Positions 1-64,000 of a stretch of DNA of 64,000 nt are shown piece after piece (position 1 is the first letter of the stretch; the number at the start of each line of letters is the position of its first letter). A model generated the notes under the pieces. That model saw only the letters and a program-made list of their open reading frames with translations, searched no databases and was not told the origin of the DNA. A program made the translations under genes and the position numbers. The stretch covers positions 1-64,000 of the forward strand of contig JAUIAB010000014.1 of NCBI GenBank assembly GCA_030425505.1, written 5' to 3'. Origin of the DNA: Bacteroidia bacterium. Its GTDB lineage: Bacteria > Bacteroidota > Bacteroidia > Cytophagales > Flammeovirgaceae.

Positions 1-274
1 ATCCCAATGTAGCTGTACCTAAGCCTATTCGCAAGCTAAACCCTCCATTTGCTATCTCTACTCCCTCGTGACGCTCCGAATAGACTACCATATCTCCCAA
101 GTTCTTGTCCATCAGCTCTATCTCTATTGTACGCGAGCCATTCAATGGCCCATTCGCATCCGATAAGATTCCCTGAAAGTTTACTCCTCTAAAATTTTGT
201 CCATATACTCCTATCGCGAGTATTGTGAACACTAGTACGGATAATAACCTTAGTTTTGATTTTTTTAGTAACAT
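1..274 (-). CDS. Secreted protein, N-terminal part only (cut by window edge)
   Basis: An open frame starts with ATG at 274 and runs off the left edge, giving 91 residues. It begins with a lysine-rich signal peptide (MLLKKSKLRLLSVLVFTILA...VYGQ), followed by NFRGVNFQGILSDANGPLNG, then an alternating hydrophobic pattern (IEIELMD, FSLRIGLGTATLG). This opening resembles long Bacteroidota cell-surface proteins that often end in a tail-fibre or T9SS domain, but the diagnostic C-terminus lies outside the window. The short gap to the next minus-strand gene suggests co-transcription. The function is not known; export is well supported by the signal peptide. Confidence 0.6.
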   Translation of the reverse strand, partial: MLLKKSKLRLLSVLVFTILAIGVYGQNFRGVNFQGILSDANGPLNGSRTIEIELMDKNLGDMVVYSERHEGVEIANGGFSLRIGLGTATLG

Positions 275-317
275 AGTTTTATTGTTAGATTGTTAGGTGA
301 TTTATAGTTAAGCCGTT

Positions 318-851
318 TTATTTAGAGTCTAATTTTATCACTTTATATTCTCCTAAATCCTGCCCTTTATCGGATAGAATATTTAAAAAGTATACTCCTG
401 ATGGTATTCTTTTAATTTCCATCTCAGCCCTATTACTAAAGTTTGTATCTATATTTTCTTTCGCAACTATATCTCCTTCTACATCATGCAGCAATACCTG
501 AACTTTGTTATAGGTATTGTTTTCAAAATTTATAAACAAGTAATCAGATGCTGGATTAGGGTAAGGTTTTACTACTACATCTCCTGGTAAATTCTCCAGA
601 CCCCCAGTTGGAATAAGTAATACATTAGATTTATGAAATCCTAAAGCTACACGAAACCTGTTAATATCATTTTCCTTTTCATCATCAGAAGTAGAAACGA
701 TAGCATCGCCAATGGTATAGTTTAATTTTAAACTACCTATTGTTTCATGCCCTCCAGCTGTACTAACTACTGTTTGTGCACTAGAAATTCCGCTAAAAAT
801 TAATAGAGTAGCTATTACAGCTATTGATTTATTTAAGATACTTTTTTTCAT
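318..851 (-). CDS. T9SS sorting-domain protein, small
   Basis: A 177-residue secreted protein of unknown role. Residues 1-25 are a signal peptide (MKKSILNKSIAVIATLLIFSGISSA). Residues 26-80 hold a short region (GSLKLNYTIGDAIVST) of the kind found in small Bacteroidota surface proteins. Residues 95-177 form a type A T9SS C-terminal domain: the YPNPASDYLFI motif, a beta-rich middle, SGVYFLNI and a basic last strand (YKVIKLDSK). It should be carried across the outer membrane by the type IX machinery and have its C-terminal signal removed. It lies 43 bp upstream of the cut-off gene at the left edge on the same strand, so the two probably form one unit. Confidence 0.8.
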   Translation of the reverse strand: MKKSILNKSIAVIATLLIFSGISSAQTVVSTAGGHETIGSLKLNYTIGDAIVSTSDDEKENDINRFRVALGFHKSNVLLIPTGGLENLPGDVVVKPYPNPASDYLFINFENNTYNKVQVLLHDVEGDIVAKENIDTNFSNRAEMEIKRIPSGVYFLNILSDKGQDLGEYKVIKLDSK

Positions 852-1221
852 GGTTCTGATGTTTTTATTTATGACTTATTACGGTATAGGCTTATGCAAA
901 AGCCATTTCTCATAAATGTGTATATGTAAAAGCTGCTGCCTTGTTAGTAATTATTTAGACAAAAAAATGCTTTTCTCTTACTTTTCTGTCAGTATATTCT
1001 TCTTTTATTTTTAAAGAAAAAGCTTTAATGAGTTCAAAAAAGGGGGTAAAACTATTTTTTTGACTACTTGAGGATAGAAAGCCTTACATCTAACCTACTT
1101 TTGCAAAGTATAAATAAAATATAGAACTATTGAATTTTAAAAGAGGGTAGAAACTGAGATTATACCCTTACTAAACTCAACCAAGGGTTTTACACAAAAA
1201 GTTGCTACAATTAAAAGCTGT
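852..1221. other. Intergenic stretch, 370 bp
   Basis: No gene is supported here. It holds the leader of the small T9SS protein (which reads away to the left) and the 3' side of the membrane-protein gene at 1222. A TACTTTTG box at 1096-1103 matches the Bacteroidota -7 element on the plus strand, but no plus-strand gene follows it before 3991. Confidence 0.5.
1144..1168 (-). terminator. Hairpin, possible terminator after the ABC module
   Basis: AGGGTA at 1144-1149 pairs with TACCCT at 1163-1168. On the minus strand the hairpin is followed by CTTTTAAAATT. It lies about 55 bp past the stop of the membrane protein gene. The stem is short, so this is a moderate call. Confidence 0.35.
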
Positions 1222-2574
1222 TCACTTTCTAGGTAATGTTTGCATCTTTACATGTAAGCTTCTAAACAACGGTGTTAGGAATAAAAAATGTGTGCCTATA
1301 CCCCCAATCATTGCTAAGGATAATTCCAACTCGCTATGAGCATTAGCTAATACACAAATAAGCAAAATCAGTAAAGGGCTAAATACATTCGAAAAAGCCA
1401 AACACATGTTTTTAAACCTGGAATAAGTTTCTTTTTTGAATATACTGAGAGTAAATAAAGTAATAAGTGAGTAAACAAAAAGACACAGAATTACGGTAGA
1501 ATCATCACTACCAAACAGTGAAAACCCTATAATTAGAGTAGTAATAGATATAATTGTAGTAAAAACCACACTCCATATAAAATCTCTAGCTCCCATGTTG
1601 TTAAAGATTTGCAGAAGGAGAGCTAAAGCGAATAGTATTGATAGAGTAATTGAAAAACCAGATATATAATCTTTTGTGCGATATCCATAAGTACCTCCAA
1701 ACATTAAAACTCTACTTTCGTGTATTTGTTCTATTTGGCTTTGCACATGTTTTTTTATCTTGAGCATGCCTGGTATTGTTTTTTCCTGCTTAAAGAAATC
1801 TGTTACCTCTTGAACGCTATAATTAAAATTTCCTCCATATTTATTTATTACTTTAATATATCTCTCAATTTCTCCCTCGTCTATATTTTTTTTATCAATA
1901 TATGCATAGTACTTATCTGCTTTTGTAGAGTTTTTATATGTTGTTTTTTCTGATGTTGAGTAATAGCCATAATAATTGTTTTCAGTTTCAAAATCATTAT
2001 AGTATGTATTCCAAAGGTCAAATCTTATGCTTCCAAGTTCTTGGTCTGTTATTTTCTCATTAGCTCTATTGACTCTAAAGATATTATCTCCTGAAAGGCT
2101 AGTTGGAAAATAAGGATTTCCAAGGTTAAGTATAGATACATCTGAAATGCTCTTTCCATTATCTTTAACCAAACTACCAATTCTATAAGACAAGATGGCA
2201 CTTGGCAGTACCCCTGATACTCCGAAAATTATTATGCAGTATAAGTAAAGCAAAGTCCTTCTATACTCAAACAGTGAGTACGTAAGCCCATTCTCTTTAT
2301 CAACATTATAAATAACCTGATAGTACACCCACCAACATAAAGCAAAAAACGATGGAACTGAAAATGCTAAAAGCATCAGCCAAATATTGGGAAAAGCAAT
2401 ATGGTAATCCACAGGCCATAGTAAAGTAATTATAGCCCCTAAGCCCATAGTAGCTATTCCAAATACAGTCACATAATGAACTCTTGTTACCCAGAATAAT
2501 TTCTTATTCAGTAGAAAATAGCGATCTATTTTATTTAAAAAAGGCAGGTTTATTTTATTCAATTTTTTGATCAT
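1222..2574 (-). CDS. Polytopic membrane protein, partner of the adjacent ABC ATPase
   Basis: A 450-residue integral membrane protein that I cannot place in a named family. Three hydrophobic segments lie in the first 130 residues (about 33-53, 62-85, 108-128). Then comes a large loop of about 165 residues rich in Tyr, Asn and charged residues (135-300), and about six more segments to the end. The layout resembles ABC-2-type permeases with an exposed loop between membrane blocks. The start lies 12 bp after the stop of the ATPase gene on the same strand, which strongly suggests a two-gene transporter or membrane-remodelling module. The substrate is unknown. Confidence is high that it is a gene and moderate that it is a permease. 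Confidence 0.65.
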   Translation of the reverse strand: MIKKLNKINLPFLNKIDRYFLLNKKLFWVTRVHYVTVFGIATMGLGAIITLLWPVDYHIAFPNIWLMLLAFSVPSFFALCWWVYYQVIYNVDKENGLTYSLFEYRRTLLYLYCIIIFGVSGVLPSAILSYRIGSLVKDNGKSISDVSILNLGNPYFPTSLSGDNIFRVNRANEKITDQELGSIRFDLWNTYYNDFETENNYYGYYSTSEKTTYKNSTKADKYYAYIDKKNIDEGEIERYIKVINKYGGNFNYSVQEVTDFFKQEKTIPGMLKIKKHVQSQIEQIHESRVLMFGGTYGYRTKDYISGFSITLSILFALALLLQIFNNMGARDFIWSVVFTTIISITTLIIGFSLFGSDDSTVILCLFVYSLITLFTLSIFKKETYSRFKNMCLAFSNVFSPLLILLICVLANAHSELELSLAMIGGIGTHFLFLTPLFRSLHVKMQTLPRK

Positions 2575-2586
2575 AATAGTGTTTTT

Positions 2587-3831
2587 TTATTCAAAATATT
2601 TTCTGGTCGATTTACTAATATCTCTAAAATACTCTAAGGGTTTTTCATTTAGAATTAATGCTAAAATCTGCTTTATTTCAGTTTCAACTGGCACTTTAAT
2701 TAGAAACCCATTCCCTGTTTCTTCAATATTAACATTATTTATATTTTGTAAAATATCGGTTAGCTCTTTCCGAGAAAAATCTCCTGCTATTTCAAAGGTA
2801 TTTTCACTCCTATCCTCTCCTAGTTCTGCAACCTTACCATTATAAACAGCTTTCCCCTCTTTTAAAAAAACTATGTTGTCTACTACACTTTCTAGTTCAT
2901 GTAATTGTTGAGAGCTTAATATTATTGCAATAGGGTATTTTTTACTTCTGGCAAGCATTTTCAAATCTTGCAAAAAGATCATTTTCGCATTGATATCTAA
3001 ATTAGCAAGAGGCTCATCTAATATTAAAACCTGTGGTCTCCACAATAGTGTTCTCGCCAACTCAAACCTTAATTTATATCCAGAAGATATCTCACTCCAC
3101 TTAGACTTTTCATACTTGGTTAAACCTAACCTGTGAATTATATAATTCACTCTTGCTTCATTTTCCTTCCCTAAGATTCCATGCCCTGTTGCAGAAAAAT
3201 GCAGGTTATTTTTCAGATAACCTGTCCACTTTGGAATCCTCTGGGGGATATATGCTATATTTTGCTTTATAAAACGCCAGTCTTTGGCAGGGAATTCAAG
3301 ATTTGGAAAACCCAAAACTCCATTTGTTGGAGATAAATTTCCTGCTATCATTCTTAAAAGTGTCGTTTTCCCGTTACCATTTTCACCTACTACCCCAGTG
3401 ATTTGACCTAGTCTTAAACTCAGGTCAATATTTTTCAGCTCAAAACCAACAGAGTTATAGGATTTTGATAATTGGATACAGCGAAAAGCTTCTGGGAAAT
3501 GATTTGTCTCTTTTTCTGATAAATTATACTGATCTAAATTAGCTATAGAAGATTTTTCCTCCTTTTCCTCTTCTTTTAAAGGGAGCTTCAACTCTCTACT
3601 TATTTCATCTAAAAACTGAGTATATTCCGTCTTTATATCTTCTTTAGAAGACTTTCCAACTTCCATTAGGTTGTATTTAGCTCTAAGAGCAAGTGCTTTT
3701 TCTAGATATTGGGTATCTAAAGAAACATCGGTTAGAAAATCTAGCAAAAACCTACTCCCCAGGCTTAAGTCTCCCTGAGAAAATATGGACTTTACTTCTT
3801 CAAACTCTGCATTTATTACTATAGTATCCAT
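2587..3831 (-). CDS. ABC transporter ATP-binding protein with extra N-terminal region
   Basis: A 414-residue ATPase. Residues 1-115 are a charged, mostly helical extension not found in ordinary ABC subunits. The ATPase core follows: Walker A GENGNGKT (149-156), Q-loop Gln197, a signature region reading SSGYK near 249-253, and Walker B VLILDEP (268-274). The position that normally holds the H-loop histidine reads SSQQLHE, so Gln replaces His. A C-terminal region of about 80 residues follows and may be regulatory. It is the first gene of a pair with the membrane protein at 1222-2574. ATP-driven transport or membrane work is a family-based inference; the substrate cannot be read from sequence. 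Confidence 0.8.
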   Translation of the reverse strand: MDTIVINAEFEEVKSIFSQGDLSLGSRFLLDFLTDVSLDTQYLEKALALRAKYNLMEVGKSSKEDIKTEYTQFLDEISRELKLPLKEEEKEEKSSIANLDQYNLSEKETNHFPEAFRCIQLSKSYNSVGFELKNIDLSLRLGQITGVVGENGNGKTTLLRMIAGNLSPTNGVLGFPNLEFPAKDWRFIKQNIAYIPQRIPKWTGYLKNNLHFSATGHGILGKENEARVNYIIHRLGLTKYEKSKWSEISSGYKLRFELARTLLWRPQVLILDEPLANLDINAKMIFLQDLKMLARSKKYPIAIILSSQQLHELESVVDNIVFLKEGKAVYNGKVAELGEDRSENTFEIAGDFSRKELTDILQNINNVNIEETGNGFLIKVPVETEIKQILALILNEKPLEYFRDISKSTRKYFE

Positions 3832-3990
3832 TCTACTTTCTTATCCTTATACTTGATACGGTTTTTATTAAAAACAGATTATTAACAAAATACAAACAAA
3901 TATTTACTTTCTATCATTTTTAATTCCTTTTAACAATTAGCAAGGTTCTCCTATCTTAGACATCATATTATATTCTGTAACCTCAGATTT

Positions 3991-6900
3991 ATGAGAGCAT
4001 TATTTTATTTACTTTTTATTCTTTTTATCGCAACACTTCTAATACCGAATACTTATGCGCAGAAAGCATTCCCTTTCAAGAATAAAAACAACAAATGGGG
4101 CTTAATCAATAGAAATGGTCATATTATCTATGAGCCAACCTGCGAAATAATTAGAAACTTTAACGAAGCAAGTTATGCCCTAATAAAAGAAGGTGGTAAA
4201 TATGGCATTCTAAGTGAAAAAGGTAAATACCTTTTTGAACCCAAATATGATAAAATCATTATACTAGATAGCATCTATCTTTCCATTTACAATAAAGAAA
4301 AGTGCAAGCTCTCTACTATTTCTAAAACTATTCTATCCAATAATTTCTATGATCAAATTGTACCTTTTTCTAGAGATCTATTTAAAACGTATGAAGAGGG
4401 AAAAGAAGGACTAATTAGCTCCAATGGCAAAGAGGTTCTTCCAGCAATCTATGATAAAATACACCCTTTTAAGAAAAAGGATAAAATCTCTTCCTTCACT
4501 AAGGGTCAAAAATTTGGGGTATTTAATATTCATGGAGCAGTGCTTTTGCCATGCAATTTTGATAGCATATCCTTTTCTACAGTATATATTAAAGGCAGAA
4601 AAAATAATTTTATTAGCTATGGTGAAATAGACTCTTCTGGTAAACTTCTTTTCATTAAGGATTTTCCTAATGAAACAGCTTTATCTATTTACCTAAACAA
4701 TAAAAAAACAAATGAACGGCTTAGCCCAATAAAATCAGGTAAGCTTTCCGAAACGTTTTACTGGGATTTAGAAGGCTTTGATTTCAAACTTAAAAACCCT
4801 GTAGGTAAGCTAGCTTACCCTAAGTCTTTTTATAATGTTTCGATCGATACCGCTACTCACCTGTCTCTCGCTAAAAAGGTTGAAGATAAATCCGAATGGT
4901 CCTATATCTTTGATATGTTGAATGGCAAGTTAGCTTATAAAGCTCCTTTGAAAGACATCTTTCTCACTGATTATCAATCCGTTTCCATTGCTAGAGCAAC
5001 TAGAGATACTTTGTGGGATGCTTTAGTGAATAAAGAAGGACGAATTATCAACAAAGTAAACTCTAAGTCTATCACGAATATTGGGGGGTTTTCAGAAGGC
5101 TTAGCATGGGTAAACTGTAATAAAAAGTACGGCTATATCAATACAAAAGCGGAACTAACTATCCCATTGGAATACGATCTTGCGGATAGCTTTGTAAATG
5201 GTTATGCTACTGTAAGAAAAGGAAAAAAATTTGGTGTTATCAACACAAAAGGGGAAGTTATTATTCCTATAACTTATGATGGGATAAAACCTTTTCAAGT
5301 CAGCCTATTTTTTGTAAAAAAGGGCGCAGGAGATACTGGTAAATGGGGTGCTGTGGATCAGAACAATAAAGAAGTTATTCCTTTTGAATATTCAGAGCTA
5401 GACTTTTGCAGTCAAGCTATAATAAAAGCTAGAAAGAATGACCTTTTTGGTCTTTTAAATCATAAAGGAGAAATAGTTGCTCCCTTTACTATAAAATGTG
5501 ATGCTATAGGAGACTTTAAAAATGGGATCGCAAAAATATCTAAAGATAAAGTAGAAGAAAAGACTGGTTTAGGCATTGTGTCAAGATATTTGAGTCATGG
5601 CTACATCACTGAAAAAGGAAAGCTATTAATTCCTCCTATCTATCAAAACCTAGGAAGCTTCGAAACTATTTGGAAGCGCCAGTCGGGTATTACACAGATT
5701 AAGAAAAATGATAGAATAGGCTATATAGATTTTAGAGGAAACGTAATAGTTGAGCCTAAATACCAAGGGGTTGAAAACTTTGAAGCCGTTTGGGAAAGCA
5801 ACAAAGGCTTAGCTTCTGTTAAAGCCGATGGTAAAGTTGGTTTTATTAATCACAATGGAAATGAAGTGCTTCCTTTAGACTATGACTATGTCAGCGAACA
5901 TTTCCCTAAGGCTTATTCAGATAGCAGTGGAGTAACTATTGCAAAAAAGGCTGGGAAATGGGGATTAATCAACTATGAAGGCAGTGTCAAAGTTCCATTC
6001 TTGTATGATAAAATCAAACATCTAAATGGTAATATTGTCGCAGCGGAGAAGAATAAAAAGTGGGGTTTAATTAGTAGTGACAATAAGGTCATTCTAGATT
6101 TTGAATACGATGGAATCAGAGCTTCTGAGAATGCAAAAAATCATTTTCTCGAAGTGTATAAAGCTAAACCTATTTATTACAAAATTGATTCTCTAGGCTT
6201 TTTCCAGACCATTTCAAAACAAGAATTTGATGCTTTAAAAAACAATCTTTCTCAAAAAAGTAAATATCAGGTAAAATCTGTGAAAGGCAAGAAGGGTTTG
6301 GTAGACCAAAATGGGTCTTGGCTGATAAAACCAAAGTACAAAAATATTGGTCTTCCAAAAGAAGGTCTTATTTGGTTTCAAGCAGATGCAAAAAAAGCGA
6401 TTGATCAAAAATATGGCTTTCTAGATTTGTCAGGAAATGAGGTAATTCCTAGTATTTACTCTAAAGTTATGGATTTTTCTAATGGAATTGCAGCGGTACA
6501 ATATAGAGGAAAATGGGGATACATCAATAGTAAAGGAGAATGGGAAATTCAGCCTTCTTATAAATCAGCTAAAGGTTTTAGCGTAAACTATGCGATTGTC
6601 AATAACGATGAAGTAATTGATAAACAGGGAAAACTGGTAGGCAATATACCGAAAGGAATTACTCCAGAAAGCAGCTTTATTAACAAAAGAGCCAAGGCAA
6701 AAAGCTCAAATGGAGAGTTTCACATAAAACCCAGTGGAAAACCTGCCTATTATGAAAAATACGATGAGGTTACCGATTTTAATGGGAAAGTTGCTTTTGC
6801 AAAAAAAGGGGAATTGTGGAATCTTATTAGAGAAAGTAATGGGAAAAAGTACAATATCCCATTTAATAAAGGTAACAAACTGGAATATATTGATCAGTAT

Positions 6901-7227
6901 GGATATGGCAGAGTGGTAAAGACAAAATTTGGAGACTACCGAAAAGATCTAAACTGGGAACTCATAAGAGATGGTATCTGGAGGTTAATAGATGTAGATG
7001 GTAATATCATTTGCAAAACTTTTTTCGAAGAAGTTCTACCCTCTTCTGACGGCAGTTTTATAGCAAAAACGTCTAAAAAGTTTGGGTTGGTTGATTTGAA
7101 TGGAAAAATATTGATCCCTACAGAATACTCTTACATGGAAAGTGTTTCCTCTGATGTGATTTTTTGTGAAAAAAATGGAAAAACGTATTACTGGGATGTA
7201 GAAAAACAAAAATGGCTATCCCAATAA
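3991..7227 (+). CDS. Large secreted WG-repeat protein
   Basis: A 1078-residue protein with a signal peptide (residues 1-24, ending TYAQ). The rest consists largely of degenerate repeats of the type KWGLIN..G..I.P..YD.I, the WG (beta-leg) repeat. Clear units occur throughout, for example NKWGLINRNGHIIYEP near residue 32, KFGVINTKGEVIIPITYD in the middle and KFGLVDLNGKILIPTEYS near the end; more than fifteen can be counted by eye. No enzymatic domain or T9SS tail is visible, so it is probably periplasmic or surface-attached by another route. WG-repeat proteins are common in Bacteroidota and mostly uncharacterised. It ends 74 bp before the ABC exporter on the same strand; a TACTTTTG promoter-like box at 7235-7242 suggests that gene may have its own start site. 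Confidence 0.8.
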   Translation: MRALFYLLFILFIATLLIPNTYAQKAFPFKNKNNKWGLINRNGHIIYEPTCEIIRNFNEASYALIKEGGKYGILSEKGKYLFEPKYDKIIILDSIYLSIYNKEKCKLSTISKTILSNNFYDQIVPFSRDLFKTYEEGKEGLISSNGKEVLPAIYDKIHPFKKKDKISSFTKGQKFGVFNIHGAVLLPCNFDSISFSTVYIKGRKNNFISYGEIDSSGKLLFIKDFPNETALSIYLNNKKTNERLSPIKSGKLSETFYWDLEGFDFKLKNPVGKLAYPKSFYNVSIDTATHLSLAKKVEDKSEWSYIFDMLNGKLAYKAPLKDIFLTDYQSVSIARATRDTLWDALVNKEGRIINKVNSKSITNIGGFSEGLAWVNCNKKYGYINTKAELTIPLEYDLADSFVNGYATVRKGKKFGVINTKGEVIIPITYDGIKPFQVSLFFVKKGAGDTGKWGAVDQNNKEVIPFEYSELDFCSQAIIKARKNDLFGLLNHKGEIVAPFTIKCDAIGDFKNGIAKISKDKVEEKTGLGIVSRYLSHGYITEKGKLLIPPIYQNLGSFETIWKRQSGITQIKKNDRIGYIDFRGNVIVEPKYQGVENFEAVWESNKGLASVKADGKVGFINHNGNEVLPLDYDYVSEHFPKAYSDSSGVTIAKKAGKWGLINYEGSVKVPFLYDKIKHLNGNIVAAEKNKKWGLISSDNKVILDFEYDGIRASENAKNHFLEVYKAKPIYYKIDSLGFFQTISKQEFDALKNNLSQKSKYQVKSVKGKKGLVDQNGSWLIKPKYKNIGLPKEGLIWFQADAKKAIDQKYGFLDLSGNEVIPSIYSKVMDFSNGIAAVQYRGKWGYINSKGEWEIQPSYKSAKGFSVNYAIVNNDEVIDKQGKLVGNIPKGITPESSFINKRAKAKSSNGEFHIKPSGKPAYYEKYDEVTDFNGKVAFAKKGELWNLIRESNGKKYNIPFNKGNKLEYIDQYGYGRVVKTKFGDYRKDLNWELIRDGIWRLIDVDGNIICKTFFEEVLPSSDGSFIAKTSKKFGLVDLNGKILIPTEYSYMESVSSDVIFCEKNGKTYYWDVEKQKWLSQ

Positions 7228-7301
7228 ATCTCCATACTTTTGATGCTTGAACTATAAAGATAGTCGCTTAAAGACCTAAATTACCGATTGCACCCAACTC
7301 A

Positions 7302-9128
7302 ATGAATAATTATTTTAGAATAATCACCTTTGCGAAACCAGTCACGCAATTTGTAATACTATACTTTTTATTTGTAGTCATTGCATCCGTTTTCAAACCA
7401 GTAAGCTTTGCTTTTTTAAGCCCAGTATTGGATTTACTTTTTCAAAAAGTTTCTGTCCAAGATGTAGTCGAGAAACCACCTTCCTTTTCGTTTAGTATTG
7501 ATTATTTCAAAAATTTATTTGAGTACTATTTTCAAGAAATAATTAATACAAAAGGCAGATACCACGCCCTCCTATTTACTTGTGCAATAGTTGCTTTCTC
7601 AGTTTTTATATCCAACTTATTTTCTTATTTGAGTAGAGTAACTGCAGACTATTTTAGAGCAAGAGCCATTAAGCGACTAAGAACAAAGCTTTACGAGAAA
7701 CTTATCAGCCTCCCTGTTGGCTACCTGAACCAGGTAAAAAAGGGAGATCTAATGGCCAAACTATCCACAGACATTGCAGAAATTGAAGTAGCCTTGCTAA
7801 ACGTCTTCACAACTTTTGGAAAAAACCCTATTCTATTGATCGTTTATGCTACAGGGCTAATTTATATATCGTATAAAATCACCCTTTTTGCACTTATTCT
7901 CATTCCTGTATCTGGCTTTATTATTTCTTTTATTGCCAAACGACTGAAAAAGGATGCTTTAGGTCTACAATCAACCCTTTCCTATCTTCTATCAGCTATA
8001 GATGAAACACTTTGGGGTAGCAAGATCATTAAAAGCTTTGGCGTTGAATCCTATTTTATCCAAAAGTTTGATACTGCTTCAAGAGAATATGCCAGGCACT
8101 TTAGAGCTCAATCTCGAAAGCGTGAATCTGCCTCACCTATCTCTGAAGTTTTGGGAGTAATTGTAGTAGTAGGCATACTTCTTTATGGTGGCAAGATGAT
8201 TTTGGATGATACCTCTGACCTTTCTGGAGGAGATTTTATAGCCTATATCGCTATTTTTTCACAAATACTGACCCCTGCAAAAGCCATAAATAGCGGAATT
8301 ACTCAAATACAAAGGGGAATTATCGCTTCCAACAGAGTCTTTGAATTACTTGATCAAAAAATTAAAATAAAAGAAACTCCCTCTCATATTAGTATTTCTT
8401 CTTTTCAAAAAGAATTATCATTCAATAATGTTTCGTTTGCCTATGAAGAGGGGAAAGAGGTATTGAAAGACTTGTCATTTACCATACCTAAAGGGAATGT
8501 ATTTGCCTTAGTAGGCCCCTCAGGAGCTGGGAAATCTACTATTTCTGACCTTATCCCAAGGTTCTACGACGTCACAAAAGGAGAGATAACTATTGATGAA
8601 ATAAACATCAAAAAACTGAGTTTGCATGAGCTGAGAGGATTGACAGGCATAGTCACACAAGAGCCTATTCTATTTCACGATACCATTTTTAATAACATAG
8701 CATTTGCCACGGAATCTGTTTCTAAAGAAAAAGTAATAGAAGCTGCCAAAGTTGCGAATGCCCATGAATTTATAATGGATACGGAAAACAGGTACAATAC
8801 TATTATTGGAGATAGAGGAGTAAAACTATCTGGAGGGCAGAGACAGCGTATTAGCATTGCAAGGGCTGTATATAAAAATCCAGACATTTTGATTTTAGAT
8901 GAGGCAACAAGTTCTTTAGACACAGAATCTGAAAAATTAGTACAAGATGCTCTAGGTAAATTAATGCAAGGAAAAACTGCTCTAGTTATAGCACACCGCT
9001 TGAGTACCATACAAAATGCAGATCAAATACTAGTTTTAGATCAGGGGAAAATTATAGAGCAAGGGACACATGATGAACTAATGGGTAAAAACGGTCTATA
9101 TAAACGTCTGCAAAGCATGCAAGCTTAG
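7302..9128 (+). CDS. MsbA-like ABC exporter (fused permease and ATPase)
   Basis: A 608-residue half-transporter with an N-terminal six-helix membrane domain (about residues 1-340) fused to an ATPase domain. Visible motifs are Walker A GPSGAGKST (405-413), signature LSGGQ (509-513), Walker B LILDEA with catalytic Glu534, and the H-loop in VIAHRLSTI. It should act as a homodimer in the inner membrane. Relatives in Bacteroidota are annotated as MsbA-type lipid A or lipid exporters, but drug export cannot be excluded from sequence. The start ATG is directly followed by NNYFRIITFAKP, a normal cytoplasmic elbow helix. Length matches the family. Confidence 0.85.
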   Translation: MNNYFRIITFAKPVTQFVILYFLFVVIASVFKPVSFAFLSPVLDLLFQKVSVQDVVEKPPSFSFSIDYFKNLFEYYFQEIINTKGRYHALLFTCAIVAFSVFISNLFSYLSRVTADYFRARAIKRLRTKLYEKLISLPVGYLNQVKKGDLMAKLSTDIAEIEVALLNVFTTFGKNPILLIVYATGLIYISYKITLFALILIPVSGFIISFIAKRLKKDALGLQSTLSYLLSAIDETLWGSKIIKSFGVESYFIQKFDTASREYARHFRAQSRKRESASPISEVLGVIVVVGILLYGGKMILDDTSDLSGGDFIAYIAIFSQILTPAKAINSGITQIQRGIIASNRVFELLDQKIKIKETPSHISISSFQKELSFNNVSFAYEEGKEVLKDLSFTIPKGNVFALVGPSGAGKSTISDLIPRFYDVTKGEITIDEINIKKLSLHELRGLTGIVTQEPILFHDTIFNNIAFATESVSKEKVIEAAKVANAHEFIMDTENRYNTIIGDRGVKLSGGQRQRISIARAVYKNPDILILDEATSSLDTESEKLVQDALGKLMQGKTALVIAHRLSTIQNADQILVLDQGKIIEQGTHDELMGKNGLYKRLQSMQA

Positions 9129-9231
9129 AGTAGTCCGCATTCTTCTAAGTAGTAATTCTAAAAGCGTGACAAATTTCTTTATAACCTTTATTTTAGACAT
9201 CATTTTAAAATTCATAAATAATATTAGATAA

Positions 9232-10374
9232 ATGAACTTCCAATTAACAGAAGAACAACAAGCAGTAAGAGATGCAGCTAGAGAATTTGCAAATAGCGAA
9301 CTACTCCCTGGTGTAATAGAAAGAGATGACAAACAAGTGTTCCCTACGGAGCAAGTTAAAAAGATGGGAGAGCTAGGTTTTCTAGGAATGATGGTTGACC
9401 CTAAGTACAACGGAGGAGGAATGGACACTATCTCTTACGTACTTGCAATGGAAGAAATATCAAAAATAGATGCTTCTGCTTCTGTGGTTATGTCTGTGAA
9501 TAACTCATTGGTTTGCTGGGGATTGGAAAAATATGGAACAGAAGAGCAAAAAGAGAAATACCTCAAAAGACTAGCTACAGGAGAAATAATTGGGGCATTC
9601 TGCCTTTCAGAACCCGAGGCTGGTAGCGACGCTACCTCTCAAAGAACTACTGCAGAAGATAAAGGCGATTATTATCTATTGAATGGAAATAAAAACTGGA
9701 TAACGAACGGTAACACTGCCTCTATTTATCTGGTAATGGCTCAAACCGATAGAGAAAAAGGACATAAAGGTATCAACTGCCTGATAGTAGAAAAAGGGAT
9801 GGATGGCTTTGTTGTTGGCAAAAAAGAAGATAAGCTGGGAATTAGAGGCTCAGACACACACTCTTTAAGCTTTACTGATGTAAAAGTACCCAAAGAAAAT
9901 AGAGTAGGAGAAGATGGCTTTGGATTCAACTTTGCCATGGCAACACTAAATGGAGGAAGAATAGGAATTGCCTCTCAAGCTTTAGGAATTGCTTCTGGAG
10001 CTTACGAATTAGCATTAAAATATTCTAAAGAAAGAAAAGCTTTTGGTAAGGAAATATCCAAACACCAAGCAATAGCTTTCAAACTAGCCGATATGGCAGT
10101 AAAGGTAGAAAATGCTCGTTTACTTTGCCTTAAAGCTGCGTGGATGAAAGATCAGAAAATGGAGTTTTCCGAACAAAGTGCTATGGCGAAACTGTATGCC
10201 TCTGAAGTAGCTATGGATATAACCATAGAAGCAGTACAAGTCCATGGGGGATATGGTTATGTAAAAGAATACCATGTGGAAAGGCTCATGAGGGATGCTA
10301 AGATAACTCAGATCTATGAGGGTACTTCAGAAATACAAAAAGTAGTCATTTCCAGAAGTATATTGAAGGGATAA
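9232..10374 (+). CDS. Acyl-CoA dehydrogenase
   Basis: A 380-residue FAD flavoenzyme that introduces a trans-2 double bond into acyl-CoA, passing electrons to electron-transfer flavoprotein (fatty acid or branched-chain amino acid breakdown). Evidence: MNFQLTEEQQAVRDAAREFA at the N-terminus, the FAD/substrate motif FCLSEPEAGSDA, TNGNTASIYLVMAQTD, the RKAFGKEISKHQAIAF segment and the QIYEGTSEIQ motif whose Glu is the expected catalytic base of short- and medium-chain members. Length is typical. Its stop TAA directly abuts the ATG of prmA, so the two genes are translationally linked. Chain-length preference is not determined. Confidence 0.9.
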   Translation: MNFQLTEEQQAVRDAAREFANSELLPGVIERDDKQVFPTEQVKKMGELGFLGMMVDPKYNGGGMDTISYVLAMEEISKIDASASVVMSVNNSLVCWGLEKYGTEEQKEKYLKRLATGEIIGAFCLSEPEAGSDATSQRTTAEDKGDYYLLNGNKNWITNGNTASIYLVMAQTDREKGHKGINCLIVEKGMDGFVVGKKEDKLGIRGSDTHSLSFTDVKVPKENRVGEDGFGFNFAMATLNGGRIGIASQALGIASGAYELALKYSKERKAFGKEISKHQAIAFKLADMAVKVENARLLCLKAAWMKDQKMEFSEQSAMAKLYASEVAMDITIEAVQVHGGYGYVKEYHVERLMRDAKITQIYEGTSEIQKVVISRSILKG

Positions 10375-11205
10375 ATGGCATTTGTTAAGCTAAATGTAAA
10401 ATGCCCAGAAGAGCTTAAAGAAATTCTTTTTGCAGAATTATCTGATCTTGGGTTTGACTCTTTCATTGAAACAGACAGTGGGTTTGAGGGATCTATTTTA
10501 GAAGAAGATTATTTGGATGAACCTCTAGAAAACACGCTCTCCCCCTACCTTTCTCGTATTTCCTTTGAAAAAGAAGTAGTTGCAGATCAAAACTGGAACG
10601 AAAAGTGGGAAAGCAACTATCCTTACATCATAGTTGATAATACTTGTGCTATAAGAGCTAGCTTTCATCCATCTTTTTCACATCTACCCTATGAGGTAAT
10701 CATTAACCCTAAAATGTCTTTTGGTACAGGGCATCATCCCACCACATTACTTATGCTTCAAGAGCTACTGAAGTTAGACTTGAAAGATAAAACAGTTTTT
10801 GATATAGGTTGTGGCACTGGAATCTTAGCTATTCTGGCAAAAAAGAAAGGTGCTTTAGTTGTTTGGGCTTGTGATATCGAAGAGTGGGCTTTTGAAAACA
10901 CAAAAGAAAATTGCTCTCTTAATAAAGCAGAAAACATTCAAATATTTAAAGGAACAGTATCCAAACTCCCAAAAAAAGATCTGAAATTTGATATTATTCT
11001 TGCCAATATCAATAGAAATGTTCTTCTAGAAGAGATTCAGAATTATTACAATCTACTTTCACCTGAGGGGAAGCTAATTTTAAGTGGGTTTTATACGGAA
11101 GATAACCCCATTATTGCCAATACTGCAACTAAGCTAGAGCTAAATAATTTTTTAAGCTTAAATGAAAAAAACTGGAGCTTGCTAGGATTTGAAAAAAAAA
11201 GTTAG
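10375..11205 (+). CDS. prmA: Ribosomal protein L11 methyltransferase
   Basis: A 276-residue SAM-dependent methyltransferase that trimethylates ribosomal protein L11. The N-terminal L11-recognition region (residues 1-60, acidic) is followed by the Rossmann methyltransferase fold with FGTGHHPTT and motif I (DIGCGTGILAILAKKKGA). ILANINRNVLLEEI near residue 212 corresponds to the N(I/P)-type substrate motif of the family. The ATG follows the acyl-CoA dehydrogenase stop with no spacer. It is slightly shorter than the E. coli enzyme, as usual in Bacteroidota. Confidence 0.9.
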   Translation: MAFVKLNVKCPEELKEILFAELSDLGFDSFIETDSGFEGSILEEDYLDEPLENTLSPYLSRISFEKEVVADQNWNEKWESNYPYIIVDNTCAIRASFHPSFSHLPYEVIINPKMSFGTGHHPTTLLMLQELLKLDLKDKTVFDIGCGTGILAILAKKKGALVVWACDIEEWAFENTKENCSLNKAENIQIFKGTVSKLPKKDLKFDIILANINRNVLLEEIQNYYNLLSPEGKLILSGFYTEDNPIIANTATKLELNNFLSLNEKNWSLLGFEKKS

Positions 11206-11287
11206 TTAATTCAATGCTTATTTTTATTAAATAACAAAGCTTTTTTTATACAACAGCTCGTTTTTTTAACTAAACACAATATAATCT

Positions 11288-12466
11288 ATGAAAATTAATT
11301 ACTTAATCATCACCCTTTTTATGCTTCCAGCGCTAGCTACTTTTAGCCAGTCTAATAAAAAAAAGGAAGCCAAAATTTACCAAAGTGCTGTCCAAAAAAA
11401 CAGCAGCTTACTAGACGATTCTTATTCATCGGTCTACCTGCTCAACCAGTATTTTTATGAAAGAAAAAATGAGACACAAAAAGAGACTGACCAGGCACTA
11501 AGTTATATTTTTGAGCACTTGAAAGGCTCTATGGAACATGCACAAGAGCGTTTAGATAATGTGGAAGCTCTAGAACAACTTCATGACAAAAATGAAGTTC
11601 TAGAAGGAATTGGAAAAAACCTTGATGTGATAGGAGAAGCATTAGCAAGACTTAGCAATGACCCAGGAACATTGACACCCGATGATATTCCATGTTTAGA
11701 CTGCTCGGATGATGACGATGATGGAGACAGTTGGTTTCAAAGGGTTATGAATGCAGTAAATGAAATTATAGATGCTGCAACTGATACAGAATTGCATGAC
11801 AACTCTGTTAATGCTGTAAACGGTTTATTTGGTGGAGGCAATAATAATGGAGGGGGTGATGATGATGACTCTCGACCAGCTCCAGATGATGCTGGCAGTG
11901 GAGGTGGAGGTAACCCTGGTGACTTGGGAGATATCCCAGATGACTGCATTGAATGTGACGATAGAAATGAAAGCGAGCAAGAAGAAAACTGCTCCGACTG
12001 CGATATTGAAGAAGTAATAGAGGAGTGCATAGAATGTGATGAAAGAAACGAGAACCAACATCAAGACTGTGTTGACTGCCCTGAGTTAAACCCTGATGAT
12101 ATTGTTTGTATTGCCTGCTCTGACTTTGAAGCTGCCGGTATCATTGCAAAAAGAGTAAGCAGTACCCTTAAAAACTTTGTAAAAGCAGTTAATAAAGAAG
12201 TGGAGACTCCAAGAGCATGGCAAAATGCTCCTAACCCTGCAGCAGATTACACCAGTGTACAAATGTATGCACCGAGAACTGCTAAAAATGTAACCGCAAG
12301 AGTTTTCAGTCAGTTTGGAGAAACAGTAGATAAAATAACTGTAACGAGTAGAGGTGTAGCTAACTTTGAGCTACCTACCAAATCTCTTGAAAATGGAATT
12401 TATCTATATAAAATCGAAGCGGATGGAATCGAATCGGAAACAGTAAAAATGCAAGTAGAAGATTAA
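11288..12466 (+). CDS. Cysteine-rich T9SS-secreted protein
   Basis: A 392-residue secreted protein. Signal peptide 1-20 (ends TFSQ), then a helical region (about 25-130) with many charged residues. The middle holds acidic and glycine-rich linkers plus a run of CxxC-type units: CLDCSDD, CIECDDRNE, CSDCDIEE, CIECDERNE, CVDCPEL and CIACSDF. The last 80 residues form a T9SS sorting domain (NAPNPAADYTSVQM...LENGIYLYKIEADG). The paired cysteines next to acidic stretches could bind metal or form disulphides outside the cell; nothing identifies a ligand. It is convergent with the UbiA-like gene. Function unknown. Confidence 0.75.
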   Translation: MKINYLIITLFMLPALATFSQSNKKKEAKIYQSAVQKNSSLLDDSYSSVYLLNQYFYERKNETQKETDQALSYIFEHLKGSMEHAQERLDNVEALEQLHDKNEVLEGIGKNLDVIGEALARLSNDPGTLTPDDIPCLDCSDDDDDGDSWFQRVMNAVNEIIDAATDTELHDNSVNAVNGLFGGGNNNGGGDDDDSRPAPDDAGSGGGGNPGDLGDIPDDCIECDDRNESEQEENCSDCDIEEVIEECIECDERNENQHQDCVDCPELNPDDIVCIACSDFEAAGIIAKRVSSTLKNFVKAVNKEVETPRAWQNAPNPAADYTSVQMYAPRTAKNVTARVFSQFGETVDKITVTSRGVANFELPTKSLENGIYLYKIEADGIESETVKMQVED

Positions 12467-12554
12467 CCCGAATAGTTCGGGACTTAATTTAATGGGAACG
12501 GATAACTCATTGATAAAAAAGTAACGATTTCCTCCATGAATAATGTAGGCTAAA
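12467..12554. repeat. Repeat R3, copy 1
   Basis: Begins at the stop codon of the preceding gene with the hairpin CCCGAATAGTTCGGG (6-bp stem) and continues through ATTTAATGGGAACGGATAAC to CATGAATAATGTAGGCTAA. The same order of blocks recurs at 34660-34849 (interrupted by an insert), and the first 25 bases recur at about 48587. It is noncoding. Confidence 0.6.
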
Positions 12555-12575
12555 ATTATTTTAACTCTCTACACC

Positions 12576-12617
12576 AAAAAGCTCTGCTAATTACTTCCTT
12601 TAGCAGGGCTTTTTTTA
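12576..12617. terminator. Bidirectional terminator between convergent genes
   Basis: AAAAAGCTCTGCTAA pairs with TTTAGCAGGGCTTTTT around a loop of about 8 bases (one G-T pair), with a T-run on the plus strand and the matching A-run on the other side. It separates the cysteine-rich T9SS gene (plus) from the UbiA-like gene (minus) and overlaps the latter's stop codon. Confidence 0.75.
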
Positions 12618-13466
12618 TCCTATAAGAATTAAGCCTGGAATCAAAAAAACCCCATCTGCCAAATAGCGATAAACCTCTCTTTCACTCAGCCTTTCTCTGA
12701 AATAAAATACTATTTGAAGTGCAAGTCCCATCGATACAATAATTATCCACAAACTCAATTTAGGAATACTTAAGAAGAACATTATTGCAATTACTAAAAA
12801 CCATAAGAAAAACACTACAGCAAAAAGCACTTTCGCTTTTTGAGGAGTTTTTAAAACTATTGATTTAAAGCCCATACTTCTATCCTGAGAACTTTCCACC
12901 AAAGAGAAAAGAATTAAGTTTTGAAGCGCCAATAGGAAGAAACTAATAAAAAGAAACAGGCTTCTATATGCAAAAAAATCTGTGCCCCCTATCCAGGAAG
13001 GTATAAATAGACTAATAGAATAAACCAAAGCAATTAGCATTTCTTTGAGAGGATAAATTTGATTACCAAACAACAAAATCAAACCAGTAATAAAAAATAC
13101 TAATACTCCCCATTTTATCACTAAAAGACTTACACTACTCAGCAAAGTTAGAGATAGTAATGCTACTAGCAGGGTTAAAATAAATAAGTGATCAAAATAC
13201 TTTTGAAAAAATAAATGTCTTTTCGTTTGAGGCACAGATTGTATCCTTATTGCATCTATCAGCCGGTCTGCATTATAAATAACCCAGGTAGAAGTAGCTA
13301 GCAGCATAAGTACCCATTGATCTACATTTTTCTCAAGATATACACCTACGAAATGTGCACTACAATAGACACCAAAAGCTACATCTAAGTTTAGAAGATG
13401 AAAGCAAGAGTATGTTTTTTCTAATACTGCTACTGCAGGTTTGAATATTTTATGAATACTCTTAAT
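12615..13466 (-). CDS. UbiA-family prenyltransferase-like membrane protein, start unresolved
   Basis: An integral membrane protein with about seven to eight hydrophobic segments. WVIYNADRLIDAI fits the first Asp-rich motif (NxxxD) of UbiA prenyltransferases, which attach isoprenoid chains to aromatic acceptors; LADGVFLIPG near the C-terminus is in the place of the second, but weaker. The first ATG is at 13307, yet the frame stays open to the stop at 13491-13493 and the extra residues (VAVLEKTYSCFHLLNLDVAFGV) supply the missing first membrane helix. No ATG, GTG or TTG occurs in that extension. The given end is an ATT codon, one of several possible non-standard starts (ATA at 13478 or 13481 also fit). 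It directly follows porD on the same strand. The substrate is unknown. Confidence 0.6.
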   Translation of the reverse strand: MKSIHKIFKPAVAVLEKTYSCFHLLNLDVAFGVYCSAHFVGVYLEKNVDQWVLMLLATSTWVIYNADRLIDAIRIQSVPQTKRHLFFQKYFDHLFILTLLVALLSLTLLSSVSLLVIKWGVLVFFITGLILLFGNQIYPLKEMLIALVYSISLFIPSWIGGTDFFAYRSLFLFISFFLLALQNLILFSLVESSQDRSMGFKSIVLKTPQKAKVLFAVVFFLWFLVIAIMFFLSIPKLSLWIIIVSMGLALQIVFYFRERLSEREVYRYLADGVFLIPGLILIG

Positions 13467-13496
13467 TGTTACTTGTATTATTAAGCGATGTTAAAA

Positions 13497-14432
13497 TTAA
13501 GGTTGGCTAATCGCTTTTCTATATTGATCCGCATTAGTAGGGTCTATTCGAATTAATAGCTCCAAAGCATCTGTCCCAACCTGTTTATCACCAAAAGAAT
13601 ACATATTGAGCAGTTCACTAGATTTGGTGTCTAAAAAAGAGCTTATTGTCACTGAAAAAGGAACAATCTTTTGTACGTTTTCAATTTTCTGAAGAGCACT
13701 ATAGATGCTTTGCCTTGCTTCTTTTGGTTTATCTTCAATCAAATCTAGCCCTAGCCTGTGGTACTCGTACATCGCCTCTCTGAAAGGCACAAACTGCCCA
13801 CTATTCAAATTATCAATCAACCAATAACGATCTCTAGTATCGCTTTTTCCTCCAATACTACCCCAGCCAGGACCATTATTAGCCTGCGCATTATTCAAAA
13901 TATTTAAAGCTCTCTCATAGTAAGGGGTTCCTCCAAGCTTACTGAAACTATCGTAGTCCAAGCCTAAAATTATATAGGAAAAGTATGCTAAAAGTGATGT
14001 TAACTCCGTAGAATAAGTATTCTCAGAGAATATCAGCGGATCATTAATATTGTATTCAAACTGCCATTTTCTATCAAAAAAGTTCAAAAGAGTAGTCTCG
14101 TAATCTGTTCCATAAGTAGGTCTAAGGCTCTGAACCTGAGCAGTTCCTCTAATATTATTTATTGTAGACTCTCCATCTAGTATTATAGAAAGGTTGCATC
14201 GAATTTTCTCATTCTCACCAAACTCGTCTTCTGTCCAAGTTTGAGTATTTAAAAACTGCTGAATGCCTGTCTGCAATTTTTGAAAAACCTGCTTCTCCTG
14301 GCTATTTACTTTTTCGCTATTTATCTGAACATCCCAAATAAGCTCCTGAGCATTTATAGCATTTGTGAAAATAAAAAAAGCTATCGCTAATAAAATAACT
14401 CTCTCAATACCATTAATATTTTTCTTCTTCAT
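13497..14432 (-). CDS. porD: DUF4835 family protein (PorD-type T9SS protein)
   Basis: A 311-residue secreted protein with signal peptide 1-28 (ends INAQ). The mature part starts ELIWDVQINSEKVN and contains DRKWQFEYNINDPLIFSENT, TSLLAYFSYIILGLDYDSF and DRYWLIDNLNSGQF, which are hallmarks I recognise from the DUF4835 family. Members are annotated as type IX secretion protein PorD, but the exact role is poorly known. Other T9SS genes in the window (porX, a PorP-like gene, several cargo genes) agree with that. Its leader is a copy of repeat R1, which begins only 11 bp upstream of the ATG. Confidence 0.75.
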   Translation of the reverse strand: MKKKNINGIERVILLAIAFFIFTNAINAQELIWDVQINSEKVNSQEKQVFQKLQTGIQQFLNTQTWTEDEFGENEKIRCNLSIILDGESTINNIRGTAQVQSLRPTYGTDYETTLLNFFDRKWQFEYNINDPLIFSENTYSTELTSLLAYFSYIILGLDYDSFSKLGGTPYYERALNILNNAQANNGPGWGSIGGKSDTRDRYWLIDNLNSGQFVPFREAMYEYHRLGLDLIEDKPKEARQSIYSALQKIENVQKIVPFSVTISSFLDTKSSELLNMYSFGDKQVGTDALELLIRIDPTNADQYRKAISQP

Positions 14433-14443
14433 ATGTTCAAAAT

Positions 14444-14527
14444 TTGTGACCTGTCTAGTTTATTTGGAACACATCTTAATCATTGCTTCGTGTGCGCCTC
14501 AATTAAATTAGACAGGGTCTGTTTCAT
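14444..14527 (-). repeat. Repeat R1, copy 1
   Basis: An 84-bp element directly upstream of porD. It shares the blocks TTGTGACC, CTAGTTT.TTTGG, ACATCTTAATCATTGCTTCG, GCCTCAATT and GTCTGTTTCAT with copies at 24200, 41997 and 60014. The ends are imperfect inverted repeats (GACCTGTCTAGTTT near AAATTAGACAGGGTC), best preserved in this copy. It is part of the transcribed leader or promoter of porD. Confidence 0.75.
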
Positions 14528-14621
14528 CATTCTAATACCTTAACACGCTTTCAATGCCATTTCATTCTGTTTTTGAATGTAACTTTGAAAGTTTTTTGAT
14601 AAAAATACAATCCATTTTATT

Positions 14622-15275
14622 TTGGCAAGACAGAAATTAAAAAAATTCGCTGATAATAAGTCAAGAACTAACATATTAGAACCAGATAAACCTCTGTATG
14701 ATACTATCAAAGGTAACTGGAATTCTTTTTTTGAGAACCAAAATGATTTGGTGCTAGAGCTTGCCTGTGGAAGAGGAGAGTATAGTACTGGGCTAGCTCC
14801 TTTTTTTCCTGAAAAGAACTTTATTGGCATCGATGTAAAGGGAGATCGCTTGTGGTTTGGGAGTAATGTTGCAATAGAACAAAACCTTAAAAATGTTGCT
14901 TTTCTGAGAGGTGAGATTTTGCAGCTAGAGAAGTTTTTTGAAGTAGAGGAAGTCTCTGAAATATGGATTACATTCCCCGATCCCAGACCAAAAATCAGAG
15001 ACGAAAAAAGAAGGGTAACCCACTCAAGGTTTCTAAATCTGTATAAAAAACTCCTCAAAAAAAATGGTTTAATTCATTTAAAAACAGATAATAAGCCTCT
15101 TTTTGACTTTACACTGGATGTTTTAAAAGATTACAAAATCAAAGATTTAGTTTACACGCACGACCTGTACTCCTCCCCTCTTCTTGAAGAACATTTTGGC
15201 ATTCAAACCAAATACGAAAAGAAGTTTATGAAAGAAGGCTTTACCATTAACTATTTAAAGTTTAGATTTGAGTAA
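14622..15275 (+). CDS. trmB: tRNA (guanine-N7-)-methyltransferase
   Basis: A 217-residue SAM-dependent enzyme that makes m7G46 in the variable loop of tRNAs. Motifs: SAM site LELACGRGEYSTGLA, NFIGIDVKGDRLW, the family-defining ITFPDPRPK and RRVTHSRFL, and LIHLKTDN. The start is TTG at 14622: the next residues (ARQKLKKFADNK) align with the conserved N-terminus of the family (GRNKL..FAEN) and no ATG is available. A TAACTTTG box at 14580-14587 resembles the -7 element, though no clear -33 TTG is present. It is divergent from porD. Confidence 0.9.
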   Translation: MARQKLKKFADNKSRTNILEPDKPLYDTIKGNWNSFFENQNDLVLELACGRGEYSTGLAPFFPEKNFIGIDVKGDRLWFGSNVAIEQNLKNVAFLRGEILQLEKFFEVEEVSEIWITFPDPRPKIRDEKRRVTHSRFLNLYKKLLKKNGLIHLKTDNKPLFDFTLDVLKDYKIKDLVYTHDLYSSPLLEEHFGIQTKYEKKFMKEGFTINYLKFRFE

Positions 15276-15383
15276 ATTCTTTACAAAAGTTTGAGGTTAT
15301 TTTTACATAAGATGCATTAATAAAATGATGGAGAAAATCTAAAAAAGTCCTGGCAACGTTATATTTATATAAATATTCTTAGC

Positions 15384-15548
15384 ATGGTAACTATAATAAA
15401 AAAAGAATTTAACAAAGAAGTTATAGATAAGCTTTTAAAAAAAGCTTTAAAAACTAAAGGAGTAGATACTTTAAAATACTGTGGTGTTATCACATTAAAG
15501 CAAGACCCTTTTACAATACAAAAAAAGTTAAGAGATGAATGGGAATAG
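15384..15548 (+). CDS. Small antitoxin-like protein next to PIN remnant
   Basis: A 54-residue ORF (MVTIIKKEFNKEVIDKLLKK...DPFTIQKKLRDEWE). The C-terminal pattern DP..IQKKLRDEWE is what I know from small Bacteroidota antitoxins encoded just before PIN-domain toxins. The stop overlaps the ATG of the downstream PIN remnant by 14 bases, the usual coupling of such pairs. The frame is intact although its toxin is broken, so it may be a relic. It lies outside the range of usual ORF callers because of its size. Confidence 0.6.
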   Translation: MVTIIKKEFNKEVIDKLLKKALKTKGVDTLKYCGVITLKQDPFTIQKKLRDEWE

Positions 15549-15693
15549 CATTTTGCTAGATACAAATATTGTTCTCTAGCGAAAAGTTAAATTACCTGAT
15601 AACATTATCCTAGCTACTTCTAAATACCTAAATATTCCTGTGATTAGTGCCGACATTACTTTTAGTAAAATTGATAAAGTAGATGTAATCTAA
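15535..15693 (+). pseudogene. PIN-domain toxin remnant with large internal deletion
   Basis: The ATG at 15535 opens MNGNSILLDTNIVL, the classic N-terminus of PIN RNases (first catalytic Asp in LDTN), then hits TAG at 15577. In the same frame right after it comes KVKLPDNIILATSKYLNIPVISADITFSKIDKVDVI, the C-terminal end of a PIN domain (LPD..IAATA...P.ITAD..F). About 75-80 codons of the middle are missing, including most catalytic acids. So this is a VapC-like ribonuclease gene inactivated by deletion, next to an intact antitoxin frame. Confidence 0.75.
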
Positions 15694-15793
15694 TTACGAT
15701 AAAGAATAGATACCTCTAAGTTGGAGCACCCAAAACAAAACAAGTATATTTAACGTCTTCAATAGTTAGGAGTAAATTTATCTCCTAGTTGTA

Positions 15794-16339
15794 ATGAGAA
15801 ATAAAACGGCAGCAGCAATACTAATCATTGGTTTTATGGTACTCTTTTCAAGTACCTACTTCTGCTTATATTATAAAAAAAGCCAGGTAAAAAAATCTGT
15901 AGAAGTACTCATTGCCAAAGGTATTGATGAGGAAAATCTTGTTTTATTAACATTTACAGAAAAAGAAGCTAAATCTAAACTGAACTGGATTCACTCTAAA
16001 GAATTTAGATACAACAATGACTTATATGATATTGTTAGTTCAGAAACTATAGATGACATAACTTATTACTGGTGTTGGAAAGACACAAAGGAAAAAAAAA
16101 TTGAGGATCAGCTCAAAGAAGTTTTAGCGCGAGTTCTGGGTAATGATCTTCAAAATAAAGATGCACAAAAAAACTTAGCGAAATTTTATAAATCACTTTT
16201 TTTTAAAGAGGTGAAACAAAGCTTGCTAAAAAGCAGCTCTTCCACCCAAGACTTGAATATTGTATTTTATCTGCAAGACGTAAACTTGCCTTGCCTTTAT
16301 TCTAATGCTCCTCCTACTCCTCCCCCACAGTATATCTGA
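15794..16339 (+). CDS. Hypothetical membrane-anchored protein paired with TonB receptor
   Basis: A 181-residue protein with one N-terminal membrane segment (residues 7-28, AAAILIIGFMVLFSSTYFCLYY). The periplasmic part includes LNWIHSKEFRYNNDLYDIVSSE and TYYWCWKDTKEKKIEDQL, then a helical region and a proline-rich end (PPTPPPQYI). I recall similar small proteins ahead of TonB-dependent receptors in Bacteroidota but know no function for them. Here the receptor gene begins 283 bp downstream on the same strand. A role in metal or haem handling is conceivable but not shown by any motif. Confidence 0.6.
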   Translation: MRNKTAAAILIIGFMVLFSSTYFCLYYKKSQVKKSVEVLIAKGIDEENLVLLTFTEKEAKSKLNWIHSKEFRYNNDLYDIVSSETIDDITYYWCWKDTKEKKIEDQLKEVLARVLGNDLQNKDAQKNLAKFYKSLFFKEVKQSLLKSSSSTQDLNIVFYLQDVNLPCLYSNAPPTPPPQYI

Positions 16340-16622
16340 TTAAAGTATCCACTTAATCTTGAAATAATCTGCACTATTACTTAGAAAGCTTTTTAGTAAC
16401 TCTGGACTCAATCCAGAATCTAAAAGACTGCGGTCACTAGCTCACAATTACAATGATGGATGTGAGTTTTTATAAAAGCAATCTTTTCCAGTTGCATTAT
16501 ATGTAATCCATGAGATTATTTCAAGATATGCATCAAGTAGGTTGATACTTAAAAACTCCACTTATTCTTTTTAAGAATAAACAAAAAAACCTTTTTAAAT
16601 AAAACCAAAATTTAATATCACA

Positions 16623-19034
16623 ATGAAAAAAAATATTTTATTGTGGTTACTGTTAGGTTTAGCCAATATTTGCTTCTCTCAAACAGTAACTATAAAAGAA
16701 AAAGAAACCAGCAAACCATTAGAATTAGTTACTATAATAAGTGAAAGTCCTCATGCTTTTGCTACCACAAATACGGAAGGAAAATCTGATATATCTGCTT
16801 TTGAAGGAGCAACAAAAATGGTTATTCGTTCTTTAGGCTATAAAACGCAGGTCAAGAGCTTTGAAGAGCTCAAGTCAATGGGTTTTGAGGTTTTTATGGA
16901 AACCTCAAACTTCAACTTAGATGAAGTAGTAGTTTCTGCTACGAAATGGAGTCAAACCTCTGATGATATCCCCTCTAAAATCATTTCTATTTCGCCAAAG
17001 GAAGTTGCTTTGCAAAACCCCCAAACTGCAGCAGATATGCTAAATATTTCAGGGCAAGTATATGTACAAAAAAGCCAGCAGGGTGGTGGTAGCCCAATGA
17101 TTAGGGGTTTTGCAACCAACAGGCTTTTATATGCTGTAGATGGAATTAGAATGAATACAGCGATTTTTAGAGGTGGCAATATCCAAAATGTTATCAATAT
17201 TGATCCTTTTGCAGTGGAAGGTGCTGAAGTGTTATTTGGCCCTGGCTCTGTAATTTATGGAAGCGATGCTATTGGCGGAGTGATGAGCTTTAAAACGCTT
17301 ACTCCACACTTTTCGCATGAAGAAAAGCCCCTTATTACAGGGAAAGCACTTGCACGCTATTCTTCTGCAAACAAAGAAAAAACAGGTCATTTCGATGTCA
17401 ATATTGGTTTGAAAAAATGGTCTTTTGTTACCAGTTATAGCTCCTGGAACTTTGACCATTTGAGGCAGGGAAGCAATGGCCCTGAAGATTACATCAAACC
17501 TTACTTTGTTCAAAGGCAAAACGAAGAAGATATCGTTATTACTCAGGAAGATCCACTGCTACAGATTCCCTCTGCTTATTCGCAGTATAACCTGATGCAA
17601 AAGGTGCGATTTAAGCCTAATACATTCTGGGATTTAGAGTATGGGTTTCACTATTCAGAAACATCCCCTTATGGAAGGTATGACAGACACAACAGAGTAA
17701 GAAACGGTACAGCCAGGTATGCAGAGTGGAAGTACGGTTCGCAAAAGTGGATGATGCAAAACCTGAACATTACAAATAGTCAGAAGACTGCTATTTACGA
17801 CCAGGTTACTTTACGCCTGGGGATACAATCTTTTGAGGAAAGCAGAATAGATCGATCTCTAAATAAGGATGAAAGAACCACTAATGTAGAAAATGTGGAA
17901 GCTTATTCTGCCAACCTGGATTTCAAAAAATCCTTAAGTAAGAAGAATACTATTTTTTATGGCTTTGAATATGTACTTAATGATGTCTCCTCCGAAGGAA
18001 GTGTTAAAGATATTTCTACTAATGATATTACTCTAAGCGCTTCCAGATATCCTAATTCTACTTGGGGTTCTTTTGCTGCTTATGTCAATGAAATAGTAGA
18101 TATATCTAGTAAATTAAGTTTACAGGCTGGTTTGCGTTATGCTCAGTTTAAGCTTGATGCAGACTTTTCGAACAATATTGACTTTTATCCTTTGCCTTTT
18201 ACTACTGCTGATATTAGTAATGGCTCTTTGACAGGAAGCATCGGAGGGGTGTATAGACCAGCTGAAAGCCTTGTTTTAAGTGCTAATTTTGGAACTGCCT
18301 TTCGCTCTCCTAATGTAGATGATATAGGTAAAGTTTTTGACTCTGAGCCAGGTGCAGTAACCGTTCCCAACCCCGACCTGAAAGCAGAATATGCTTACAA
18401 TTTTGATCTTGGAGTTGCTAAAGTTTTTGGGGATGCTGTAAAATTAGATCTAACAGGTTATTATACAGTTTTACAAAATGCACTAGTTAGAAGGAACTTT
18501 CAGTTAAACGGTCAGGATAGTATTATGTATTTTGGTGAGCTTAGCCAAGTACAAGCTTTACAAAATGCCGCTACCGCCAATGTATATGGCATTCAGGCAG
18601 GGATCGAAGTAAAATTTTCTGGTGGGTTTAGCTTTACTTCTGATATTAACTACCAAGTTGGTGAAGAGGAAACGGATGATGGCACTAAAAGCCCTTCAAG
18701 ACATGCTGCCCCTTTGTTTGGCGTTACTCGCTTAAACTATACGACGAAGAAGCTTAACCTCCAGTTTTATGCGTCCTATCAGGGTGAAGTGAAGTTTGAA
18801 GATTTGGCTATTAGCGAACGAAGTAAGGATGAGATTTATGCTAAAGATTCTAATGGAAATAATTACTCTCCTTCTTGGTGTACTTTGAATGTGAAAGCAT
18901 CTTATGCTATTGCAGAAAGTCTTACCATTAATGCTGGCATGGAAAACCTTACTGACCAAAGATACCGCCCTTATAGTTCTGGTATCTCAGCACCTGGGAG
19001 GAATTTTATTCTTTCATTACAGGCTAATTTTTGA
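16623..19034 (+). CDS. TonB-dependent outer-membrane receptor
   Basis: An 803-residue outer-membrane receptor. Signal peptide 1-20 (ends CFSQ); a carboxypeptidase-regulatory-like domain (about 21-100, common in Bacteroidota); plug domain (about 110-230) with GSPMIRGFATNRLLYAVDGIRMN, FGPGSVIYGSDAIGG; then a 22-strand-type barrel ending in NLTDQRYRPYSSGISAPGRNFILSLQANF with terminal Phe. The plug and the closing motif resemble haem/haemoglobin-type receptors more than SusC transporters. It imports a substrate using TonB-ExbBD energy. The ligand is an inference. The upstream small membrane protein and 260 bp leader may belong to its regulation. Confidence 0.85.
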   Translation: MKKNILLWLLLGLANICFSQTVTIKEKETSKPLELVTIISESPHAFATTNTEGKSDISAFEGATKMVIRSLGYKTQVKSFEELKSMGFEVFMETSNFNLDEVVVSATKWSQTSDDIPSKIISISPKEVALQNPQTAADMLNISGQVYVQKSQQGGGSPMIRGFATNRLLYAVDGIRMNTAIFRGGNIQNVINIDPFAVEGAEVLFGPGSVIYGSDAIGGVMSFKTLTPHFSHEEKPLITGKALARYSSANKEKTGHFDVNIGLKKWSFVTSYSSWNFDHLRQGSNGPEDYIKPYFVQRQNEEDIVITQEDPLLQIPSAYSQYNLMQKVRFKPNTFWDLEYGFHYSETSPYGRYDRHNRVRNGTARYAEWKYGSQKWMMQNLNITNSQKTAIYDQVTLRLGIQSFEESRIDRSLNKDERTTNVENVEAYSANLDFKKSLSKKNTIFYGFEYVLNDVSSEGSVKDISTNDITLSASRYPNSTWGSFAAYVNEIVDISSKLSLQAGLRYAQFKLDADFSNNIDFYPLPFTTADISNGSLTGSIGGVYRPAESLVLSANFGTAFRSPNVDDIGKVFDSEPGAVTVPNPDLKAEYAYNFDLGVAKVFGDAVKLDLTGYYTVLQNALVRRNFQLNGQDSIMYFGELSQVQALQNAATANVYGIQAGIEVKFSGGFSFTSDINYQVGEEETDDGTKSPSRHAAPLFGVTRLNYTTKKLNLQFYASYQGEVKFEDLAISERSKDEIYAKDSNGNNYSPSWCTLNVKASYAIAESLTINAGMENLTDQRYRPYSSGISAPGRNFILSLQANF

Positions 19035-19139
19035 TACTAAGTAAGTAAAATGTTTTTATTCGTTAAAAAAGTGAAATATGGAAGGTATTAGGCTTTCGCT
19101 TATTACTTTCCATATTGTTTTACGTTATCTGATAAGGTA

Positions 19140-19231
19140 GCATCCGAGGCTTGGAGGCGCAGTACGAGACCGAAGTGGGTTTTTGCAGGGAGGCAGGCTC
19201 GAACCGCCAGATGGGCTTTGTGGAAGGATGC
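19140..19231 (+). repeat. Structured repeat R2, copy 1
   Basis: A 92-bp element between the TonB receptor and porX. Its ends pair (GCATCC with GGATGC). Internal blocks are GAGGCTTGGAGGCGCAG, GAGACCGAAGTGGGTTTT and GGGCTTTGTG. Copies at 32146 and 45197 keep the pairing while changing the bases (see findings). It could be a small RNA or a folded MITE-like DNA. Confidence 0.75.
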
Positions 19232-19343
19232 CAAGAAGTTTAGAAAAAACACATGAGCAGTTTCTTGATAGATTACTTTAAGCATCTGATTATCAGCAGA
19301 AATAATACTATTTTTTTGAAATTAATTAAGGACTTTATAAATT

Positions 19344-20888
19344 ATGGCAAATCATTCGATATTGTGGGCAGATGACGAGATTGAGCTTCTCAAGCCTCAC
19401 ATTTTATTTTTGGAAGGGAAAGGGTATCAGGTTACTTCTGTCAATAGTGGGTCTGATGCGGTGGATAAGTGTAAGGAAGATCATTTTGATGTGGTTTTCC
19501 TGGATGAAAATATGCCCGGAATTACTGGCTTACAAGCACTGGAGGAAATCAAGGGTATCCGACCAGATGTGCCTGTGGTGATGATCACCAAAAGTGAGGA
19601 GGAGCATATCATGGAAGAGGCAATTGGGGCTAAAATTGAAGATTACCTGATCAAGCCTATTAACCCTAATCAGATTTTGCTTTCGGTAAAGAAGATCTTG
19701 GATAGAAAAAGGCTTGTAACTGAGAAAACGAACACGAGCTATCAGCAAGATTTTCAGTCTATTACGATGTCTATGTATGATGCTGATCACGAAGGGTGGG
19801 CAGATATTTTTAAGAAGCTGGTACATTGGGATATTGCCATTGAGGAGACGGAAAATAAGAGTATGAAGGAGGTACTTCAGATGCAGAAAACAGAGGCTAA
19901 TGCAAACTTTGCCAAGTTTGTGGAGAAGAATTATGTGGACTGGCTAAACGATGAGGATAACTCGCCTGTTCTTTCACATCAGGTGTTTAAGAAGTGGGTG
20001 GCTCCGAAGGTTTTGGATTCGGATTCTCTCTTTCTGATTGTTGTTGATAATTTGCGCCTTGACCAATGGAAGGTTATTCAGCCTTTGCTTTCCAGCTATT
20101 TTTCTATCGATGAGTCTACGTATTATTCTATTTTACCTACGGCTACTATGTATGCTAGGAATGCTCTTTTCTCAGGACTTTTGCCTTCTGAAATGCAAAA
20201 GAAGTTTCCTCAATACTGGGTGGATGAGGATAAGGAAGGCTCGAAGAATAGCTTTGAAAAGGAGTTTTTGGAAGCTAACCTCAAAAGGTTGGGTATGGAT
20301 ATGAGGGTTTCGTATCATAAGATTTTGAATAGCTCACAAGGGAAGGATGTTTTTGAGCAAGCGAATAATCTGCTTTCCAATAAGCTAAATACTTTGGTTT
20401 ACAATTTTGTAGATATGCTATCGCATGCTCGTACGGACACTCAAATGGTGAAGGAACTTGCTGCAGATGAAACGGCTTACCGGTCTATTACGAAGTCGTG
20501 GTTTGAGAATTCTTCTCTTTTTGAGCTTTTGCGTTGGCTGGCAGATAAGAAGATCCCTGTTGTGCTAACTACGGATCATGGTACGGTATATGCCAGAAGA
20601 CCGTATAAGATTGTTGGGGATAGGTCTACAAATACTAATTTGAGGTATAAGTTTGGTAAAAGTTTGAGCTATGATGGCAAAAATGCTTTTACTGCTAAAA
20701 AACCTGAGGATTTTTATTTGCCGAAGGTGAATGTGTCTACTTCGTATGTTTTTGCTACGGAAGATTATTTCTTTGCTTATCCAAACAATTATAATCACTA
20801 TGTTAAGTATTATACAGACACTTTTCAGCATGGTGGAGTTTCTTTGGAAGAGATGATTATTCCTTTTGCTTTTTTGTCACCGAAGTAG
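19344..20888 (+). CDS. porX: PorX, T9SS response regulator with PglZ domain
   Basis: A 514-residue two-part regulator. Receiver domain: acidic pocket D10-D11, phospho-acceptor D54 in VVFLDENMPG, conserved Thr in VVMITKSEEE and Lys in YLIKPINP. After a helical linker comes a PglZ domain of the alkaline-phosphatase superfamily with VVDNLRLDQW, ATMYARNALFSG, VDMLSHART and LTTDHGTVYARRPYKIVGDR. PorX works with the sensor PorY and sigma factor SigP to control type IX secretion in Porphyromonas; its PglZ part is a zinc-dependent nucleotide phosphodiesterase there. No porY is in the window. The match in length and motifs is excellent. A weak or AT-rich leader with repeat R2 lies upstream. Confidence 0.92.
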   Translation: MANHSILWADDEIELLKPHILFLEGKGYQVTSVNSGSDAVDKCKEDHFDVVFLDENMPGITGLQALEEIKGIRPDVPVVMITKSEEEHIMEEAIGAKIEDYLIKPINPNQILLSVKKILDRKRLVTEKTNTSYQQDFQSITMSMYDADHEGWADIFKKLVHWDIAIEETENKSMKEVLQMQKTEANANFAKFVEKNYVDWLNDEDNSPVLSHQVFKKWVAPKVLDSDSLFLIVVDNLRLDQWKVIQPLLSSYFSIDESTYYSILPTATMYARNALFSGLLPSEMQKKFPQYWVDEDKEGSKNSFEKEFLEANLKRLGMDMRVSYHKILNSSQGKDVFEQANNLLSNKLNTLVYNFVDMLSHARTDTQMVKELAADETAYRSITKSWFENSSLFELLRWLADKKIPVVLTTDHGTVYARRPYKIVGDRSTNTNLRYKFGKSLSYDGKNAFTAKKPEDFYLPKVNVSTSYVFATEDYFFAYPNNYNHYVKYYTDTFQHGGVSLEEMIIPFAFLSPK

Positions 20889-20916
20889 AAGTTATTCTAA
20901 ATTAATTTAAAGTCTC

Positions 20917-20967
20917 GACATTGCGGATTTTCTCCGCAATGTCTTAGATCCTGGTTTTCACCAGGAT
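20917..20967 (+). repeat. Double hairpin after porX, possible terminator
   Basis: Two perfect hairpins in a row: GACATTGCGGA/TCCGCAATGTC (11-bp stem, 5-base loop) and ATCCTGGT/ACCAGGAT (8-bp stem). GACAGTCTTTTTT follows, so it can stop transcription of porX. The second stem and its GATGACAG tail look like a REP-type family; a relative ends the lipoprotein gene near 22274. Confidence 0.65.
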
Positions 20968-21073
20968 GACAGTCTTTTTTAAAGTTGAATTGGTATTAGT
21001 AGAGTATTTTCTACCAGCTTCGCTTTTATTTTAGATCTTTGCTTGTATTATATGTTTGTATATTATGCTAAGC

Positions 21074-21577
21074 ATGCCTTTTAATCTTTTACAGTGGGTT
21101 GAAGAAAATAGGAGCTTATTAAAGCCTCCTGTTGGAAACCAGCAATTGTTTGTTGATAATGAAGATTTTATTGTGATGGTAGTGGGAGGACCTAATTGTA
21201 GAAAGGATTTTCATTTTAATGAAGGAGAAGAGCTTTTTTATCAGCTGGAAGGAGATGTTGTTTTGAAGGTTATGGAAGGTGGAAAAGTTAAAAGTATTCC
21301 TATTAAAGAAGGTGACCTTTTTTTATTACCTCCCAGAGTGCCTCACTCCCCGCAAAGACCGAAAGACTCTGTTGGCTTGGTGATTGAAAGGTATAGAAAA
21401 GATGATGAAAGAGATGGCTTTATGTGGTTTTGTGAAAGCTGTAACTCTAAGCTTTATGAGGAGTTCTTTGTTTTAGAAGATATTGTAGCCCAGCTACCGA
21501 AGGTTATGGATCGTTTTTATTCTTCTGAAGAAAAAAGGACATGTAAAAGTTGCGGTTCTATAATGAAGAAACCCTGA
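21074..21577 (+). CDS. nbaC: 3-hydroxyanthranilate 3,4-dioxygenase
   Basis: A cupin dioxygenase of 167 residues from the chosen ATG at 21074 (MPFNLLQWVEENRSLLKPPVG), which matches the family N-terminus; an ATG three codons upstream is possible. It opens the ring of 3-hydroxyanthranilate, leading to quinolinate and NAD in the kynurenine route from tryptophan. Metal ligands appear in DFHFNEGEELFYQLEG and in PPRVPHSPQRP; the C-terminal rubredoxin-like iron site of bacterial members is present as CESC and CKSC. Other kynurenine genes are not in the window. Confidence 0.88.
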   Translation: MPFNLLQWVEENRSLLKPPVGNQQLFVDNEDFIVMVVGGPNCRKDFHFNEGEELFYQLEGDVVLKVMEGGKVKSIPIKEGDLFLLPPRVPHSPQRPKDSVGLVIERYRKDDERDGFMWFCESCNSKLYEEFFVLEDIVAQLPKVMDRFYSSEEKRTCKSCGSIMKKP

Positions 21578-21614
21578 TTTTTTTTTGTTTTAGATGCCAG
21601 TTTTAAGTCAAAAA

Positions 21615-21640
21615 GAACGCATTAAAAATGCACTCTATAA
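21615..21640. repeat. Short hairpin repeat R4, copy 1
   Basis: Reads GAACGCATTAAAAATGCACT followed by CTATAA. The core GCATT/AATGC is a stem around three A residues. A second copy at 30514 reads GCGT/ACGC in the same place, so the pairing is kept although the bases differ. Confidence 0.5.
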
Positions 21641-21678
21641 AAATACAGATATAAAAACATGTTATTTATATAATCTAC

Positions 21679-22215
21679 ATGAATAATTTCTTTAGATTTT
21701 TCGCTTTTTTTTCTTTGTTGATTGTTGCTGGATGTTTGCCAGATAAGCTTAATCGTTTTGATCTTAATTTTTCTTACTATGGGAAGGTGAGTTTAGACTC
21801 AGGTAGTATTCCAGGAAGTGTTTATTCTATTTTATCTGATTCTCAGTTCTATGATTTGGATTCCACTTTGCAAAAACATCAGCTGTCAATAAATCAGCTT
21901 CAAAGCGTTGATATTATTAGTGCTTCGCTGAACTCTTCTACATCTGGTGAAGGAGCTGGCTTTGCTGTGATAGATAGTCTAAACCTTTATTTCACTTATA
22001 ATGGTAATAAGGCTCGTTTTGCTTTTGCTGGCTCTATAGATATCAATGCGAGAAGCAGTATTTCTCTGATTCGAGACTTGAATAGTGATCTTAGCTCTGT
22101 TTTTGGAAGTGATTCTACTTTTTTGGAGTTAGAGGTTTATCTAAGAGATACGATAAGGAATAATTTCTCTTTAGAAATGAATGCTTTGCTTCATGTAAGT
22201 GGAAGCCTAGATTAA
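21679..22215 (+). CDS. Hypothetical lipoprotein
   Basis: A 178-residue protein with a lipoprotein signal (LLIVAGC, lipid-attached Cys at residue 19). The mature part is Ser-, Asp- and Leu-rich and beta-like (LNSSTSGEGAGFAVIDSLNLYFTY) and has no recognisable enzyme motif. It is probably anchored to the outer or inner membrane. I do not recognise a family. It follows the dioxygenase by about 100 bp on the same strand. Confidence 0.65.
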   Translation: MNNFFRFFAFFSLLIVAGCLPDKLNRFDLNFSYYGKVSLDSGSIPGSVYSILSDSQFYDLDSTLQKHQLSINQLQSVDIISASLNSSTSGEGAGFAVIDSLNLYFTYNGNKARFAFAGSIDINARSSISLIRDLNSDLSSVFGSDSTFLELEVYLRDTIRNNFSLEMNALLHVSGSLD

Positions 22216-22273
22216 GGTCTAAGCGATTCTCCAATTATTCATAGCGGTGTATCAGTAGTTCGCAATTGAGAGG

Positions 22274-22293
22274 TACTGAGTCAAAGCTCAGTA
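22274..22293 (+). repeat. Hairpin of the ATGACAG family after lipoprotein gene
   Basis: TACTGAG and CTCAGTA form a 7-bp stem around TCAAAG, followed by TGACAGGCTTTTTG. It resembles the second hairpin after porX in layout (stem, ATGACAG, T-run) but not in stem sequence. It may end transcription of the lipoprotein gene. Confidence 0.5.
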
Positions 22294-22368
22294 TGACAGG
22301 CTTTTTGTAAAAAGTCTTGCACTATTTATCCATAAATACAATGCTCTCTATTAAAATCACTTTCTCTT

Positions 22369-24189
22369 TTACATCCTCTCAGGAGACTCTATTCCTAGCA
22401 GATGTAAAGATCGTTTTATGGTATTTGCCACTTGATTGGATAAGGCTATTTTAAAGCTCTTTTTCGCTTTATTTTCTTCTCCAAAAATGGGGGATTCTGC
22501 ATAGAATCTACTATACGTTTTTGCTAGTTCGTATGCATAACCTGCTATGGTAGAAGGAGAGTAGTTTTCTCCAGCTTCACAAAGTTTTTCGGGAAAGAGG
22601 GACAGCTGGTATATCACTTCTTCTTCTAAAGGCTCTATTGATGTTAACTCTTTGTAAGAATCAAAACTAAAATCGATTCCATCTTCTTTAGCTTTGCGTG
22701 TTATTGCCGATATTTTTGCATGGTTGTATTGCAAATACACTCCAGTATCTCCCTGAAAATCAATAGATTCCTCTGGATTGAAGAGCATTCTTTTTCTAGG
22801 CTCTACTTTAAGGAGATAGTACTTTAATGCTCCCAGAGCTAAACTCTGGTATAGTTTCTCTGCTTCTTCTTTGCTAAAGTCATCTATTTTTCCGAGTTCT
22901 GAAGTTCTGCTTTTTGCAGTTTCCTCCATCTGATCTATTAGGTCATCTGCATCTACTACTGTTCCTTCTCGAGATTTCATCTTACCCGAAGGAAGGTCTA
23001 CCATTCCGTAGGATAGGTGATAGATACCATCTGCATAGTCTCTACCCAATTTTTTCATTATCAGTTTTAGCACTTTGAAGTGGTACTCTTGCTCATTACC
23101 CACTACGTATACGGAGCTTTCCATTGGAAAATCCTGATGTTTTCGATCTGCTGTACCCATGTCTTGCGTGATGTATACGGATGTTCCATCCGCCCTCAGT
23201 AGCAACTTCTCATCTAGCCCTTCTTCTGATAGGTCAACCCATACCGAGCCATCTTCTTTTTTGAAGAATGTTTTTTTGCTTAAACCTTCTTCAACGAGGT
23301 CTTTTCCCAAAAGGTAGGTATCTGACTCGTAATATTGTTTATCAAAGTCTACCCCTATTTTATTGTAGGTAATGTCAAACCCTTCATATACCCAACCATT
23401 CATTTTTTCCCATAAGGTTAGTATTTCTGGATCTTTTGCCTCCCACTTTCTAAGCATTTCTTTTGCTTCCTGTAATATTGGAGCTTCGTTTTCGGCTATT
23501 GTCTTTATTTCTTCTTCTTTTTTGCCAGGGTTTTCTTTTGTAAACTTTTCGGTTAATTCCTGAATCTGCTTTTTGTATTCTTTGTCGAAAGCTACATAGT
23601 AGTTTCCTGCTAATTTGTCTCCTTTCAAGTCGGCTGTTGGCTCTTCGTCATTCCCAAACTTCTGATATGCTACCATTGATTTGCATATGTGTATACCCCT
23701 ATCGTTTATGAGGTTTACTTTCATGACATCGTAGCCATTTTCTTTCAAGATCAGCGACAAGGAATATCCTAGGAAAATGTTTCGTAAATGCCCTAGATGC
23801 AATGGCTTGTTGGTATTTGGAGAGGAATATTCTATCATTACTTTTTTGCCATGGTATTCTCCTTTTCCATAGTTTTCGTTTTGAGCAATTTCTCCGAGCA
23901 GGTTTATCCAAACCGAGTGTTCTATGCTCAAATTGAGAAAGCCTTTTACTACGTTGTAGCTGGCTATGCTTTTTTCATTTTTTGTGAGGTATTCCCCTAT
24001 TATTTCTCCTGTTTGCTCTGGCATTTTTTTGGTATGCCTTAAATATGGAAAGGTGACAAAGGTGTAGCTCCCTTCAAATTCTTTTTTTGTTGGCTGAAGT
24101 TTTATCTCTTCTTTTTTTATTTCGACAGAGAATTCTTTTTGGAATGCTTCTGCTATTTTTTCAATTATACTGTCAATTATTTGTTTCAT
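22369..24189 (-). CDS. argS: Arginyl-tRNA synthetase
   Basis: A 606-residue class I aminoacyl-tRNA synthetase charging tRNA-Arg. The N-terminal Add-1-like domain (1-110) is followed by the catalytic Rossmann fold with SPNTNKPLHLGH (HIGH motif at 131-134) and the class-specific KMKSREG in place of KMSKS. The C-terminal anticodon-binding helical domain ends SLHLLGIESPERM, typical of the family. An insert of charged residues near 210-245 is usual in Bacteroidota forms. Repeat R1 begins 10 bp upstream of the ATG and forms its leader. Confidence 0.95.
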   Translation of the reverse strand: MKQIIDSIIEKIAEAFQKEFSVEIKKEEIKLQPTKKEFEGSYTFVTFPYLRHTKKMPEQTGEIIGEYLTKNEKSIASYNVVKGFLNLSIEHSVWINLLGEIAQNENYGKGEYHGKKVMIEYSSPNTNKPLHLGHLRNIFLGYSLSLILKENGYDVMKVNLINDRGIHICKSMVAYQKFGNDEEPTADLKGDKLAGNYYVAFDKEYKKQIQELTEKFTKENPGKKEEEIKTIAENEAPILQEAKEMLRKWEAKDPEILTLWEKMNGWVYEGFDITYNKIGVDFDKQYYESDTYLLGKDLVEEGLSKKTFFKKEDGSVWVDLSEEGLDEKLLLRADGTSVYITQDMGTADRKHQDFPMESSVYVVGNEQEYHFKVLKLIMKKLGRDYADGIYHLSYGMVDLPSGKMKSREGTVVDADDLIDQMEETAKSRTSELGKIDDFSKEEAEKLYQSLALGALKYYLLKVEPRKRMLFNPEESIDFQGDTGVYLQYNHAKISAITRKAKEDGIDFSFDSYKELTSIEPLEEEVIYQLSLFPEKLCEAGENYSPSTIAGYAYELAKTYSRFYAESPIFGEENKAKKSFKIALSNQVANTIKRSLHLLGIESPERM

Positions 24190-24199
24190 TGTTTAAAAT

Positions 24200-24283
24200 T
24201 TGCGACCTGCCTTTTTGTTTGAGACACATTTTAATCATTATTTCGCATGTACCTCAATTTTAAATCAGACATGTTCTGTTTCA
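24200..24283 (-). repeat. Repeat R1, copy 2
   Basis: An 84-bp element directly before argS; shares TTTAAAATTTG.GACCTGCC, ACAT.TTAATCATT.TTTCG, CCTCAATTTTAAATCAGAC and TTCTGTTTCATTTTA with the other copies. The terminal pairing is more degenerate than in copy 1. Confidence 0.75.
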
Positions 24284-24469
24284 TTTTATGCTAATTGAAC
24301 GAAGTAATTATAATCCTATAAATAAGTTTTTAACACTACCCCTTTCACAACAGCTTTTTTATTGCAAAGGTGTATAAAAAAACTATAGACTTGATAAAAA
24401 AGAGAAAGAAGGTTTAATTTTAATCTTCTAAACTAAGTAGTTGGTAGAAAAAATGAATTAGAAAGGCTT

Positions 24470-26194
24470 TTGTACGTATTACTGAACCTACATATCGAAT
24501 TAAAGACCCTCAAAAAGAGCCTTTTTGTAACTCTGTTACTACTTTTTACCCAGGTTGCGCTTTCCCAAAGTGCAAAAATAGACTCCTTATCAAAAGAGAG
24601 CTTTGACGCGCTAGAAGAGTATTTAGATAAGAATTATGTAGATTCTACAAACGATGTAATTTATGCTAGGGCATACCTGAAAAAAGCTATTAGGATAAAA
24701 GACACTATAACAATAGCTAAAGCCTATTACTATTTATGTAATGCATCCAGATTAGAACAAGCTTTTGTGTATAGTGATAGCATAATACATTTAACAAAGA
24801 ATCTTAAAGGAAATAAGAAGTATCCAGCTTTAGGTTATATACAAAAAGGAAACTGCTATTATGATGTAGGGAAGTATAAAGAAGCGTTAGATTATTATTT
24901 AAAATGCTATAACATTAGTATGAAGAATAACAATCTGGAATTTGCTCTGGCGACTAAGCATAATATAGGACTTTTAAAAAATAGAATAGGAGAGCGAGAA
25001 GAAGCACTAAAGATTTTCAAATCTTATGTTGATTATTTAGATAAAAGTGATATTAAAAGTAAAGGCTTCTATTTAGTAAGAGGCTTATATTCTTTAGCAG
25101 ATGCATATGTTTACAGCAATAAAAGCGATTCCGCTGCTCTTACAATAAAAAGAGGGAAACAATATGCCATATCACTTAAAGATTCCTTAATGCATGCCCA
25201 TTATATATATCTATCTGGAGTAAATGCCTACTTTTCAAAAAACTATAAAATAGCAATAGATAGTCTACAAAAAAGTAGTCGCATTTTCAATGACGAAGTA
25301 GTAAGAGCTTATGGAAGTTTATACTTGGGAAAATCTTACTTTGAGCAAAATGAAAAAGACAGTGCTATTTTTTACTTTGATAAAGTGGACAATTTTCTGG
25401 AAAAAACAAAAAAAGTCACTCCTGAGTTTATTGAAATTTATCTTCCTCTAATCGAATATCAAAAAAAGTCTAAAAATGTAGCAAAACAGCTTTATTACAC
25501 CAATCGGCTATTAAAGTTTGATAGCATACTAAATGATAACAGTAAATACCTCTCTAAAAATATTATAAAAAAATATGAAATAGAAGAGTTAGTCGCATCT
25601 AAAAATCAGATTATTCAAGAATTGAAAGGAGAGAATAAAACCTCTAAAAAATATATATACTTTCTTTTAGCTCTGGCAGCTATCCTTTTGATTTCTACTT
25701 TACTTTATATACAAAAGAGTTTATCCAATAAGCGCAAGTACAAAGAGCTTATGGAGAGTCTAAGGCAAAATAAGAAAGAACCTAAAGCACAAAGTGATGA
25801 TGTAAAAACCTTTAGCAATAGCGAGGTTCCCGAGCATTTAGCAGAAGAAATCTTAATAGCTCTGAATAAGTTTGAAGAGTCCAATAGGTTTGTTCAAAAA
25901 AAGTATACTTTAAATATGCTTGCCAAAGAAATCAATACAAACAGTACCTATCTATCTAAAGTCATTAATATGACCAAGCAAATCAGTTTTGTTCATTATT
26001 TAAATGATTTGCGAGTTGACTTTGCTATTAAAAAACTATCCTCTAATAAAAAGTTTAGGATGTATACCATAAAAGCAATTGCAGAGAGTGTAGGCTTTAA
26101 TACGGCACAATCTTTTTCCAATGCTTTCTACAAAAAGACAGGAATTTACCCTTCTTATTTTATAAAACAGCTAAATAGCGAAACTTCTTCGTAA
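24470..26194 (+). CDS. TPR sensor with membrane anchor and AraC-type DNA-binding domain
   Basis: A 574-residue one-protein regulator. After a signal peptide (ends VALSQ) comes a tetratricopeptide region (about 40-350; for example KYPALGYIQKGNCYYDVGKYKEALDYYLKC split over helices) outside the cytoplasmic membrane. A membrane helix (YIYFLLALAAILLISTLLYI, near 400) leads to a coiled linker and a C-terminal AraC/HTH_18 domain (about 465-574; YTLNMLAKEINTNSTYLSKVI, IKAIAESVGFNTAQSFSNAF). This class senses an external signal and controls nearby genes. The start is TTG at 24470; no ATG exists in the frame before the signal peptide. It precedes the secreted protease, a likely target. Confidence 0.8.
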   Translation: MYVLLNLHIELKTLKKSLFVTLLLLFTQVALSQSAKIDSLSKESFDALEEYLDKNYVDSTNDVIYARAYLKKAIRIKDTITIAKAYYYLCNASRLEQAFVYSDSIIHLTKNLKGNKKYPALGYIQKGNCYYDVGKYKEALDYYLKCYNISMKNNNLEFALATKHNIGLLKNRIGEREEALKIFKSYVDYLDKSDIKSKGFYLVRGLYSLADAYVYSNKSDSAALTIKRGKQYAISLKDSLMHAHYIYLSGVNAYFSKNYKIAIDSLQKSSRIFNDEVVRAYGSLYLGKSYFEQNEKDSAIFYFDKVDNFLEKTKKVTPEFIEIYLPLIEYQKKSKNVAKQLYYTNRLLKFDSILNDNSKYLSKNIIKKYEIEELVASKNQIIQELKGENKTSKKYIYFLLALAAILLISTLLYIQKSLSNKRKYKELMESLRQNKKEPKAQSDDVKTFSNSEVPEHLAEEILIALNKFEESNRFVQKKYTLNMLAKEINTNSTYLSKVINMTKQISFVHYLNDLRVDFAIKKLSSNKKFRMYTIKAIAESVGFNTAQSFSNAFYKKTGIYPSYFIKQLNSETSS

Positions 26195-26224
26195 GAAACT
26201 AGTAATCAATGTTTTATGGCAGTA

Positions 26225-26260
26225 TTTAGTAGTTGAAATTTATAAATTTCAACTACTAAA
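26225..26260. repeat. Perfect 36-bp palindrome
   Basis: TTTAGTAGTTGAAATTTA and its exact reverse complement lie back to back with no spacer. It stands between the TPR/AraC regulator and the protease gene. It can form a hairpin that stops transcription of the regulator or, as DNA, serve as a binding site for a dimeric protein. Confidence 0.8.
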
Positions 26261-26318
26261 ATTAGGTTTTGTAGTAGGTTTTGCGATACTTTTAGCAAGT
26301 ATAATTTTAAACAGTAAC

Positions 26319-28175
26319 ATGAATAATATCCACTTCACTACACTTCAAAGAATCGTATTATTAGTATCATTTCTTGGTACTACTTTAATTAGTTTAGGAC
26401 AGAAAAAACAAGGTGAAAGTTTTTTTACCCAAATGACAGAAAAAGAAGCTAACCTTAACTCTGTACAAAGGCAAAAACTAGAAATTTATAGGAGCAACCC
26501 AGTCTATAAAGAAGTACAGCTGGTAAAAGTTGGAAACTTAAGAGAACATGAAAGCAGAGGCGTTCTAACCTTTCAAATACCTGACAGGAAAGGAGAACTG
26601 ACGGCTAAAGTTACTTATGTAGATCTCATTTCTGAAAGTGACTACACTTGGAACGGAGAGTTTACAGGCAATAATGAAGGCTCTATAGCTATCCTTACTA
26701 AAGATGGAGCTGTTTTTGGACAGATGAATATTGGTACAGAGGCTTATGTATTACGTGACTTAGGTAGTGGTATTAATGCTCTATTACTTATGAATGGAGA
26801 GCTTCTCGATTCCCATGAATGTGGTAATAAACACCATGAAAAAGAAGAGCAAAAACAAAAAAACTACAATACACAAAATAGAGTTGATTGTCGTAGCCAA
26901 TGTAATAATGTGGTTAGGCTATTAATAATGTTTACACCTAATGCTGCAAGAGGGTTAAACTTAGAACAAGAAGGTTTAGTTTTTATAGACCAAATAAACA
27001 GGACACTAAGAAATGGTTATATGAGCATTGGAGATTTAGTATTTGAGTTAGCTGGAGTAGAAGAGTTAGAAGGCTTCGTTGAAACAAATAATCCTAATGG
27101 AGATTTAGATCGTTTCAGAGGTCTATTAGAAAATAACGACCTTAGGACAGTATACGGTGCGGATCTAGCCATATTAATGACGGATGGACATTACCCAGGA
27201 GTCATAGGAACTTCTTATCTAGAGGAATGGGGAAGGGAAGATTATGGCTATGCACTAGCAGAGCTAAGCTTTTCTTATTGGCGGTATACATTTACGCATG
27301 AAATAGGACACCTTTTTGGAGCTAGACATGAAAATGATAATGTTAATGACCCACCTCAATTTCCAGTTTATGCAAGAGGGTACAACTTTATACCAGCAGA
27401 CGGTATAGAAAGAAAAACTATGATGAGTCGTGCTGTTAATTTTAATGATATTCGTATTCTTCATTTTTCTAATCCCAGTGTCTTTTATCAGGGGCATAGA
27501 ACAGGAGTTATTAATAATAGAAATAATGCCAGACAAATGAGAGAAGCAGCTTGTATAGTAAAAGATTATAGAGATCTTGAATCAGATGAAACTTTGAATG
27601 GAACTATATTTGGTCCAACACTAATCAATGTGGATGGAGTTACTAACCATACTTGGAGAGCAGAAGCTTGTGGCTGCTCTGATATTAATAGCTACGCTTG
27701 GGAGTGGAGTTTGAATGGGTTTGACTTTTTCCCAACAGGCAATAACAGTTCTACTTTAACTTTGAGAGGGTTTCCTGTCATGATCAGACCTATTTTTATA
27801 CGGTATACCTTTAGGTGTAGTACTGGGCAAACTCATAGAACTGGAGTGAAAGTTGTTTTACCACAAAACTGTTATAATCGCAATTGTAAGATAGATATAA
27901 GTACTTTGGAGGAGGAAAAGGCTAATCTTATAGCATATCCAAACCCAGCAAGTCATTCTATTAACATACAAATTGATTTGAAAGAAAAAGAAGATGTAGA
28001 AATAGTTTTAAAAGATATTACAGGAAAGACAATCCAAATAATTCATAGAGGTAAGTTGGATAAAGGAATACACTTTTTAGAAAGTACTATACAAAAAGAG
28101 TACAGTGGGTTGTACTTCATCGAAGTAAAAGAGGGAGAAAAATGTACAAGAGAAAAAATCATGATAAAGAAGTAG
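26319..28175 (+). CDS. Secreted metzincin zinc protease with T9SS sorting domain
   Basis: A 618-residue exported peptidase. Signal peptide 1-27 (ends ISLGQ), a propeptide-like region (about 30-190), then a reprolysin-like catalytic domain with the zinc motif HEIGHLFGARHEND (H327, H331, H337; E328 catalytic) and MMS (KTMMSRAVNF) in place of the Met-turn. A beta-rich Cys-containing region (CGCSDINSYAWEW, CYNRNCK) follows, then a T9SS type A domain (YPNPASHSINIQ...SGLYFIEVKEG). Expected to cleave proteins outside the cell. Its stop is 4 bp before the first of two lipoprotein genes, so they form an operon. Confidence 0.88.
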   Translation: MNNIHFTTLQRIVLLVSFLGTTLISLGQKKQGESFFTQMTEKEANLNSVQRQKLEIYRSNPVYKEVQLVKVGNLREHESRGVLTFQIPDRKGELTAKVTYVDLISESDYTWNGEFTGNNEGSIAILTKDGAVFGQMNIGTEAYVLRDLGSGINALLLMNGELLDSHECGNKHHEKEEQKQKNYNTQNRVDCRSQCNNVVRLLIMFTPNAARGLNLEQEGLVFIDQINRTLRNGYMSIGDLVFELAGVEELEGFVETNNPNGDLDRFRGLLENNDLRTVYGADLAILMTDGHYPGVIGTSYLEEWGREDYGYALAELSFSYWRYTFTHEIGHLFGARHENDNVNDPPQFPVYARGYNFIPADGIERKTMMSRAVNFNDIRILHFSNPSVFYQGHRTGVINNRNNARQMREAACIVKDYRDLESDETLNGTIFGPTLINVDGVTNHTWRAEACGCSDINSYAWEWSLNGFDFFPTGNNSSTLTLRGFPVMIRPIFIRYTFRCSTGQTHRTGVKVVLPQNCYNRNCKIDISTLEEEKANLIAYPNPASHSINIQIDLKEKEDVEIVLKDITGKTIQIIHRGKLDKGIHFLESTIQKEYSGLYFIEVKEGEKCTREKIMIKK

Positions 28176-28179
28176 GGGC

Positions 28180-28662
28180 ATGAAAAATTGGCTATTTATA
28201 TTATTGTTATTAACAATATCTTTTAGTTCTTGCGATGAGGATGATAATGAACTAAAAGAAGTTAATTTGACTGAAAATAACTATCTGATTTTCGGTCATT
28301 TTTATGGGGAATGTTTAGGTGAAATGTGCGTAGAAACCTTCAAGCTAACAAGCTCAAGGTTATACGAAGATACCACGGATGATTATTATAAAATTGAACC
28401 CTTTAATTTTGTAGAATTAGGAGAAGATAAGTTTGATAAGGTTAAAGACTTGACTTCTTATTTTCCAGTTTCATTATTTATAAATGATAGCGAGCAGTAT
28501 GGCTATCCTGATTGGGGTGATCAAGGAGGGTATTTTATTCAGTATGTAGAAGGGGCATCCTTTAGGACTTGGACTATTGATAAAAGAAAAAGTAGCATCC
28601 CTGACTTTTTACATGAGTTTACGGATAAAGTAAATGAGAAAATAGAAATAATAAATCAGTAA
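28180..28662 (+). CDS. Short lipoprotein 1, downstream of protease
   Basis: A 160-residue lipoprotein with signal LTISFSSC; the lipidated Cys is followed by DEDDNELKE. The mature part contains a CLGEMC pair, many aromatic residues (YPDWGDQGGYF) and ends in a charged helix. It starts 4 bp after the protease stop. The next gene begins with a near-identical lipobox context (SCDEDD), so the two may be distant relatives. No family is recognised. A possible role as an inhibitor or surface partner of the protease is inference from position only. Confidence 0.6.
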   Translation: MKNWLFILLLLTISFSSCDEDDNELKEVNLTENNYLIFGHFYGECLGEMCVETFKLTSSRLYEDTTDDYYKIEPFNFVELGEDKFDKVKDLTSYFPVSLFINDSEQYGYPDWGDQGGYFIQYVEGASFRTWTIDKRKSSIPDFLHEFTDKVNEKIEIINQ

Positions 28663-28701
28663 ATAAGCGTTTTAGTAAGGTTCGTTATAAAAAATAGAGG
28701 T

Positions 28702-29286
28702 ATGAAAAGCGGGCTATTAATGATTTTACTGTTAATGGGTGTTATTACTTCTTGCGATGAAGATGATATACCCACTTTTGAAAGTGTATTTGAGCAAGAA
28801 GGGTACTTTTCCAGAGCAGTACTGAATGACAAAACCATATGGGAAGCAAATAGATGTCAATTTTTTTACAATAAACTTGACGAAATACACTTTTATCTAC
28901 GCTTAGATGATTCCTACGGATACATAAGTGAATTAATTCGATTTCTTCCATTTTCAAAAGAGTTAGTATTTAATAATAACCACCCAACTCGTATTGATTT
29001 GAAATATCAACGGAGAGGCAATACAGTTGATAAAATAGATCATATTGCTTTTTTCGATACTTTCCATGGAGGAGATGCCTCAACAGAATGCTACGATCTA
29101 ATTGACTCTTTTGACAATTATTTAGAGATTATAGGCTTTTCAGAGGATAGCACAGAAGTGTATGGAAAATACCAGTTAGCATTAGAAATATCCGATGACT
29201 GCCCTATGCCTATGCATCCCACACGCCCAAATGTTTTGGTATTCAAAAATGGAGAGTTTAAGGCAAGGTATTTGGGCGAAGAGTAA
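28702..29286 (+). CDS. Short lipoprotein 2, downstream of protease
   Basis: A 194-residue lipoprotein: signal GVITSC, then DEDDIPTFESVF. The mature region has two or more beta segments, single Cys residues (RCQFFY, STECYDL, DDCPMPM) and ends FKNGEFKARYLGEE. It follows lipoprotein 1 by 39 bp and shares the SCDEDD start. No known domain is recognised. Confidence 0.6.
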   Translation: MKSGLLMILLLMGVITSCDEDDIPTFESVFEQEGYFSRAVLNDKTIWEANRCQFFYNKLDEIHFYLRLDDSYGYISELIRFLPFSKELVFNNNHPTRIDLKYQRRGNTVDKIDHIAFFDTFHGGDASTECYDLIDSFDNYLEIIGFSEDSTEVYGKYQLALEISDDCPMPMHPTRPNVLVFKNGEFKARYLGEE

Positions 29287-29377
29287 ACTTGAAGCGCAAT
29301 GTAATATCATCTTTATGGCAAACAGGGCATCCAGATTATCAGTTGAAGGAGGAGTAATTGTTAATGTGGCACAAAGC

Positions 29378-29409
29378 ACACCTGTTAGGTTTTGAAACCT
29401 AGCAGGTGT
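29378..29409. terminator. Long hairpin between convergent genes
   Basis: ACACCTGTTAGGTTT pairs with AAACCTAGCAGGTGT: 14 of 15 positions are Watson-Crick and one is G-T. It lies between lipoprotein 2 (plus) and moxR (minus) and can serve both. I recall similar hairpins in many Bacteroidota intergenic regions, so it may be a REP copy. Confidence 0.6.
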
Positions 29410-29436
29410 AAGTTGCCTTGTTGGCAAAAGTATTTA

Positions 29437-30405
29437 TCAAAGAAGTTCTTCTATTAGTTTTTCTACGCTATACCCTTCTGCTTCTGCCTTGAAGTTGGGG
29501 AATATCCTATGGCGTAAAATTGGAATTGCTACTTCTTGTACTTCTTCTATGTCTGGTGAGTATTTCCCTTTGAGCAAGGCATTGCATTTTGCAGCTATTA
29601 CCAGGTATTGTGATGCTCTTGGTCCTGCTCCCCATTCTATGAATTCGTTGGTCAATTTTGTAGCTCTATCGTTCTTTGGTCTCGTTTTGTTTACCAGTTC
29701 TACTGCATAAGATATAACGTTATCTGGAACTGGTACTTTTTGTATTAGCCTCTGGTATTTTATTATATCTTCTCCAGAAAGGATTTGCTTAACCGAGTTT
29801 TCAACTATTTGAGTTGTTCTTTTCACTACTTCTACTTCGTCTTCATAACTTGGATAGTCTAGCTTTATGTTAAACATAAATCTATCTTGTTGCGCCTCTG
29901 GTAAGGGATAGGTTCCCTCCTGCTCTATCGGGTTTTGTGTGGCAAGCACAAAAAATGGTTGCTCTAGCTCGTATTTCTTTCCCGCAACGGTTACGGTATA
30001 TTCTTGCATGGACTCTAGTAGTGCAGATTGCGTTTTTGGAGGAGTCCGGTTTATTTCATCTGCCAAGATGATGTTGGAAAATATTGGCCCCTTTATGAAT
30101 TGGAAGTTTCGGTCTTTGTCTAAGGTTTCTGCTCCAATAATATCGGATGGCATCAGGTCGGGGGTAAATTGTATTCTATTGAATTTCAGATGAAGAACTG
30201 ATGCTACTGTTTTGATTAGTAATGTTTTAGCCAATCCTGGAACTCCAACTAATAGGCAATGTCCTTTGCTAAATATCGACATTAGTACTAGTTTCAGGGC
30301 TTCTTGCTGCCCTACTATTACTTTCGATATTTCCTGGTTTATTTCCTGATAGGTTTTATGTAGTTGATCCGCTGCTTCTTTATCTGATGAAAAGGTTTTA
30401 CTCAT
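29437..30405 (-). CDS. MoxR family AAA+ ATPase
   Basis: A 322-residue AAA+ chaperone of the MoxR class. Walker A LLVGVPGLAKT (52-61), Walker B with ILADEINRTPPKTQSALLESMQE, sensor 1 LATQNPIEQEGTYPLPEAQQDRF and sensor 2 near WGAGPRASQYL. MoxR proteins help assemble or activate VWA-domain proteins, with which they are normally clustered (with DUF58 genes in Bacteroidota). No such partner is on this strand downstream in the window; the next minus gene toward 29 kb is absent, so this copy stands alone. Length matches the family. Confidence 0.9.
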   Translation of the reverse strand: MSKTFSSDKEAADQLHKTYQEINQEISKVIVGQQEALKLVLMSIFSKGHCLLVGVPGLAKTLLIKTVASVLHLKFNRIQFTPDLMPSDIIGAETLDKDRNFQFIKGPIFSNIILADEINRTPPKTQSALLESMQEYTVTVAGKKYELEQPFFVLATQNPIEQEGTYPLPEAQQDRFMFNIKLDYPSYEDEVEVVKRTTQIVENSVKQILSGEDIIKYQRLIQKVPVPDNVISYAVELVNKTRPKNDRATKLTNEFIEWGAGPRASQYLVIAAKCNALLKGKYSPDIEEVQEVAIPILRHRIFPNFKAEAEGYSVEKLIEELL

Positions 30406-30868
30406 GACTCACAATGTATTATTTATCCTTTTTACTTTTAATCTATGTTCTTTTTCTTGAGTTTATTACCGTAGATTGGATCAAGATCTATTTATATAAT
30501 TGAATTTATAATAGAACGCGTTAAAAACACGCTCTATAAGCTTGATTCTTATCCAAAAGGTTAGAACCTAAACGAAAGGATTTCTTCTTTACGTACTTTT
30601 GGCTTAGCCCAAAAGTACCAAAAACCCAAGAATGTCCTAAGCTTCCTCCCTGCATATCATCGCTCACCCCACGGGACATTCGCCCTACCCGTATTCCTTT
30701 AAATTCGCACAAATCAAGACCCTAGTCTTCTTAAAAAGAGACAACAAAGCTCTCCGCTTTGCCTTACCTACTCCACTATTTTATAAATACTCTAAAAAAA
30801 CACATTTTTATCAATGTGAAGTTAGTTATTACTTGATTAGTAATGAAAAAGAAGTTTTAATTTGATGG
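30406..30868. other. Long noncoding stretch with REP-like hairpins
   Basis: A 463-bp gap with no supported gene. It contains R4 copy 2 (GAACGCGTTAAAAACACGCT at 30514-30533, then CTATAA) and a perfect 10-bp hairpin GTACTTTTGG/CCAAAAGTAC at 30593-30618 around CTTAGC, followed by about 170 bp of higher complexity sequence up to 30790. A 62-codon minus frame across it looks like a by-product of the repeat. The hairpin core and its surroundings look like a repeat widespread in Bacteroidota; that is memory, not a search. Confidence 0.5.
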
Positions 30869-32071
30869 CTATAAAGCTCGTTTTATTGTGTTCATTTTCA
30901 TTTGGGTTTCCAAATATTCTTTTTTGGGGTTAGAAAGTGCAGTTATGCCTGCTCCTGCAAAGTAGGTGATTTTATTTCCCGATAGTTTTGCGCAGCGTAA
31001 GTTTACGAATAATTCTATTGGGTTCTCTATTCCTATTACTCCCAAAAACCCACTGTATAGCTCTCTATTATAGCTTTCACTACTTAAAATAAATTCTTCT
31101 GCTTCTTTTTTTGGCATTCCACATACGGCAGATGTCGGATGAAGCAGTTTCATCATTTCAGTGGCTAGGGTTGGATAGTTTACTTCTTTTGTATTTACTC
31201 TGAAATCTGTTTTTAAGTGAAGTATGTTTCCTGCTCGAATTGTTCTGGGTCCTATTTCTTCAAATTCTCTAAGGCGAATCTTTTTAAAGCAGTTTATTAT
31301 GTATCTACTAACCATTGCCTGCTCTTCTATTTCTTTTTGAGCCCAAAGCGTTTCTCTTAATGGTCTGTGCTCTTCGTGGGCTTGTGAGCCAGCTAGTGCT
31401 GTGGTAGTGAAAATATCATTTTCATCTAGTTTTAGAAGGTGCTCGGGTGTAGCTCCTATCCAAAGTTGCTCTTTTTGGGGTATGTAGAGTATGTAGACGA
31501 ATGCATTTTCATTATGCCTACACAAGTTTCTAAAGTGACTCCAAATGGAGTAGTTATTTGGAAGAGATGCTGACTCTTTTCTTGAAAGTACTACTTTTTT
31601 TAATTCACCGATCTCTAGCTCTTGGATGGCTTTTTTAACAATTGTAATATATTCTTCTTCGCTTAGTATTTCTCTAGTGCTTGTGTTGTTTTTTTTGTCT
31701 AAAGTAGTTTTATGGGGATCTTTTTCTTCTTCAGGATGAAGGTCAAATAGACGCAGGTGACTATTGTGGATATTTTTTGTTATTCTCGTCTCTTTATCAT
31801 CAAGATATGATTCCCAAATTATGTGTGTATCTGCTTTTATAAAGTTTAATTTTTCTCCATTGGTTAGAAAAGGAGCAAATACAAAGCCTTTAGGCAGTTT
31901 TTCTAAGTTTTCTTCTATCTGTCGTATTTCTTTTTCTGTATCTACTATTAGGTGTAGTCTATCGCTTTCTGGCTTTTTCCATAGAGCAAAAGGCTGCTGG
32001 TTTTTTATTAAGGTTTTGATTATTTCTGCCTGTCTGGCTTCTTTTTGTATTTGTGTTTCTTCTCCTGTCAA
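30869..32071 (-). CDS. menF: Isochorismate synthase
   Basis: A 400-residue chorismate-binding enzyme converting chorismate to isochorismate for menaquinone. Visible elements: VKKAIQELEIGELKKVVLSRKE, IGATPEHLLKLD, TTALAGSQ, KEIEEQAMVSRYI, the LHPTSAVCGMPKKEA block and SGFLGVIGI...NLRCAKLSGN...FAGAGI at the C-terminus. These belong to the MenF/EntC/salicylate synthase group; the neighbour thioesterase favours the menaquinone role. The start is TTG at 32071; there is no ATG in frame between it and the preceding stop, so a weak start is implied. About 200 bp, including repeat R2, separates it from the thioesterase gene upstream. Confidence 0.88.
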   Translation of the reverse strand: MTGEETQIQKEARQAEIIKTLIKNQQPFALWKKPESDRLHLIVDTEKEIRQIEENLEKLPKGFVFAPFLTNGEKLNFIKADTHIIWESYLDDKETRITKNIHNSHLRLFDLHPEEEKDPHKTTLDKKNNTSTREILSEEEYITIVKKAIQELEIGELKKVVLSRKESASLPNNYSIWSHFRNLCRHNENAFVYILYIPQKEQLWIGATPEHLLKLDENDIFTTTALAGSQAHEEHRPLRETLWAQKEIEEQAMVSRYIINCFKKIRLREFEEIGPRTIRAGNILHLKTDFRVNTKEVNYPTLATEMMKLLHPTSAVCGMPKKEAEEFILSSESYNRELYSGFLGVIGIENPIELFVNLRCAKLSGNKITYFAGAGITALSNPKKEYLETQMKMNTIKRAL

Positions 32072-32145
32072 TTTTTTAATGTTTTTTGGAGGTTTACCAG
32101 TTAATTTTTGCTAATAGTTAAGTGATGATGTAGCAGAGAGGTTAT

Positions 32146-32237
32146 GCACCCTAGGCTTGGAGGCGCAGGGCGAGACCGAAATGGGTTTTGTGGGCTGTTC
32201 AGGCTCGCCCCGCCGGACGGGCTTTGTGTAAGGGTGC
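32146..32237 (+). repeat. Structured repeat R2, copy 2
   Basis: A 92-bp element between the thioesterase and isochorismate synthase genes, in antisense direction to both. Ends GCACCCT/AGGGTGC; inner stems GGGCGAG/CTCGCCC, ACC/GGT around GAAATG, and CCCG/CGGG around CCGGA. It is the most regular copy. Confidence 0.75.
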
Positions 32238-32270
32238 CCTTTTTTATTGTATTGCATTTACTTTTTTAGA

Positions 32271-32690
32271 TTATTTCTTATCAAGTATGGCTATCGTGAT
32301 CCTACTGATACATACAAGTTTTTCCTCTTCTGTAGTGATCTTTATTTCCCAAATATGCGTGCTTCTACCAATATGCAAAGGAGTTGCCCTCCCATATACG
32401 TACCCTTCCCTGACACTTCTTACATGGTTGGCGTTTATCTCTAAACCCACGCAAATTTGCTTCTCCTGATCTATAAAGCATAGCGAACCTATGCTTCCAA
32501 GTGTCTCCGCCAAGGACACGGACGCTCCACCATGCAGTATGCCCATAGGTTGGGTTGTTCTTTCATCTACCGGCATTTTGGCAAGGAGGTACTCTTTTTT
32601 TATTTTTAGAAATTCAATGCCCAGATTTCCCACCATGTTGTTTTTTCTGGCATTGACTGCTTCTGGCGTTATTTTATCATTAAATTTCAC
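32271..32690 (-). CDS. Hotdog-fold thioesterase, probable DHNA-CoA hydrolase
   Basis: A 139-residue PaaI/YbdB-type thioesterase. The motif GILHGGASVSLAETLGS (Glu62 as the expected catalytic base) is characteristic of the EntH/MenI branch. Position directly upstream of isochorismate synthase supports cleavage of 1,4-dihydroxy-2-naphthoyl-CoA in menaquinone synthesis, an inference from neighbourhood. It follows ilvE on the same strand with a gap of 23 bp. Confidence 0.8.
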   Translation of the reverse strand: MKFNDKITPEAVNARKNNMVGNLGIEFLKIKKEYLLAKMPVDERTTQPMGILHGGASVSLAETLGSIGSLCFIDQEKQICVGLEINANHVRSVREGYVYGRATPLHIGRSTHIWEIKITTEEEKLVCISRITIAILDKK

Positions 32691-32713
32691 CGTGGGTTGT
32701 GTTTAGGATTATG

Positions 32714-33790
32714 CTACACTCTAAATATCCACTCCCGAGTATCTTCTTTTTTCCCTCGCTGTATTTCTGTCAGCTCTTTCAATACTTTATTTGAAAAGTC
32801 TCTTGCTTCAATTTCAGGTAGTTGGTAGTCTATTCCGTCATTGTGTATGGTTTCTATATGTGCTATGGTGGCAGCTGTTCCTGTTCCAAAAGCTTCTTTC
32901 AGCTCTTTTTTCTCTATGGCATCTATCAGCTCGTCGATGGATACAAATCTCTCCTCTACTTTTATACCCCAGTCTCTAGCCAGCTCTAATACACTTTTTC
33001 TGGTGATACCATGCAGTATGGTGTCACCAGCAGGTGCCGTACATAGTGTGTCTCCTATCATGAACATTACATTCATTGTACCAGACTCTTCTATGTATTT
33101 GTGTTCTTTAGCATCTGTCCAAAGTAGTTGATTATATCCTTCATCTTGTGCCAGCTTGGCAGGATACAAGGATGCAGCATAGTTGCCTGCTACCTTAGCA
33201 TATCCTACTCCCCCATTAGCCGAACGTACAAAGTGGTTTTCGATTTTTACTTTTACTGGCTGAGAATAGTATGCTCCAACAGGAGAAGCAAAGATCATAA
33301 ACCGATAAGTCTCAGAGCTTTTTAAACCTATGTATGCATCAGTTGCAAACATGAATGGTCTTATGTATAAGGATTTTCCACGACCCTTAGGTACCCAGTT
33401 TTTATCTAATTTTAATAATTCTTCTAATCCCTGCATGAATATTTCTTCAGGAAGCTCAGGCATACAGATTCTTTTTGCAGACTCATTTAGTCTCTTCCAG
33501 TTTTCCCAGGGTCTAAATACTAGTACTTCTTCTTCTCTTTGCTCATTTCGATACGCTTTTAGCCCTTCAAAGATGGATTGCCCATAGTGCAATGCTGAAG
33601 TTGCAGGGCTCAGTTTTAGATCTTCATAAGGCACTATTTTTACATCTTGCCAACTGCCTTCTTTATAGTCAGCAATAAGCATGTGGTCAGTGTATATATT
33701 TCCAAATGCTATATTGTTAAAATCTACTTCGCTGATTTTAGATTCTTTTACTTCTTTTATTTCAATATCCATTTCTACTGTAGTGTCCAT
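32714..33790 (-). CDS. ilvE: Branched-chain amino acid aminotransferase
   Basis: A 358-residue class IV PLP aminotransferase acting on Leu, Ile and Val. The catalytic Lys199 lies in NGGVGYAKVAGNYA; YIEESGTMNVMF and GDTILHGITRKSVLELA are conserved class IV blocks. The N-terminus has about 15 extra acidic and lysine-rich residues. It lies 6 bp after the inositol monophosphatase gene and ahead of the thioesterase, forming a compact minus-strand block of unrelated metabolic functions. Confidence 0.92.
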   Translation of the reverse strand: MDTTVEMDIEIKEVKESKISEVDFNNIAFGNIYTDHMLIADYKEGSWQDVKIVPYEDLKLSPATSALHYGQSIFEGLKAYRNEQREEEVLVFRPWENWKRLNESAKRICMPELPEEIFMQGLEELLKLDKNWVPKGRGKSLYIRPFMFATDAYIGLKSSETYRFMIFASPVGAYYSQPVKVKIENHFVRSANGGVGYAKVAGNYAASLYPAKLAQDEGYNQLLWTDAKEHKYIEESGTMNVMFMIGDTLCTAPAGDTILHGITRKSVLELARDWGIKVEERFVSIDELIDAIEKKELKEAFGTGTAATIAHIETIHNDGIDYQLPEIEARDFSNKVLKELTEIQRGKKEDTREWIFRV

Positions 33791-33796
33791 ATTACT

Positions 33797-34615
33797 TTAT
33801 TTACTGGGTAAAAAGCTATCATGAATTATTTTTAGAATTGCTTCATGAACATTTTCTGAACATGAAGCCACTATTTCTTTGCCAAAGATATAATTGCTTT
33901 CGCATTTAAAATCAGAAACCATGCCATCTGCCTCTTGTACTATTAACGCTCCTGCTGCGACATCCCATGGATTGAGATGGGTTTCATAGAATGCTTCAAA
34001 TCTACCACTAGCCACGTATGCCAGGTCAAGGGCAGCTGATCCCAGCCGTCTGATTCCATGTGTTTTACGCATTATTTCCTCCAAACATTTTAAGTAAGGC
34101 TGTATGTTTTCTAACGTAGCATAGGGAAAGCCTGTTACTATCAGGCTGTTTTTTATTTTTTGCTCTTTTGATGTCTGTATTTTTGTACTGTTTAGGTATG
34201 CCCCCCCATTTTTTGAGGCGTGAAAGCACTCTTTTCTATTTGGATCATAAACTACTCCAAGTAGTATTTCTTTCTTGTGCATTAAAGCTATGCTCACTGA
34301 AAATATGGGTATCCCATGTACAAAGTTTGTAGTACCATCTAAAGGGTCTATTACCCAGTTATAACCATCAACAGCTTCTTTTCCTGTACCTTCTTCAGCT
34401 ATAAAACCAGCTCCTGGCAGAAGTATCTTCAACTCTTTGACTATTTCTTTTTCTGCCTCTTTGTCTACATAAGAAACCATGTCGTTTATCCCTTTGTACT
34501 CTATGGATTCTTTTGTGAAGTTTTTTAACTCCGCTTCTATATTATCTCCTACTTTTTTGGCTAGTTGAATTACTTTCTCTTTAATACTTGCTATTTCGGT
34601 TATGGGTAATGACAC
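33797..34615 (-). CDS. Inositol monophosphatase family protein
   Basis: A 272-residue metal-dependent phosphatase. Metal-binding motifs are GFIAEEGTG, WVIDPLDGTTNFVHG and WDVAAGALIVQEADG, with AYVASGRFEAFYE between. Bacteroidota members are annotated as inositol-1-monophosphatase (SuhB-like) but may act on other sugar phosphates. It is first in the minus-strand run with ilvE and the thioesterase. Confidence 0.88.
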   Translation of the reverse strand: MSLPITEIASIKEKVIQLAKKVGDNIEAELKNFTKESIEYKGINDMVSYVDKEAEKEIVKELKILLPGAGFIAEEGTGKEAVDGYNWVIDPLDGTTNFVHGIPIFSVSIALMHKKEILLGVVYDPNRKECFHASKNGGAYLNSTKIQTSKEQKIKNSLIVTGFPYATLENIQPYLKCLEEIMRKTHGIRRLGSAALDLAYVASGRFEAFYETHLNPWDVAAGALIVQEADGMVSDFKCESNYIFGKEIVASCSENVHEAILKIIHDSFLPSK

Positions 34616-34659
34616 TTTTTTTTTTGCAAAAATACTTATTCTTTGGTTAATGATTTTAG

Positions 34660-34849
34660 CCCAAATAATTCGAGACCTATTTAATGGAACAGGTAACTCT
34701 CTTATTACAAAGTAATTGATTATGCAAGAATTGAGCTAACTGATCCCCAAATTTGGGGAAGAAAATATTATGAAATTTAAAATTTAATCATTTGATAATC
34801 AATTACTTATTATGCAATTAGCGACCTCCGCATGAATAATACAGGTTAG
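34660..34849. repeat. Repeat R3, copy 2, split by a 105-bp insert
   Basis: The flanks (34660-34715 and 34821-34849) align with R3 copy 1 (TTTAATGGAACAGGTAACTC; ACCTCCGCATGAATAATACA). Between them, at about 34716-34820, is an insert absent from copy 1. Near its edges it has inverted arms AAGTAATTGATTAT (34710-34723) and ATAATCAATTACTT (34795-34808), a direct repeat ATTATGCAA (34719 and 34809) and a perfect palindrome CCCCAAATTTGGGG (34745-34758). Confidence 0.6.
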
Positions 34850-34956
34850 TACTAAACTCTTCTTGTTTTTTCTAATTGGTAGTAAAACCAAGTTTTTCGG
34901 GTTTATAAAAAAAATTAAGATGAGTTCACTACTTTTAAACTCTAATTTTTGAGTTT

Positions 34957-35532
34957 ATGTTTTCGGTATATTTTGAGTTAGGGTTAGAACATATTGCTGA
35001 TTTGAATGGCTATGATCACATTTTGTTTATTGTCGTTTTGGCAGCATCTAAGTCTTGGAGAGAGTGGAAAAAGCTGCTTGTTCTTATTACTGCTTTTACC
35101 CTAGGTCATTCTATTACTTTAGCACTTGCTTCTTTGAAAATTATTAGCGTTAACTCTTCACTGGTTGAGTTTCTTATTCCTTTAACTATATTTATTTCTA
35201 GTGTTTTCAATTATTTTTCTAAGTCTGATGTTTCAAAGAAGTTCGATACTTTGTTTTACCTGAGTGCTCTTTTTTTTGGTACTATTCATGGTATGGGTTT
35301 TTCCAATTACCTAAGCTCTCTTCTCGGAAAAAGCTCTAACATTTTTCTACCTCTCTTTGCTTTTAATGTAGGATTAGAAATAGGTCAAATCTTTATCCTG
35401 GCTATTTTACTTTTATTTTCTTTTGTCATGGTTGATGTTGCAAGAGTGCAAAAACGAGAGTGGACTCTTTTACTTTCAGGTGCTGGAGCTGGGCTTTCTA
35501 TTGTGATGATGCTAGAGAGGTCTTTATGGTAA
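34957..35532 (+). CDS. HupE/UreJ family membrane protein
   Basis: A 191-residue polytopic membrane protein with about six helices. DLNGYDHILFIVVLAASKSWREWKK, LVLITAFTLGHSITLALA and FGTIHGMGFSNYL contain the conserved His and Asp residues of the HupE/UreJ family, linked in other bacteria to nickel or cobalt uptake for urease and hydrogenase. No urease or hydrogenase gene is nearby, so the metal role is only family knowledge. The stop is 7 bp before pbpC, suggesting co-transcription. Confidence 0.8.
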   Translation: MFSVYFELGLEHIADLNGYDHILFIVVLAASKSWREWKKLLVLITAFTLGHSITLALASLKIISVNSSLVEFLIPLTIFISSVFNYFSKSDVSKKFDTLFYLSALFFGTIHGMGFSNYLSSLLGKSSNIFLPLFAFNVGLEIGQIFILAILLLFSFVMVDVARVQKREWTLLLSGAGAGLSIVMMLERSLW

Positions 35533-35539
35533 ATTAAAA

Positions 35540-37855
35540 ATGAGCCTTATTAGATTTATTAAAAAGTACCAGCTACGCATCAAGCTTTTTTCTCTGATTG
35601 GAGCTATGGTATTTTTCTTTCTATTTTTTATTGTAAACTCATTATATCCACTCAAAACAGATATTTCTTATTCTAAGGTGATTTTATCAGATAAAGGAGA
35701 AATTATGAGCTCCTTTCTCAGTGTAGATGATAAGTGGAGAATGAAAACTGAGTTGGATGAGATTAGCCCAGATTTTTTGAAGTGTATTTTGCATAAAGAA
35801 GATCGATTTTTTTATTGGCACTTTGGGTTTAACCCTTTTGCAATTTCCCGAGCAGCATTTAATAATGTTATCGAAGGAAAGAAAACTTCTGGTGCTTCTA
35901 CGATTACTATGCAAGTAGTGCGACTACTTGACCCCAAACCACGAACATATTGGAGCAAGTTTGTAGAGGTTTTTCAAGCTATCAAGCTAGAGTTTTTATT
36001 TTCTAAAGATGAAATTCTAACCATGTATTGTAATTTATTGCCTTACGGCGGTAATATTGAAGGCATAAAAGCAGCTTCGGAGCTTTTCTTAGGGACTCCA
36101 TGTAGTAAGTTAAGCCTAGCACAAGCTATTACGCTAGCTATTGTCCCTAACCGACCCTCATCTTTAGCTTTAGGCAGGTTTAATGATAAAATTGTAGAAG
36201 AAAGAAACCGATGGGTTACTTTATTTAAAAAGGAAAAAATATTCTCTAAACAAAGTTTAGAAGGAGCTAATACTGAACCTCTGCTTGCTTACCGAAGAGC
36301 TTCACCAAAGTTTGCTCCCCACTTATCTCGGTTGCTGCATCATTCTTATTCTTTAAAGGATATTATCAATACTTCCATTTCTCTTTCAAAGCAAGATAAA
36401 GTTAGAAATCTGGCATTTAATTATCTCAAGCCTTTTCACCTATATGGTATCCATAATGCTGCCGTTTTAGTTGTTGACAATAAGGATAGAAGTGTTGTTA
36501 CTTATGTTGGATCTCCTGATTTTTTTGATAACAATCACTCTGGTCAGGTAGATGGAGTTTTGGCCCTTCGATCTCCTGGAAGTACGTTAAAGCCTTTGGT
36601 TTATGGACTCAATTTTGATGAAGGATTCTATACTCCCAAAATGAAAATTTTAGATACTCCTTCAGACTTTGATACGTATAGTCCTCTAAATTTTGATAAT
36701 GAATTTAGTGGTGAAGTAACTTTGTCTGAAGGTCTCTCCAGATCTCTCAATATTCCTGCAGTGCGCTTACTGGATAATATTGGCGTTCCTAGCTTTTTAA
36801 ATAAGTTAAAACTCTCTGGGTTCAAATCGATAGAATCGCAAGAGCATAAGCTTGGGTTATCCGTAATTCTCGGAGGTTGTGGTGTGAGCTTGTTTGAACT
36901 GTGTGGTCTTTACTCTGCTTTTGCAAATCAGGGTCGGTTTTCTCCTCTACATTTTATTAAGGGTGGTTCTGTTCAAAATGCTACTCCTGTTTTAACGCCT
37001 TCATCCACTTATATGGTTTCTGAGATTCTAACAACTTTAAATAGACCCGATTTTCCTGAGCATTACAACCGAGTTAAAAATTTACCCAAAGTAGCCTGGA
37101 AAACAGGAACTTCTTACGGGAGGCGAGATGCGTGGAGCATTGGCTATAACGCCCAGTACACTGTTGGCGTTTGGATAGGGAATTTTGATGGCAAAAGTGC
37201 TGACCAACTGGTTGGAGGGAAGGTTGCTACTCCTCTTATGTTTGAAGTATTTAAGGCTATTCAAAATACACTTGAAGAAGAGTGGCTACAATCTCCTGAC
37301 AGTTTAGATTTTAGACTAGTTTGCGAAGAGTCTGGCTTACCACCTAGTGATTTCTGCCATAATATTATTACGGACTATTTTATACCTCTAAAGTCTCCAA
37401 TCAAAAAGTGTAATCACCTAAAAGCTTATTTTGTTTCTTCAGATGAAAAAGTATCTTTTTGCAACTTTTGCTTGCCAAGCAGTAATTATAAAAAGAAGCT
37501 TTATCACAATTATGACCCAGCTCTTATATCTTATTTTGAGAACAATAATTTTCCTTATGTAAAGATTCCTGCTCACAACCCCTATTGTGAACATGTAGCT
37601 AAGAGAAGTAAACCAGTTATAGTATCTCCGCTGCCAGGAAGGGAATATTTTATTAACAACACAAGTACAGAACTTGTCTTAAAAGCTATAACCACAGCAG
37701 ATGTATCTTTTATTTATTGGTACATAAATGATCGTTTTTTAAAGAGAGTAGATGCCAACTCCGAGTTATTTTTTACCCCTCCTTATGGCAAGGTAAAGAT
37801 TTCATGTAGTGATGATAAAGGAAGAAATACGGATATCTTTATTGAAGTCCAGTGA
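35540..37855 (+). CDS. pbpC: Penicillin-binding protein 1C
   Basis: A 771-residue bifunctional peptidoglycan synthase. One N-terminal membrane anchor (residues 15-35). GT51 transglycosylase with catalytic Glu87 in HKEDRFFYWH and GASTITMQVVRLL. Transpeptidase with SxxK at Ser348 (PGSTLKP), SxN in SRSLNIPA and KTG in WKTGTSYGRRDAW. The C-terminal PBP1C-specific domain (about 600-771) carries several Cys (KCNHLKAYF, FCNFCLP, NPYCEHV). Acts in the periplasm. The last two domains distinguish it from PBP1A. Confidence 0.9.
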   Translation: MSLIRFIKKYQLRIKLFSLIGAMVFFFLFFIVNSLYPLKTDISYSKVILSDKGEIMSSFLSVDDKWRMKTELDEISPDFLKCILHKEDRFFYWHFGFNPFAISRAAFNNVIEGKKTSGASTITMQVVRLLDPKPRTYWSKFVEVFQAIKLEFLFSKDEILTMYCNLLPYGGNIEGIKAASELFLGTPCSKLSLAQAITLAIVPNRPSSLALGRFNDKIVEERNRWVTLFKKEKIFSKQSLEGANTEPLLAYRRASPKFAPHLSRLLHHSYSLKDIINTSISLSKQDKVRNLAFNYLKPFHLYGIHNAAVLVVDNKDRSVVTYVGSPDFFDNNHSGQVDGVLALRSPGSTLKPLVYGLNFDEGFYTPKMKILDTPSDFDTYSPLNFDNEFSGEVTLSEGLSRSLNIPAVRLLDNIGVPSFLNKLKLSGFKSIESQEHKLGLSVILGGCGVSLFELCGLYSAFANQGRFSPLHFIKGGSVQNATPVLTPSSTYMVSEILTTLNRPDFPEHYNRVKNLPKVAWKTGTSYGRRDAWSIGYNAQYTVGVWIGNFDGKSADQLVGGKVATPLMFEVFKAIQNTLEEEWLQSPDSLDFRLVCEESGLPPSDFCHNIITDYFIPLKSPIKKCNHLKAYFVSSDEKVSFCNFCLPSSNYKKKLYHNYDPALISYFENNNFPYVKIPAHNPYCEHVAKRSKPVIVSPLPGREYFINNTSTELVLKAITTADVSFIYWYINDRFLKRVDANSELFFTPPYGKVKISCSDDKGRNTDIFIEVQ

Positions 37856-38194
37856 AAAATAATTCTGGTTTTTATACCAATTTAATTATAAATTATCGTG
37901 TTTAAAGTACTAACCGTTGTGGACTTGCAGGCTGTGAATAATTAAAAAAAAGGACAAAGTGGTCGAAAATTGAATGTAAAACACACTAACACTCTTTGGG
38001 TGAGTTGAAAAAATGGATAATGATTATTTGACTGATATAAAAGAATAAACTGCTGGTGTTTTAAAAGAGTGCCTTGAAGAAAAAATCAAAAACTGCCTAA
38101 AAGTATGTACTAAATTTTCTTATTATCCGATACTTATTCTCAACTTGCGTTTTATTTAAACTTTTAAAATGCTTGGAATCTAACTAATTACATT
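37856..38194. other. Gap of 339 bp, no gene supported
   Basis: AT-rich, no frame longer than about 30 codons with coding character, and no clear terminator after pbpC. A segment near 37905-37990 has a mixed composition unlike the rest (GTTGTGGACTTGCAGGCTGT) and might be an old insertion remnant, but nothing identifies it. The dapB start follows without a clear -7 element. Confidence 0.35.
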
Positions 38195-38920
38195 ATGAAT
38201 ATTCTTTTGATAGGTTATGGGAAGATGGGTAAAGAAATAGAAGAGGTAGCTCTTAGTAGAAACCATACCATCTCTCATATTTTTAACTCAAATGACAAAG
38301 AGAATTTTGAACAAATAAAAGAAACGGCAGTAGATGTAGCTATAGAATTTACAGAACCAAACTCTGCTTACTGTAATATCAAAAGCTGCCTCCAAAATAA
38401 CATCCCTATCGTTTCCGGAACTACTGGCTGGCTTAAGAAAATGGAAGAAGTCAAAAGGATCTGTAAAGACTCTAACGGAAGCTTTTTTTACGCTTCTAAC
38501 TTTAGTCTGGGAGTGAATCTTTTCTTTATGATTAATAAGTATGTAGCAAAATTGATGGAAAAATACTCAGACTACAATATCCAGATCAAAGAAATCCATC
38601 ATACACAAAAAAAAGATGCCCCAAGCGGAACTGCCGTAACCTTAGCAGAACAGATCTTGGAAGAGATTACCAGAAAAAAAGACTGGGTTTTAGGAGAAAC
38701 TAGCTCAAAAAATGAGTTATCTATACTAGCAGAAAGAGTTGATGATATTCCAGGAACTCACTTTATCGCTTACGATAACAAAATAGATCAAATTGAACTT
38801 AAACATACTGCTAAAAGCAGAAAAGGGTTTGCCTTAGGAGCGATATTGGCAGCTGAGTGGATTATTGGAAAAAAAGGATTTTTTGGAATGGAGGATATGC
38901 TTTCTAATATTGAAATGTAA
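38195..38920 (+). CDS. dapB: 4-hydroxy-tetrahydrodipicolinate reductase
   Basis: A 241-residue NAD(P)H-dependent reductase of lysine and diaminopimelate synthesis. Nucleotide site LIGYGKMGKEI, GTTGW, FYASNFSLGVNLFF, and the catalytic HHTQKKDAPSGTA (His pair and Lys). Length is typical of Bacteroidota. It precedes lepB, a pairing common in this phylum; the parAB genes often found just upstream are absent, with pbpC in their place. Confidence 0.93.
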   Translation: MNILLIGYGKMGKEIEEVALSRNHTISHIFNSNDKENFEQIKETAVDVAIEFTEPNSAYCNIKSCLQNNIPIVSGTTGWLKKMEEVKRICKDSNGSFFYASNFSLGVNLFFMINKYVAKLMEKYSDYNIQIKEIHHTQKKDAPSGTAVTLAEQILEEITRKKDWVLGETSSKNELSILAERVDDIPGTHFIAYDNKIDQIELKHTAKSRKGFALGAILAAEWIIGKKGFFGMEDMLSNIEM

Positions 38921-39036
38921 CTCTTCCGTCAAAGTTTAATCCAATAGAATAATTACACTGATTTTCTGATTTAATCTTAAATTTGGAGCTCGATTAGGAA
39001 ATAATAGGTAATCAGAAAAGTTTAACAACATTTATA

Positions 39037-40161
39037 ATGTTCTGGAAAAAGAAAAAAGAAAAAAAGAAAAAAGGAGTTGTCAGAGAGTGGATAGATTCTT
39101 TAGTGTTCGCTGTTGTAGTTGCAACACTGATCCGCTGGGTAGCTGTAGAAGCTTACACCATCCCTACACCTTCAATGGAAAACTCTCTTTTAGTTGGTGA
39201 CTTTCTTTTTGTTAGCAAGCTGCATTATGGTCCCAGGACACCCAAAACTCCTTTGCAACTACCATTAACACATCAGACTATTTGGGGGACAAGTATTCCT
39301 TCTTACTTAGACTGGATTCAACTTCCTCAGTTTCGATTACCAGGCTTTTCGGATGTGAAAAATAATGATGTTGTCGTTTTCAACTACCCAGAAGAGTATA
39401 TTGGAAACCCTGATCCTAGTGTTAAAAACCACTATCCTCTTGATTTGAAAACCAACTATATTAAAAGGTGTATTGCTATTGGCGGTGACTCATTAAAAAT
39501 AGTTGGAAAGAATGTGTACATAAACAACAAACTCATAGATGAGCCTGAAGGCATGCTTACCAGCTATTTTGCGGTGACTAAAAATAAAATAAGTACCAAA
39601 ACATTTAAAAGCTTAGGCATTTCTGATTATACTGAACGCCCTTATGAAGGTGGCTATGAAATACATGCCAATAGAAAAGGGTTCAAAAAACTTCAAAATT
39701 TGAGCTACATAGATACCGTTTTTGAAATTACATACAATGAAGGTAGTCCAATTTCTACAAGAATGTTTCCTAAAGGAATAAACAATGGCTGGACGCCTGA
39801 CTACTTTGGCTCTTTGTATATACCAAAAGAAGGAGATAAAATTTTGATTAATCAAGAGACAATTAATAGATATGGAGAGTTAATTAAAGTTTTTGAAGGA
39901 AATGATGATGTAGAGATTAAAGAAGGTAAAATCTGGATTGATGGCAATGAAATAAGTGAGTATGAGTTTAAGCAAAGCTATTATTTTATGATGGGTGACA
40001 ACCGCCACAACTCCCTTGATTCTAGGTTTTGGGGATTTGTTCCTGCAGATCACATAGTTGGAAAAGCTATTATGGTATGGTTTTCTAAAGAGCCTGGAAA
40101 TAGGCTGAGTACTCTTTTCGAAAGAATCCGTTGGAATAGGTTATTTAAGATTATCGATTAG
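39037..40161 (+). CDS. lepB: Signal peptidase I
   Basis: A 374-residue inner-membrane peptidase. Very lysine-rich N-terminus (FWKKKKEKKKKG), membrane helix (about 21-38), nucleophile Ser46 in TIPTPSMENS, general base Lys in NYIKRCIAIGGD, and the MMGDNRHNSLDSRFWG box. A large insert of about 150 residues between the last two boxes is usual in Bacteroidota forms. The stop codon lies inside a hairpin shared with the convergent nucleotidyltransferase gene. Confidence 0.92.
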   Translation: MFWKKKKEKKKKGVVREWIDSLVFAVVVATLIRWVAVEAYTIPTPSMENSLLVGDFLFVSKLHYGPRTPKTPLQLPLTHQTIWGTSIPSYLDWIQLPQFRLPGFSDVKNNDVVVFNYPEEYIGNPDPSVKNHYPLDLKTNYIKRCIAIGGDSLKIVGKNVYINNKLIDEPEGMLTSYFAVTKNKISTKTFKSLGISDYTERPYEGGYEIHANRKGFKKLQNLSYIDTVFEITYNEGSPISTRMFPKGINNGWTPDYFGSLYIPKEGDKILINQETINRYGELIKVFEGNDDVEIKEGKIWIDGNEISEYEFKQSYYFMMGDNRHNSLDSRFWGFVPADHIVGKAIMVWFSKEPGNRLSTLFERIRWNRLFKIID

Positions 40162-40181
40162 GTAGACTTTTATCTACCTAA
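40158..40181. terminator. Hairpin spanning both stop codons of convergent genes
   Basis: TTAGGTAGA (40158-40166) and TCTACCTAA (40173-40181) form a perfect 9-bp stem around CTTTTA. The lepB stop TAG and the opposing gene's stop TAA both sit within it, so only 8 bp separate the two genes. Confidence 0.65.
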
Positions 40182-41234
40182 CTTCTGTGTATAGCAGGTA
40201 TCTCTAATTGTTATCAATAGACTGTTAAGTTTATCGTAATCAGGGCTTTCTGATAAATGTGAGCTCTCGTAAATAAATTCAATATTAGCAATCTTTTTTT
40301 CTGCTATTTCAAGTAGTTCTTCGTATTGAAATTCTCCTTTTTTTATCTTCAAGAGGTATTCTCTATCTTCTCTCTTTACTTTGAGCTTACCTTCTTTTCC
40401 AATTTCTTCGCACATGTGGAGTAGTCGGAAAGTATGCATCATGTTTTTTGCATCATAGTTTTTATTATGCTGAACTGTATTTTGGTATCGAGCGTCATTT
40501 CGTTTATCTACCCAGTCCCAATACTCTTTATACTCTTTGCAGTATTTAGAATAGCCAGACTTATTAAATGACATAACTGCAATAGGTTCTAGCCCTTTTG
40601 GAATAGAGCTTAGTGCTATATCATTAGCTGAGTCTTTTCTAACAATCCCTTTAAAACTGTCTTCCCCATAATAAACTCCATACGTTTCATGCATGTGTGG
40701 TATCCTTGATAACCCGCATTTATCTTGATACAGGTTATTCAATTCCAAAAATTTAGCAATTGGTATTGAGCCTTGTTGATATGCTACATAGCAAAAGTCC
40801 AGTACTCCTTTTCTCTTTTTTTCAACTGGGTTTAAGATCTTCTTATTCAACCCTTTCGCCTTTCTAATCTGTGTTGTAGCGTAGCCTCCAAAACTATCTT
40901 TACACTGCTTAGACAGAAAGTTCTCTTTTCTGATTTCTTCAAAAATTGGACGCATTTTTAAAATAGATTCTTCTGGCGTGTACAACAACTCAAGCATACT
41001 CGGGTTGCTTTTGTTTAGCAACTCAATAAACCTTTTCAATTCATAGTAAACGATATCATTCTTTTCATCACTTACTTGTTCTACATAGTTAAGCCCATAA
41101 TATTCTTCTTTAGGTAATATGAATACTCCTTTAATATCTTTATCCGATTCGGGTGTTGCCAGATTGTATGCATGGCTTCCACTTATGCATTCATAAACTA
41201 TTAAGTCTTTTTCTTTTAGATCTTTTATTGTCAT
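40170..41234 (-). CDS. RlaP-like nucleotidyltransferase (COG3541), second of a tandem pair
   Basis: A 354-residue protein with an N-terminal nucleotidyltransferase signature (ISGSHAYNLATPESDKDIKGVFI; GS motif and Asp pair at about 20-40) followed by a helical region (TQIRKAKGLNKK, KNYDAKNMMHTFRLLHMCEE). This is the COG3541/RlaP family; phage members are linked to RNA ligase and RNA repair, cellular roles are unknown. The ATG overlaps the stop of the upstream paralogue in an ATGA, so translation is coupled. Which RNA or nucleotide it acts on cannot be inferred. Confidence 0.8.
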   Translation of the reverse strand: MTIKDLKEKDLIVYECISGSHAYNLATPESDKDIKGVFILPKEEYYGLNYVEQVSDEKNDIVYYELKRFIELLNKSNPSMLELLYTPEESILKMRPIFEEIRKENFLSKQCKDSFGGYATTQIRKAKGLNKKILNPVEKKRKGVLDFCYVAYQQGSIPIAKFLELNNLYQDKCGLSRIPHMHETYGVYYGEDSFKGIVRKDSANDIALSSIPKGLEPIAVMSFNKSGYSKYCKEYKEYWDWVDKRNDARYQNTVQHNKNYDAKNMMHTFRLLHMCEEIGKEGKLKVKREDREYLLKIKKGEFQYEELLEIAEKKIANIEFIYESSHLSESPDYDKLNSLLITIRDTCYTQKLGR

Positions 41235-41986
41235 ACCTTTCCTTTCACTACCTTTCTATAAAACCTATCCAGATGCTCTATTTCTCCTTTTGCAGATGGC
41301 AAACTATTTGCTACTTCCTCATTTTTCTTAATCTCTGAAGGTATATATTTCGAAATTATTGGTTCACTTGGCTGTAAGTAGCCTTCCCTTTGTCTGCTTT
41401 TTATTTTAATAAGCTCCTCAATTTTATTTTTTGTTTTGGTATCAACAACCGAAAACATTTTGGGCATTTCTATGTGAGGCATAGTTCTCTTTTCTCTAAT
41501 CCAAGCTCCTGAAATAGTAGTTCTTAATGCATAAAAATACCTTTTTAGCTTAACTTCCTCTCCTTGACACTCTGCAAAGTATTTTTTGGACATGCTCAGA
41601 TAGTGATGCATGCACGCAATAGGTGAGAAATAGAATTGGCTCAATTCAAGTAATTCTGCAAGAAATTTTCTTTCACTTTTGTACACGATTGGAGACTGAA
41701 TCCACTCAAGCAATGCTGCATTAGACTTCCATAAAAGCTCTAGAACCTTTTTTATTTCCCAGCCACCAATATCTAGCTCATCATTGATTGGAAGATCAAT
41801 GGTGTCCTTTTTTTCTTTCAGGGATAGATGCCAGTCTAGGTCATGTGCATAGATAAATCGCACATCATAATCACTATTTGGAGATGGAAACCCCCAAGCA
41901 CGTGAGCCAGACTCACAAGCATAGAGGATTCTAATGTTATGTTCTTTTTCTATATCTGTGAGTTTAGCTTTGATTAGTTTTTCCAT
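41231..41986 (-). CDS. RlaP-like nucleotidyltransferase (COG3541), first of a tandem pair
   Basis: A 251-residue nucleotidyltransferase: CESGSRAWGFPSPNSDYDVRFIY (GS motif plus DxD near residues 26-46), then WEIKKVLELLWKSNAALLEWIQSP and YLSMSKKYFAECQ, features of the YcgL/COG3541 branch. It differs from its downstream neighbour in length and in the motif spacing, so the pair are paralogues of distinct subtypes, not a recent duplication. Repeat R1 (copy 4, reversed) begins 11 bp upstream. Confidence 0.8.
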   Translation of the reverse strand: MEKLIKAKLTDIEKEHNIRILYACESGSRAWGFPSPNSDYDVRFIYAHDLDWHLSLKEKKDTIDLPINDELDIGGWEIKKVLELLWKSNAALLEWIQSPIVYKSERKFLAELLELSQFYFSPIACMHHYLSMSKKYFAECQGEEVKLKRYFYALRTTISGAWIREKRTMPHIEMPKMFSVVDTKTKNKIEELIKIKSRQREGYLQPSEPIISKYIPSEIKKNEEVANSLPSAKGEIEHLDRFYRKVVKGKV

Positions 41987-41996
41987 ATTTAAGTAG

Positions 41997-42081
41997 ATGA
42001 ACAGACCATGTCTGATTTAAAATTGAGGCAAGCACAAAGCAATGATTAAGATACATACCAAACAAACTAGGCAGGTCACAA
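41997..42081 (+). repeat. Repeat R1, copy 4 (opposite orientation)
   Basis: The reverse complement reads CTTGTGACCTGCCTAGTTTG onward and aligns with the other three R1 copies along 85 bp. Unlike them, it points away from the adjacent minus-strand gene start. Relative to copies 2 and 3 it lacks one A near its 41997 end. Confidence 0.75.
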
Positions 42082-42115
42082 GTTTTAAGCAAATAGTAAG
42101 TTTACATCCGTAAAC

Positions 42116-42682
42116 TTACTCTACATCTACTTTACCTTCATAATCCAAATAGTGTAATGCTCGTAAGGCGTCAATGCAATGATTACCCCAATGTGCATTA
42201 AAACCCCACTTTAAATGCCACAAAGCATCTTCTATTGCTGCATTAGTTCCAACATGATTTATTTTAAACAGCTCTACTTTTAAGTCGTGGTATATATCAT
42301 TCAAATCATCGATCAGAGAGCCCAATATTGGTTTTATATCCTCTTCTGATTGTTTACTTTCTTTAAAATAAGGATCAAATATTTCCCAGTAAAATGCTTT
42401 TGTTCCTAAATTAGAAATATTGTGCTTGTTCTCTTTTTTATCTATGCTCAAAGAAGCTTTATCACAAATAAAGTCATTAGAGTATTTAATAGATATTGGA
42501 CTAAGTTTATGACCTGCAGCATACAGATCAATCAATAATGTGTGGAGGTTTGGAAGAAAAACTTTGTTTTCTATTTCTTTTATCTCTAATAAGTTAATTA
42601 GCTTTTTAGCTATATCTAAAAAAGACCTCGTTGACATAGAGTCAACGAGGTCTTTTATATCATCGGATAGATTTTCTCGCAT
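42116..42682 (-). CDS. DUF5063 family protein
   Basis: A 188-residue soluble protein of the DUF5063 family, recognised by FYWEIFDPYFKE, GSLIDDLNDIYHDLKVEL and WHLKWGFNAHWGNHCIDALRALHYLD. Function unknown; members occur as singletons in many Bacteroidota. It starts 14 bp after msrB on the same strand. No catalytic motif is seen. Confidence 0.75.
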   Translation of the reverse strand: MRENLSDDIKDLVDSMSTRSFLDIAKKLINLLEIKEIENKVFLPNLHTLLIDLYAAGHKLSPISIKYSNDFICDKASLSIDKKENKHNISNLGTKAFYWEIFDPYFKESKQSEEDIKPILGSLIDDLNDIYHDLKVELFKINHVGTNAAIEDALWHLKWGFNAHWGNHCIDALRALHYLDYEGKVDVE

Positions 42683-42696
42683 TAAATATTTTTTTG

Positions 42697-43242
42697 CTAG
42701 TCGCTTTCCTCTTCAGTATCAAAATCATCTTCTATTTCGAAACTATCTTCCTCTATTTCTAAGTTTTCTTCTTCTTTTTCAAAAGATAAAGATGCTGAGT
42801 TTATGCAATATCTTAACCCAGTTGGTTCTGGGCCATCTTCAAAAACATGTCCAAGATGGGCTTTGCAATTATTGCACTGCACTTCTACCCTACTCATTCC
42901 ATGAGAAGAATCACTTTCTTCGTGTATTTCATCTTCTGAAACGGGTTCGTAAAAGCTAGGCCAACCAGAGCCAGAATCAAATTTTGCATTAGAAGAAAAA
43001 AGTGAGTTCCCACAGCAAATACATTTGTAAACACCTTCTTCTTTGCTGTTATGGTACTTTCCTGTAAATGCAGGTTCTGTCCCTTTTTCTTGCGTTATTT
43101 TGTATTGAAGCGGTGTTAATTTCTTTTTCAATTCTCCTTTTGTAGGTATTTCTTGAGCCATAGATGAAATGTTAAAAACCATTACAGGGAGTAGTATAGT
43201 AAAAACTCCTCTTAAAGAAAAAAGTTGCTTACATGATTTCAT
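42697..43242 (-). CDS. msrB: Peptide methionine-(R)-sulfoxide reductase, exported
   Basis: A 181-residue enzyme that repairs oxidised methionine. Signal peptide 1-30 (ends SMAQ) puts it in the periplasm. Zinc cysteines C74/C77 (CICC) and C123/C126 (CNNC), [21 protein letters not shown] and catalytic C146 in RYCINSASL are all present. Unusually, residues 154-181 are an almost wholly acidic tail ([21 protein letters not shown]). Followed at 14 bp by DUF5063. Confidence 0.9.
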
Positions 43243-43397
43243 AATAATTAAAAAATTAAAGTGTTATTTACTTTTCATGTAACAACAATTAAGCTGATTT
43301 CATTGCGTAATAACTGCTGATTTTATGATGTTTTAACTTTTAGATAAAAAAATTACAACTCAACCAAATAAAGTTCTGATTTACAGTAATTTAAAAA

Positions 43398-43934
43398 TTA
43401 TAACTGGCTAATTTCTCGCAATTTTAAAACAGTTTTCCAATTTCTTGTAGTAGCTCCCACTTTTAGTTTTTTCTCAAACAAATTGTTCGTCAATTTCGAC
43501 TGATGATATTTGCCCTCACAAAACAGGAATACATCTTTGTTATCAACTTTAAACTTATCTGGCTCATAGTTGTAGGTGAACACTTTTTCTATGTTTTCAT
43601 TTGCTGGTTTTTCTTTTAAGAAGGTCAAATGCAATTGGTTTATATCTGCATCTTTACTAAAAAATGGGTTCTTATCTATTGAATCTTGAAGTTCTTTTGA
43701 ACTCCTTACAATTACAGGGACATCTAATCCAAATTTTTCTACTATAGCTTTTTCAAGAGTACTTTCTAGCTCAGAGTTTGACTCGACAGAATCGAAAATC
43801 ACATTCCCACTTTGTATATAGGTTTTTATTTGTTTCCAACCCAGTTTTTCACACAAGGCTTTTAAATCCGCCATTAGGATTTTTCTTTTTCCTCCTACAT
43901 TTATTCCTCTTAGTATTGCAATTTTTCTATTCAT
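43398..43934 (-). CDS. DUF1697 family protein
   Basis: A 178-residue protein recognised by IAILRGINVGGKRKILMADLKALCEKLG and YIQSGNVIFDS, the standard opening of DUF1697, with KLTNNLFEKKLKVGATTRNWKTVLKL at the end. The fold is known from structural genomics but the function is not. It stands alone on the minus strand. Confidence 0.88.
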   Translation of the reverse strand: MNRKIAILRGINVGGKRKILMADLKALCEKLGWKQIKTYIQSGNVIFDSVESNSELESTLEKAIVEKFGLDVPVIVRSSKELQDSIDKNPFFSKDADINQLHLTFLKEKPANENIEKVFTYNYEPDKFKVDNKDVFLFCEGKYHQSKLTNNLFEKKLKVGATTRNWKTVLKLREISQL

Positions 43935-44115
43935 TGTGGTCTATTGTCTAGCGATTTATTGCTATTAAAGGTTTGTAACCGAAGGTATGACATAAGCTGT
44001 AGAAATTGATCTCATTTTCTTGCGTTTTCCTTCTATAGCACATCTACTTTTACACCTCTATTTTGTTAGGTGTATAAAAGACGATTGATTTTGGCTGCTT
44101 TCTTCTATTTGTCTA

Positions 44116-44156
44116 AATCACAGATTTATTTGATTAAAGGATTTTACGGATTTTCT
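44116..44156. repeat. Direct repeat, left of the GxxExxY gene
   Basis: AATCACAGATTTATTTGATT through GGATTTTCT; 41 bp. Its partner at 44545-44586 shares the first 12 and last 9 bases and much between. The right-hand end covers the stop codon of the gene it flanks. Confidence 0.6.
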
Positions 44157-44544
44157 ATAGTACTAGTCTTTTAAAGGTGAGCGATTTACTGCCAAAATTG
44201 ATAAGCAAACCCACTTCTAATTTGTATGCTTTAAGATAATTAAGTGTCTGAGCGAGATGCACATCTTCCAACTCTTTGATGGCTTTTAATTCTACTAATA
44301 CTTTACTTTCTACTACAAAATCAGCGCTTCTTGTTCCTATAGGTTCTGGTAAGTTTTTGTAAAAGATATCCTGTTCTATTTCTCGAGCAAATTCTACGTT
44401 TTTCTGAGCCATTTCCCAAGCTAAAGCCCTCTGATATATTACTTCCTGAAAACCGTTACCCAAAAATGAATGTACTTCAAAAGAAGCTCCGATGATTTTT
44501 TCGGTGATGTCTTTATGTTTTAGCTCTTTCATATCCCTTGTCAT
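44155..44544 (-). CDS. GxxExxY family protein
   Basis: About 129 residues from the ATG at 44544 (a GTG at 44550 and an ATG at 44532 are alternatives). ITEKIIGASFEVHSFLGNGFQEVIYQRAL contains the GxGxxExxY-type signature (here GNGFQEVIY), followed by ADFVVESKVLVELKA and QTLNYLKAY, which resemble a PD-(D/E)xK nuclease core. Family members are scattered singletons with unknown function. Both ends lie in a pair of direct repeats, hinting at mobility. Confidence 0.85.
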   Translation of the reverse strand: MTRDMKELKHKDITEKIIGASFEVHSFLGNGFQEVIYQRALAWEMAQKNVEFAREIEQDIFYKNLPEPIGTRSADFVVESKVLVELKAIKELEDVHLAQTLNYLKAYKLEVGLLINFGSKSLTFKRLVL

Positions 44545-44586
44545 AATCACAGATTTTAATGATTACTCTGATTTCATGGATTTTCT
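44545..44586. repeat. Direct repeat, right of the GxxExxY gene
   Basis: AATCACAGATTTTAATGATT through GGATTTTCT; 42 bp, same orientation as the left copy. It covers the region just before the start codon. Confidence 0.6.
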
Positions 44587-44750
44587 AAAATTCTGCGGAA
44601 TCACTTAATCTGTATCATCTATGTTTTCAGCACTTTTTATCCACTGTATCTCATTTTGCTCTTCGAAGTTTATTTATCAACTCTAAATTTATGCTCATAA
44701 ATGTCATATTACTACTAAAATTTTGTATGAGATACATTTATAAGAAAAAT

Positions 44751-44774
44751 GGGGTTAGCTTTTTAGCCAACCCC
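44751..44774 (-). terminator. Terminator of the 37-residue gene
   Basis: GGGGTTAGC and GCCAACCCC form a stem (six pairs, one mismatch, two pairs) around TTTTTA. On the minus strand it is followed by ATTTTTCTT, the normal shape of a factor-independent terminator. It lies just after the stop of the small basic gene. Confidence 0.7.
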
Positions 44775-44781
44775 ATCCACC

Positions 44782-44895
44782 TTAATTTGGTGTCGAACGA
44801 TAGTGCGGTTTTACCTTCACTTTCTTTCCACCTTCTGTGGTTTTCTTGTGAGGTCTAACATACACTTTCTTCTTTCCAGCGTTTGTTTTCGCCAT
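44782..44895 (-). CDS. Small highly basic protein (37 residues)
   Basis: Reads MAKTNAGKKKVYVRPHKKTT then EGGKKVKVKPHYRSTPN. About a third of residues are Lys or Arg. The pattern YVRPH...K..KVK.HYRS resembles small Bacteroidota proteins annotated as hypothetical. It has its own strong terminator, which supports a real, expressed gene. Nucleic-acid binding is plausible from charge only. Confidence 0.6.
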   Translation of the reverse strand: MAKTNAGKKKVYVRPHKKTTEGGKKVKVKPHYRSTPN

Positions 44896-45010
44896 AATGA
44901 GAAAATTTTATAATTAAACAATCAAGTCAACACCAAGCCCTGACTTCTTAGGCATCCCTTTAGCTACCTTTAGTCAGTTAATGGTATATATTTAATCACA
45001 GATTATTAAG

Positions 45011-45196
45011 GTGGTGTTTTTCAAAGAACGCTTTTGCTTAAATGACAAATTAGATATTAAGAACCTTCCTAATACCCACTATGAACGCATACAAAACGTA
45101 TACTTTCCTACGGAAAGCAGACAAATTGACATTGTTATTTCTATCCCTAACCTCATTGTAAATGCAAAACCTGAAAAAGTTACTACCATTGCCTAT
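45011..45196 (+). pseudogene. Possible gene remnant before repeat R2
   Basis: A frame opened by GTG at 45011 gives FKERFCLNDKLDIKNLPNTHY...PTESRQIDIVISIPNLIVNAK and then runs into repeat R2, whose reading frame (ARRRRARSK) is clearly not protein-like. The part before the repeat has normal amino-acid composition, so it may be the 5' stub of a gene cut by the repeat. No family is recognised. Confidence 0.25.
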
Positions 45197-45286
45197 GCAC
45201 CCTTGGCTAGGAGGCGCAGGGCAAGATCGAAATGGATTTTGTGTGTTGGCAAGCTTGACCCGCCGGAAGGGCTTTGTGCGGGGTGC
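45197..45286 (+). repeat. Structured repeat R2, copy 3
   Basis: A 90-bp element with ends GCACCC/GGGTGC. Its inner pairs have changed together: CAAG/CTTG where copies 1 and 2 have CGAG/CTCG, and ATC/GAT where they have ACC/GGT, both around the same loop GAAATG for the latter. Confidence 0.75.
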
Positions 45287-45338
45287 CCATTATAATAAAG
45301 CTGTTATTTTTGCTATGCGTATTTAATGGTAAGCTCAT

Positions 45339-46295
45339 TTGAATTATTTTATTACAGGTTGTACTGGTTTAGTGGGAAGTAGCATCGCTCGTGAAATTTT
45401 AGATGGCGGCATGGGGCATGTTGTTGCTTTAAAGAGGCATTCGAGCTCTTTTGAAAATGTCCAGGATATTCATGAAAAAATTGAGTGGGTGGAAGGGGAT
45501 ATTAACTGTTTAGAGGCTCTGTCGTACGGGATTGATAGGTCGGACTATGTTATTCATGCGGCGGCTATTGTGTCTTTTGCAAAAAGGGATTTGGCGAAGA
45601 TGCAAAGGGTAAATATTGAAGGAACTCGCAATGTGGTCGAGTTAGCGAGGAAAGCGAATATTAAAAAGCTTTGCCATATTAGTTCTATTGCGGCAATTGG
45701 CGAAGGGCATAATTCTGATGAAAGTACGATGTGGGATGATCTGCCTCACCATTCTCCGTATAGTTTGACGAAGACTTTGGCGGAATGGGAGGTTTGGAGA
45801 GCTATGGAAGAAGGTTTAAATGCGGTTATTGTTAACCCTTCTGCTGTTATTGGCAAGGGGAACTGGAATAATTCAAGCCTCAAAATGTTTCAGTTTATTA
45901 AGGAGAAGAATATCAGCCACTACCCTACTGGCACTTTTAATTTTATTGATAATAGGGATCTCTCTACTCTTTGTATTGAGCTGCTGCATTCCGATATCTA
46001 TTCTGAGCGGTTTATTATTAACGGTGGAAGTTTGAAGTTTAAGGAGGTTATTGAAAAAGTTTGTTTGCAGTTTGGGAAAAAAGCTCCAAAAAAACCTTTT
46101 ACAGATGGGTTTTTGCAGACTCTCCTCATTTTGGAGAAGTTAAGGTCTATTTTTCTCAATAAGAAGCCTATGCTGAGCAAGTCTTTGTTGGAAACGCTTC
46201 AAAGGGATGTTTTTTATGATAGCTCTAAGGTAAAGCATTTGTTTAATTTTACGTTTAGGTCTTTTGATGAAACACTAGATTGGGCTCTGAACTAG
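45339..46295 (+). CDS. NAD-dependent epimerase/dehydratase family protein
   Basis: A 318-residue short-chain (extended) dehydrogenase. Rossmann motif FITGCTGLVGSSIAREIL, GDINC and the catalytic YxxxK (HHSPYSLTKTLAEWEVW). The C-terminal part has no strong substrate signature, so the sugar or steroid-type substrate is unknown. The start is TTG at 45339, placed exactly before NYFITG; no ATG is available. Followed after 18 bp by a TPR protein gene. Confidence 0.82.
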   Translation: MNYFITGCTGLVGSSIAREILDGGMGHVVALKRHSSSFENVQDIHEKIEWVEGDINCLEALSYGIDRSDYVIHAAAIVSFAKRDLAKMQRVNIEGTRNVVELARKANIKKLCHISSIAAIGEGHNSDESTMWDDLPHHSPYSLTKTLAEWEVWRAMEEGLNAVIVNPSAVIGKGNWNNSSLKMFQFIKEKNISHYPTGTFNFIDNRDLSTLCIELLHSDIYSERFIINGGSLKFKEVIEKVCLQFGKKAPKKPFTDGFLQTLLILEKLRSIFLNKKPMLSKSLLETLQRDVFYDSSKVKHLFNFTFRSFDETLDWALN

Positions 46296-46313
46296 TTTTT
46301 ATAGTTTTTGCGA

Positions 46314-47699
46314 ATGGCATCGAATGTAGATTTAATTCTTAAAAAGTGGCACGCATCGGATAAGGAAAGTTTTTTTCTTCCTTTACCTAATGACTATATT
46401 GCTCTTTCTGAGCATTTTATATGTTTAGAGAATATTTCTTCTGCTAGAAAGGTGTTGTCTGCTGGTCTTAGGTATTATCCTTATAATGAAGATATTTATT
46501 TCAAAAAGGCTTCTTTTTTGATCGATGCTAATTTGTTTGAGGATGCTTTTGATTTGTTGGAAAACTGGGAATCCATTAACCCCAATTCTTTAGATAAGAT
46601 TTTCTGTGAGATCTCTCTCTATAAAAAGCTACAGCACTGGCAAAGAGTCATTGAATTATGTGAATCTTTTCTGAGTGCCTCGCCCAAGTCTGAGGAGGTT
46701 TCGCTTGCTTGTGCAGATGCTCACATAGAGCTTAAAAAACCAGAAAAAGCTTGTTTTTATTTGAAGAGAGTATTAGAAAATGACCTTTCAAATAAGGAGG
46801 TGGCTGAACAATTAATTCAACTCTCTCTAGAGCAAAATAATGTTGATGATCTCTTGGAGTTCTTTTTTGCTTTGTCTAAAACTAATCCGACTGATGCTTT
46901 TGTGCCTTTTTATTGTGGGCTAGCATTTTTAGAAGTTGGCAAGATATTGAGCGCACAGGAGCAGTTCAACCTGGCGATAACTTCTAATCCCAATTTCGAA
47001 GAACCTTACATTTTTTTATCGAAATGCTTTGTTAGTGAAGGTAAGCAGGGTGAAGCTTTTAACTGTCTTTATGCTGGGGTTTCTAAGTGTGAGAATAGCA
47101 CCATGCTTAGAATGGCAATAGGGGAATTATCCTTTCAAGATGGTGCATATTCCAAAGCTATTAGAGAGTTTAGGGTTATTTTAAATGACGATCCCAATTA
47201 TCATCCTGCCTTGTTTTGGATAGGCAAATGCTTGTTTGAGGAAAAGAAGTTTTTGCAGTCATCTTATTTTTTCAAGAAGGCTTTTGAGTTAGCTGATGTA
47301 TTGGATTATGAGTTTGCATATGGCAAATCGGAGCACGAATTAGGGAATATTGAAACTGCTCTTTCTACTTTACAAAAGCTGTGTATAAAGTATCCCAAAA
47401 AATCTTCTCTTTGGCTTTATTTTTCTGAAATTTTCTATAACGAAGATCAATTAGACGATGCTATAGAAGTAATAGAGGATGGATTATCTAACATCCCTGA
47501 TAGTTCCAGCCTATTGTATAGAAAGTTTGCCTATCAATTTGCTCAAAAAAAATTAAAAGAAAGTATTAATACTTTGGAGTATGCCTTAGCTTTGAACTAT
47601 GATAAACACAAGGATGTTTTATTTTTTTTTGAAGGCAATATTGAACTTCAAAAAGCGATTTTAAAATTGATTTTAAAAATAAATAGGGCAACTAATTAG
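46314..47699 (+). CDS. Tetratricopeptide repeat protein
   Basis: About 461 residues from ATG at 46314. The protein is almost wholly helical TPR units (for example EEPYIFLSKCFVSEGKQGEA, GAYSKAIREFRVILNDDPNY, LWLYFSEIFYNEDQLDDAIE). It lacks a signal peptide, so it is probably cytoplasmic. It lies between the epimerase and comA on the same strand. Binding partner unknown. Confidence 0.8.
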   Translation: MASNVDLILKKWHASDKESFFLPLPNDYIALSEHFICLENISSARKVLSAGLRYYPYNEDIYFKKASFLIDANLFEDAFDLLENWESINPNSLDKIFCEISLYKKLQHWQRVIELCESFLSASPKSEEVSLACADAHIELKKPEKACFYLKRVLENDLSNKEVAEQLIQLSLEQNNVDDLLEFFFALSKTNPTDAFVPFYCGLAFLEVGKILSAQEQFNLAITSNPNFEEPYIFLSKCFVSEGKQGEAFNCLYAGVSKCENSTMLRMAIGELSFQDGAYSKAIREFRVILNDDPNYHPALFWIGKCLFEEKKFLQSSYFFKKAFELADVLDYEFAYGKSEHELGNIETALSTLQKLCIKYPKKSSLWLYFSEIFYNEDQLDDAIEVIEDGLSNIPDSSSLLYRKFAYQFAQKKLKESINTLEYALALNYDKHKDVLFFFEGNIELQKAILKLILKINRATN

Positions 47700-47770
47700 C
47701 AATTCAACTGCATCTTATTAAGTATCTCAAAAAGAATTAGTTAGCCTACATAAAACACTATTTTGTAACT

Positions 47771-48544
47771 ATGAATTTTAATCTTACCCAAATACCAAAT
47801 AGAAGCCCTAAAAAAAGAGATAGCGGAATCACTATGGTAATGGATAAAGGCTTATCCATCAGAGAAGTAGAAGACTTAATCGAAGTTTCCGGTGATTATT
47901 TTGATATTGTAAAGCTTGGATGGGCTACTTCGCATTTGTATTCAAGACTTAAGGAAAAAATTGATTTATACCATAAAGCAAATATTCCTGTTTATTTAGG
48001 AGGCACTTTATTCGAAGCTTTTGTTGTTAGAGATCAGTTTAATGATTATTTAGATATTTTGGATAAATATGATTTAACTCTGGCAGAAGTTTCTGATGGG
48101 TCTATTGATATGGAACACGGCAAAAAATGTGAATATATCCATCAGCTTTCTAAAAAAGTGACTGTTTTGTCTGAGGTTGGATCTAAAGATGCAGATAAAA
48201 TTATCCCACCATATAAGTGGATTGAGTTGATGCAGAAAGAAATTGATGCCGGAGCATGGAAAGTTATCGGTGAAGCCAGAGAGGGAGGAAATGTGGGGCT
48301 TTTTAGATCTTCGGGTGAAGTGCGATCAGGTCTGGTTGAAGAGATTTTAACTAAAATTCCTTATGAGAAAATAATTTGGGAAGCTCCTCAAAAAGCACAA
48401 CAAGTTTGGTTTATCAGATTAATAGGAGCAAATGTTAATTTAGGAAATATAGCTCCCAATGAGGTCATCCCTTTAGAAACGATCCGTCTTGGGTTAAGAG
48501 GAGATACTTTTCACGACTTTTTGAAGCCTACTACCGTAAGGTAA
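47771..48544 (+). CDS. comA: Phosphosulfolactate synthase
   Basis: A 257-residue TIM-barrel enzyme that adds sulfite to phosphoenolpyruvate to make phosphosulfolactate. Conserved elements: GITMVMDKGL, FDIVKLGWATS, YLGGTLFEAF, AEVSDGSI, SEVGSKDAD, IGEAREGGNVGLFRSSGEVR and IWEAPQKAQQVWFIR, IGANVNLGNIAP. In archaea this starts coenzyme M synthesis. In Cytophagales the gene is often assumed to feed sulfonolipid (capnine-type) synthesis, which is inference. No other gene of the route is in the window. Confidence 0.88.
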   Translation: MNFNLTQIPNRSPKKRDSGITMVMDKGLSIREVEDLIEVSGDYFDIVKLGWATSHLYSRLKEKIDLYHKANIPVYLGGTLFEAFVVRDQFNDYLDILDKYDLTLAEVSDGSIDMEHGKKCEYIHQLSKKVTVLSEVGSKDADKIIPPYKWIELMQKEIDAGAWKVIGEAREGGNVGLFRSSGEVRSGLVEEILTKIPYEKIIWEAPQKAQQVWFIRLIGANVNLGNIAPNEVIPLETIRLGLRGDTFHDFLKPTTVR

Positions 48545-49056
48545 AGCCACTAGGTATAATAATATCGAAGCAAGACTAGAGGCATTAACCCGAATAGTTC
48601 GGAACTTATTCAAGGCAATTCGCTGATTAAAAATAATTAGGGATATTCAGAGGTAGTATAAATATTTGATATTCAGTGCGTAAAGCAGTATCTTAAAGAA
48701 AGAAAATACCCCAAAAATCACCAATATTGGCAAAAAACGGGGTATTTCAGTTCTTATACTTCCTAAAAACAAGTTTATAAACCATTTTCAGAATATAATC
48801 ATGCTCAAAAAAAAGCTCATTAAAGTGTTTTTATTTTATGTTGTCCTATTTTGAGTATTTCTTAATAACTAATCCAGTTACTTCTGAATGTCCCTATGGT
48901 CTCTATGAATATCCTTAATTAATTCAAAATAAAGAACCTTCTCTTGAATAATGCAAGAAAAAACTCTCCCTTATGAGAGTAATCAGCATATATAGAAAAA
49001 GCGAGTACATCGAAATATACTCGCTTACTATTCTTAAAGAAGAAAAGTAATACCTT
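48545..49056. other. Convergent gap of 512 bp between comA and rpsJ
   Basis: No gene is supported. It contains an R3 fragment (ACCCGAATAGTTCGGAACTT near 48590), a long hairpin at 48705-48748 (AAATACCCC with GGGGTATTT, and an inner CCAATATTGG), a 6-bp hairpin near 48963-48980 and the rpsJ terminator. The first hairpin may end comA transcription. Confidence 0.55.
48999..49026 (-). terminator. Terminator of the str operon (after rpsJ)
   Basis: AAGCGAGTA (48999-49007) and TACTCGCTT (49018-49026) form a 9-bp stem. On the minus strand CTTTTTC follows, a fair U-tract. It lies 31 bp beyond the rpsJ stop and implies that rpsJ is the last gene of its transcript. Confidence 0.75.
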
Positions 49057-49359
49057 CTACTTAATTTGTACGTCTACTCCACTTGGCAGCTCTAACTTCA
49101 TTAGAGCATCCACTGTTTTGGTAGAGTTAAAGAAAATATCTACCACTCTCTTGTGTGTGGCCAATTGATATTGCTCTCTAGATTTTTTATTTACGTGTGG
49201 AGACCTAAGTACTGTAAATATCTCTTTCCTCGTTGGAAGTGGAATTGGTCCACTTACAATAGCTCCAGTAGCTTTTACAGCTTCTACTATTTTATCTGTA
49301 GATTTATCTACAAGATTATGATCGTATGATCTTAATTTAATTCTAATTTTTTGACTCAT
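49057..49359 (-). CDS. rpsJ: 30S ribosomal protein S10
   Basis: A 100-residue protein of the small subunit head, also part of antitermination complexes (NusE). [31 protein letters not shown] and [20 protein letters not shown] are textbook S10. It follows fusA by 34 bp. In most Bacteroidota rpsJ leads straight into rplC; here a terminator and an unrelated gene follow instead. Confidence 0.96.
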
Positions 49360-49393
49360 CTATTTACAATCAATATAAATTCTTCAACAAAAA

Positions 49394-51523
49394 TTATGCA
49401 GTTACTCCTTTAGCCTTTGCAATTACTTCTTCAGCTATGTTTCTAGGCACTTCGCTGTAATGAGAGAAAGTAAGTGATGCAGAAGCCCTTCCAGAAGTGA
49501 TAGTTCTAAGAGCCGTTACATATCCAAATAGCTCAGAAAGAGGCACATCTGCTTTTATAACCACAGCACCTGCTTTTACTTCCTGACCTTTAGGAAGCCC
49601 TCTTCTTTTATTCAAATCACCAATAACACTACCAGTATATTCATCTGGAGTAGCAACCTCTACTGCCATTATTGGCTCCAGAATAATTGGGTTAGCTTTT
49701 TTTGCCGCTTCTTTGAATGCAATTTTTGCACAAAGTTCAAATGAAAGTCCGTCAGAATCAACATCGTGATATGAACCGAAGAAAAGTCTTACTTTAAGAG
49801 AGTCTACCTGATAGCCAGCTAATGGACCATTATTCATTGCCTCTTTAAACCCTTTTTCAACAGAAGGAATAAATTCTTTAGGTATTACTCCACCTTTAAT
49901 TTGATCAATAAATTCAAGACCTGGCTTTTCAGGATCTCCTGGCATAATTTCAACCTGAATATCAGCAAATTTACCTCTACCACCTGTTTGTTTCTTGAAT
50001 ACCTCTCTATGTTCAACTGCAGATTTGATAGCTTCTTTGTAAGCAACCTGAGGAGCACCTTGGTTAATTTCTACATTAAACTCCCTTTTCAATCTATCAA
50101 TAATAATCTCTAGGTGTAATTCACCCATCCCTCTCAATACTGTTTGACCAGTTTCTTGATCTGTTCTGATAGATAATGTAGGATCTTCTTCCACAAGCTT
50201 TGTCAAAGCATTCGTCAACTTATCCAAATCAGCTTGTTTCTTAGGCTCAATTGCGTATCCAATTACTGGCTCTGGGAATGTCATTTCCTCGAGGATAATT
50301 GGACTATTTTCTGCTACTAATGTGTCCCCTGTTTTTATATCCTTAAATCCAACTCCAGCACATATATCTCCAGCATCAACCTTCTCTATAGGGTTTTGCT
50401 TGTTAGAATGCATCTGAAGCAATCGAGAAATTCTTTCTTTTTTACCAGTTCTCATGTTTTTTACATAAGATCCCGCCTTAAGCTCACCAGAGTACACTCT
50501 TATAAAACAAAGCCTACCAACATAAGGGTCTGTAGCTATTTTAAATGCTAATGCTGAAAACGGCTCAGTTACCTCAGGCTTTCTAGTTTCTTCCTCTTCT
50601 GTATCAGGATTAAAACCTACAACTGGAGGCAAATCTACCGGTGATGGTAAGTAAGAACATACTGCATCTAAAAGTGCTTGCACTCCTTTATTTTTGAAAG
50701 CAGATCCACAAAGCACTGGAGACATTGACATGTCAATTACCGCAGCTCTTACTGCAGCTCTTACTTCCGCTTCTGTGATTGAGTCTGGATCTTCATCAAA
50801 CTTCATAAAAAGCTCTTCGTCATAAAGAGCAACGTTTTCAATTAGGTTTGTTCTCCATTCGTTCACATCATCTTTAAGGTCTTCTGGTATGTCAATTACC
50901 TTGTATGTAAACCCTTTATCTTCTTCATTCCAAACTATTGCCTTGTTTGTTACTAAATCAACTACTCCCTTAAATCCTTCCTCAGCACCTATTGGCACCT
51001 GTAAAGGAACAGGGTTAGCACCTAGCTTATCTTTAATTTCTTTTACTGCTTTGAAAAAATCTGCTCCTGCTCTATCCATCTTGTTAACAAAACAAATTCT
51101 AGGTACTCTGTATTTATCTGCTTGCCTCCAAACTGTTTCGGACTGTGGCTCAACACCCGAAACCGCACAGAAAAGAGCTACGGCACCATCTAATACCCTA
51201 AGTGACCTTTCAACCTCTACTGTAAAGTCAACGTGACCAGGTGTATCGATGATATTTACTCTATATTCTTTAGTATCCGCTGTTTTTTCGCCCTGATTGG
51301 TAGGATAGTTCCAATATGTGGTTGTAGCAGCAGAAGTAATTGTGATACCTCTTTCCTGCTCTTGCTCCATCCAGTCCATAGTAGCTGCACCATCATGAAC
51401 TTCTCCAATTTTATGACTTATACCTGTATAATACAGAACACGTTCTGTGGTGGTTGTTTTTCCAGCATCAATGTGAGCCATGATGCCTATATTTCGCTGA
51501 TACTTTAAATCTTTTATTGCCAC
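49394..51523 (-). CDS. fusA: Elongation factor G
   Basis: A 709-residue translational GTPase driving ribosome translocation. GTPase motifs: [19 protein letters not shown] (G1), DTPGHVDF (G3), [12 protein letters not shown] (G4). Domains II-V follow, with [19 protein letters not shown] and the C-terminal [14 protein letters not shown]. Length is typical. Third gene of the str operon. Confidence 0.97.
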
Positions 51524-51556
51524 AATTATGAATTTATTCTAATTCTCTGAAAAATA

Positions 51557-52045
51557 TTAAAATCTAAAATGGGAGAATGCTTTATTTGCTTCAGCCATTC
51601 TGTGTGTGTCGTCTTTTTTCTTCACTGCAGCCCCTTCTCCTTTCGATGCAGCAAGTACCTCAGATGCCAAACGCTCCTTCATCGTTTTTTCGTTTCTCTT
51701 TCTTGCTGCGGTAATCAACCATTTGATACCTAAAGCTTGTTTTCTCTCCGGTCTTACTTCTGTAGGAACCTGGAATGTTGCTCCTCCGACTCTTCTACTT
51801 TTAACTTCAACAGCAGGAGTAGCATTAGACAATGCTTTTTTCCAGATATCAAGACCTGTCAATTTATCTTCATCATCTGGTGAGGAATACTTCTCTTCTA
51901 CTATGTCTAATGCATCGTAGAAAATACTGTAGGCTAAACTCTTCTTACCAGATACCATTAAGTTATTAACAAATTTGGTTACCAAAGTATCTTTAAACTT
52001 TGGATCTGGAAGAACGTATCTTTTTTTTGGACTACCTTTTCTCAT
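51557..52045 (-). CDS. rpsG: 30S ribosomal protein S7
   Basis: A 162-residue S7, a few residues longer than the E. coli protein. [41 protein letters not shown] and [16 protein letters not shown] are conserved, and the tail ends [15 protein letters not shown]. It binds 16S rRNA and organises the head of the small subunit. Lies between rpsL and fusA. Confidence 0.96.
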
Positions 52046-52075
52046 GAGTTTTTACTAGTTCCGTCTTAATTTTAT

Positions 52076-52468
52076 CTATTTACCTTTACCTTTTCCCTCT
52101 TTTGGTTTTTTAGCGCCGTACTTAGATCTACGCTGCTTTCTTCCTTCAACACCCGCAGTATCTAATGCCCCTCTTATTATATGATATCGCACACCTGGCA
52201 AGTCTTTAACTCTTCCTCCTCTAATCAAAACTATAGAGTGCTCTTGTAAGTTATGTCCTTCTCCTGGTATGTAAGCGTTGACTTCTTTTCCATTAGTCAA
52301 TCTAACTCTTGCTACTTTTCTCATAGCCGAATTAGGCTTCTTAGGAGTAGTAGTATATACTCTTGTACATACTCCCCTTCTTTGTGGACAAGAATCTAAA
52401 GCCCTTGATTTAGACTTTGACTCCATTTTTTTTCTGCCTTTTTTAATTAATTGTTGTATAGTTGGCAT
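52076..52468 (-). CDS. rpsL: 30S ribosomal protein S12
   Basis: A 130-residue S12, part of the decoding centre. [58 protein letters not shown] and the C-terminal YGAKKPKE confirm it. The Lys codon of KKPNS is the usual streptomycin-sensitive form. First gene of the operon, with a clear promoter upstream. Confidence 0.97.
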
Positions 52469-52505
52469 TACACCTAAATTATCTTTATTTTAAAAATTCG
52501 AGATG

Positions 52506-52536
52506 CAAAGGTAGTGATTTACTTTTCTTTTTACAA
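52506..52536 (-). promoter_or_regulatory. Bacteroidota-type promoter of the str operon
   Basis: On the minus strand, TTG (at 52534-52536) is followed 20 bp later by TACCTTTG (52506-52513), the TTG-N19/20-TAnnTTTG pattern. About 40 bp separate it from the rpsL ATG. This is the clearest promoter in the window. Confidence 0.75.
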
Positions 52537-52579
52537 AGCTGTAAAGAATGTATTTTTATTTAGCAAAATACCCTTCTTT

Positions 52580-53663
52580 TTAGCTCCCAAACTGCATAAG
52601 ATATGCTTTTATAAACTCGTCCAAATCACCATCCATTACTTTTTGAACATCTGTTTTTTCCACCCCAGTCCTATTGTCCTTTACTAGTTTATAAGGGTGC
52701 ATTACATAACTTCTAATTTGTGAGCCGAAATCAATTCTTTTCTTGGTCCCTTCCACTTTCGCCTTTTCTTCATTCCTTTTCTCTATTTCTATTTGATATA
52801 GCCTAGATTTCAGCATTTTCATCGCTTTATCTTTATTTTGAAGCTGAGAACGTTCTTGTTGACACTCGACAATAACTCCCGATGGTTCATGGCGCAACCT
52901 TACTGCTGTTTCCACCTTATTTACATTTTGCCCTCCAGCTCCTCCAGCTCTAAAAGTTTCCCACTTTATATCAGAAGGGTTTATTTCTATTTCTATTGTA
53001 TCATCTACAACAGGATAAACAAATACAGAGGCAAAAGATGTATGCCTTCTTCCCCCTGAGTCAAAAGGTGAAATACGCACCAAGCGATGTACTCCTATTT
53101 CCGGTTTCAAATAACCATACGCAAATGTTCCCTCTATTTCTAAGGTTACTGATCTTACTCCTGCTACGTCTCCAGGCTGGTAGTTAATTTCACTTACTTT
53201 ATAGCTTTTCGACTCGCCCCACATTATGTACATCCGCATCAACATCTCTGCCCAGTCCTGGCTCTCTGTTCCACCAGCTCCAGGGTTTATCTCAACTATT
53301 GCACTTAAAGAATCTTCTTCACTCCCCAGCATTTTCTTTACTTCCAAAGACTCCAACTCTTTCACCACCGATGCACTCTCTTGGTTCACCTCTGCCTCTT
53401 CTACTTCTCCTTCTTCGAAAAATTCGAATAGTGTCTCTAAGTCCAAAAATTTTTGAGATAGACTTTCAAATTCTTTAACCCACCCTTTTTTCGTTTTTAT
53501 TGATTTCAATATAACCTCTGCTTTCTTGGGATCATCCCAGAAGTCCTGTGCAAATGTTAGTTTTTCTTCTTTTTCTATCTCCTCTTTTTTGGTATCGACG
53601 TCAAAGATACCCCCTCAAGGCTGCTACTCTCGCCTTTAAATCCTTCATCTGGGATTGATTCAT
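52580..53663 (-). CDS. prfB: Peptide chain release factor 2, with +1 programmed frameshift
   Basis: About 360 residues after recoding. The zero frame starts at ATG 53663 ([20 protein letters not shown]) and meets TGA at 53601-53603. A +1 shift at CTT TGA continues as [20 protein letters not shown] into the main frame. Release factor motifs are [18 protein letters not shown] (GGQ) and [16 protein letters not shown] in RISPFDSGG is the stop-codon recognition tripeptide of RF2. It recognises TGA and TAA and autoregulates its own synthesis through the shift. Confidence 0.95.
53600..53615 (-). promoter_or_regulatory. prfB +1 frameshift site
   Basis: On the minus strand it reads AGGGGGTATCTTTGAC: a Shine-Dalgarno-like AGGGGG, spacer, slippery CTT and in-frame TGA with following C. 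This is the classic site; AGGGGG at a 3-base distance before CTT promotes slippage. Confidence 0.92.
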
Positions 53664-53733
53664 TTTTTATAATTTATTGTTGGATGTAAAAGTAAATAAT
53701 TGAACTGTTTCGTAATAGCGTATCACCCCTCTT

Positions 53734-54477
53734 TTATCTATGGTTTTTCCATATTTCCCAAGCCTCTTCAGCTTGAAGAGTTAGCATTTCCATGCCGTTT
53801 TTGGTTTTGCAAGAATGACTTAACCCTTCTTTTAAAAAAAGTGTAAGCTCCGGGTTATAGATTAGATCAAATAAATAATGCTCTTCACTAAGGTATTGAT
53901 ACGGAATCTCAGGTTTTTGCTCCACTTTGGGGTACATTCCTAAAGGCGTGGTATTGATAATTAACTTATACTCAGCTATCCATTTTTCATCTAATTCTTC
54001 ATAGGTAATTGCCGCCTTCCCTTTTTCACGAGAAACGAACTGAAAAGGAATTTTTTCTTGCTTCAAAACTTCTGCCACAGCCTTTGAAGCCCCGCCTGTA
54101 CCTAAGATAAGCGCCTTCATCTGTCGCTTTTCTTCAAGAAAAGCATTTAAAGACTTCTGAAAACCAACTACATCGGTGTTGAATCCAATAATTTCTTTGC
54201 TTTTTGTAATTGCTATGGTATTTACAGCCTGAATGTTCTTTGCTGACTCATCTAAATGATCTAAATAGGGAATTACCTTCTCTTTATATGGAATGGTTAC
54301 GTTTAAGCCTACCAGGTTAGGCTCTCTTTCGATAAGCTCTTTTATCTCCTCTATTTTTTCTAATTCGTAAAGATTGTATTCGCTATTTGTAATATTTTCT
54401 CTTTTGAATTTTTCCGTAAAGTATTTTTTAGAAAAAGAATGGGTAAGAGATTTCCCTATTAGTCCATATTTATACAT
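53734..54477 (-). CDS. aroE: Shikimate dehydrogenase
   Basis: A 247-residue NADP-dependent enzyme of aromatic amino acid synthesis. SLTHSFSKKYF binds shikimate, NVTIPYKEKV carries the catalytic Lys, GFNTDVVGF the Asp, and LILGTGGASKAVAEVL the NADP site. NTTPLGMYP and the QAEEAWEIW tail are conserved. Divergent from the PorP-like gene 60 bp away. Confidence 0.93.
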   Translation of the reverse strand: MYKYGLIGKSLTHSFSKKYFTEKFKRENITNSEYNLYELEKIEEIKELIEREPNLVGLNVTIPYKEKVIPYLDHLDESAKNIQAVNTIAITKSKEIIGFNTDVVGFQKSLNAFLEEKRQMKALILGTGGASKAVAEVLKQEKIPFQFVSREKGKAAITYEELDEKWIAEYKLIINTTPLGMYPKVEQKPEIPYQYLSEEHYLFDLIYNPELTLFLKEGLSHSCKTKNGMEMLTLQAEEAWEIWKNHR

Positions 54478-54536
54478 TTTACTTAGGCTTTTTCAAACAG
54501 AATCGTGAAATTTGTTTACGCGATAATTTATTTTTT

Positions 54537-55571
54537 CTGTTCGAAGCTATAAAACGTTTTATATTAACATCTATTTTTCTTGCAGTTTGGGAAGTTATTT
54601 TTACTCTCCCAGCACACAGTCAAGCTCCTCATTTTTCCCAATTTTTTAGACTTCCTAGTTTTTATAATCCTGCTCTTACTGGAAATGTAGAGCAGCTGCA
54701 AGCTTCTTTTGCCTACAGGTGGCAGTGGGCATCTTCTTCTCAAAGTTATATTAATACTTTAGCCAGTTTTGAGCATAATTTGATCTCACATAAAGGGGGT
54801 GTCGGAGTTAATTTTTCTAATGACTGGATTTCACAAAATCAATCCAGGTTTAGAGGCAATGTGTTGTATGCAAAAGATCTAAAGAAAGATGCTTTTTTAA
54901 GCTGGCGAGCCGGGCTCTCTTTGGGGTATCAGTCCATTCGGTTTGACTATGAGAATATCTTATTTGGAGATCAGATAGAGTTTTCTAGAGGCGTTAGCGC
55001 TGAAGTATTGCCTACTGAAAATGTAAATGGCATTATTTCTTCTGTAGGGACGATTGTTTATAACCAATTTTTTTGGTTAGGCTATGCTTTAAGGGATGTT
55101 TATATCCCGTTTCAAAGCTCTCTAAGCTATAAAGGCTATCTACAACATTCATTGTACGGCGGTTGGAATATTTTAATTAACAGAAGAAGCAGCTATAAAA
55201 CAGCTCACCCTAGTCAAAGAAAAGATATTTTTCTTCGCCCTGCTGTAGTTATAGAAAACAATGGGCGATTTTGGTATACCAGCCTTGGTGGTAGCTTCGT
55301 GTATTCTTTTCTTTCTTTAGGAGTTTGGATGAAAGAGCTACCCTTTGAAGCTGAAAGTGATTTGACGCCTAATTCGATGGTTTTGTTCTTTGGCTTTAAT
55401 TACAAAAACTGGAGTATTGGTTACAGTTTTGACAATTCCCTTGCTAAGTCTCCTTCTATTTTTCAAAACTCTCACGAAATTACTTTGTCTTTCTCTCCTA
55501 AAGCTACCGTAGCGTTTAAAAAGAAAGGCTCTCGAATGCAATTTATTAACTGCCCAGGATTTCTATATTAA
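54537..55571 (+). CDS. PorP/SprF family protein, start unresolved
   Basis: About 345 residues: signal-like FILTSIFLAVWEVIFTLPAHSQ, then FSQFFRLPSFYNPALTGN and FAYRWQWASSSQSYINTLASFEHNL, the defining opening of PorP/SprF proteins (outer-membrane barrel partners of T9SS gliding and adhesin genes). A beta-rich remainder ends FSPKATVAFKKK. No ATG, GTG or TTG lies in frame before the signal peptide; the given start is a CTG at 54537, the first plausible codon. An internal TTG at 54780 would cut the family domain. A T9SS cargo gene is normally next to it; none is here. Confidence 0.7.
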   Translation: MFEAIKRFILTSIFLAVWEVIFTLPAHSQAPHFSQFFRLPSFYNPALTGNVEQLQASFAYRWQWASSSQSYINTLASFEHNLISHKGGVGVNFSNDWISQNQSRFRGNVLYAKDLKKDAFLSWRAGLSLGYQSIRFDYENILFGDQIEFSRGVSAEVLPTENVNGIISSVGTIVYNQFFWLGYALRDVYIPFQSSLSYKGYLQHSLYGGWNILINRRSSYKTAHPSQRKDIFLRPAVVIENNGRFWYTSLGGSFVYSFLSLGVWMKELPFEAESDLTPNSMVLFFGFNYKNWSIGYSFDNSLAKSPSIFQNSHEITLSFSPKATVAFKKKGSRMQFINCPGFLY

Positions 55572-55733
55572 GCTATTCGTCAAATAAAGTCTCTTACTTT
55601 TTAAGTTGATGAAACCAATTACAATGAAAAAGGTTAAAGTTAATACCTTTGCTAGACTTGCAAGTAGAGTTAGTAAGCTTTATCAAACAAGCAATTATAA
55701 ATTTACTAATTTAATATTTTTATTTTTAAAAAA

Positions 55734-56192
55734 ATGAAAATAAATAGATCTAAAATACCTTTAGAAACACTAACTAAAGATGAGATAAAAAGCTATAATA
55801 ATTTGAGTTCTAAAAAATATGGTGAAAAGTTAGCAACCAAAGTAGCTGAAAAACTATTAGGATTAAACAGTGAAATTGATGGAATTTATCATTCTCATAG
55901 AGATTATTGTGGGCTAGGAATATTTTCCTTCAACGGAAAGTTTTTTTTGGTTACTGTTATTGACGGCTCTGGATATATTGATGCACCCATTCTAGAACTT
56001 GACTCAAAAGCTGAATTTATCAAATGGTTATCTAATGAGAATGACCAAAGTATGTCATTATATGGAATGGATTTTAATAATCAAACAATTACTAAGTTGA
56101 GATTAGATTGGTTTCTAGAAGAAAACTATTCGCCAGATTGGAATAACTATGCCAGGTATACCAGAAAAATTAGATCTAGCTTAACTAAATAG
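55734..56192 (+). CDS. Hypothetical protein
   Basis: A 152-residue soluble protein with an N-terminal Lys-rich helix (TKDEIKSYNNLSSKKYGEKL), and GIYHSHRDYCGLGIFSFNGKFFLVTVIDGSG in the middle. No signal peptide. No family is recognised; it looks like the small single-domain proteins often found beside toxin loci, but evidence is positional only (Fic gene downstream). Confidence 0.55.
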   Translation: MKINRSKIPLETLTKDEIKSYNNLSSKKYGEKLATKVAEKLLGLNSEIDGIYHSHRDYCGLGIFSFNGKFFLVTVIDGSGYIDAPILELDSKAEFIKWLSNENDQSMSLYGMDFNNQTITKLRLDWFLEENYSPDWNNYARYTRKIRSSLTK

Positions 56193-56369
56193 GCTTTTAC
56201 CTTCATATGCTTATATGTGAGGTTTCTAAAACTCGTCTATAGATAAGAGTTAGTAATCAGCATCTTAATATGCCGAAAATTTAATTACCAAAATCATTAA
56301 CCACAAGCAAAAGAAGACATTGTGCAACGAATAAGGCTCTATTTAACGCAAAATAAGCAACGATTAATT

Positions 56370-56406
56370 TTGATTTGCGACGAATAAAGGCTACTTTCGT
56401 TGCAAA
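56370..56406 (+). promoter_or_regulatory. Promoter with overlapping palindromic operator before fic
   Basis: TTG (56370-56372), a 19-bp gap and TACTTTCG (56392-56399) fit the promoter pattern with one change. An inverted repeat TTTGCGACGAA/TTCGTTGCAAA (56374-56384 and 56396-56406; 10 of 11 bases pair) covers the whole promoter core. A further partial copy (GCAACGAATAAGGCTCTATT) lies at 56324. It suits autorepression by the Fic protein's own DNA-binding part. Confidence 0.65.
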
Positions 56407-56417
56407 TAACGCATCGA

Positions 56418-57542
56418 ATGGAGGCTTTTATACATCAAAATAACAATTGGCCTGATTTTACATGGAACAGCAATGATTTCATTGATTTGCTAAGTGAGGC
56501 AAGAAATTTACAAGGCAGGCTAATCGGGAAAATGGAAACATTAGGTTTCGATTTAAGAAATGAAGCTTTGCTTAATACGTTGACTCTTGACGTATTAAAA
56601 TCATCAGAAATTGAAGGAGAATTTCTTAACCCTAATCAGGTACGTTCATCCATTGCACGTAGATTAGGAATGGAAATAGCGGGAGCAGTTGAATCTGACA
56701 GAAGTGTAGAAGGAGTAGTTGAAATGATGCTTAATGCAACACAAAAATGCTTTGATCCATTAACTGCTGATAGACTTTTTGATTGGCATGCTGCTTTATT
56801 TCCAACAGGGAGAAGTGGAATGCACAAGATAACCGTTGCAAACTGGAGAAAAGATACTACAGGACCAATGCAGGTTGTATCAGGACCAATGGGAAAAGAG
56901 AAAGTACACTTTCAGGCACCTGATTCTGGTTTGGTAAAAGATGAAATGACACGATTTATAGATTGGTTTAACAACAGTAAAATTGACTTGGTAATTAAAG
57001 CTGCAGTTGCGCATTTATGGTTTGTGACTATCCACCCTTTTGATGATGGAAACGGCAGGATAACAAGAGCATTGACAGATATGCTTCTTGCTCAATCCGA
57101 CAAAAGTAACCAACGTTTTTACAGCATGTCCGCTCAGATTAGATTAGAAAGGAAGCAATATTATGAGATATTGGAAAAAACACAAAAAGGCAATTTAGAT
57201 ATAACAGATTGGATTGTTTGGTTTCTAAACTGTCTGGTTAATGCTTTAAAGTCAACTGATTCTGTTTTGACAAGAGTTTTATTTAAAGCAGAATTCTGGC
57301 AAAAACATATTGATGCCATGATGAATGATCGCCAAAGAAAACTGTTGAATAAGTTAATGGATGGATTTGATGGAAAGTTAACATCTTCAAAATGGGCAAA
57401 AATTGCAAAGTGTTCCAAAGATTCAGCTATTAGAGATATTAATGACTTGATTGAGAAAGGGATATTGCAAAAAGAAGCAGCAGGAGGAAGAAGTACCAAT
57501 TACGAACTGATTGGAATACCAGCTAATAACACACGATCATAA
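56418..57542 (+). CDS. Fic family AMPylator
   Basis: About 374 residues from ATG 56418 (MEAFIHQNNNWPDFTW, the DUF4172 start). Inhibitory motif SSEIEG (S62-G67) matches the [S/T]xxxE[G/N] rule, so self-inhibition is by an N-terminal helix (class II). Catalytic loop HPFDDGNGR with His206. The C-terminal region (about 305-374) has a winged-helix look (DRQRKLLNKLMDG...KDSAIRDINDLIEKGILQ). Fic enzymes transfer AMP to target hydroxyls. Target unknown. A RhuM remnant lies right after it, a common neighbour of such genes. Confidence 0.9.
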   Translation: MEAFIHQNNNWPDFTWNSNDFIDLLSEARNLQGRLIGKMETLGFDLRNEALLNTLTLDVLKSSEIEGEFLNPNQVRSSIARRLGMEIAGAVESDRSVEGVVEMMLNATQKCFDPLTADRLFDWHAALFPTGRSGMHKITVANWRKDTTGPMQVVSGPMGKEKVHFQAPDSGLVKDEMTRFIDWFNNSKIDLVIKAAVAHLWFVTIHPFDDGNGRITRALTDMLLAQSDKSNQRFYSMSAQIRLERKQYYEILEKTQKGNLDITDWIVWFLNCLVNALKSTDSVLTRVLFKAEFWQKHIDAMMNDRQRKLLNKLMDGFDGKLTSSKWAKIAKCSKDSAIRDINDLIEKGILQKEAAGGRSTNYELIGIPANNTRS

Positions 57543-57589
57543 AACACTGCTTGGATAGTGCTAAATTTAAAGAATCGTATGATTGAGAA

Positions 57590-57712
57590 ATGAATTTACC
57601 TGAAATAAAAAATAGCGAAGTTCTTGTCTTCAAATCTAAAGATAGAAAGACTGAGTTACAGATAGTGTTTGATGCTCGAAAACGATACAGTTTGGGTTAC
57701 CAATGGGATTAA
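57590..57712 (+). pseudogene. RhuM-type gene remnant
   Basis: Starts MNLPEIKNSEVLVFKSKDRK TELQIVFDA, which resembles the opening of RhuM proteins (NSEI.LY.T.DG.TKIEV). A frameshift then turns the next expected ENDTVW into another frame (visible at about 57677-57692 as GAAAACGATACAGTTTGG) and TAA ends it at 57712. Only about 45 codons of a normally 300-residue or longer gene remain. Confidence 0.6.
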
Positions 57713-57737
57713 AGTTTTTTGTAAAATGATACTCCTC

Positions 57738-58205
57738 TTAAACAAAGTTTTTGATTTCTCTCTTATGGTCTTTTTGTTTTAGGCTTTCTCTTTTGTCGTA
57801 AAGCTTTTTCCCTTTAGCTAAAGAAACCTCAACCTTAGCCCAACCCCTTTCACTGATGAATAAGCGAATTGGAATTATGGTCATTCCCACGTCTTTGAGC
57901 TTTCCATCTAGCTTTTTTAACTCTTTTTTCTTTAGCAGTAGCTTTCTCTCTGCGATAGGATCATGGCTGTTTGCATCACCCGCTTTGTCAAAAGGAGAAA
58001 TGTGCATTCCCTTTATAAATAGCTCTCCATTGTTTAAATAGCAATAGGCTTCTTGTAAGCTCGCTTTCCCAAGTCGGATAGATTTAATTTCTGAGCCTTT
58101 TAAAACAATTCCACATACATATTTATCGAGTAGATGATACTCAAAAGATGCCTTCTTGTTTTTAATATTGACCTGTTTCTGTATTTTAAGTTTATCGCTA
58201 GCCAT
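57738..58205 (-). CDS. smpB: SsrA-binding protein
   Basis: About 155 residues from ATG 58205 ([21 protein letters not shown]). Partner of tmRNA in trans-translation. [39 protein letters not shown] and GLKLYDKR-like [12 protein letters not shown] are diagnostic, and the charged C-terminal tail ends KREIKNFV. The tmRNA gene is not in the window. A TTG four codons earlier is possible. Confidence 0.93.
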
Positions 58206-58255
58206 CAGTGCGTACAATTCATTTTAAAAATGAACATGCAAATATAAATATTTTG

Positions 58256-59521
58256 TTACGGCAATGTTTGATCTAACTGTCGATATACTTTAAGAAGTTC
58301 TATCGCACTACTTGTATTCTTTATCTTTTTAGGGCTTATAAACTCCAAAAGCTTTCTAGCTGAGGAATACAGGAAGTCATCGCTCTCACTATTTAGACTC
58401 AAGTATTTTATCATTTTGAAAACTTTAAGCCCATCAAACCAACTGTATATTTTCTGCTGCAGGCTTTCACCAGAGCCACTATTATTTAAAATTTGGATAC
58501 TATTTTCTTCAAAAAGGATTTGATCTAAGTACGATTTAGTATTGGCTGATAAACCCAATATTTTTTCTTTAATTTCTGAAGGAGAAGAATCGTGCTTTAT
58601 TTTACTAATAAGGCTAAATATTTCTTGCGCTTCTAAGAAAGCACCCATCCCATACGTTTTAACTTTTGCATTTTGCTTTAGCTGAGTAATAGTTTTTCCT
58701 GTACCAAATGGCGTTCTGTCAGACTCTCTACACGACGGAAAGACTAAGGGTCTTTTAATAAAATGGTGGGTAAAGTGAGGCTTAAGTTTGTATAAAAAGT
58801 AAAAATCTTCCCCTGCTTTTCTCTTATTCATCCCTCCGGACTTCGCATAAACACTGCTCTTGCTTCCAAAACAAGAGCCTATAGTATACATAGAGTTGGG
58901 ATACCCAGCAAAGCTCAATGCATTTTTGAAATATCTTAGATAGAGCTCATACTCTATGATCTCCCAGTACTCTTCTTGTTTCTGTTCGTCAATGGCATGC
59001 TCGAAGTTTATGGTAATAAAATCTACTTTTTTGGTAAAGACTTTTTCTATTTCTAGAAAGTAGTCAGGTGAGACCTTGCAATCTGCATCAAGAGATAAGA
59101 TAATCCCATCTTGTTGTAATTGGCAAAACCGATGGAGAGCTTCATCCATACCTATTTTTCGAGCTAGACCAACCCCAGCTATTTTATTGGGCAAGTTATT
59201 TTCCAGAACCGAATGAATACTAAATTTTTCTGAACCAAGCTTTGCTGAAAGGTCCTCTAATTGAGAAAAGGTTTTCTGGTTATTTTCCAGAACTTCCTTC
59301 TCAGCATTTTCAGGAGCATTAATTACTACTATGACTTCAACGCTTTTCCCATCGGGAATTATGCAGTTCGCTAATGAAGTAATGGTTACATCAATAGCAT
59401 TTTCATTAAATGCAGGGATTACCACACAACAAAATAGATTGAGAGAAGGAGGAAGTTGAATTTTAGGAGTTTGATAGGCATATCTTTTAAAATACAACTC
59501 ACACCTTTCACTAAAAGTCAT
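58256..59521 (-). CDS. Glycosyltransferase family 2 protein
   Basis: A 421-residue GT-A type enzyme. CVVIPAFNENAIDVTITSLANC opens the domain, LSLDADCKVSPDYF holds the DxD-type metal motif, and AGEDFYFLYKLK is the usual third block. No membrane segment is evident. The rest is helical. Sugar donor and acceptor unknown. It follows the lipoprotein gene by 19 bp and precedes smpB. Confidence 0.8.
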   Translation of the reverse strand: MTFSERCELYFKRYAYQTPKIQLPPSLNLFCCVVIPAFNENAIDVTITSLANCIIPDGKSVEVIVVINAPENAEKEVLENNQKTFSQLEDLSAKLGSEKFSIHSVLENNLPNKIAGVGLARKIGMDEALHRFCQLQQDGIILSLDADCKVSPDYFLEIEKVFTKKVDFITINFEHAIDEQKQEEYWEIIEYELYLRYFKNALSFAGYPNSMYTIGSCFGSKSSVYAKSGGMNKRKAGEDFYFLYKLKPHFTHHFIKRPLVFPSCRESDRTPFGTGKTITQLKQNAKVKTYGMGAFLEAQEIFSLISKIKHDSSPSEIKEKILGLSANTKSYLDQILFEENSIQILNNSGSGESLQQKIYSWFDGLKVFKMIKYLSLNSESDDFLYSSARKLLEFISPKKIKNTSSAIELLKVYRQLDQTLP

Positions 59522-59540
59522 TTTATGAAGGTGTATTTAG

Positions 59541-60002
59541 TTAAAGATTGTGATCGTACTCTTCTCTTAATACATACGTATCTCCATCAATAATAAATCT
59601 TGTTTCTGTTATTAGCTCTTGACCTGTCAAAGAAACTATAGTGTAATTTGTGCTCGCAAAACTGCCAAAGTAGTTTTCTGTAGTTAAAGTATTCGTGACT
59701 TGATCGTAAATCCACTGACCTCTTTCTAAAGTTGGCTCATTGTTTCCATCACAAAGCGTTTCTCCTTCTGTTCGTTCATAGGTCTGATCACTACTAAATG
59801 ACCATAGGTCGTCTCTTTGACATGGAAAAATAGTTAGATAGATATCTTCTGTTACTCCATTAGAAGAAATTTCTTTACCCTTAAGAATCCAGGTGTCTTG
59901 TGTTAAAAGGGTAGCATCAAAAGAAAACCCATCGTCATCTTTGTCACAAGCCAAAAATGGCAGGATAAAAGCTGCTAGTATAAAAGTTACTATTTTTTTC
60001 AT
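59541..60002 (-). CDS. Lipocalin-like lipoprotein
   Basis: About 153 residues from ATG 60002. Lipoprotein signal LAAFILPFLAC, with CDKDDDG after the lipid Cys. The mature part (TWILKGKEISSNG, DLWSFSSDQTYERTEGETLC, GQWIYDQVTNTLTT) has the layout of lipocalin-like Bacteroidota proteins. An upstream in-frame ATG at 60053 lies within repeat R1 and is unlikely. Function unknown. Confidence 0.7.
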   Translation of the reverse strand: MKKIVTFILAAFILPFLACDKDDDGFSFDATLLTQDTWILKGKEISSNGVTEDIYLTIFPCQRDDLWSFSSDQTYERTEGETLCDGNNEPTLERGQWIYDQVTNTLTTENYFGSFASTNYTIVSLTGQELITETRFIIDGDTYVLREEYDHNL

Positions 60003-60013
60003 GTGTTTAAAAT

Positions 60014-60099
60014 TTGTGACCAGCCTAGTTTGTTTAGCACACATCTTAATCATTGCTTCGTGTATGCCTCAATTTTAAGCCAGACATGGTCTGTTTCAT
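60014..60099 (-). repeat. Repeat R1, copy 3
   Basis: An 86-bp element just before the lipocalin-like gene. It shares TTTAAAATTTGTGACC, ACACATCTTAATCATTGCTT, GCCTCAATTTTAAG and GGTCTGTTTCATTTTA with the other copies. The distance from its end to the ATG (11 bp) equals that at porD and argS within one base. Confidence 0.75.
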
Positions 60100-60305
60100 T
60101 TTAGAATACGCTTTAAAAAAGTTTAATAATCAAATATCAGCAATAATTCTTGTATGTAGTTGGCTTTCAGATGTTTGCAAATAGATCTTATATTCTTTTT
60201 TAAAAGATATCCGAATATATCATTAATCCTTGTGAAAAACACATGGTGGATTTTACTAACTTTATCCAATATTTATAAAATCAAGGTAGCTAGAGTATTT
60301 GATTG

Positions 60306-62026
60306 ATGGATCATTTTTTAGTATCGGCACGAAAATATAGACCCATATCTTTTCCAGATGTTGTTGGACAAGCTCATATTACCACTACACTGGAAAATGC
60401 TGTTAAAAGCAATCAGTTAGCTCAAGCCTTACTTTTTTGTGGCCCCAGAGGAGTTGGAAAGACTACTTGTGCGAGGATTTTAGCGAGAATAGTTAATAAT
60501 GTGGAAGATGATGGAACACATGAGATCCATTCATTGAACATTTATGAATTAGATGCTGCTTCGAATAATTCTGTGGAAGATATACGAAGCTTGGTAGATC
60601 AGGTCAGATACCCTCCACAAAAAGGAAAGTTTAAAATCTACATTATTGATGAGGTGCATATGCTTTCCAATGCAGCTTTTAACGCTTTTTTAAAGACGCT
60701 AGAAGAGCCTCCACCTTATGTGATTTTTATTCTTGCTACCACAGAGAAGCACAAGATTATTCCGACAATTCTTTCCAGGTGCCAGATTTTTGATTTTGAT
60801 AGACTTTCTATCACTGAAATCTCTAATCAGCTGGCGAAGGTAGCAGAGAAAGAATCTATTGACGTAGAACCTGATGCCTTACACTTAATCGCAGAAAAAG
60901 CAGATGGTGCTATGAGAGATGCTCTCTCTCTTTTTGATATGGTGGTGACTTTTTCTAAAGGAGAAAAGATTACTTATTCTACTACTTCAAAAAATCTTCA
61001 TGTTTTAGACTATGACTACTTCTTTAAAGTCACAGATGCCTTAATTACAGAAAACTCTTCGGAAAGCTTACTTTTATTTGATGAAATACTCAAAAAAGGT
61101 TTTGATGGGCATCATTTTCTTACAGGCTTGTGCGAGCATTTTAGAAACTTGCTGGTTTGTAAAGAAGAGAAAACACTGAAACTGTTAGAAGTAGCGAACA
61201 ATGTGAAAGAAAAGTATAGTGTCCAAGCTAAAACAGCAAGCTCTTCTTTTCTTCTCACAGCTCTAAACATTGGACAACAGGCTGACTTACAGTATAAAAT
61301 CAGCAAAAACCAAAGGCTTCATGTAGAACTTACACTACTAAAAATGTGTCACATTGAACAAGCAGTTCAATTGGCAAATACTTTAAAAAAAAAAGTAGCG
61401 TAAGTACTGGAACTAAAGAAAAAGCTTCCAAAACAGAAGTTTCTGAAGAAAAATCTCAAAGTAAAAATGGTTTATCTCCCTTATCTAATCAGAAAGTAGA
61501 GGAGAAGTTTAGCTTTAAAGGGATAGGATCTTTTACAAAAAGCTTTGATGAGGCAAAGCAAAAACAAATCGAAAAAGCTAAGATACAAGAAGCAAAGACC
61601 ACTGATACGGAAGAGGAAGTTTTTGGCAAGGTTTCTTTTTCGAAAGAGAGTTTTGAATCCACATGGAACGATGTAATACAAGAGCTGAAAGCATCTGGTA
61701 ATAAGCTGGTTATCGCTACCATTTTAGGAGATAGCAGTTATATATTGCATGAAGATCAGGGCTTAATAGAGGTAGAATTATCAGACCCAAATGTACATAA
61801 GCTGCAGTTTGATCTTTTCAAAGATGAGTTCAAAGGAATGCTTGTCGAGAAGTTAGGGGACAATCAATTTAAGCTAAAGGTTAAGATAGTAGAAAGAAAA
61901 GATGATGATAGCCCAATGAATAGACTATATACCGACCAGGATAAGCTGAACTATCTTATTGAAACATACCCAGCAATTGCCAAATTAAAAGATACGTTTA
62001 AGCTAGAAGTAGGAAATTTTGGATAA
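60306..62026 (+). CDS. dnaX: DNA polymerase III subunits gamma and tau, read through a -1 slip site
   Basis: The zero frame from ATG 60306 encodes a 365-residue gamma-like form ending at TAA 61401-61403: Walker A GPRGVGKTT (46-54), DEVHMLSNAAFNAFLKTLEEPP, LSRCQ. The usual zinc cysteines after Walker A are missing (RIVNNVEDDGTHE). A -1 shift at A10 (61385-61394) continues without stop to 62026 as a Lys/Glu-rich linker, then the C-terminal tau domain (SFESTWNDVIQELKASGNKL, IVERKDDDSPMNRLY), giving about 573 residues. The tau tail binds the replicative polymerase in other bacteria. A sequencing error in the A-run is the alternative. Confidence 0.88.
61385..61394 (+). promoter_or_regulatory. A10 slippage site in dnaX
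   Basis: Ten A residues preceded by TTT and followed by GTAGCGTAA. Zero-frame reading reaches TAA 7 bases after the run. A perfect 7-bp hairpin ATTGAAC/GTTCAAT around AAGCA (61353-61371) lies 13 bases upstream. In E. coli and Thermus dnaX, A-rich runs cause ribosomal or RNA polymerase slippage. Confidence 0.75.
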
Positions 62027-62060
62027 AAGTAAGAGGCAAGTGATCCTCAACCTCTTACTT
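62027..62060. terminator. Bidirectional hairpin terminator
   Basis: AAGTAAGAGG and CCTCTTACTT form a perfect 10-bp stem around a 14-base loop, beginning at the dnaX stop. It lies between dnaX (plus) and the T9SS cargo gene (minus). Confidence 0.65.
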
Positions 62061-62068
62061 AATATTCT

Positions 62069-64000
62069 TTACTCTTTAACCCATTTTTTTACCACACTTT
62101 TATTTTTGCTTCCCCAAAAAACTTCAATAAAATAAACCCCTTTTCTAATAGAGGATGCATCTAACTGAATGGTATTACCCTCAGCTTTTATCTTTATATT
62201 CAGACTTTTTCCCAACATATCATAAAGTCTTATAGTTGTATTGCTCTTGAAGCCTTCAGAAGTTTCAAGATAAACTATATCTGTTCCTGGATTTGGATAA
62301 AGGTTAATATTACCCTCATTAAAAAGATCAGTTTCAGAAACATACTTTTGATTAGGAACTTGAGGAATACCGTATCTTCTCATATAAATTCCATCGGATC
62401 GCCTATCGTCACTACCAGTCCAGCTAACTACAAAGTTTCTATCCCCCCATGCTCCAACGCTGGGTGCATATTGATTAAAGTTAGAAGGCAAATGCACTTC
62501 AAAAGGCAAACCTGTAGAAATTCTTCCCTTATCAAAAAACCGTGCATATGTTTTATAATGATATGATTTCCAGGCACTCCAAGCAACAATAAAGTTGCCC
62601 TCTTGATCAGCAGCTATTTGAGGTTTTAACTGATACTTCTCAGGTTCGGTATTAACCTGAAAAGCAGCTCCAATGCTATTTCCTCCTCGATCATATTTTC
62701 TTCCAATTATTAAAGCACCAGTATCTTCTTGCTGAGTCCATACTGTCAGGTATCCTTCATCAGCTAAAATGGTAACACTTGGAAACTGATTGTTTTTTAT
62801 CTCATTGCTATTAAGTTGAAACTCTGATTGAAGCACTTCTCCTAAAGCATTGTAGATTTTACCATAAATTCCAGTTCTTCCATTATGCTGACCTGCACTT
62901 TGCCATACAATCATGAAGTTACCATTAGCCTGAACCGCAATATCAGCATAGGCTTTTCCCCAGCTAAGATTTTCATTGACCAAAAAAGGCTCTGATAATG
63001 CTTCTCCCTGCGCATTGTATCTTCTGGCATAAATACCATACTCCCTACTTCCTCCCCATCCATGCCAAGCAACTACAAAGTTGCCCTCTTCATCCATTCC
63101 AACACTTGGCAAAACCTGGTCTCTTGCAGTAAAGGTATTGATTGGGATATTCTCTGCTACTTCAATACCATTTTCATCGAATAATGTAGCTTTAAGCTCT
63201 ATTCCCTCTGACCTAAAATCATTTGGTTTTTCATGCCACACCACTACCTGCATACCAGCACTATTTTGAGCTACCTGGCAGTGAACTGTTTGCAAATCAT
63301 TGCTAACAATTATTCTTTGTTCCTGAGCTATCTCATTCATATAGTCTCTCTTGTAAATACCTGTGGCATTGATATCTGATGCTCCTTCCCAGGCGATGCT
63401 AAAGTTTCCATCTTGTGAAACCCCTATAGAAGAAAAATTTTGAGTACCTGCTGTAATAGTATTTACTAGCTCTGGTTCTTGCAATGCTTCAGCACCAAAT
63501 ATGCTTTCATCTGGGCTTATTTTCCTTCCAAAAATACCAAACCAGTCTCCATCTTGCATTCTTTCAATAGGCTGATCATTTTGACCGCTATCAAACCCAC
63601 TTTCCCATACGATTACTCCTTCTCCATTAGATCGAAGTGCTATTGAAGGTTTTTGTTGGTGAGCATTCGTATACCGATTTATCTGGAATTCATTTCCTAA
63701 GGGTTCTATTAGAGAGTCTTGAGGGTTATACTGAAAATAGCGCGCATACACCCCCTCATCGCTCCCTTCTTGACTATGGCTTTCCCAAGTAACAACAAAT
63801 GAGTCATTTTCAAAAGCAGCAATTTCTGGAAAATCTTGCGAGTTTACCGTATACTGATTTACTTGTATCTCATCCGTCAGTGCTTCTCCCTGAGCATCAA
63901 ATATTCTAAGCTTTACAACATGTTGAGACCTATCTTGATAAAGGTAGAGTTGATCTTCAGGAATTTGGTTTTCTTCAATTTCACGATCAGTGGCAACCCT
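62069..64000 (-). CDS. Large T9SS-secreted repeat protein (5' end outside window)
   Basis: The frame is open from the right edge to 62069, giving 643 residues. The body is made of about ten units of roughly 45-55 residues of the form DEEGNFVVAWHGWG...YGIYARRYNAQGEALSEPFLVN, a pattern expected for a beta-propeller-like or stacked sheet fold. The last 80 residues are a T9SS domain (LYPNPGTDIVYLET, KGVYFIEVFWGSKNK). It is a probable surface adhesin or secreted scaffold; no enzyme motif is seen. A GTG at 63751 is only an internal codon. Confidence 0.75.
   Translation of the reverse strand, partial: RVATDREIEENQIPEDQLYLYQDRSQHVVKLRIFDAQGEALTDEIQVNQYTVNSQDFPEIAAFENDSFVVTWESHSQEGSDEGVYARYFQYNPQDSLIEPLGNEFQINRYTNAHQQKPSIALRSNGEGVIVWESGFDSGQNDQPIERMQDGDWFGIFGRKISPDESIFGAEALQEPELVNTITAGTQNFSSIGVSQDGNFSIAWEGASDINATGIYKRDYMNEIAQEQRIIVSNDLQTVHCQVAQNSAGMQVVVWHEKPNDFRSEGIELKATLFDENGIEVAENIPINTFTARDQVLPSVGMDEEGNFVVAWHGWGGSREYGIYARRYNAQGEALSEPFLVNENLSWGKAYADIAVQANGNFMIVWQSAGQHNGRTGIYGKIYNALGEVLQSEFQLNSNEIKNNQFPSVTILADEGYLTVWTQQEDTGALIIGRKYDRGGNSIGAAFQVNTEPEKYQLKPQIAADQEGNFIVAWSAWKSYHYKTYARFFDKGRISTGLPFEVHLPSNFNQYAPSVGAWGDRNFVVSWTGSDDRRSDGIYMRRYGIPQVPNQKYVSETDLFNEGNINLYPNPGTDIVYLETSEGFKSNTTIRLYDMLGKSLNIKIKAEGNTIQLDASSIRKGVYFIEVFWGSKNKSVVKKWVKE

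Follow-up and report, generated by a model that had tools for sequence, protein, structure and literature searches.

A dispersed repeat family with a covarying two-helix fold and a one-sided downstream silent-site footprint in two bacterial genera

Short, folded, multi-copy sequences between bacterial genes fall into several described classes. BOX, RUP and SPRITE of Streptococcus pneumoniae are, according to passages of PMC3049150, short, dispersed, intergenic, folded when transcribed, limited to a lineage and presumed to be non-autonomous, and they are enriched between convergent genes. MRSC-65-2, as outlined in part of PMC11109978, is a covarying single long stem that recurs many times within a genome, in varying orientation to its neighbours, and may act as RNA or DNA; over 20,000 representatives occur in diverse phyla. 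REPs, the folded intergenic DNA of REP/RAYT systems, are described in sections of PMC3733652 as multi-copy palindromes of 20–40 bp with a GTAG or CGTC tag. Among structured bacterial RNAs, HEARO, other Rfam families and Flavo-1 of Bacteroidetes (passages of PMC2864571) have been reported, and put of phage HK022, a processive antitermination RNA, is a folded nascent RNA that affects its own polymerase, with the effect seen downstream (portions of PMC9378689).

Here we describe a repeat family that resembles BOX in that its copies, each shorter than 200 bp, are numerous, scattered between genes and alike in secondary structure. Unlike BOX, RUP and SPRITE, it is not enriched between convergent genes, its pairs covary across two genera, and most copies carry a polar silent-site footprint; this footprint, together with loops that are conserved and single copies that are under constraint, sets it apart from small interspersed structured repeats. 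It differs from MRSC-65-2 in its two-helix core, its conserved loops and its restriction to two genera, and from REPs in its length (about 92 nt) and joining loops; its sequences are not short palindromes tagged with GTAG or CGTC.

The window, that is, the whole stretch of DNA analysed, comprises 64,000 nucleotides of a Flammeovirgaceae genome (GCA_030425505.1, contig JAUIAB010000014.1). The preliminary description had placed three copies in it, and an unfiltered covariance-model scan returned exactly these as its three strong matches, the fourth-best reaching only E 2.5. A core motif allowing up to three mismatches occurs three times in the window and 0 times in 100 shuffles. The core is composed of helix P1 (6 bp), a joining loop, helix P2, a second joining loop (GGANGAGC..TTG) and the P1 3' arm. 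The features are as follows.

19140–19231, plus strand: copy 1, core from P1 to P1 (covariance-model match E 2.2e-18, alignment, pair counts)
19140–19145 with 19226–19231, plus strand: copy 1, P1 arms
19156–19170 with 19196–19208, plus strand: copy 1, P2 arms
19232–19238, plus strand: copy 1, 3' tail, atypical, without a T run
19238–21738, plus strand: copy 1, downstream tract, silent-site G-over-C excess of +0.46 on the element strand
32146–32237, plus strand: copy 2, core (covariance-model match E 1.6e-23, alignment, pair counts)
32146–32151 with 32232–32237, plus strand: copy 2, P1 arms
32162–32176 with 32202–32214, plus strand: copy 2, P2 arms
32238–32245, plus strand: copy 2, 3' tail, CC then T-rich, the form common among copies of this genome
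45197–45286, plus strand: copy 3, core (covariance-model match E 1.4e-21, alignment, pair counts)
45197–45202 with 45281–45286, plus strand: copy 3, P1 arms
45213–45227 with 45252–45264, plus strand: copy 3, P2 arms
45287–45294, plus strand: copy 3, 3' tail, CC then A/T

Flanking gene identities bear out the earlier remark that the neighbours are unrelated. Copy 1 is codirectional with both of its neighbours, a TonB-receptor gene and a response-regulator/PglZ gene; copy 2 is, as had been noted, antisense to both of its own, which encode a chorismate-binding enzyme and a thioesterase; copy 3 has a PDDEXK_3 gene on one side and an epimerase gene on the other. The PDDEXK_3-domain protein that adjoins copy 3 is encoded at 44155–44550 of the window. 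An open reading frame at 45011–45295 extends into copy 3; it may begin with what is left of a gene that the element interrupted. None of the three copies in the window has a terminator-like site (a hairpin followed directly by a T run) or the hairpin that precedes the core in many other copies of the genome.

The fold is strongly supported by covariation in an alignment of 68 copies (66 distinct rows) from two genomes, fitted to the covariance model, in which mutual information singles out two helices. P1 joins the ends of the core, its arms being inverted repeats of 6 nt (typical copies end in GCACCC...GGGTGC or GCGCAC...GTGCGC), and P2 pairs columns 17–32 with 61–74 as a long bulged helix with a CGAA apical loop. 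Pairing is kept in 98.2% of 1,099 cells and drops to 24–47% when partners are slid by 1 to 3 columns; both partners are changed in 166 cells, where shuffles give 40. Four stems had been proposed from the three window copies. The end stem (GCATCC/GGATGC in one copy, GCACCC/GGGTGC in the others) holds, with 98.1% of its cells paired, and the inner stem (CGAG/CTCG or CAAG/CTTG) survives as part of the longer bulged helix, with 98.2% paired. The remaining two do not stand out from shuffles: the third, ACC/GGT around GAAATG, is paired in 66.2% of cells against 65.7%, and the fourth, CCCG/CGGG, in 54.5% against 54.5%. The C-to-T change behind the third stem is real, its partner being column 61, where the inner-stem 3' arm begins (CG 52, UA 13, UG 1, unpaired 0). 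All three paired changes first noticed are thereby retained, but they lie in two helices and not three; independent variation of paired positions among additional copies, named beforehand as what would speak against the fold, is seen for stems 3 and 4 and not for stems 1 and 2. Folding the three window copies singly on the plus strand was not decisive (z -0.39, -2.63 and 0.08). Unpaired motifs are common to the two genera, and a further hairpin, visible directly, extends the joining loop before the P1 3' arm in several of the second carrier's copies.

The three copies of the window are a small part of the family, whose size had been understated. In the same genome (2.95 Mb in 41 contigs, 95.7% complete), a covariance model built from 31 copies gave 64 matches of about 97 nt at E ≤ 1, 62 of them at E ≤ 0.01, with 150 of 304 first-look candidates scored. 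One genome of a second genus in the same family holds 19 matches, and none was found in the 16 other family members searched; one genome from another family gave a single marginal match (E 0.052). That search of relatives scored at most 107 candidates per genome and covered genomes outside the element's own genus. Under stricter filters and with 10 candidates per genome, carriers number 2 of 390 genomes across the order, and in a phylum-wide sample of 395 the present genome stands alone. A one-gene PheT tree, moderately supported, does not place the two carriers as sisters. A Mariniflexile stretch raised by a wider contig pattern scan was discarded, giving no model match at E ≤ 10. One of 28 viral stretches reaches E ≤ 10 (E 0.67); among plasmids and phages all matches were short and partial, the best reaching E 0.8 for the 20 of 43 plasmid records listed and E 3 for the single phage record.

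Within the genome, the closest two of 52 copies differ by 5%, and there is therefore no sign of recent amplification. Truncated and decayed copies exist, including five that are 5'-truncated with intact 3' ends. A pattern for the 5' half occurs at 36 places and one for the 3' half at 26; all are known matches, and one 3'-half place is a truncated copy. At locus L118, a 209-codon open frame, ending near 2020, stops exactly at a 5'-truncated copy.

Further parts are attached to many cores. A hairpin of the form ATCATGCY...RGCATGAT, called at 12 or more of 16 letters, stands 1–2 nt 5' of the core in 28 of the 64 copies (background 0.24%) and shows covariation of its own. On the other side, P1 is followed in this genome by CC and a T-rich tail, TTTT occurring within 14 nt of P1 in 33 of 53 copies compared with 122 of 636 background windows. 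Three loci (L108, L112 and L029) have, immediately before the core, a long palindrome of the type CTAACAGGTTT...AAACCTGTTAG, which is possibly another repeat family.

Selection on the fold was assessed in single copies by way of changes private to them, in 52 copies of the genome (L026 and the 11 weakest of the 64 being left out). Such changes amount to 2.9% in stems and 5.8% in loops outside columns 41–60. Of 749 pairs, 8 are doubly changed yet paired, 13 have turned into the G-T type and 13 are broken. The 8 compensatory doubles compare with 0.6 expected if changes were independent and 2.5 at the loop rate, and the 26 one-sided changes with 81 expected at the loop rate. In the same 27 copies (hairpin score of at least 12 and a row in the alignment), 173 of 189 pairs are kept in the 5' hairpin and 449 of 454 in the core: the hairpin is decaying and the core is better preserved.

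Only 2 of 53 copies overlap an open reading frame of at least 100 amino acids. By gene context the copies divide into 17 ++, 16 -+, 13 -- and 5 +-, which matches the available intergenic length (p 0.21); when gaps are counted instead, divergent sites show an excess (p 0.010). The first downstream gene is opposed to the element in 21 of 62 cases. Between loci we found nine pairs of weakly similar open reading frames, with ABC ATPases as the sole family in three loci; for 39 codirectional downstream proteins from the two genomes, only ABC_tran (3) and AAA_21 (2) recur among 25 of 68 families listed, the listed proteins including SecA, IMP dehydrogenase, 60Kd inner membrane protein and ribosomal protein S6. 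No shared promoter emerged from the two upstream motifs searched: with 53 stretches examined at each position, TA-N2-TTTG is present in 3 immediately upstream and in 9 downstream, and TATAAT in 6 immediately upstream, in 1 lying further upstream and in 3 downstream. Copy orientation follows short-range skew at 40 of 53 copies (p 0.0003), and orientation by replication strand was rejected for this genome, the signal being gone at a 20 kb range with the 1.5 kb around each copy excluded (p 0.32). In the second genus, copy strand depends on the half of the chromosome (p 0.004). Copies there also cluster, 10 of 19 falling inside 0.66 Mb, as found in 1 of 20,000 random draws with the size of the interval chosen post hoc.

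A one-sided change in base composition, noticed post hoc during this orientation check, begins at the element. On the strand of the element, GC skew is about zero upstream and +0.12 to +0.14 over 2 kb downstream, with the step at the element itself. Corrected for gene direction (open reading frames of at least 100 amino acids, taken without a gene caller; some of the 20 kb stretches overlap), the G-over-C excess at 0–2.5 kb downstream has a mean of +0.214 in the window's genome and is positive at 58 of 62 copies (p 3e-11; 46 of 47 in a thinned set); in the second genus it is +0.141 and positive at 17 of 19 (p 6e-4). By comparison, the mean is 0.006 over 175 intergenic gaps that served as controls and are followed by a codirectional gene. 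In the first genome the excess is +0.097 at 2.5–5 kb downstream and +0.088 in the upstream 2.5 kb (44 of 61), with no significant excess beyond 5 kb; in the second genus none is significant outside the downstream 2.5 kb, upstream included. A and C are depleted and G and T enriched downstream in the first genome. Third-position skew is +0.336 in first right-hand genes that run along the element and -0.095, on their own coding strand, in those that run against it; left genes show -0.043 when pointing away and +0.140 when pointing along, and 721 other open reading frames +0.087. Opposed first downstream genes show the excess as well (16 of 21, p 0.002, in the first genome). Within the window, copy 1 and copy 3 (+0.31) have a clear excess and copy 2 only +0.02. 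Excess and model score are uncorrelated (Spearman 0.10, p 0.45), although the 9 weakest copies have a lower mean of 0.114. Gene starts are not the explanation because left-side starting genes lack the excess, and neither is replication direction because the excess ends within kilobases. The element may be the cause, or it may have entered such places in a fixed orientation.

Three enzyme families were searched for a mobilizing enzyme (Y1, RVT_1 and PF07282), and none could be identified as such. The window's genome has one Y1 transposase match, with an element copy 221 nt downstream; the second carrier has 17, none near a copy as judged by coordinates and by the stretches around 8 copies, and Y1 genes are also present in 5 of 6 non-carriers searched. 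The suggestion that a REP-associated transposase should be looked for thus yielded one adjacency and none at the second carrier's 17 matches, and the link is weak. The sole Y1 match of the window's genome (L174:2869-3297, G000:C32) is an open reading frame of 142 amino acids with a short palindrome immediately before it and, on its downstream side, a near-direct repeat of 29 nt. RVT_1 has 0 matches in the window's genome, G003 and G006, 1 in G001 (the second carrier) and 2 in G002. A TnpB guide RNA was rejected, PF07282 being absent in all five genomes searched, both carriers included (among 14 controls it was found in 8, in 6 of them over the cut-off). No target-site duplication, a mark of MITEs, was detected, flank words scoring 3.94 against 3.77 for shuffled partners, with 21 of 300 at least as high.

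No named family matched. Rfam 15 gave no match to the window at the gathering threshold and nothing relevant at E ≤ 10 for six loci; the Rfam model of HEARO/IscB omega RNA had no match in either search. Integron attC sites have ends of the form RYYYAAC ... GTTRRRY; those of typical copies differ. No published description of the family was found in a literature search that lay mostly outside subscription papers. Covariation and the Rfam results support the original characterization as a structured RNA or folded mobile DNA of no named family. On the plus strand, paired sites favour G-T over A-C (24 versus 11, p 0.04), but copy-private changes alone give only 13 versus 9; the acting form may be RNA or DNA.

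Our best reading, which we consider quite possible at somewhat less than even confidence, is that of a formerly mobile, lineage-specific repeat family whose members are now polar cis elements, most likely as RNA. Past spread is indicated by the copy number, the patchy occurrence, the lack of a recurrent neighbour family beyond ABC ATPases and the truncated and decayed copies; the unit would have been a non-autonomous mobile element that spread in the distant past. The plus strand of each copy would now be transcribed near the start of a kilobase-long transcript, and the fold would work on that transcript or its polymerase, either in an antitermination-like manner (the element may work like a processive antitermination RNA such as HK022 put) or by R-loop formation. 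The exposed plus strand would accumulate a deamination-like asymmetry, recording transcription, and the fold would be retained by selection. That the element itself imposes a one-sided process on the downstream kilobases at about sixty sites, as RNA or single-stranded DNA and for example by keeping polymerase running or a strand exposed, is a more tentative proposition. Its main rival, to our mind rather unlikely, is a functionless, dead or slow non-autonomous mobile repeat, inert but oriented, that inserted in a fixed orientation into DNA already asymmetric, single-stranded or transcribed. The 64 matches in one of only 2 carriers among 390 genomes, the unrelated neighbours, the truncated copies and the contexts expected from intergenic length, ++ and -- among them, agree with it, and passages of PMC11109978 treat multi-copy motifs of inconsistent orientation as mobile or repeat candidates. 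An inert repeat fits poorly with the copy-private compensatory changes, the depletion of broken pairs and the better preservation of the core than of the hairpin; it is also not helped by the lack of a target-site duplication and of an identified enzyme, nor by the excess of divergent sites per gap, since the parasitic BOX, RUP and SPRITE prefer convergent ones in the same portion of PMC3049150.

A DNA-level site, at which nicking (HUH-type or other) leads to recurrent displacement of the downstream plus strand and the fold is recognized as single-stranded DNA, is improbable: the downstream excess of G and T on the plus strand fits exposure of that strand, and the sole Y1 gene of the genome has a copy close by, but the second carrier's Y1 matches are all away from copies, non-carriers have such genes too, and the Y1 gene of the window's genome has a palindrome upstream. 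About sixty paralogous, independent small RNAs acting in trans would account for the constraint on the fold, the unpaired motifs common to two genera and the U-rich 3' end in the window's genome; a shared promoter and a canonical terminator at the three window copies are missing, however, and the kilobase footprint would be left unexplained, which makes them distinctly improbable. Least credible, and very improbable, is SINE-like retrotransposition or a plain terminator. The 5'-truncated copies with intact 3' ends and the T-rich tail could be read in this way, but against the former stand the absence of RVT_1 matches from the window's genome and the half-element patterns that yield only known matches, and against the latter the absence of a terminator-like site at the three window copies.

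The family adds to the folded interspersed repeats one that is absent from Rfam, and it contrasts with the picture of inert parasites in that, in two genera, a strand-specific silent-site footprint begins at most of its copies. Whether transcription or strand exposure is what such repeats act on can thereby be tested directly, and elements of this kind might explain local strand asymmetries that are independent of replication. If the reading as polar cis elements is true, a mobile element would have turned into a genome-wide polar cis element that shapes the silent-site evolution of core genes.
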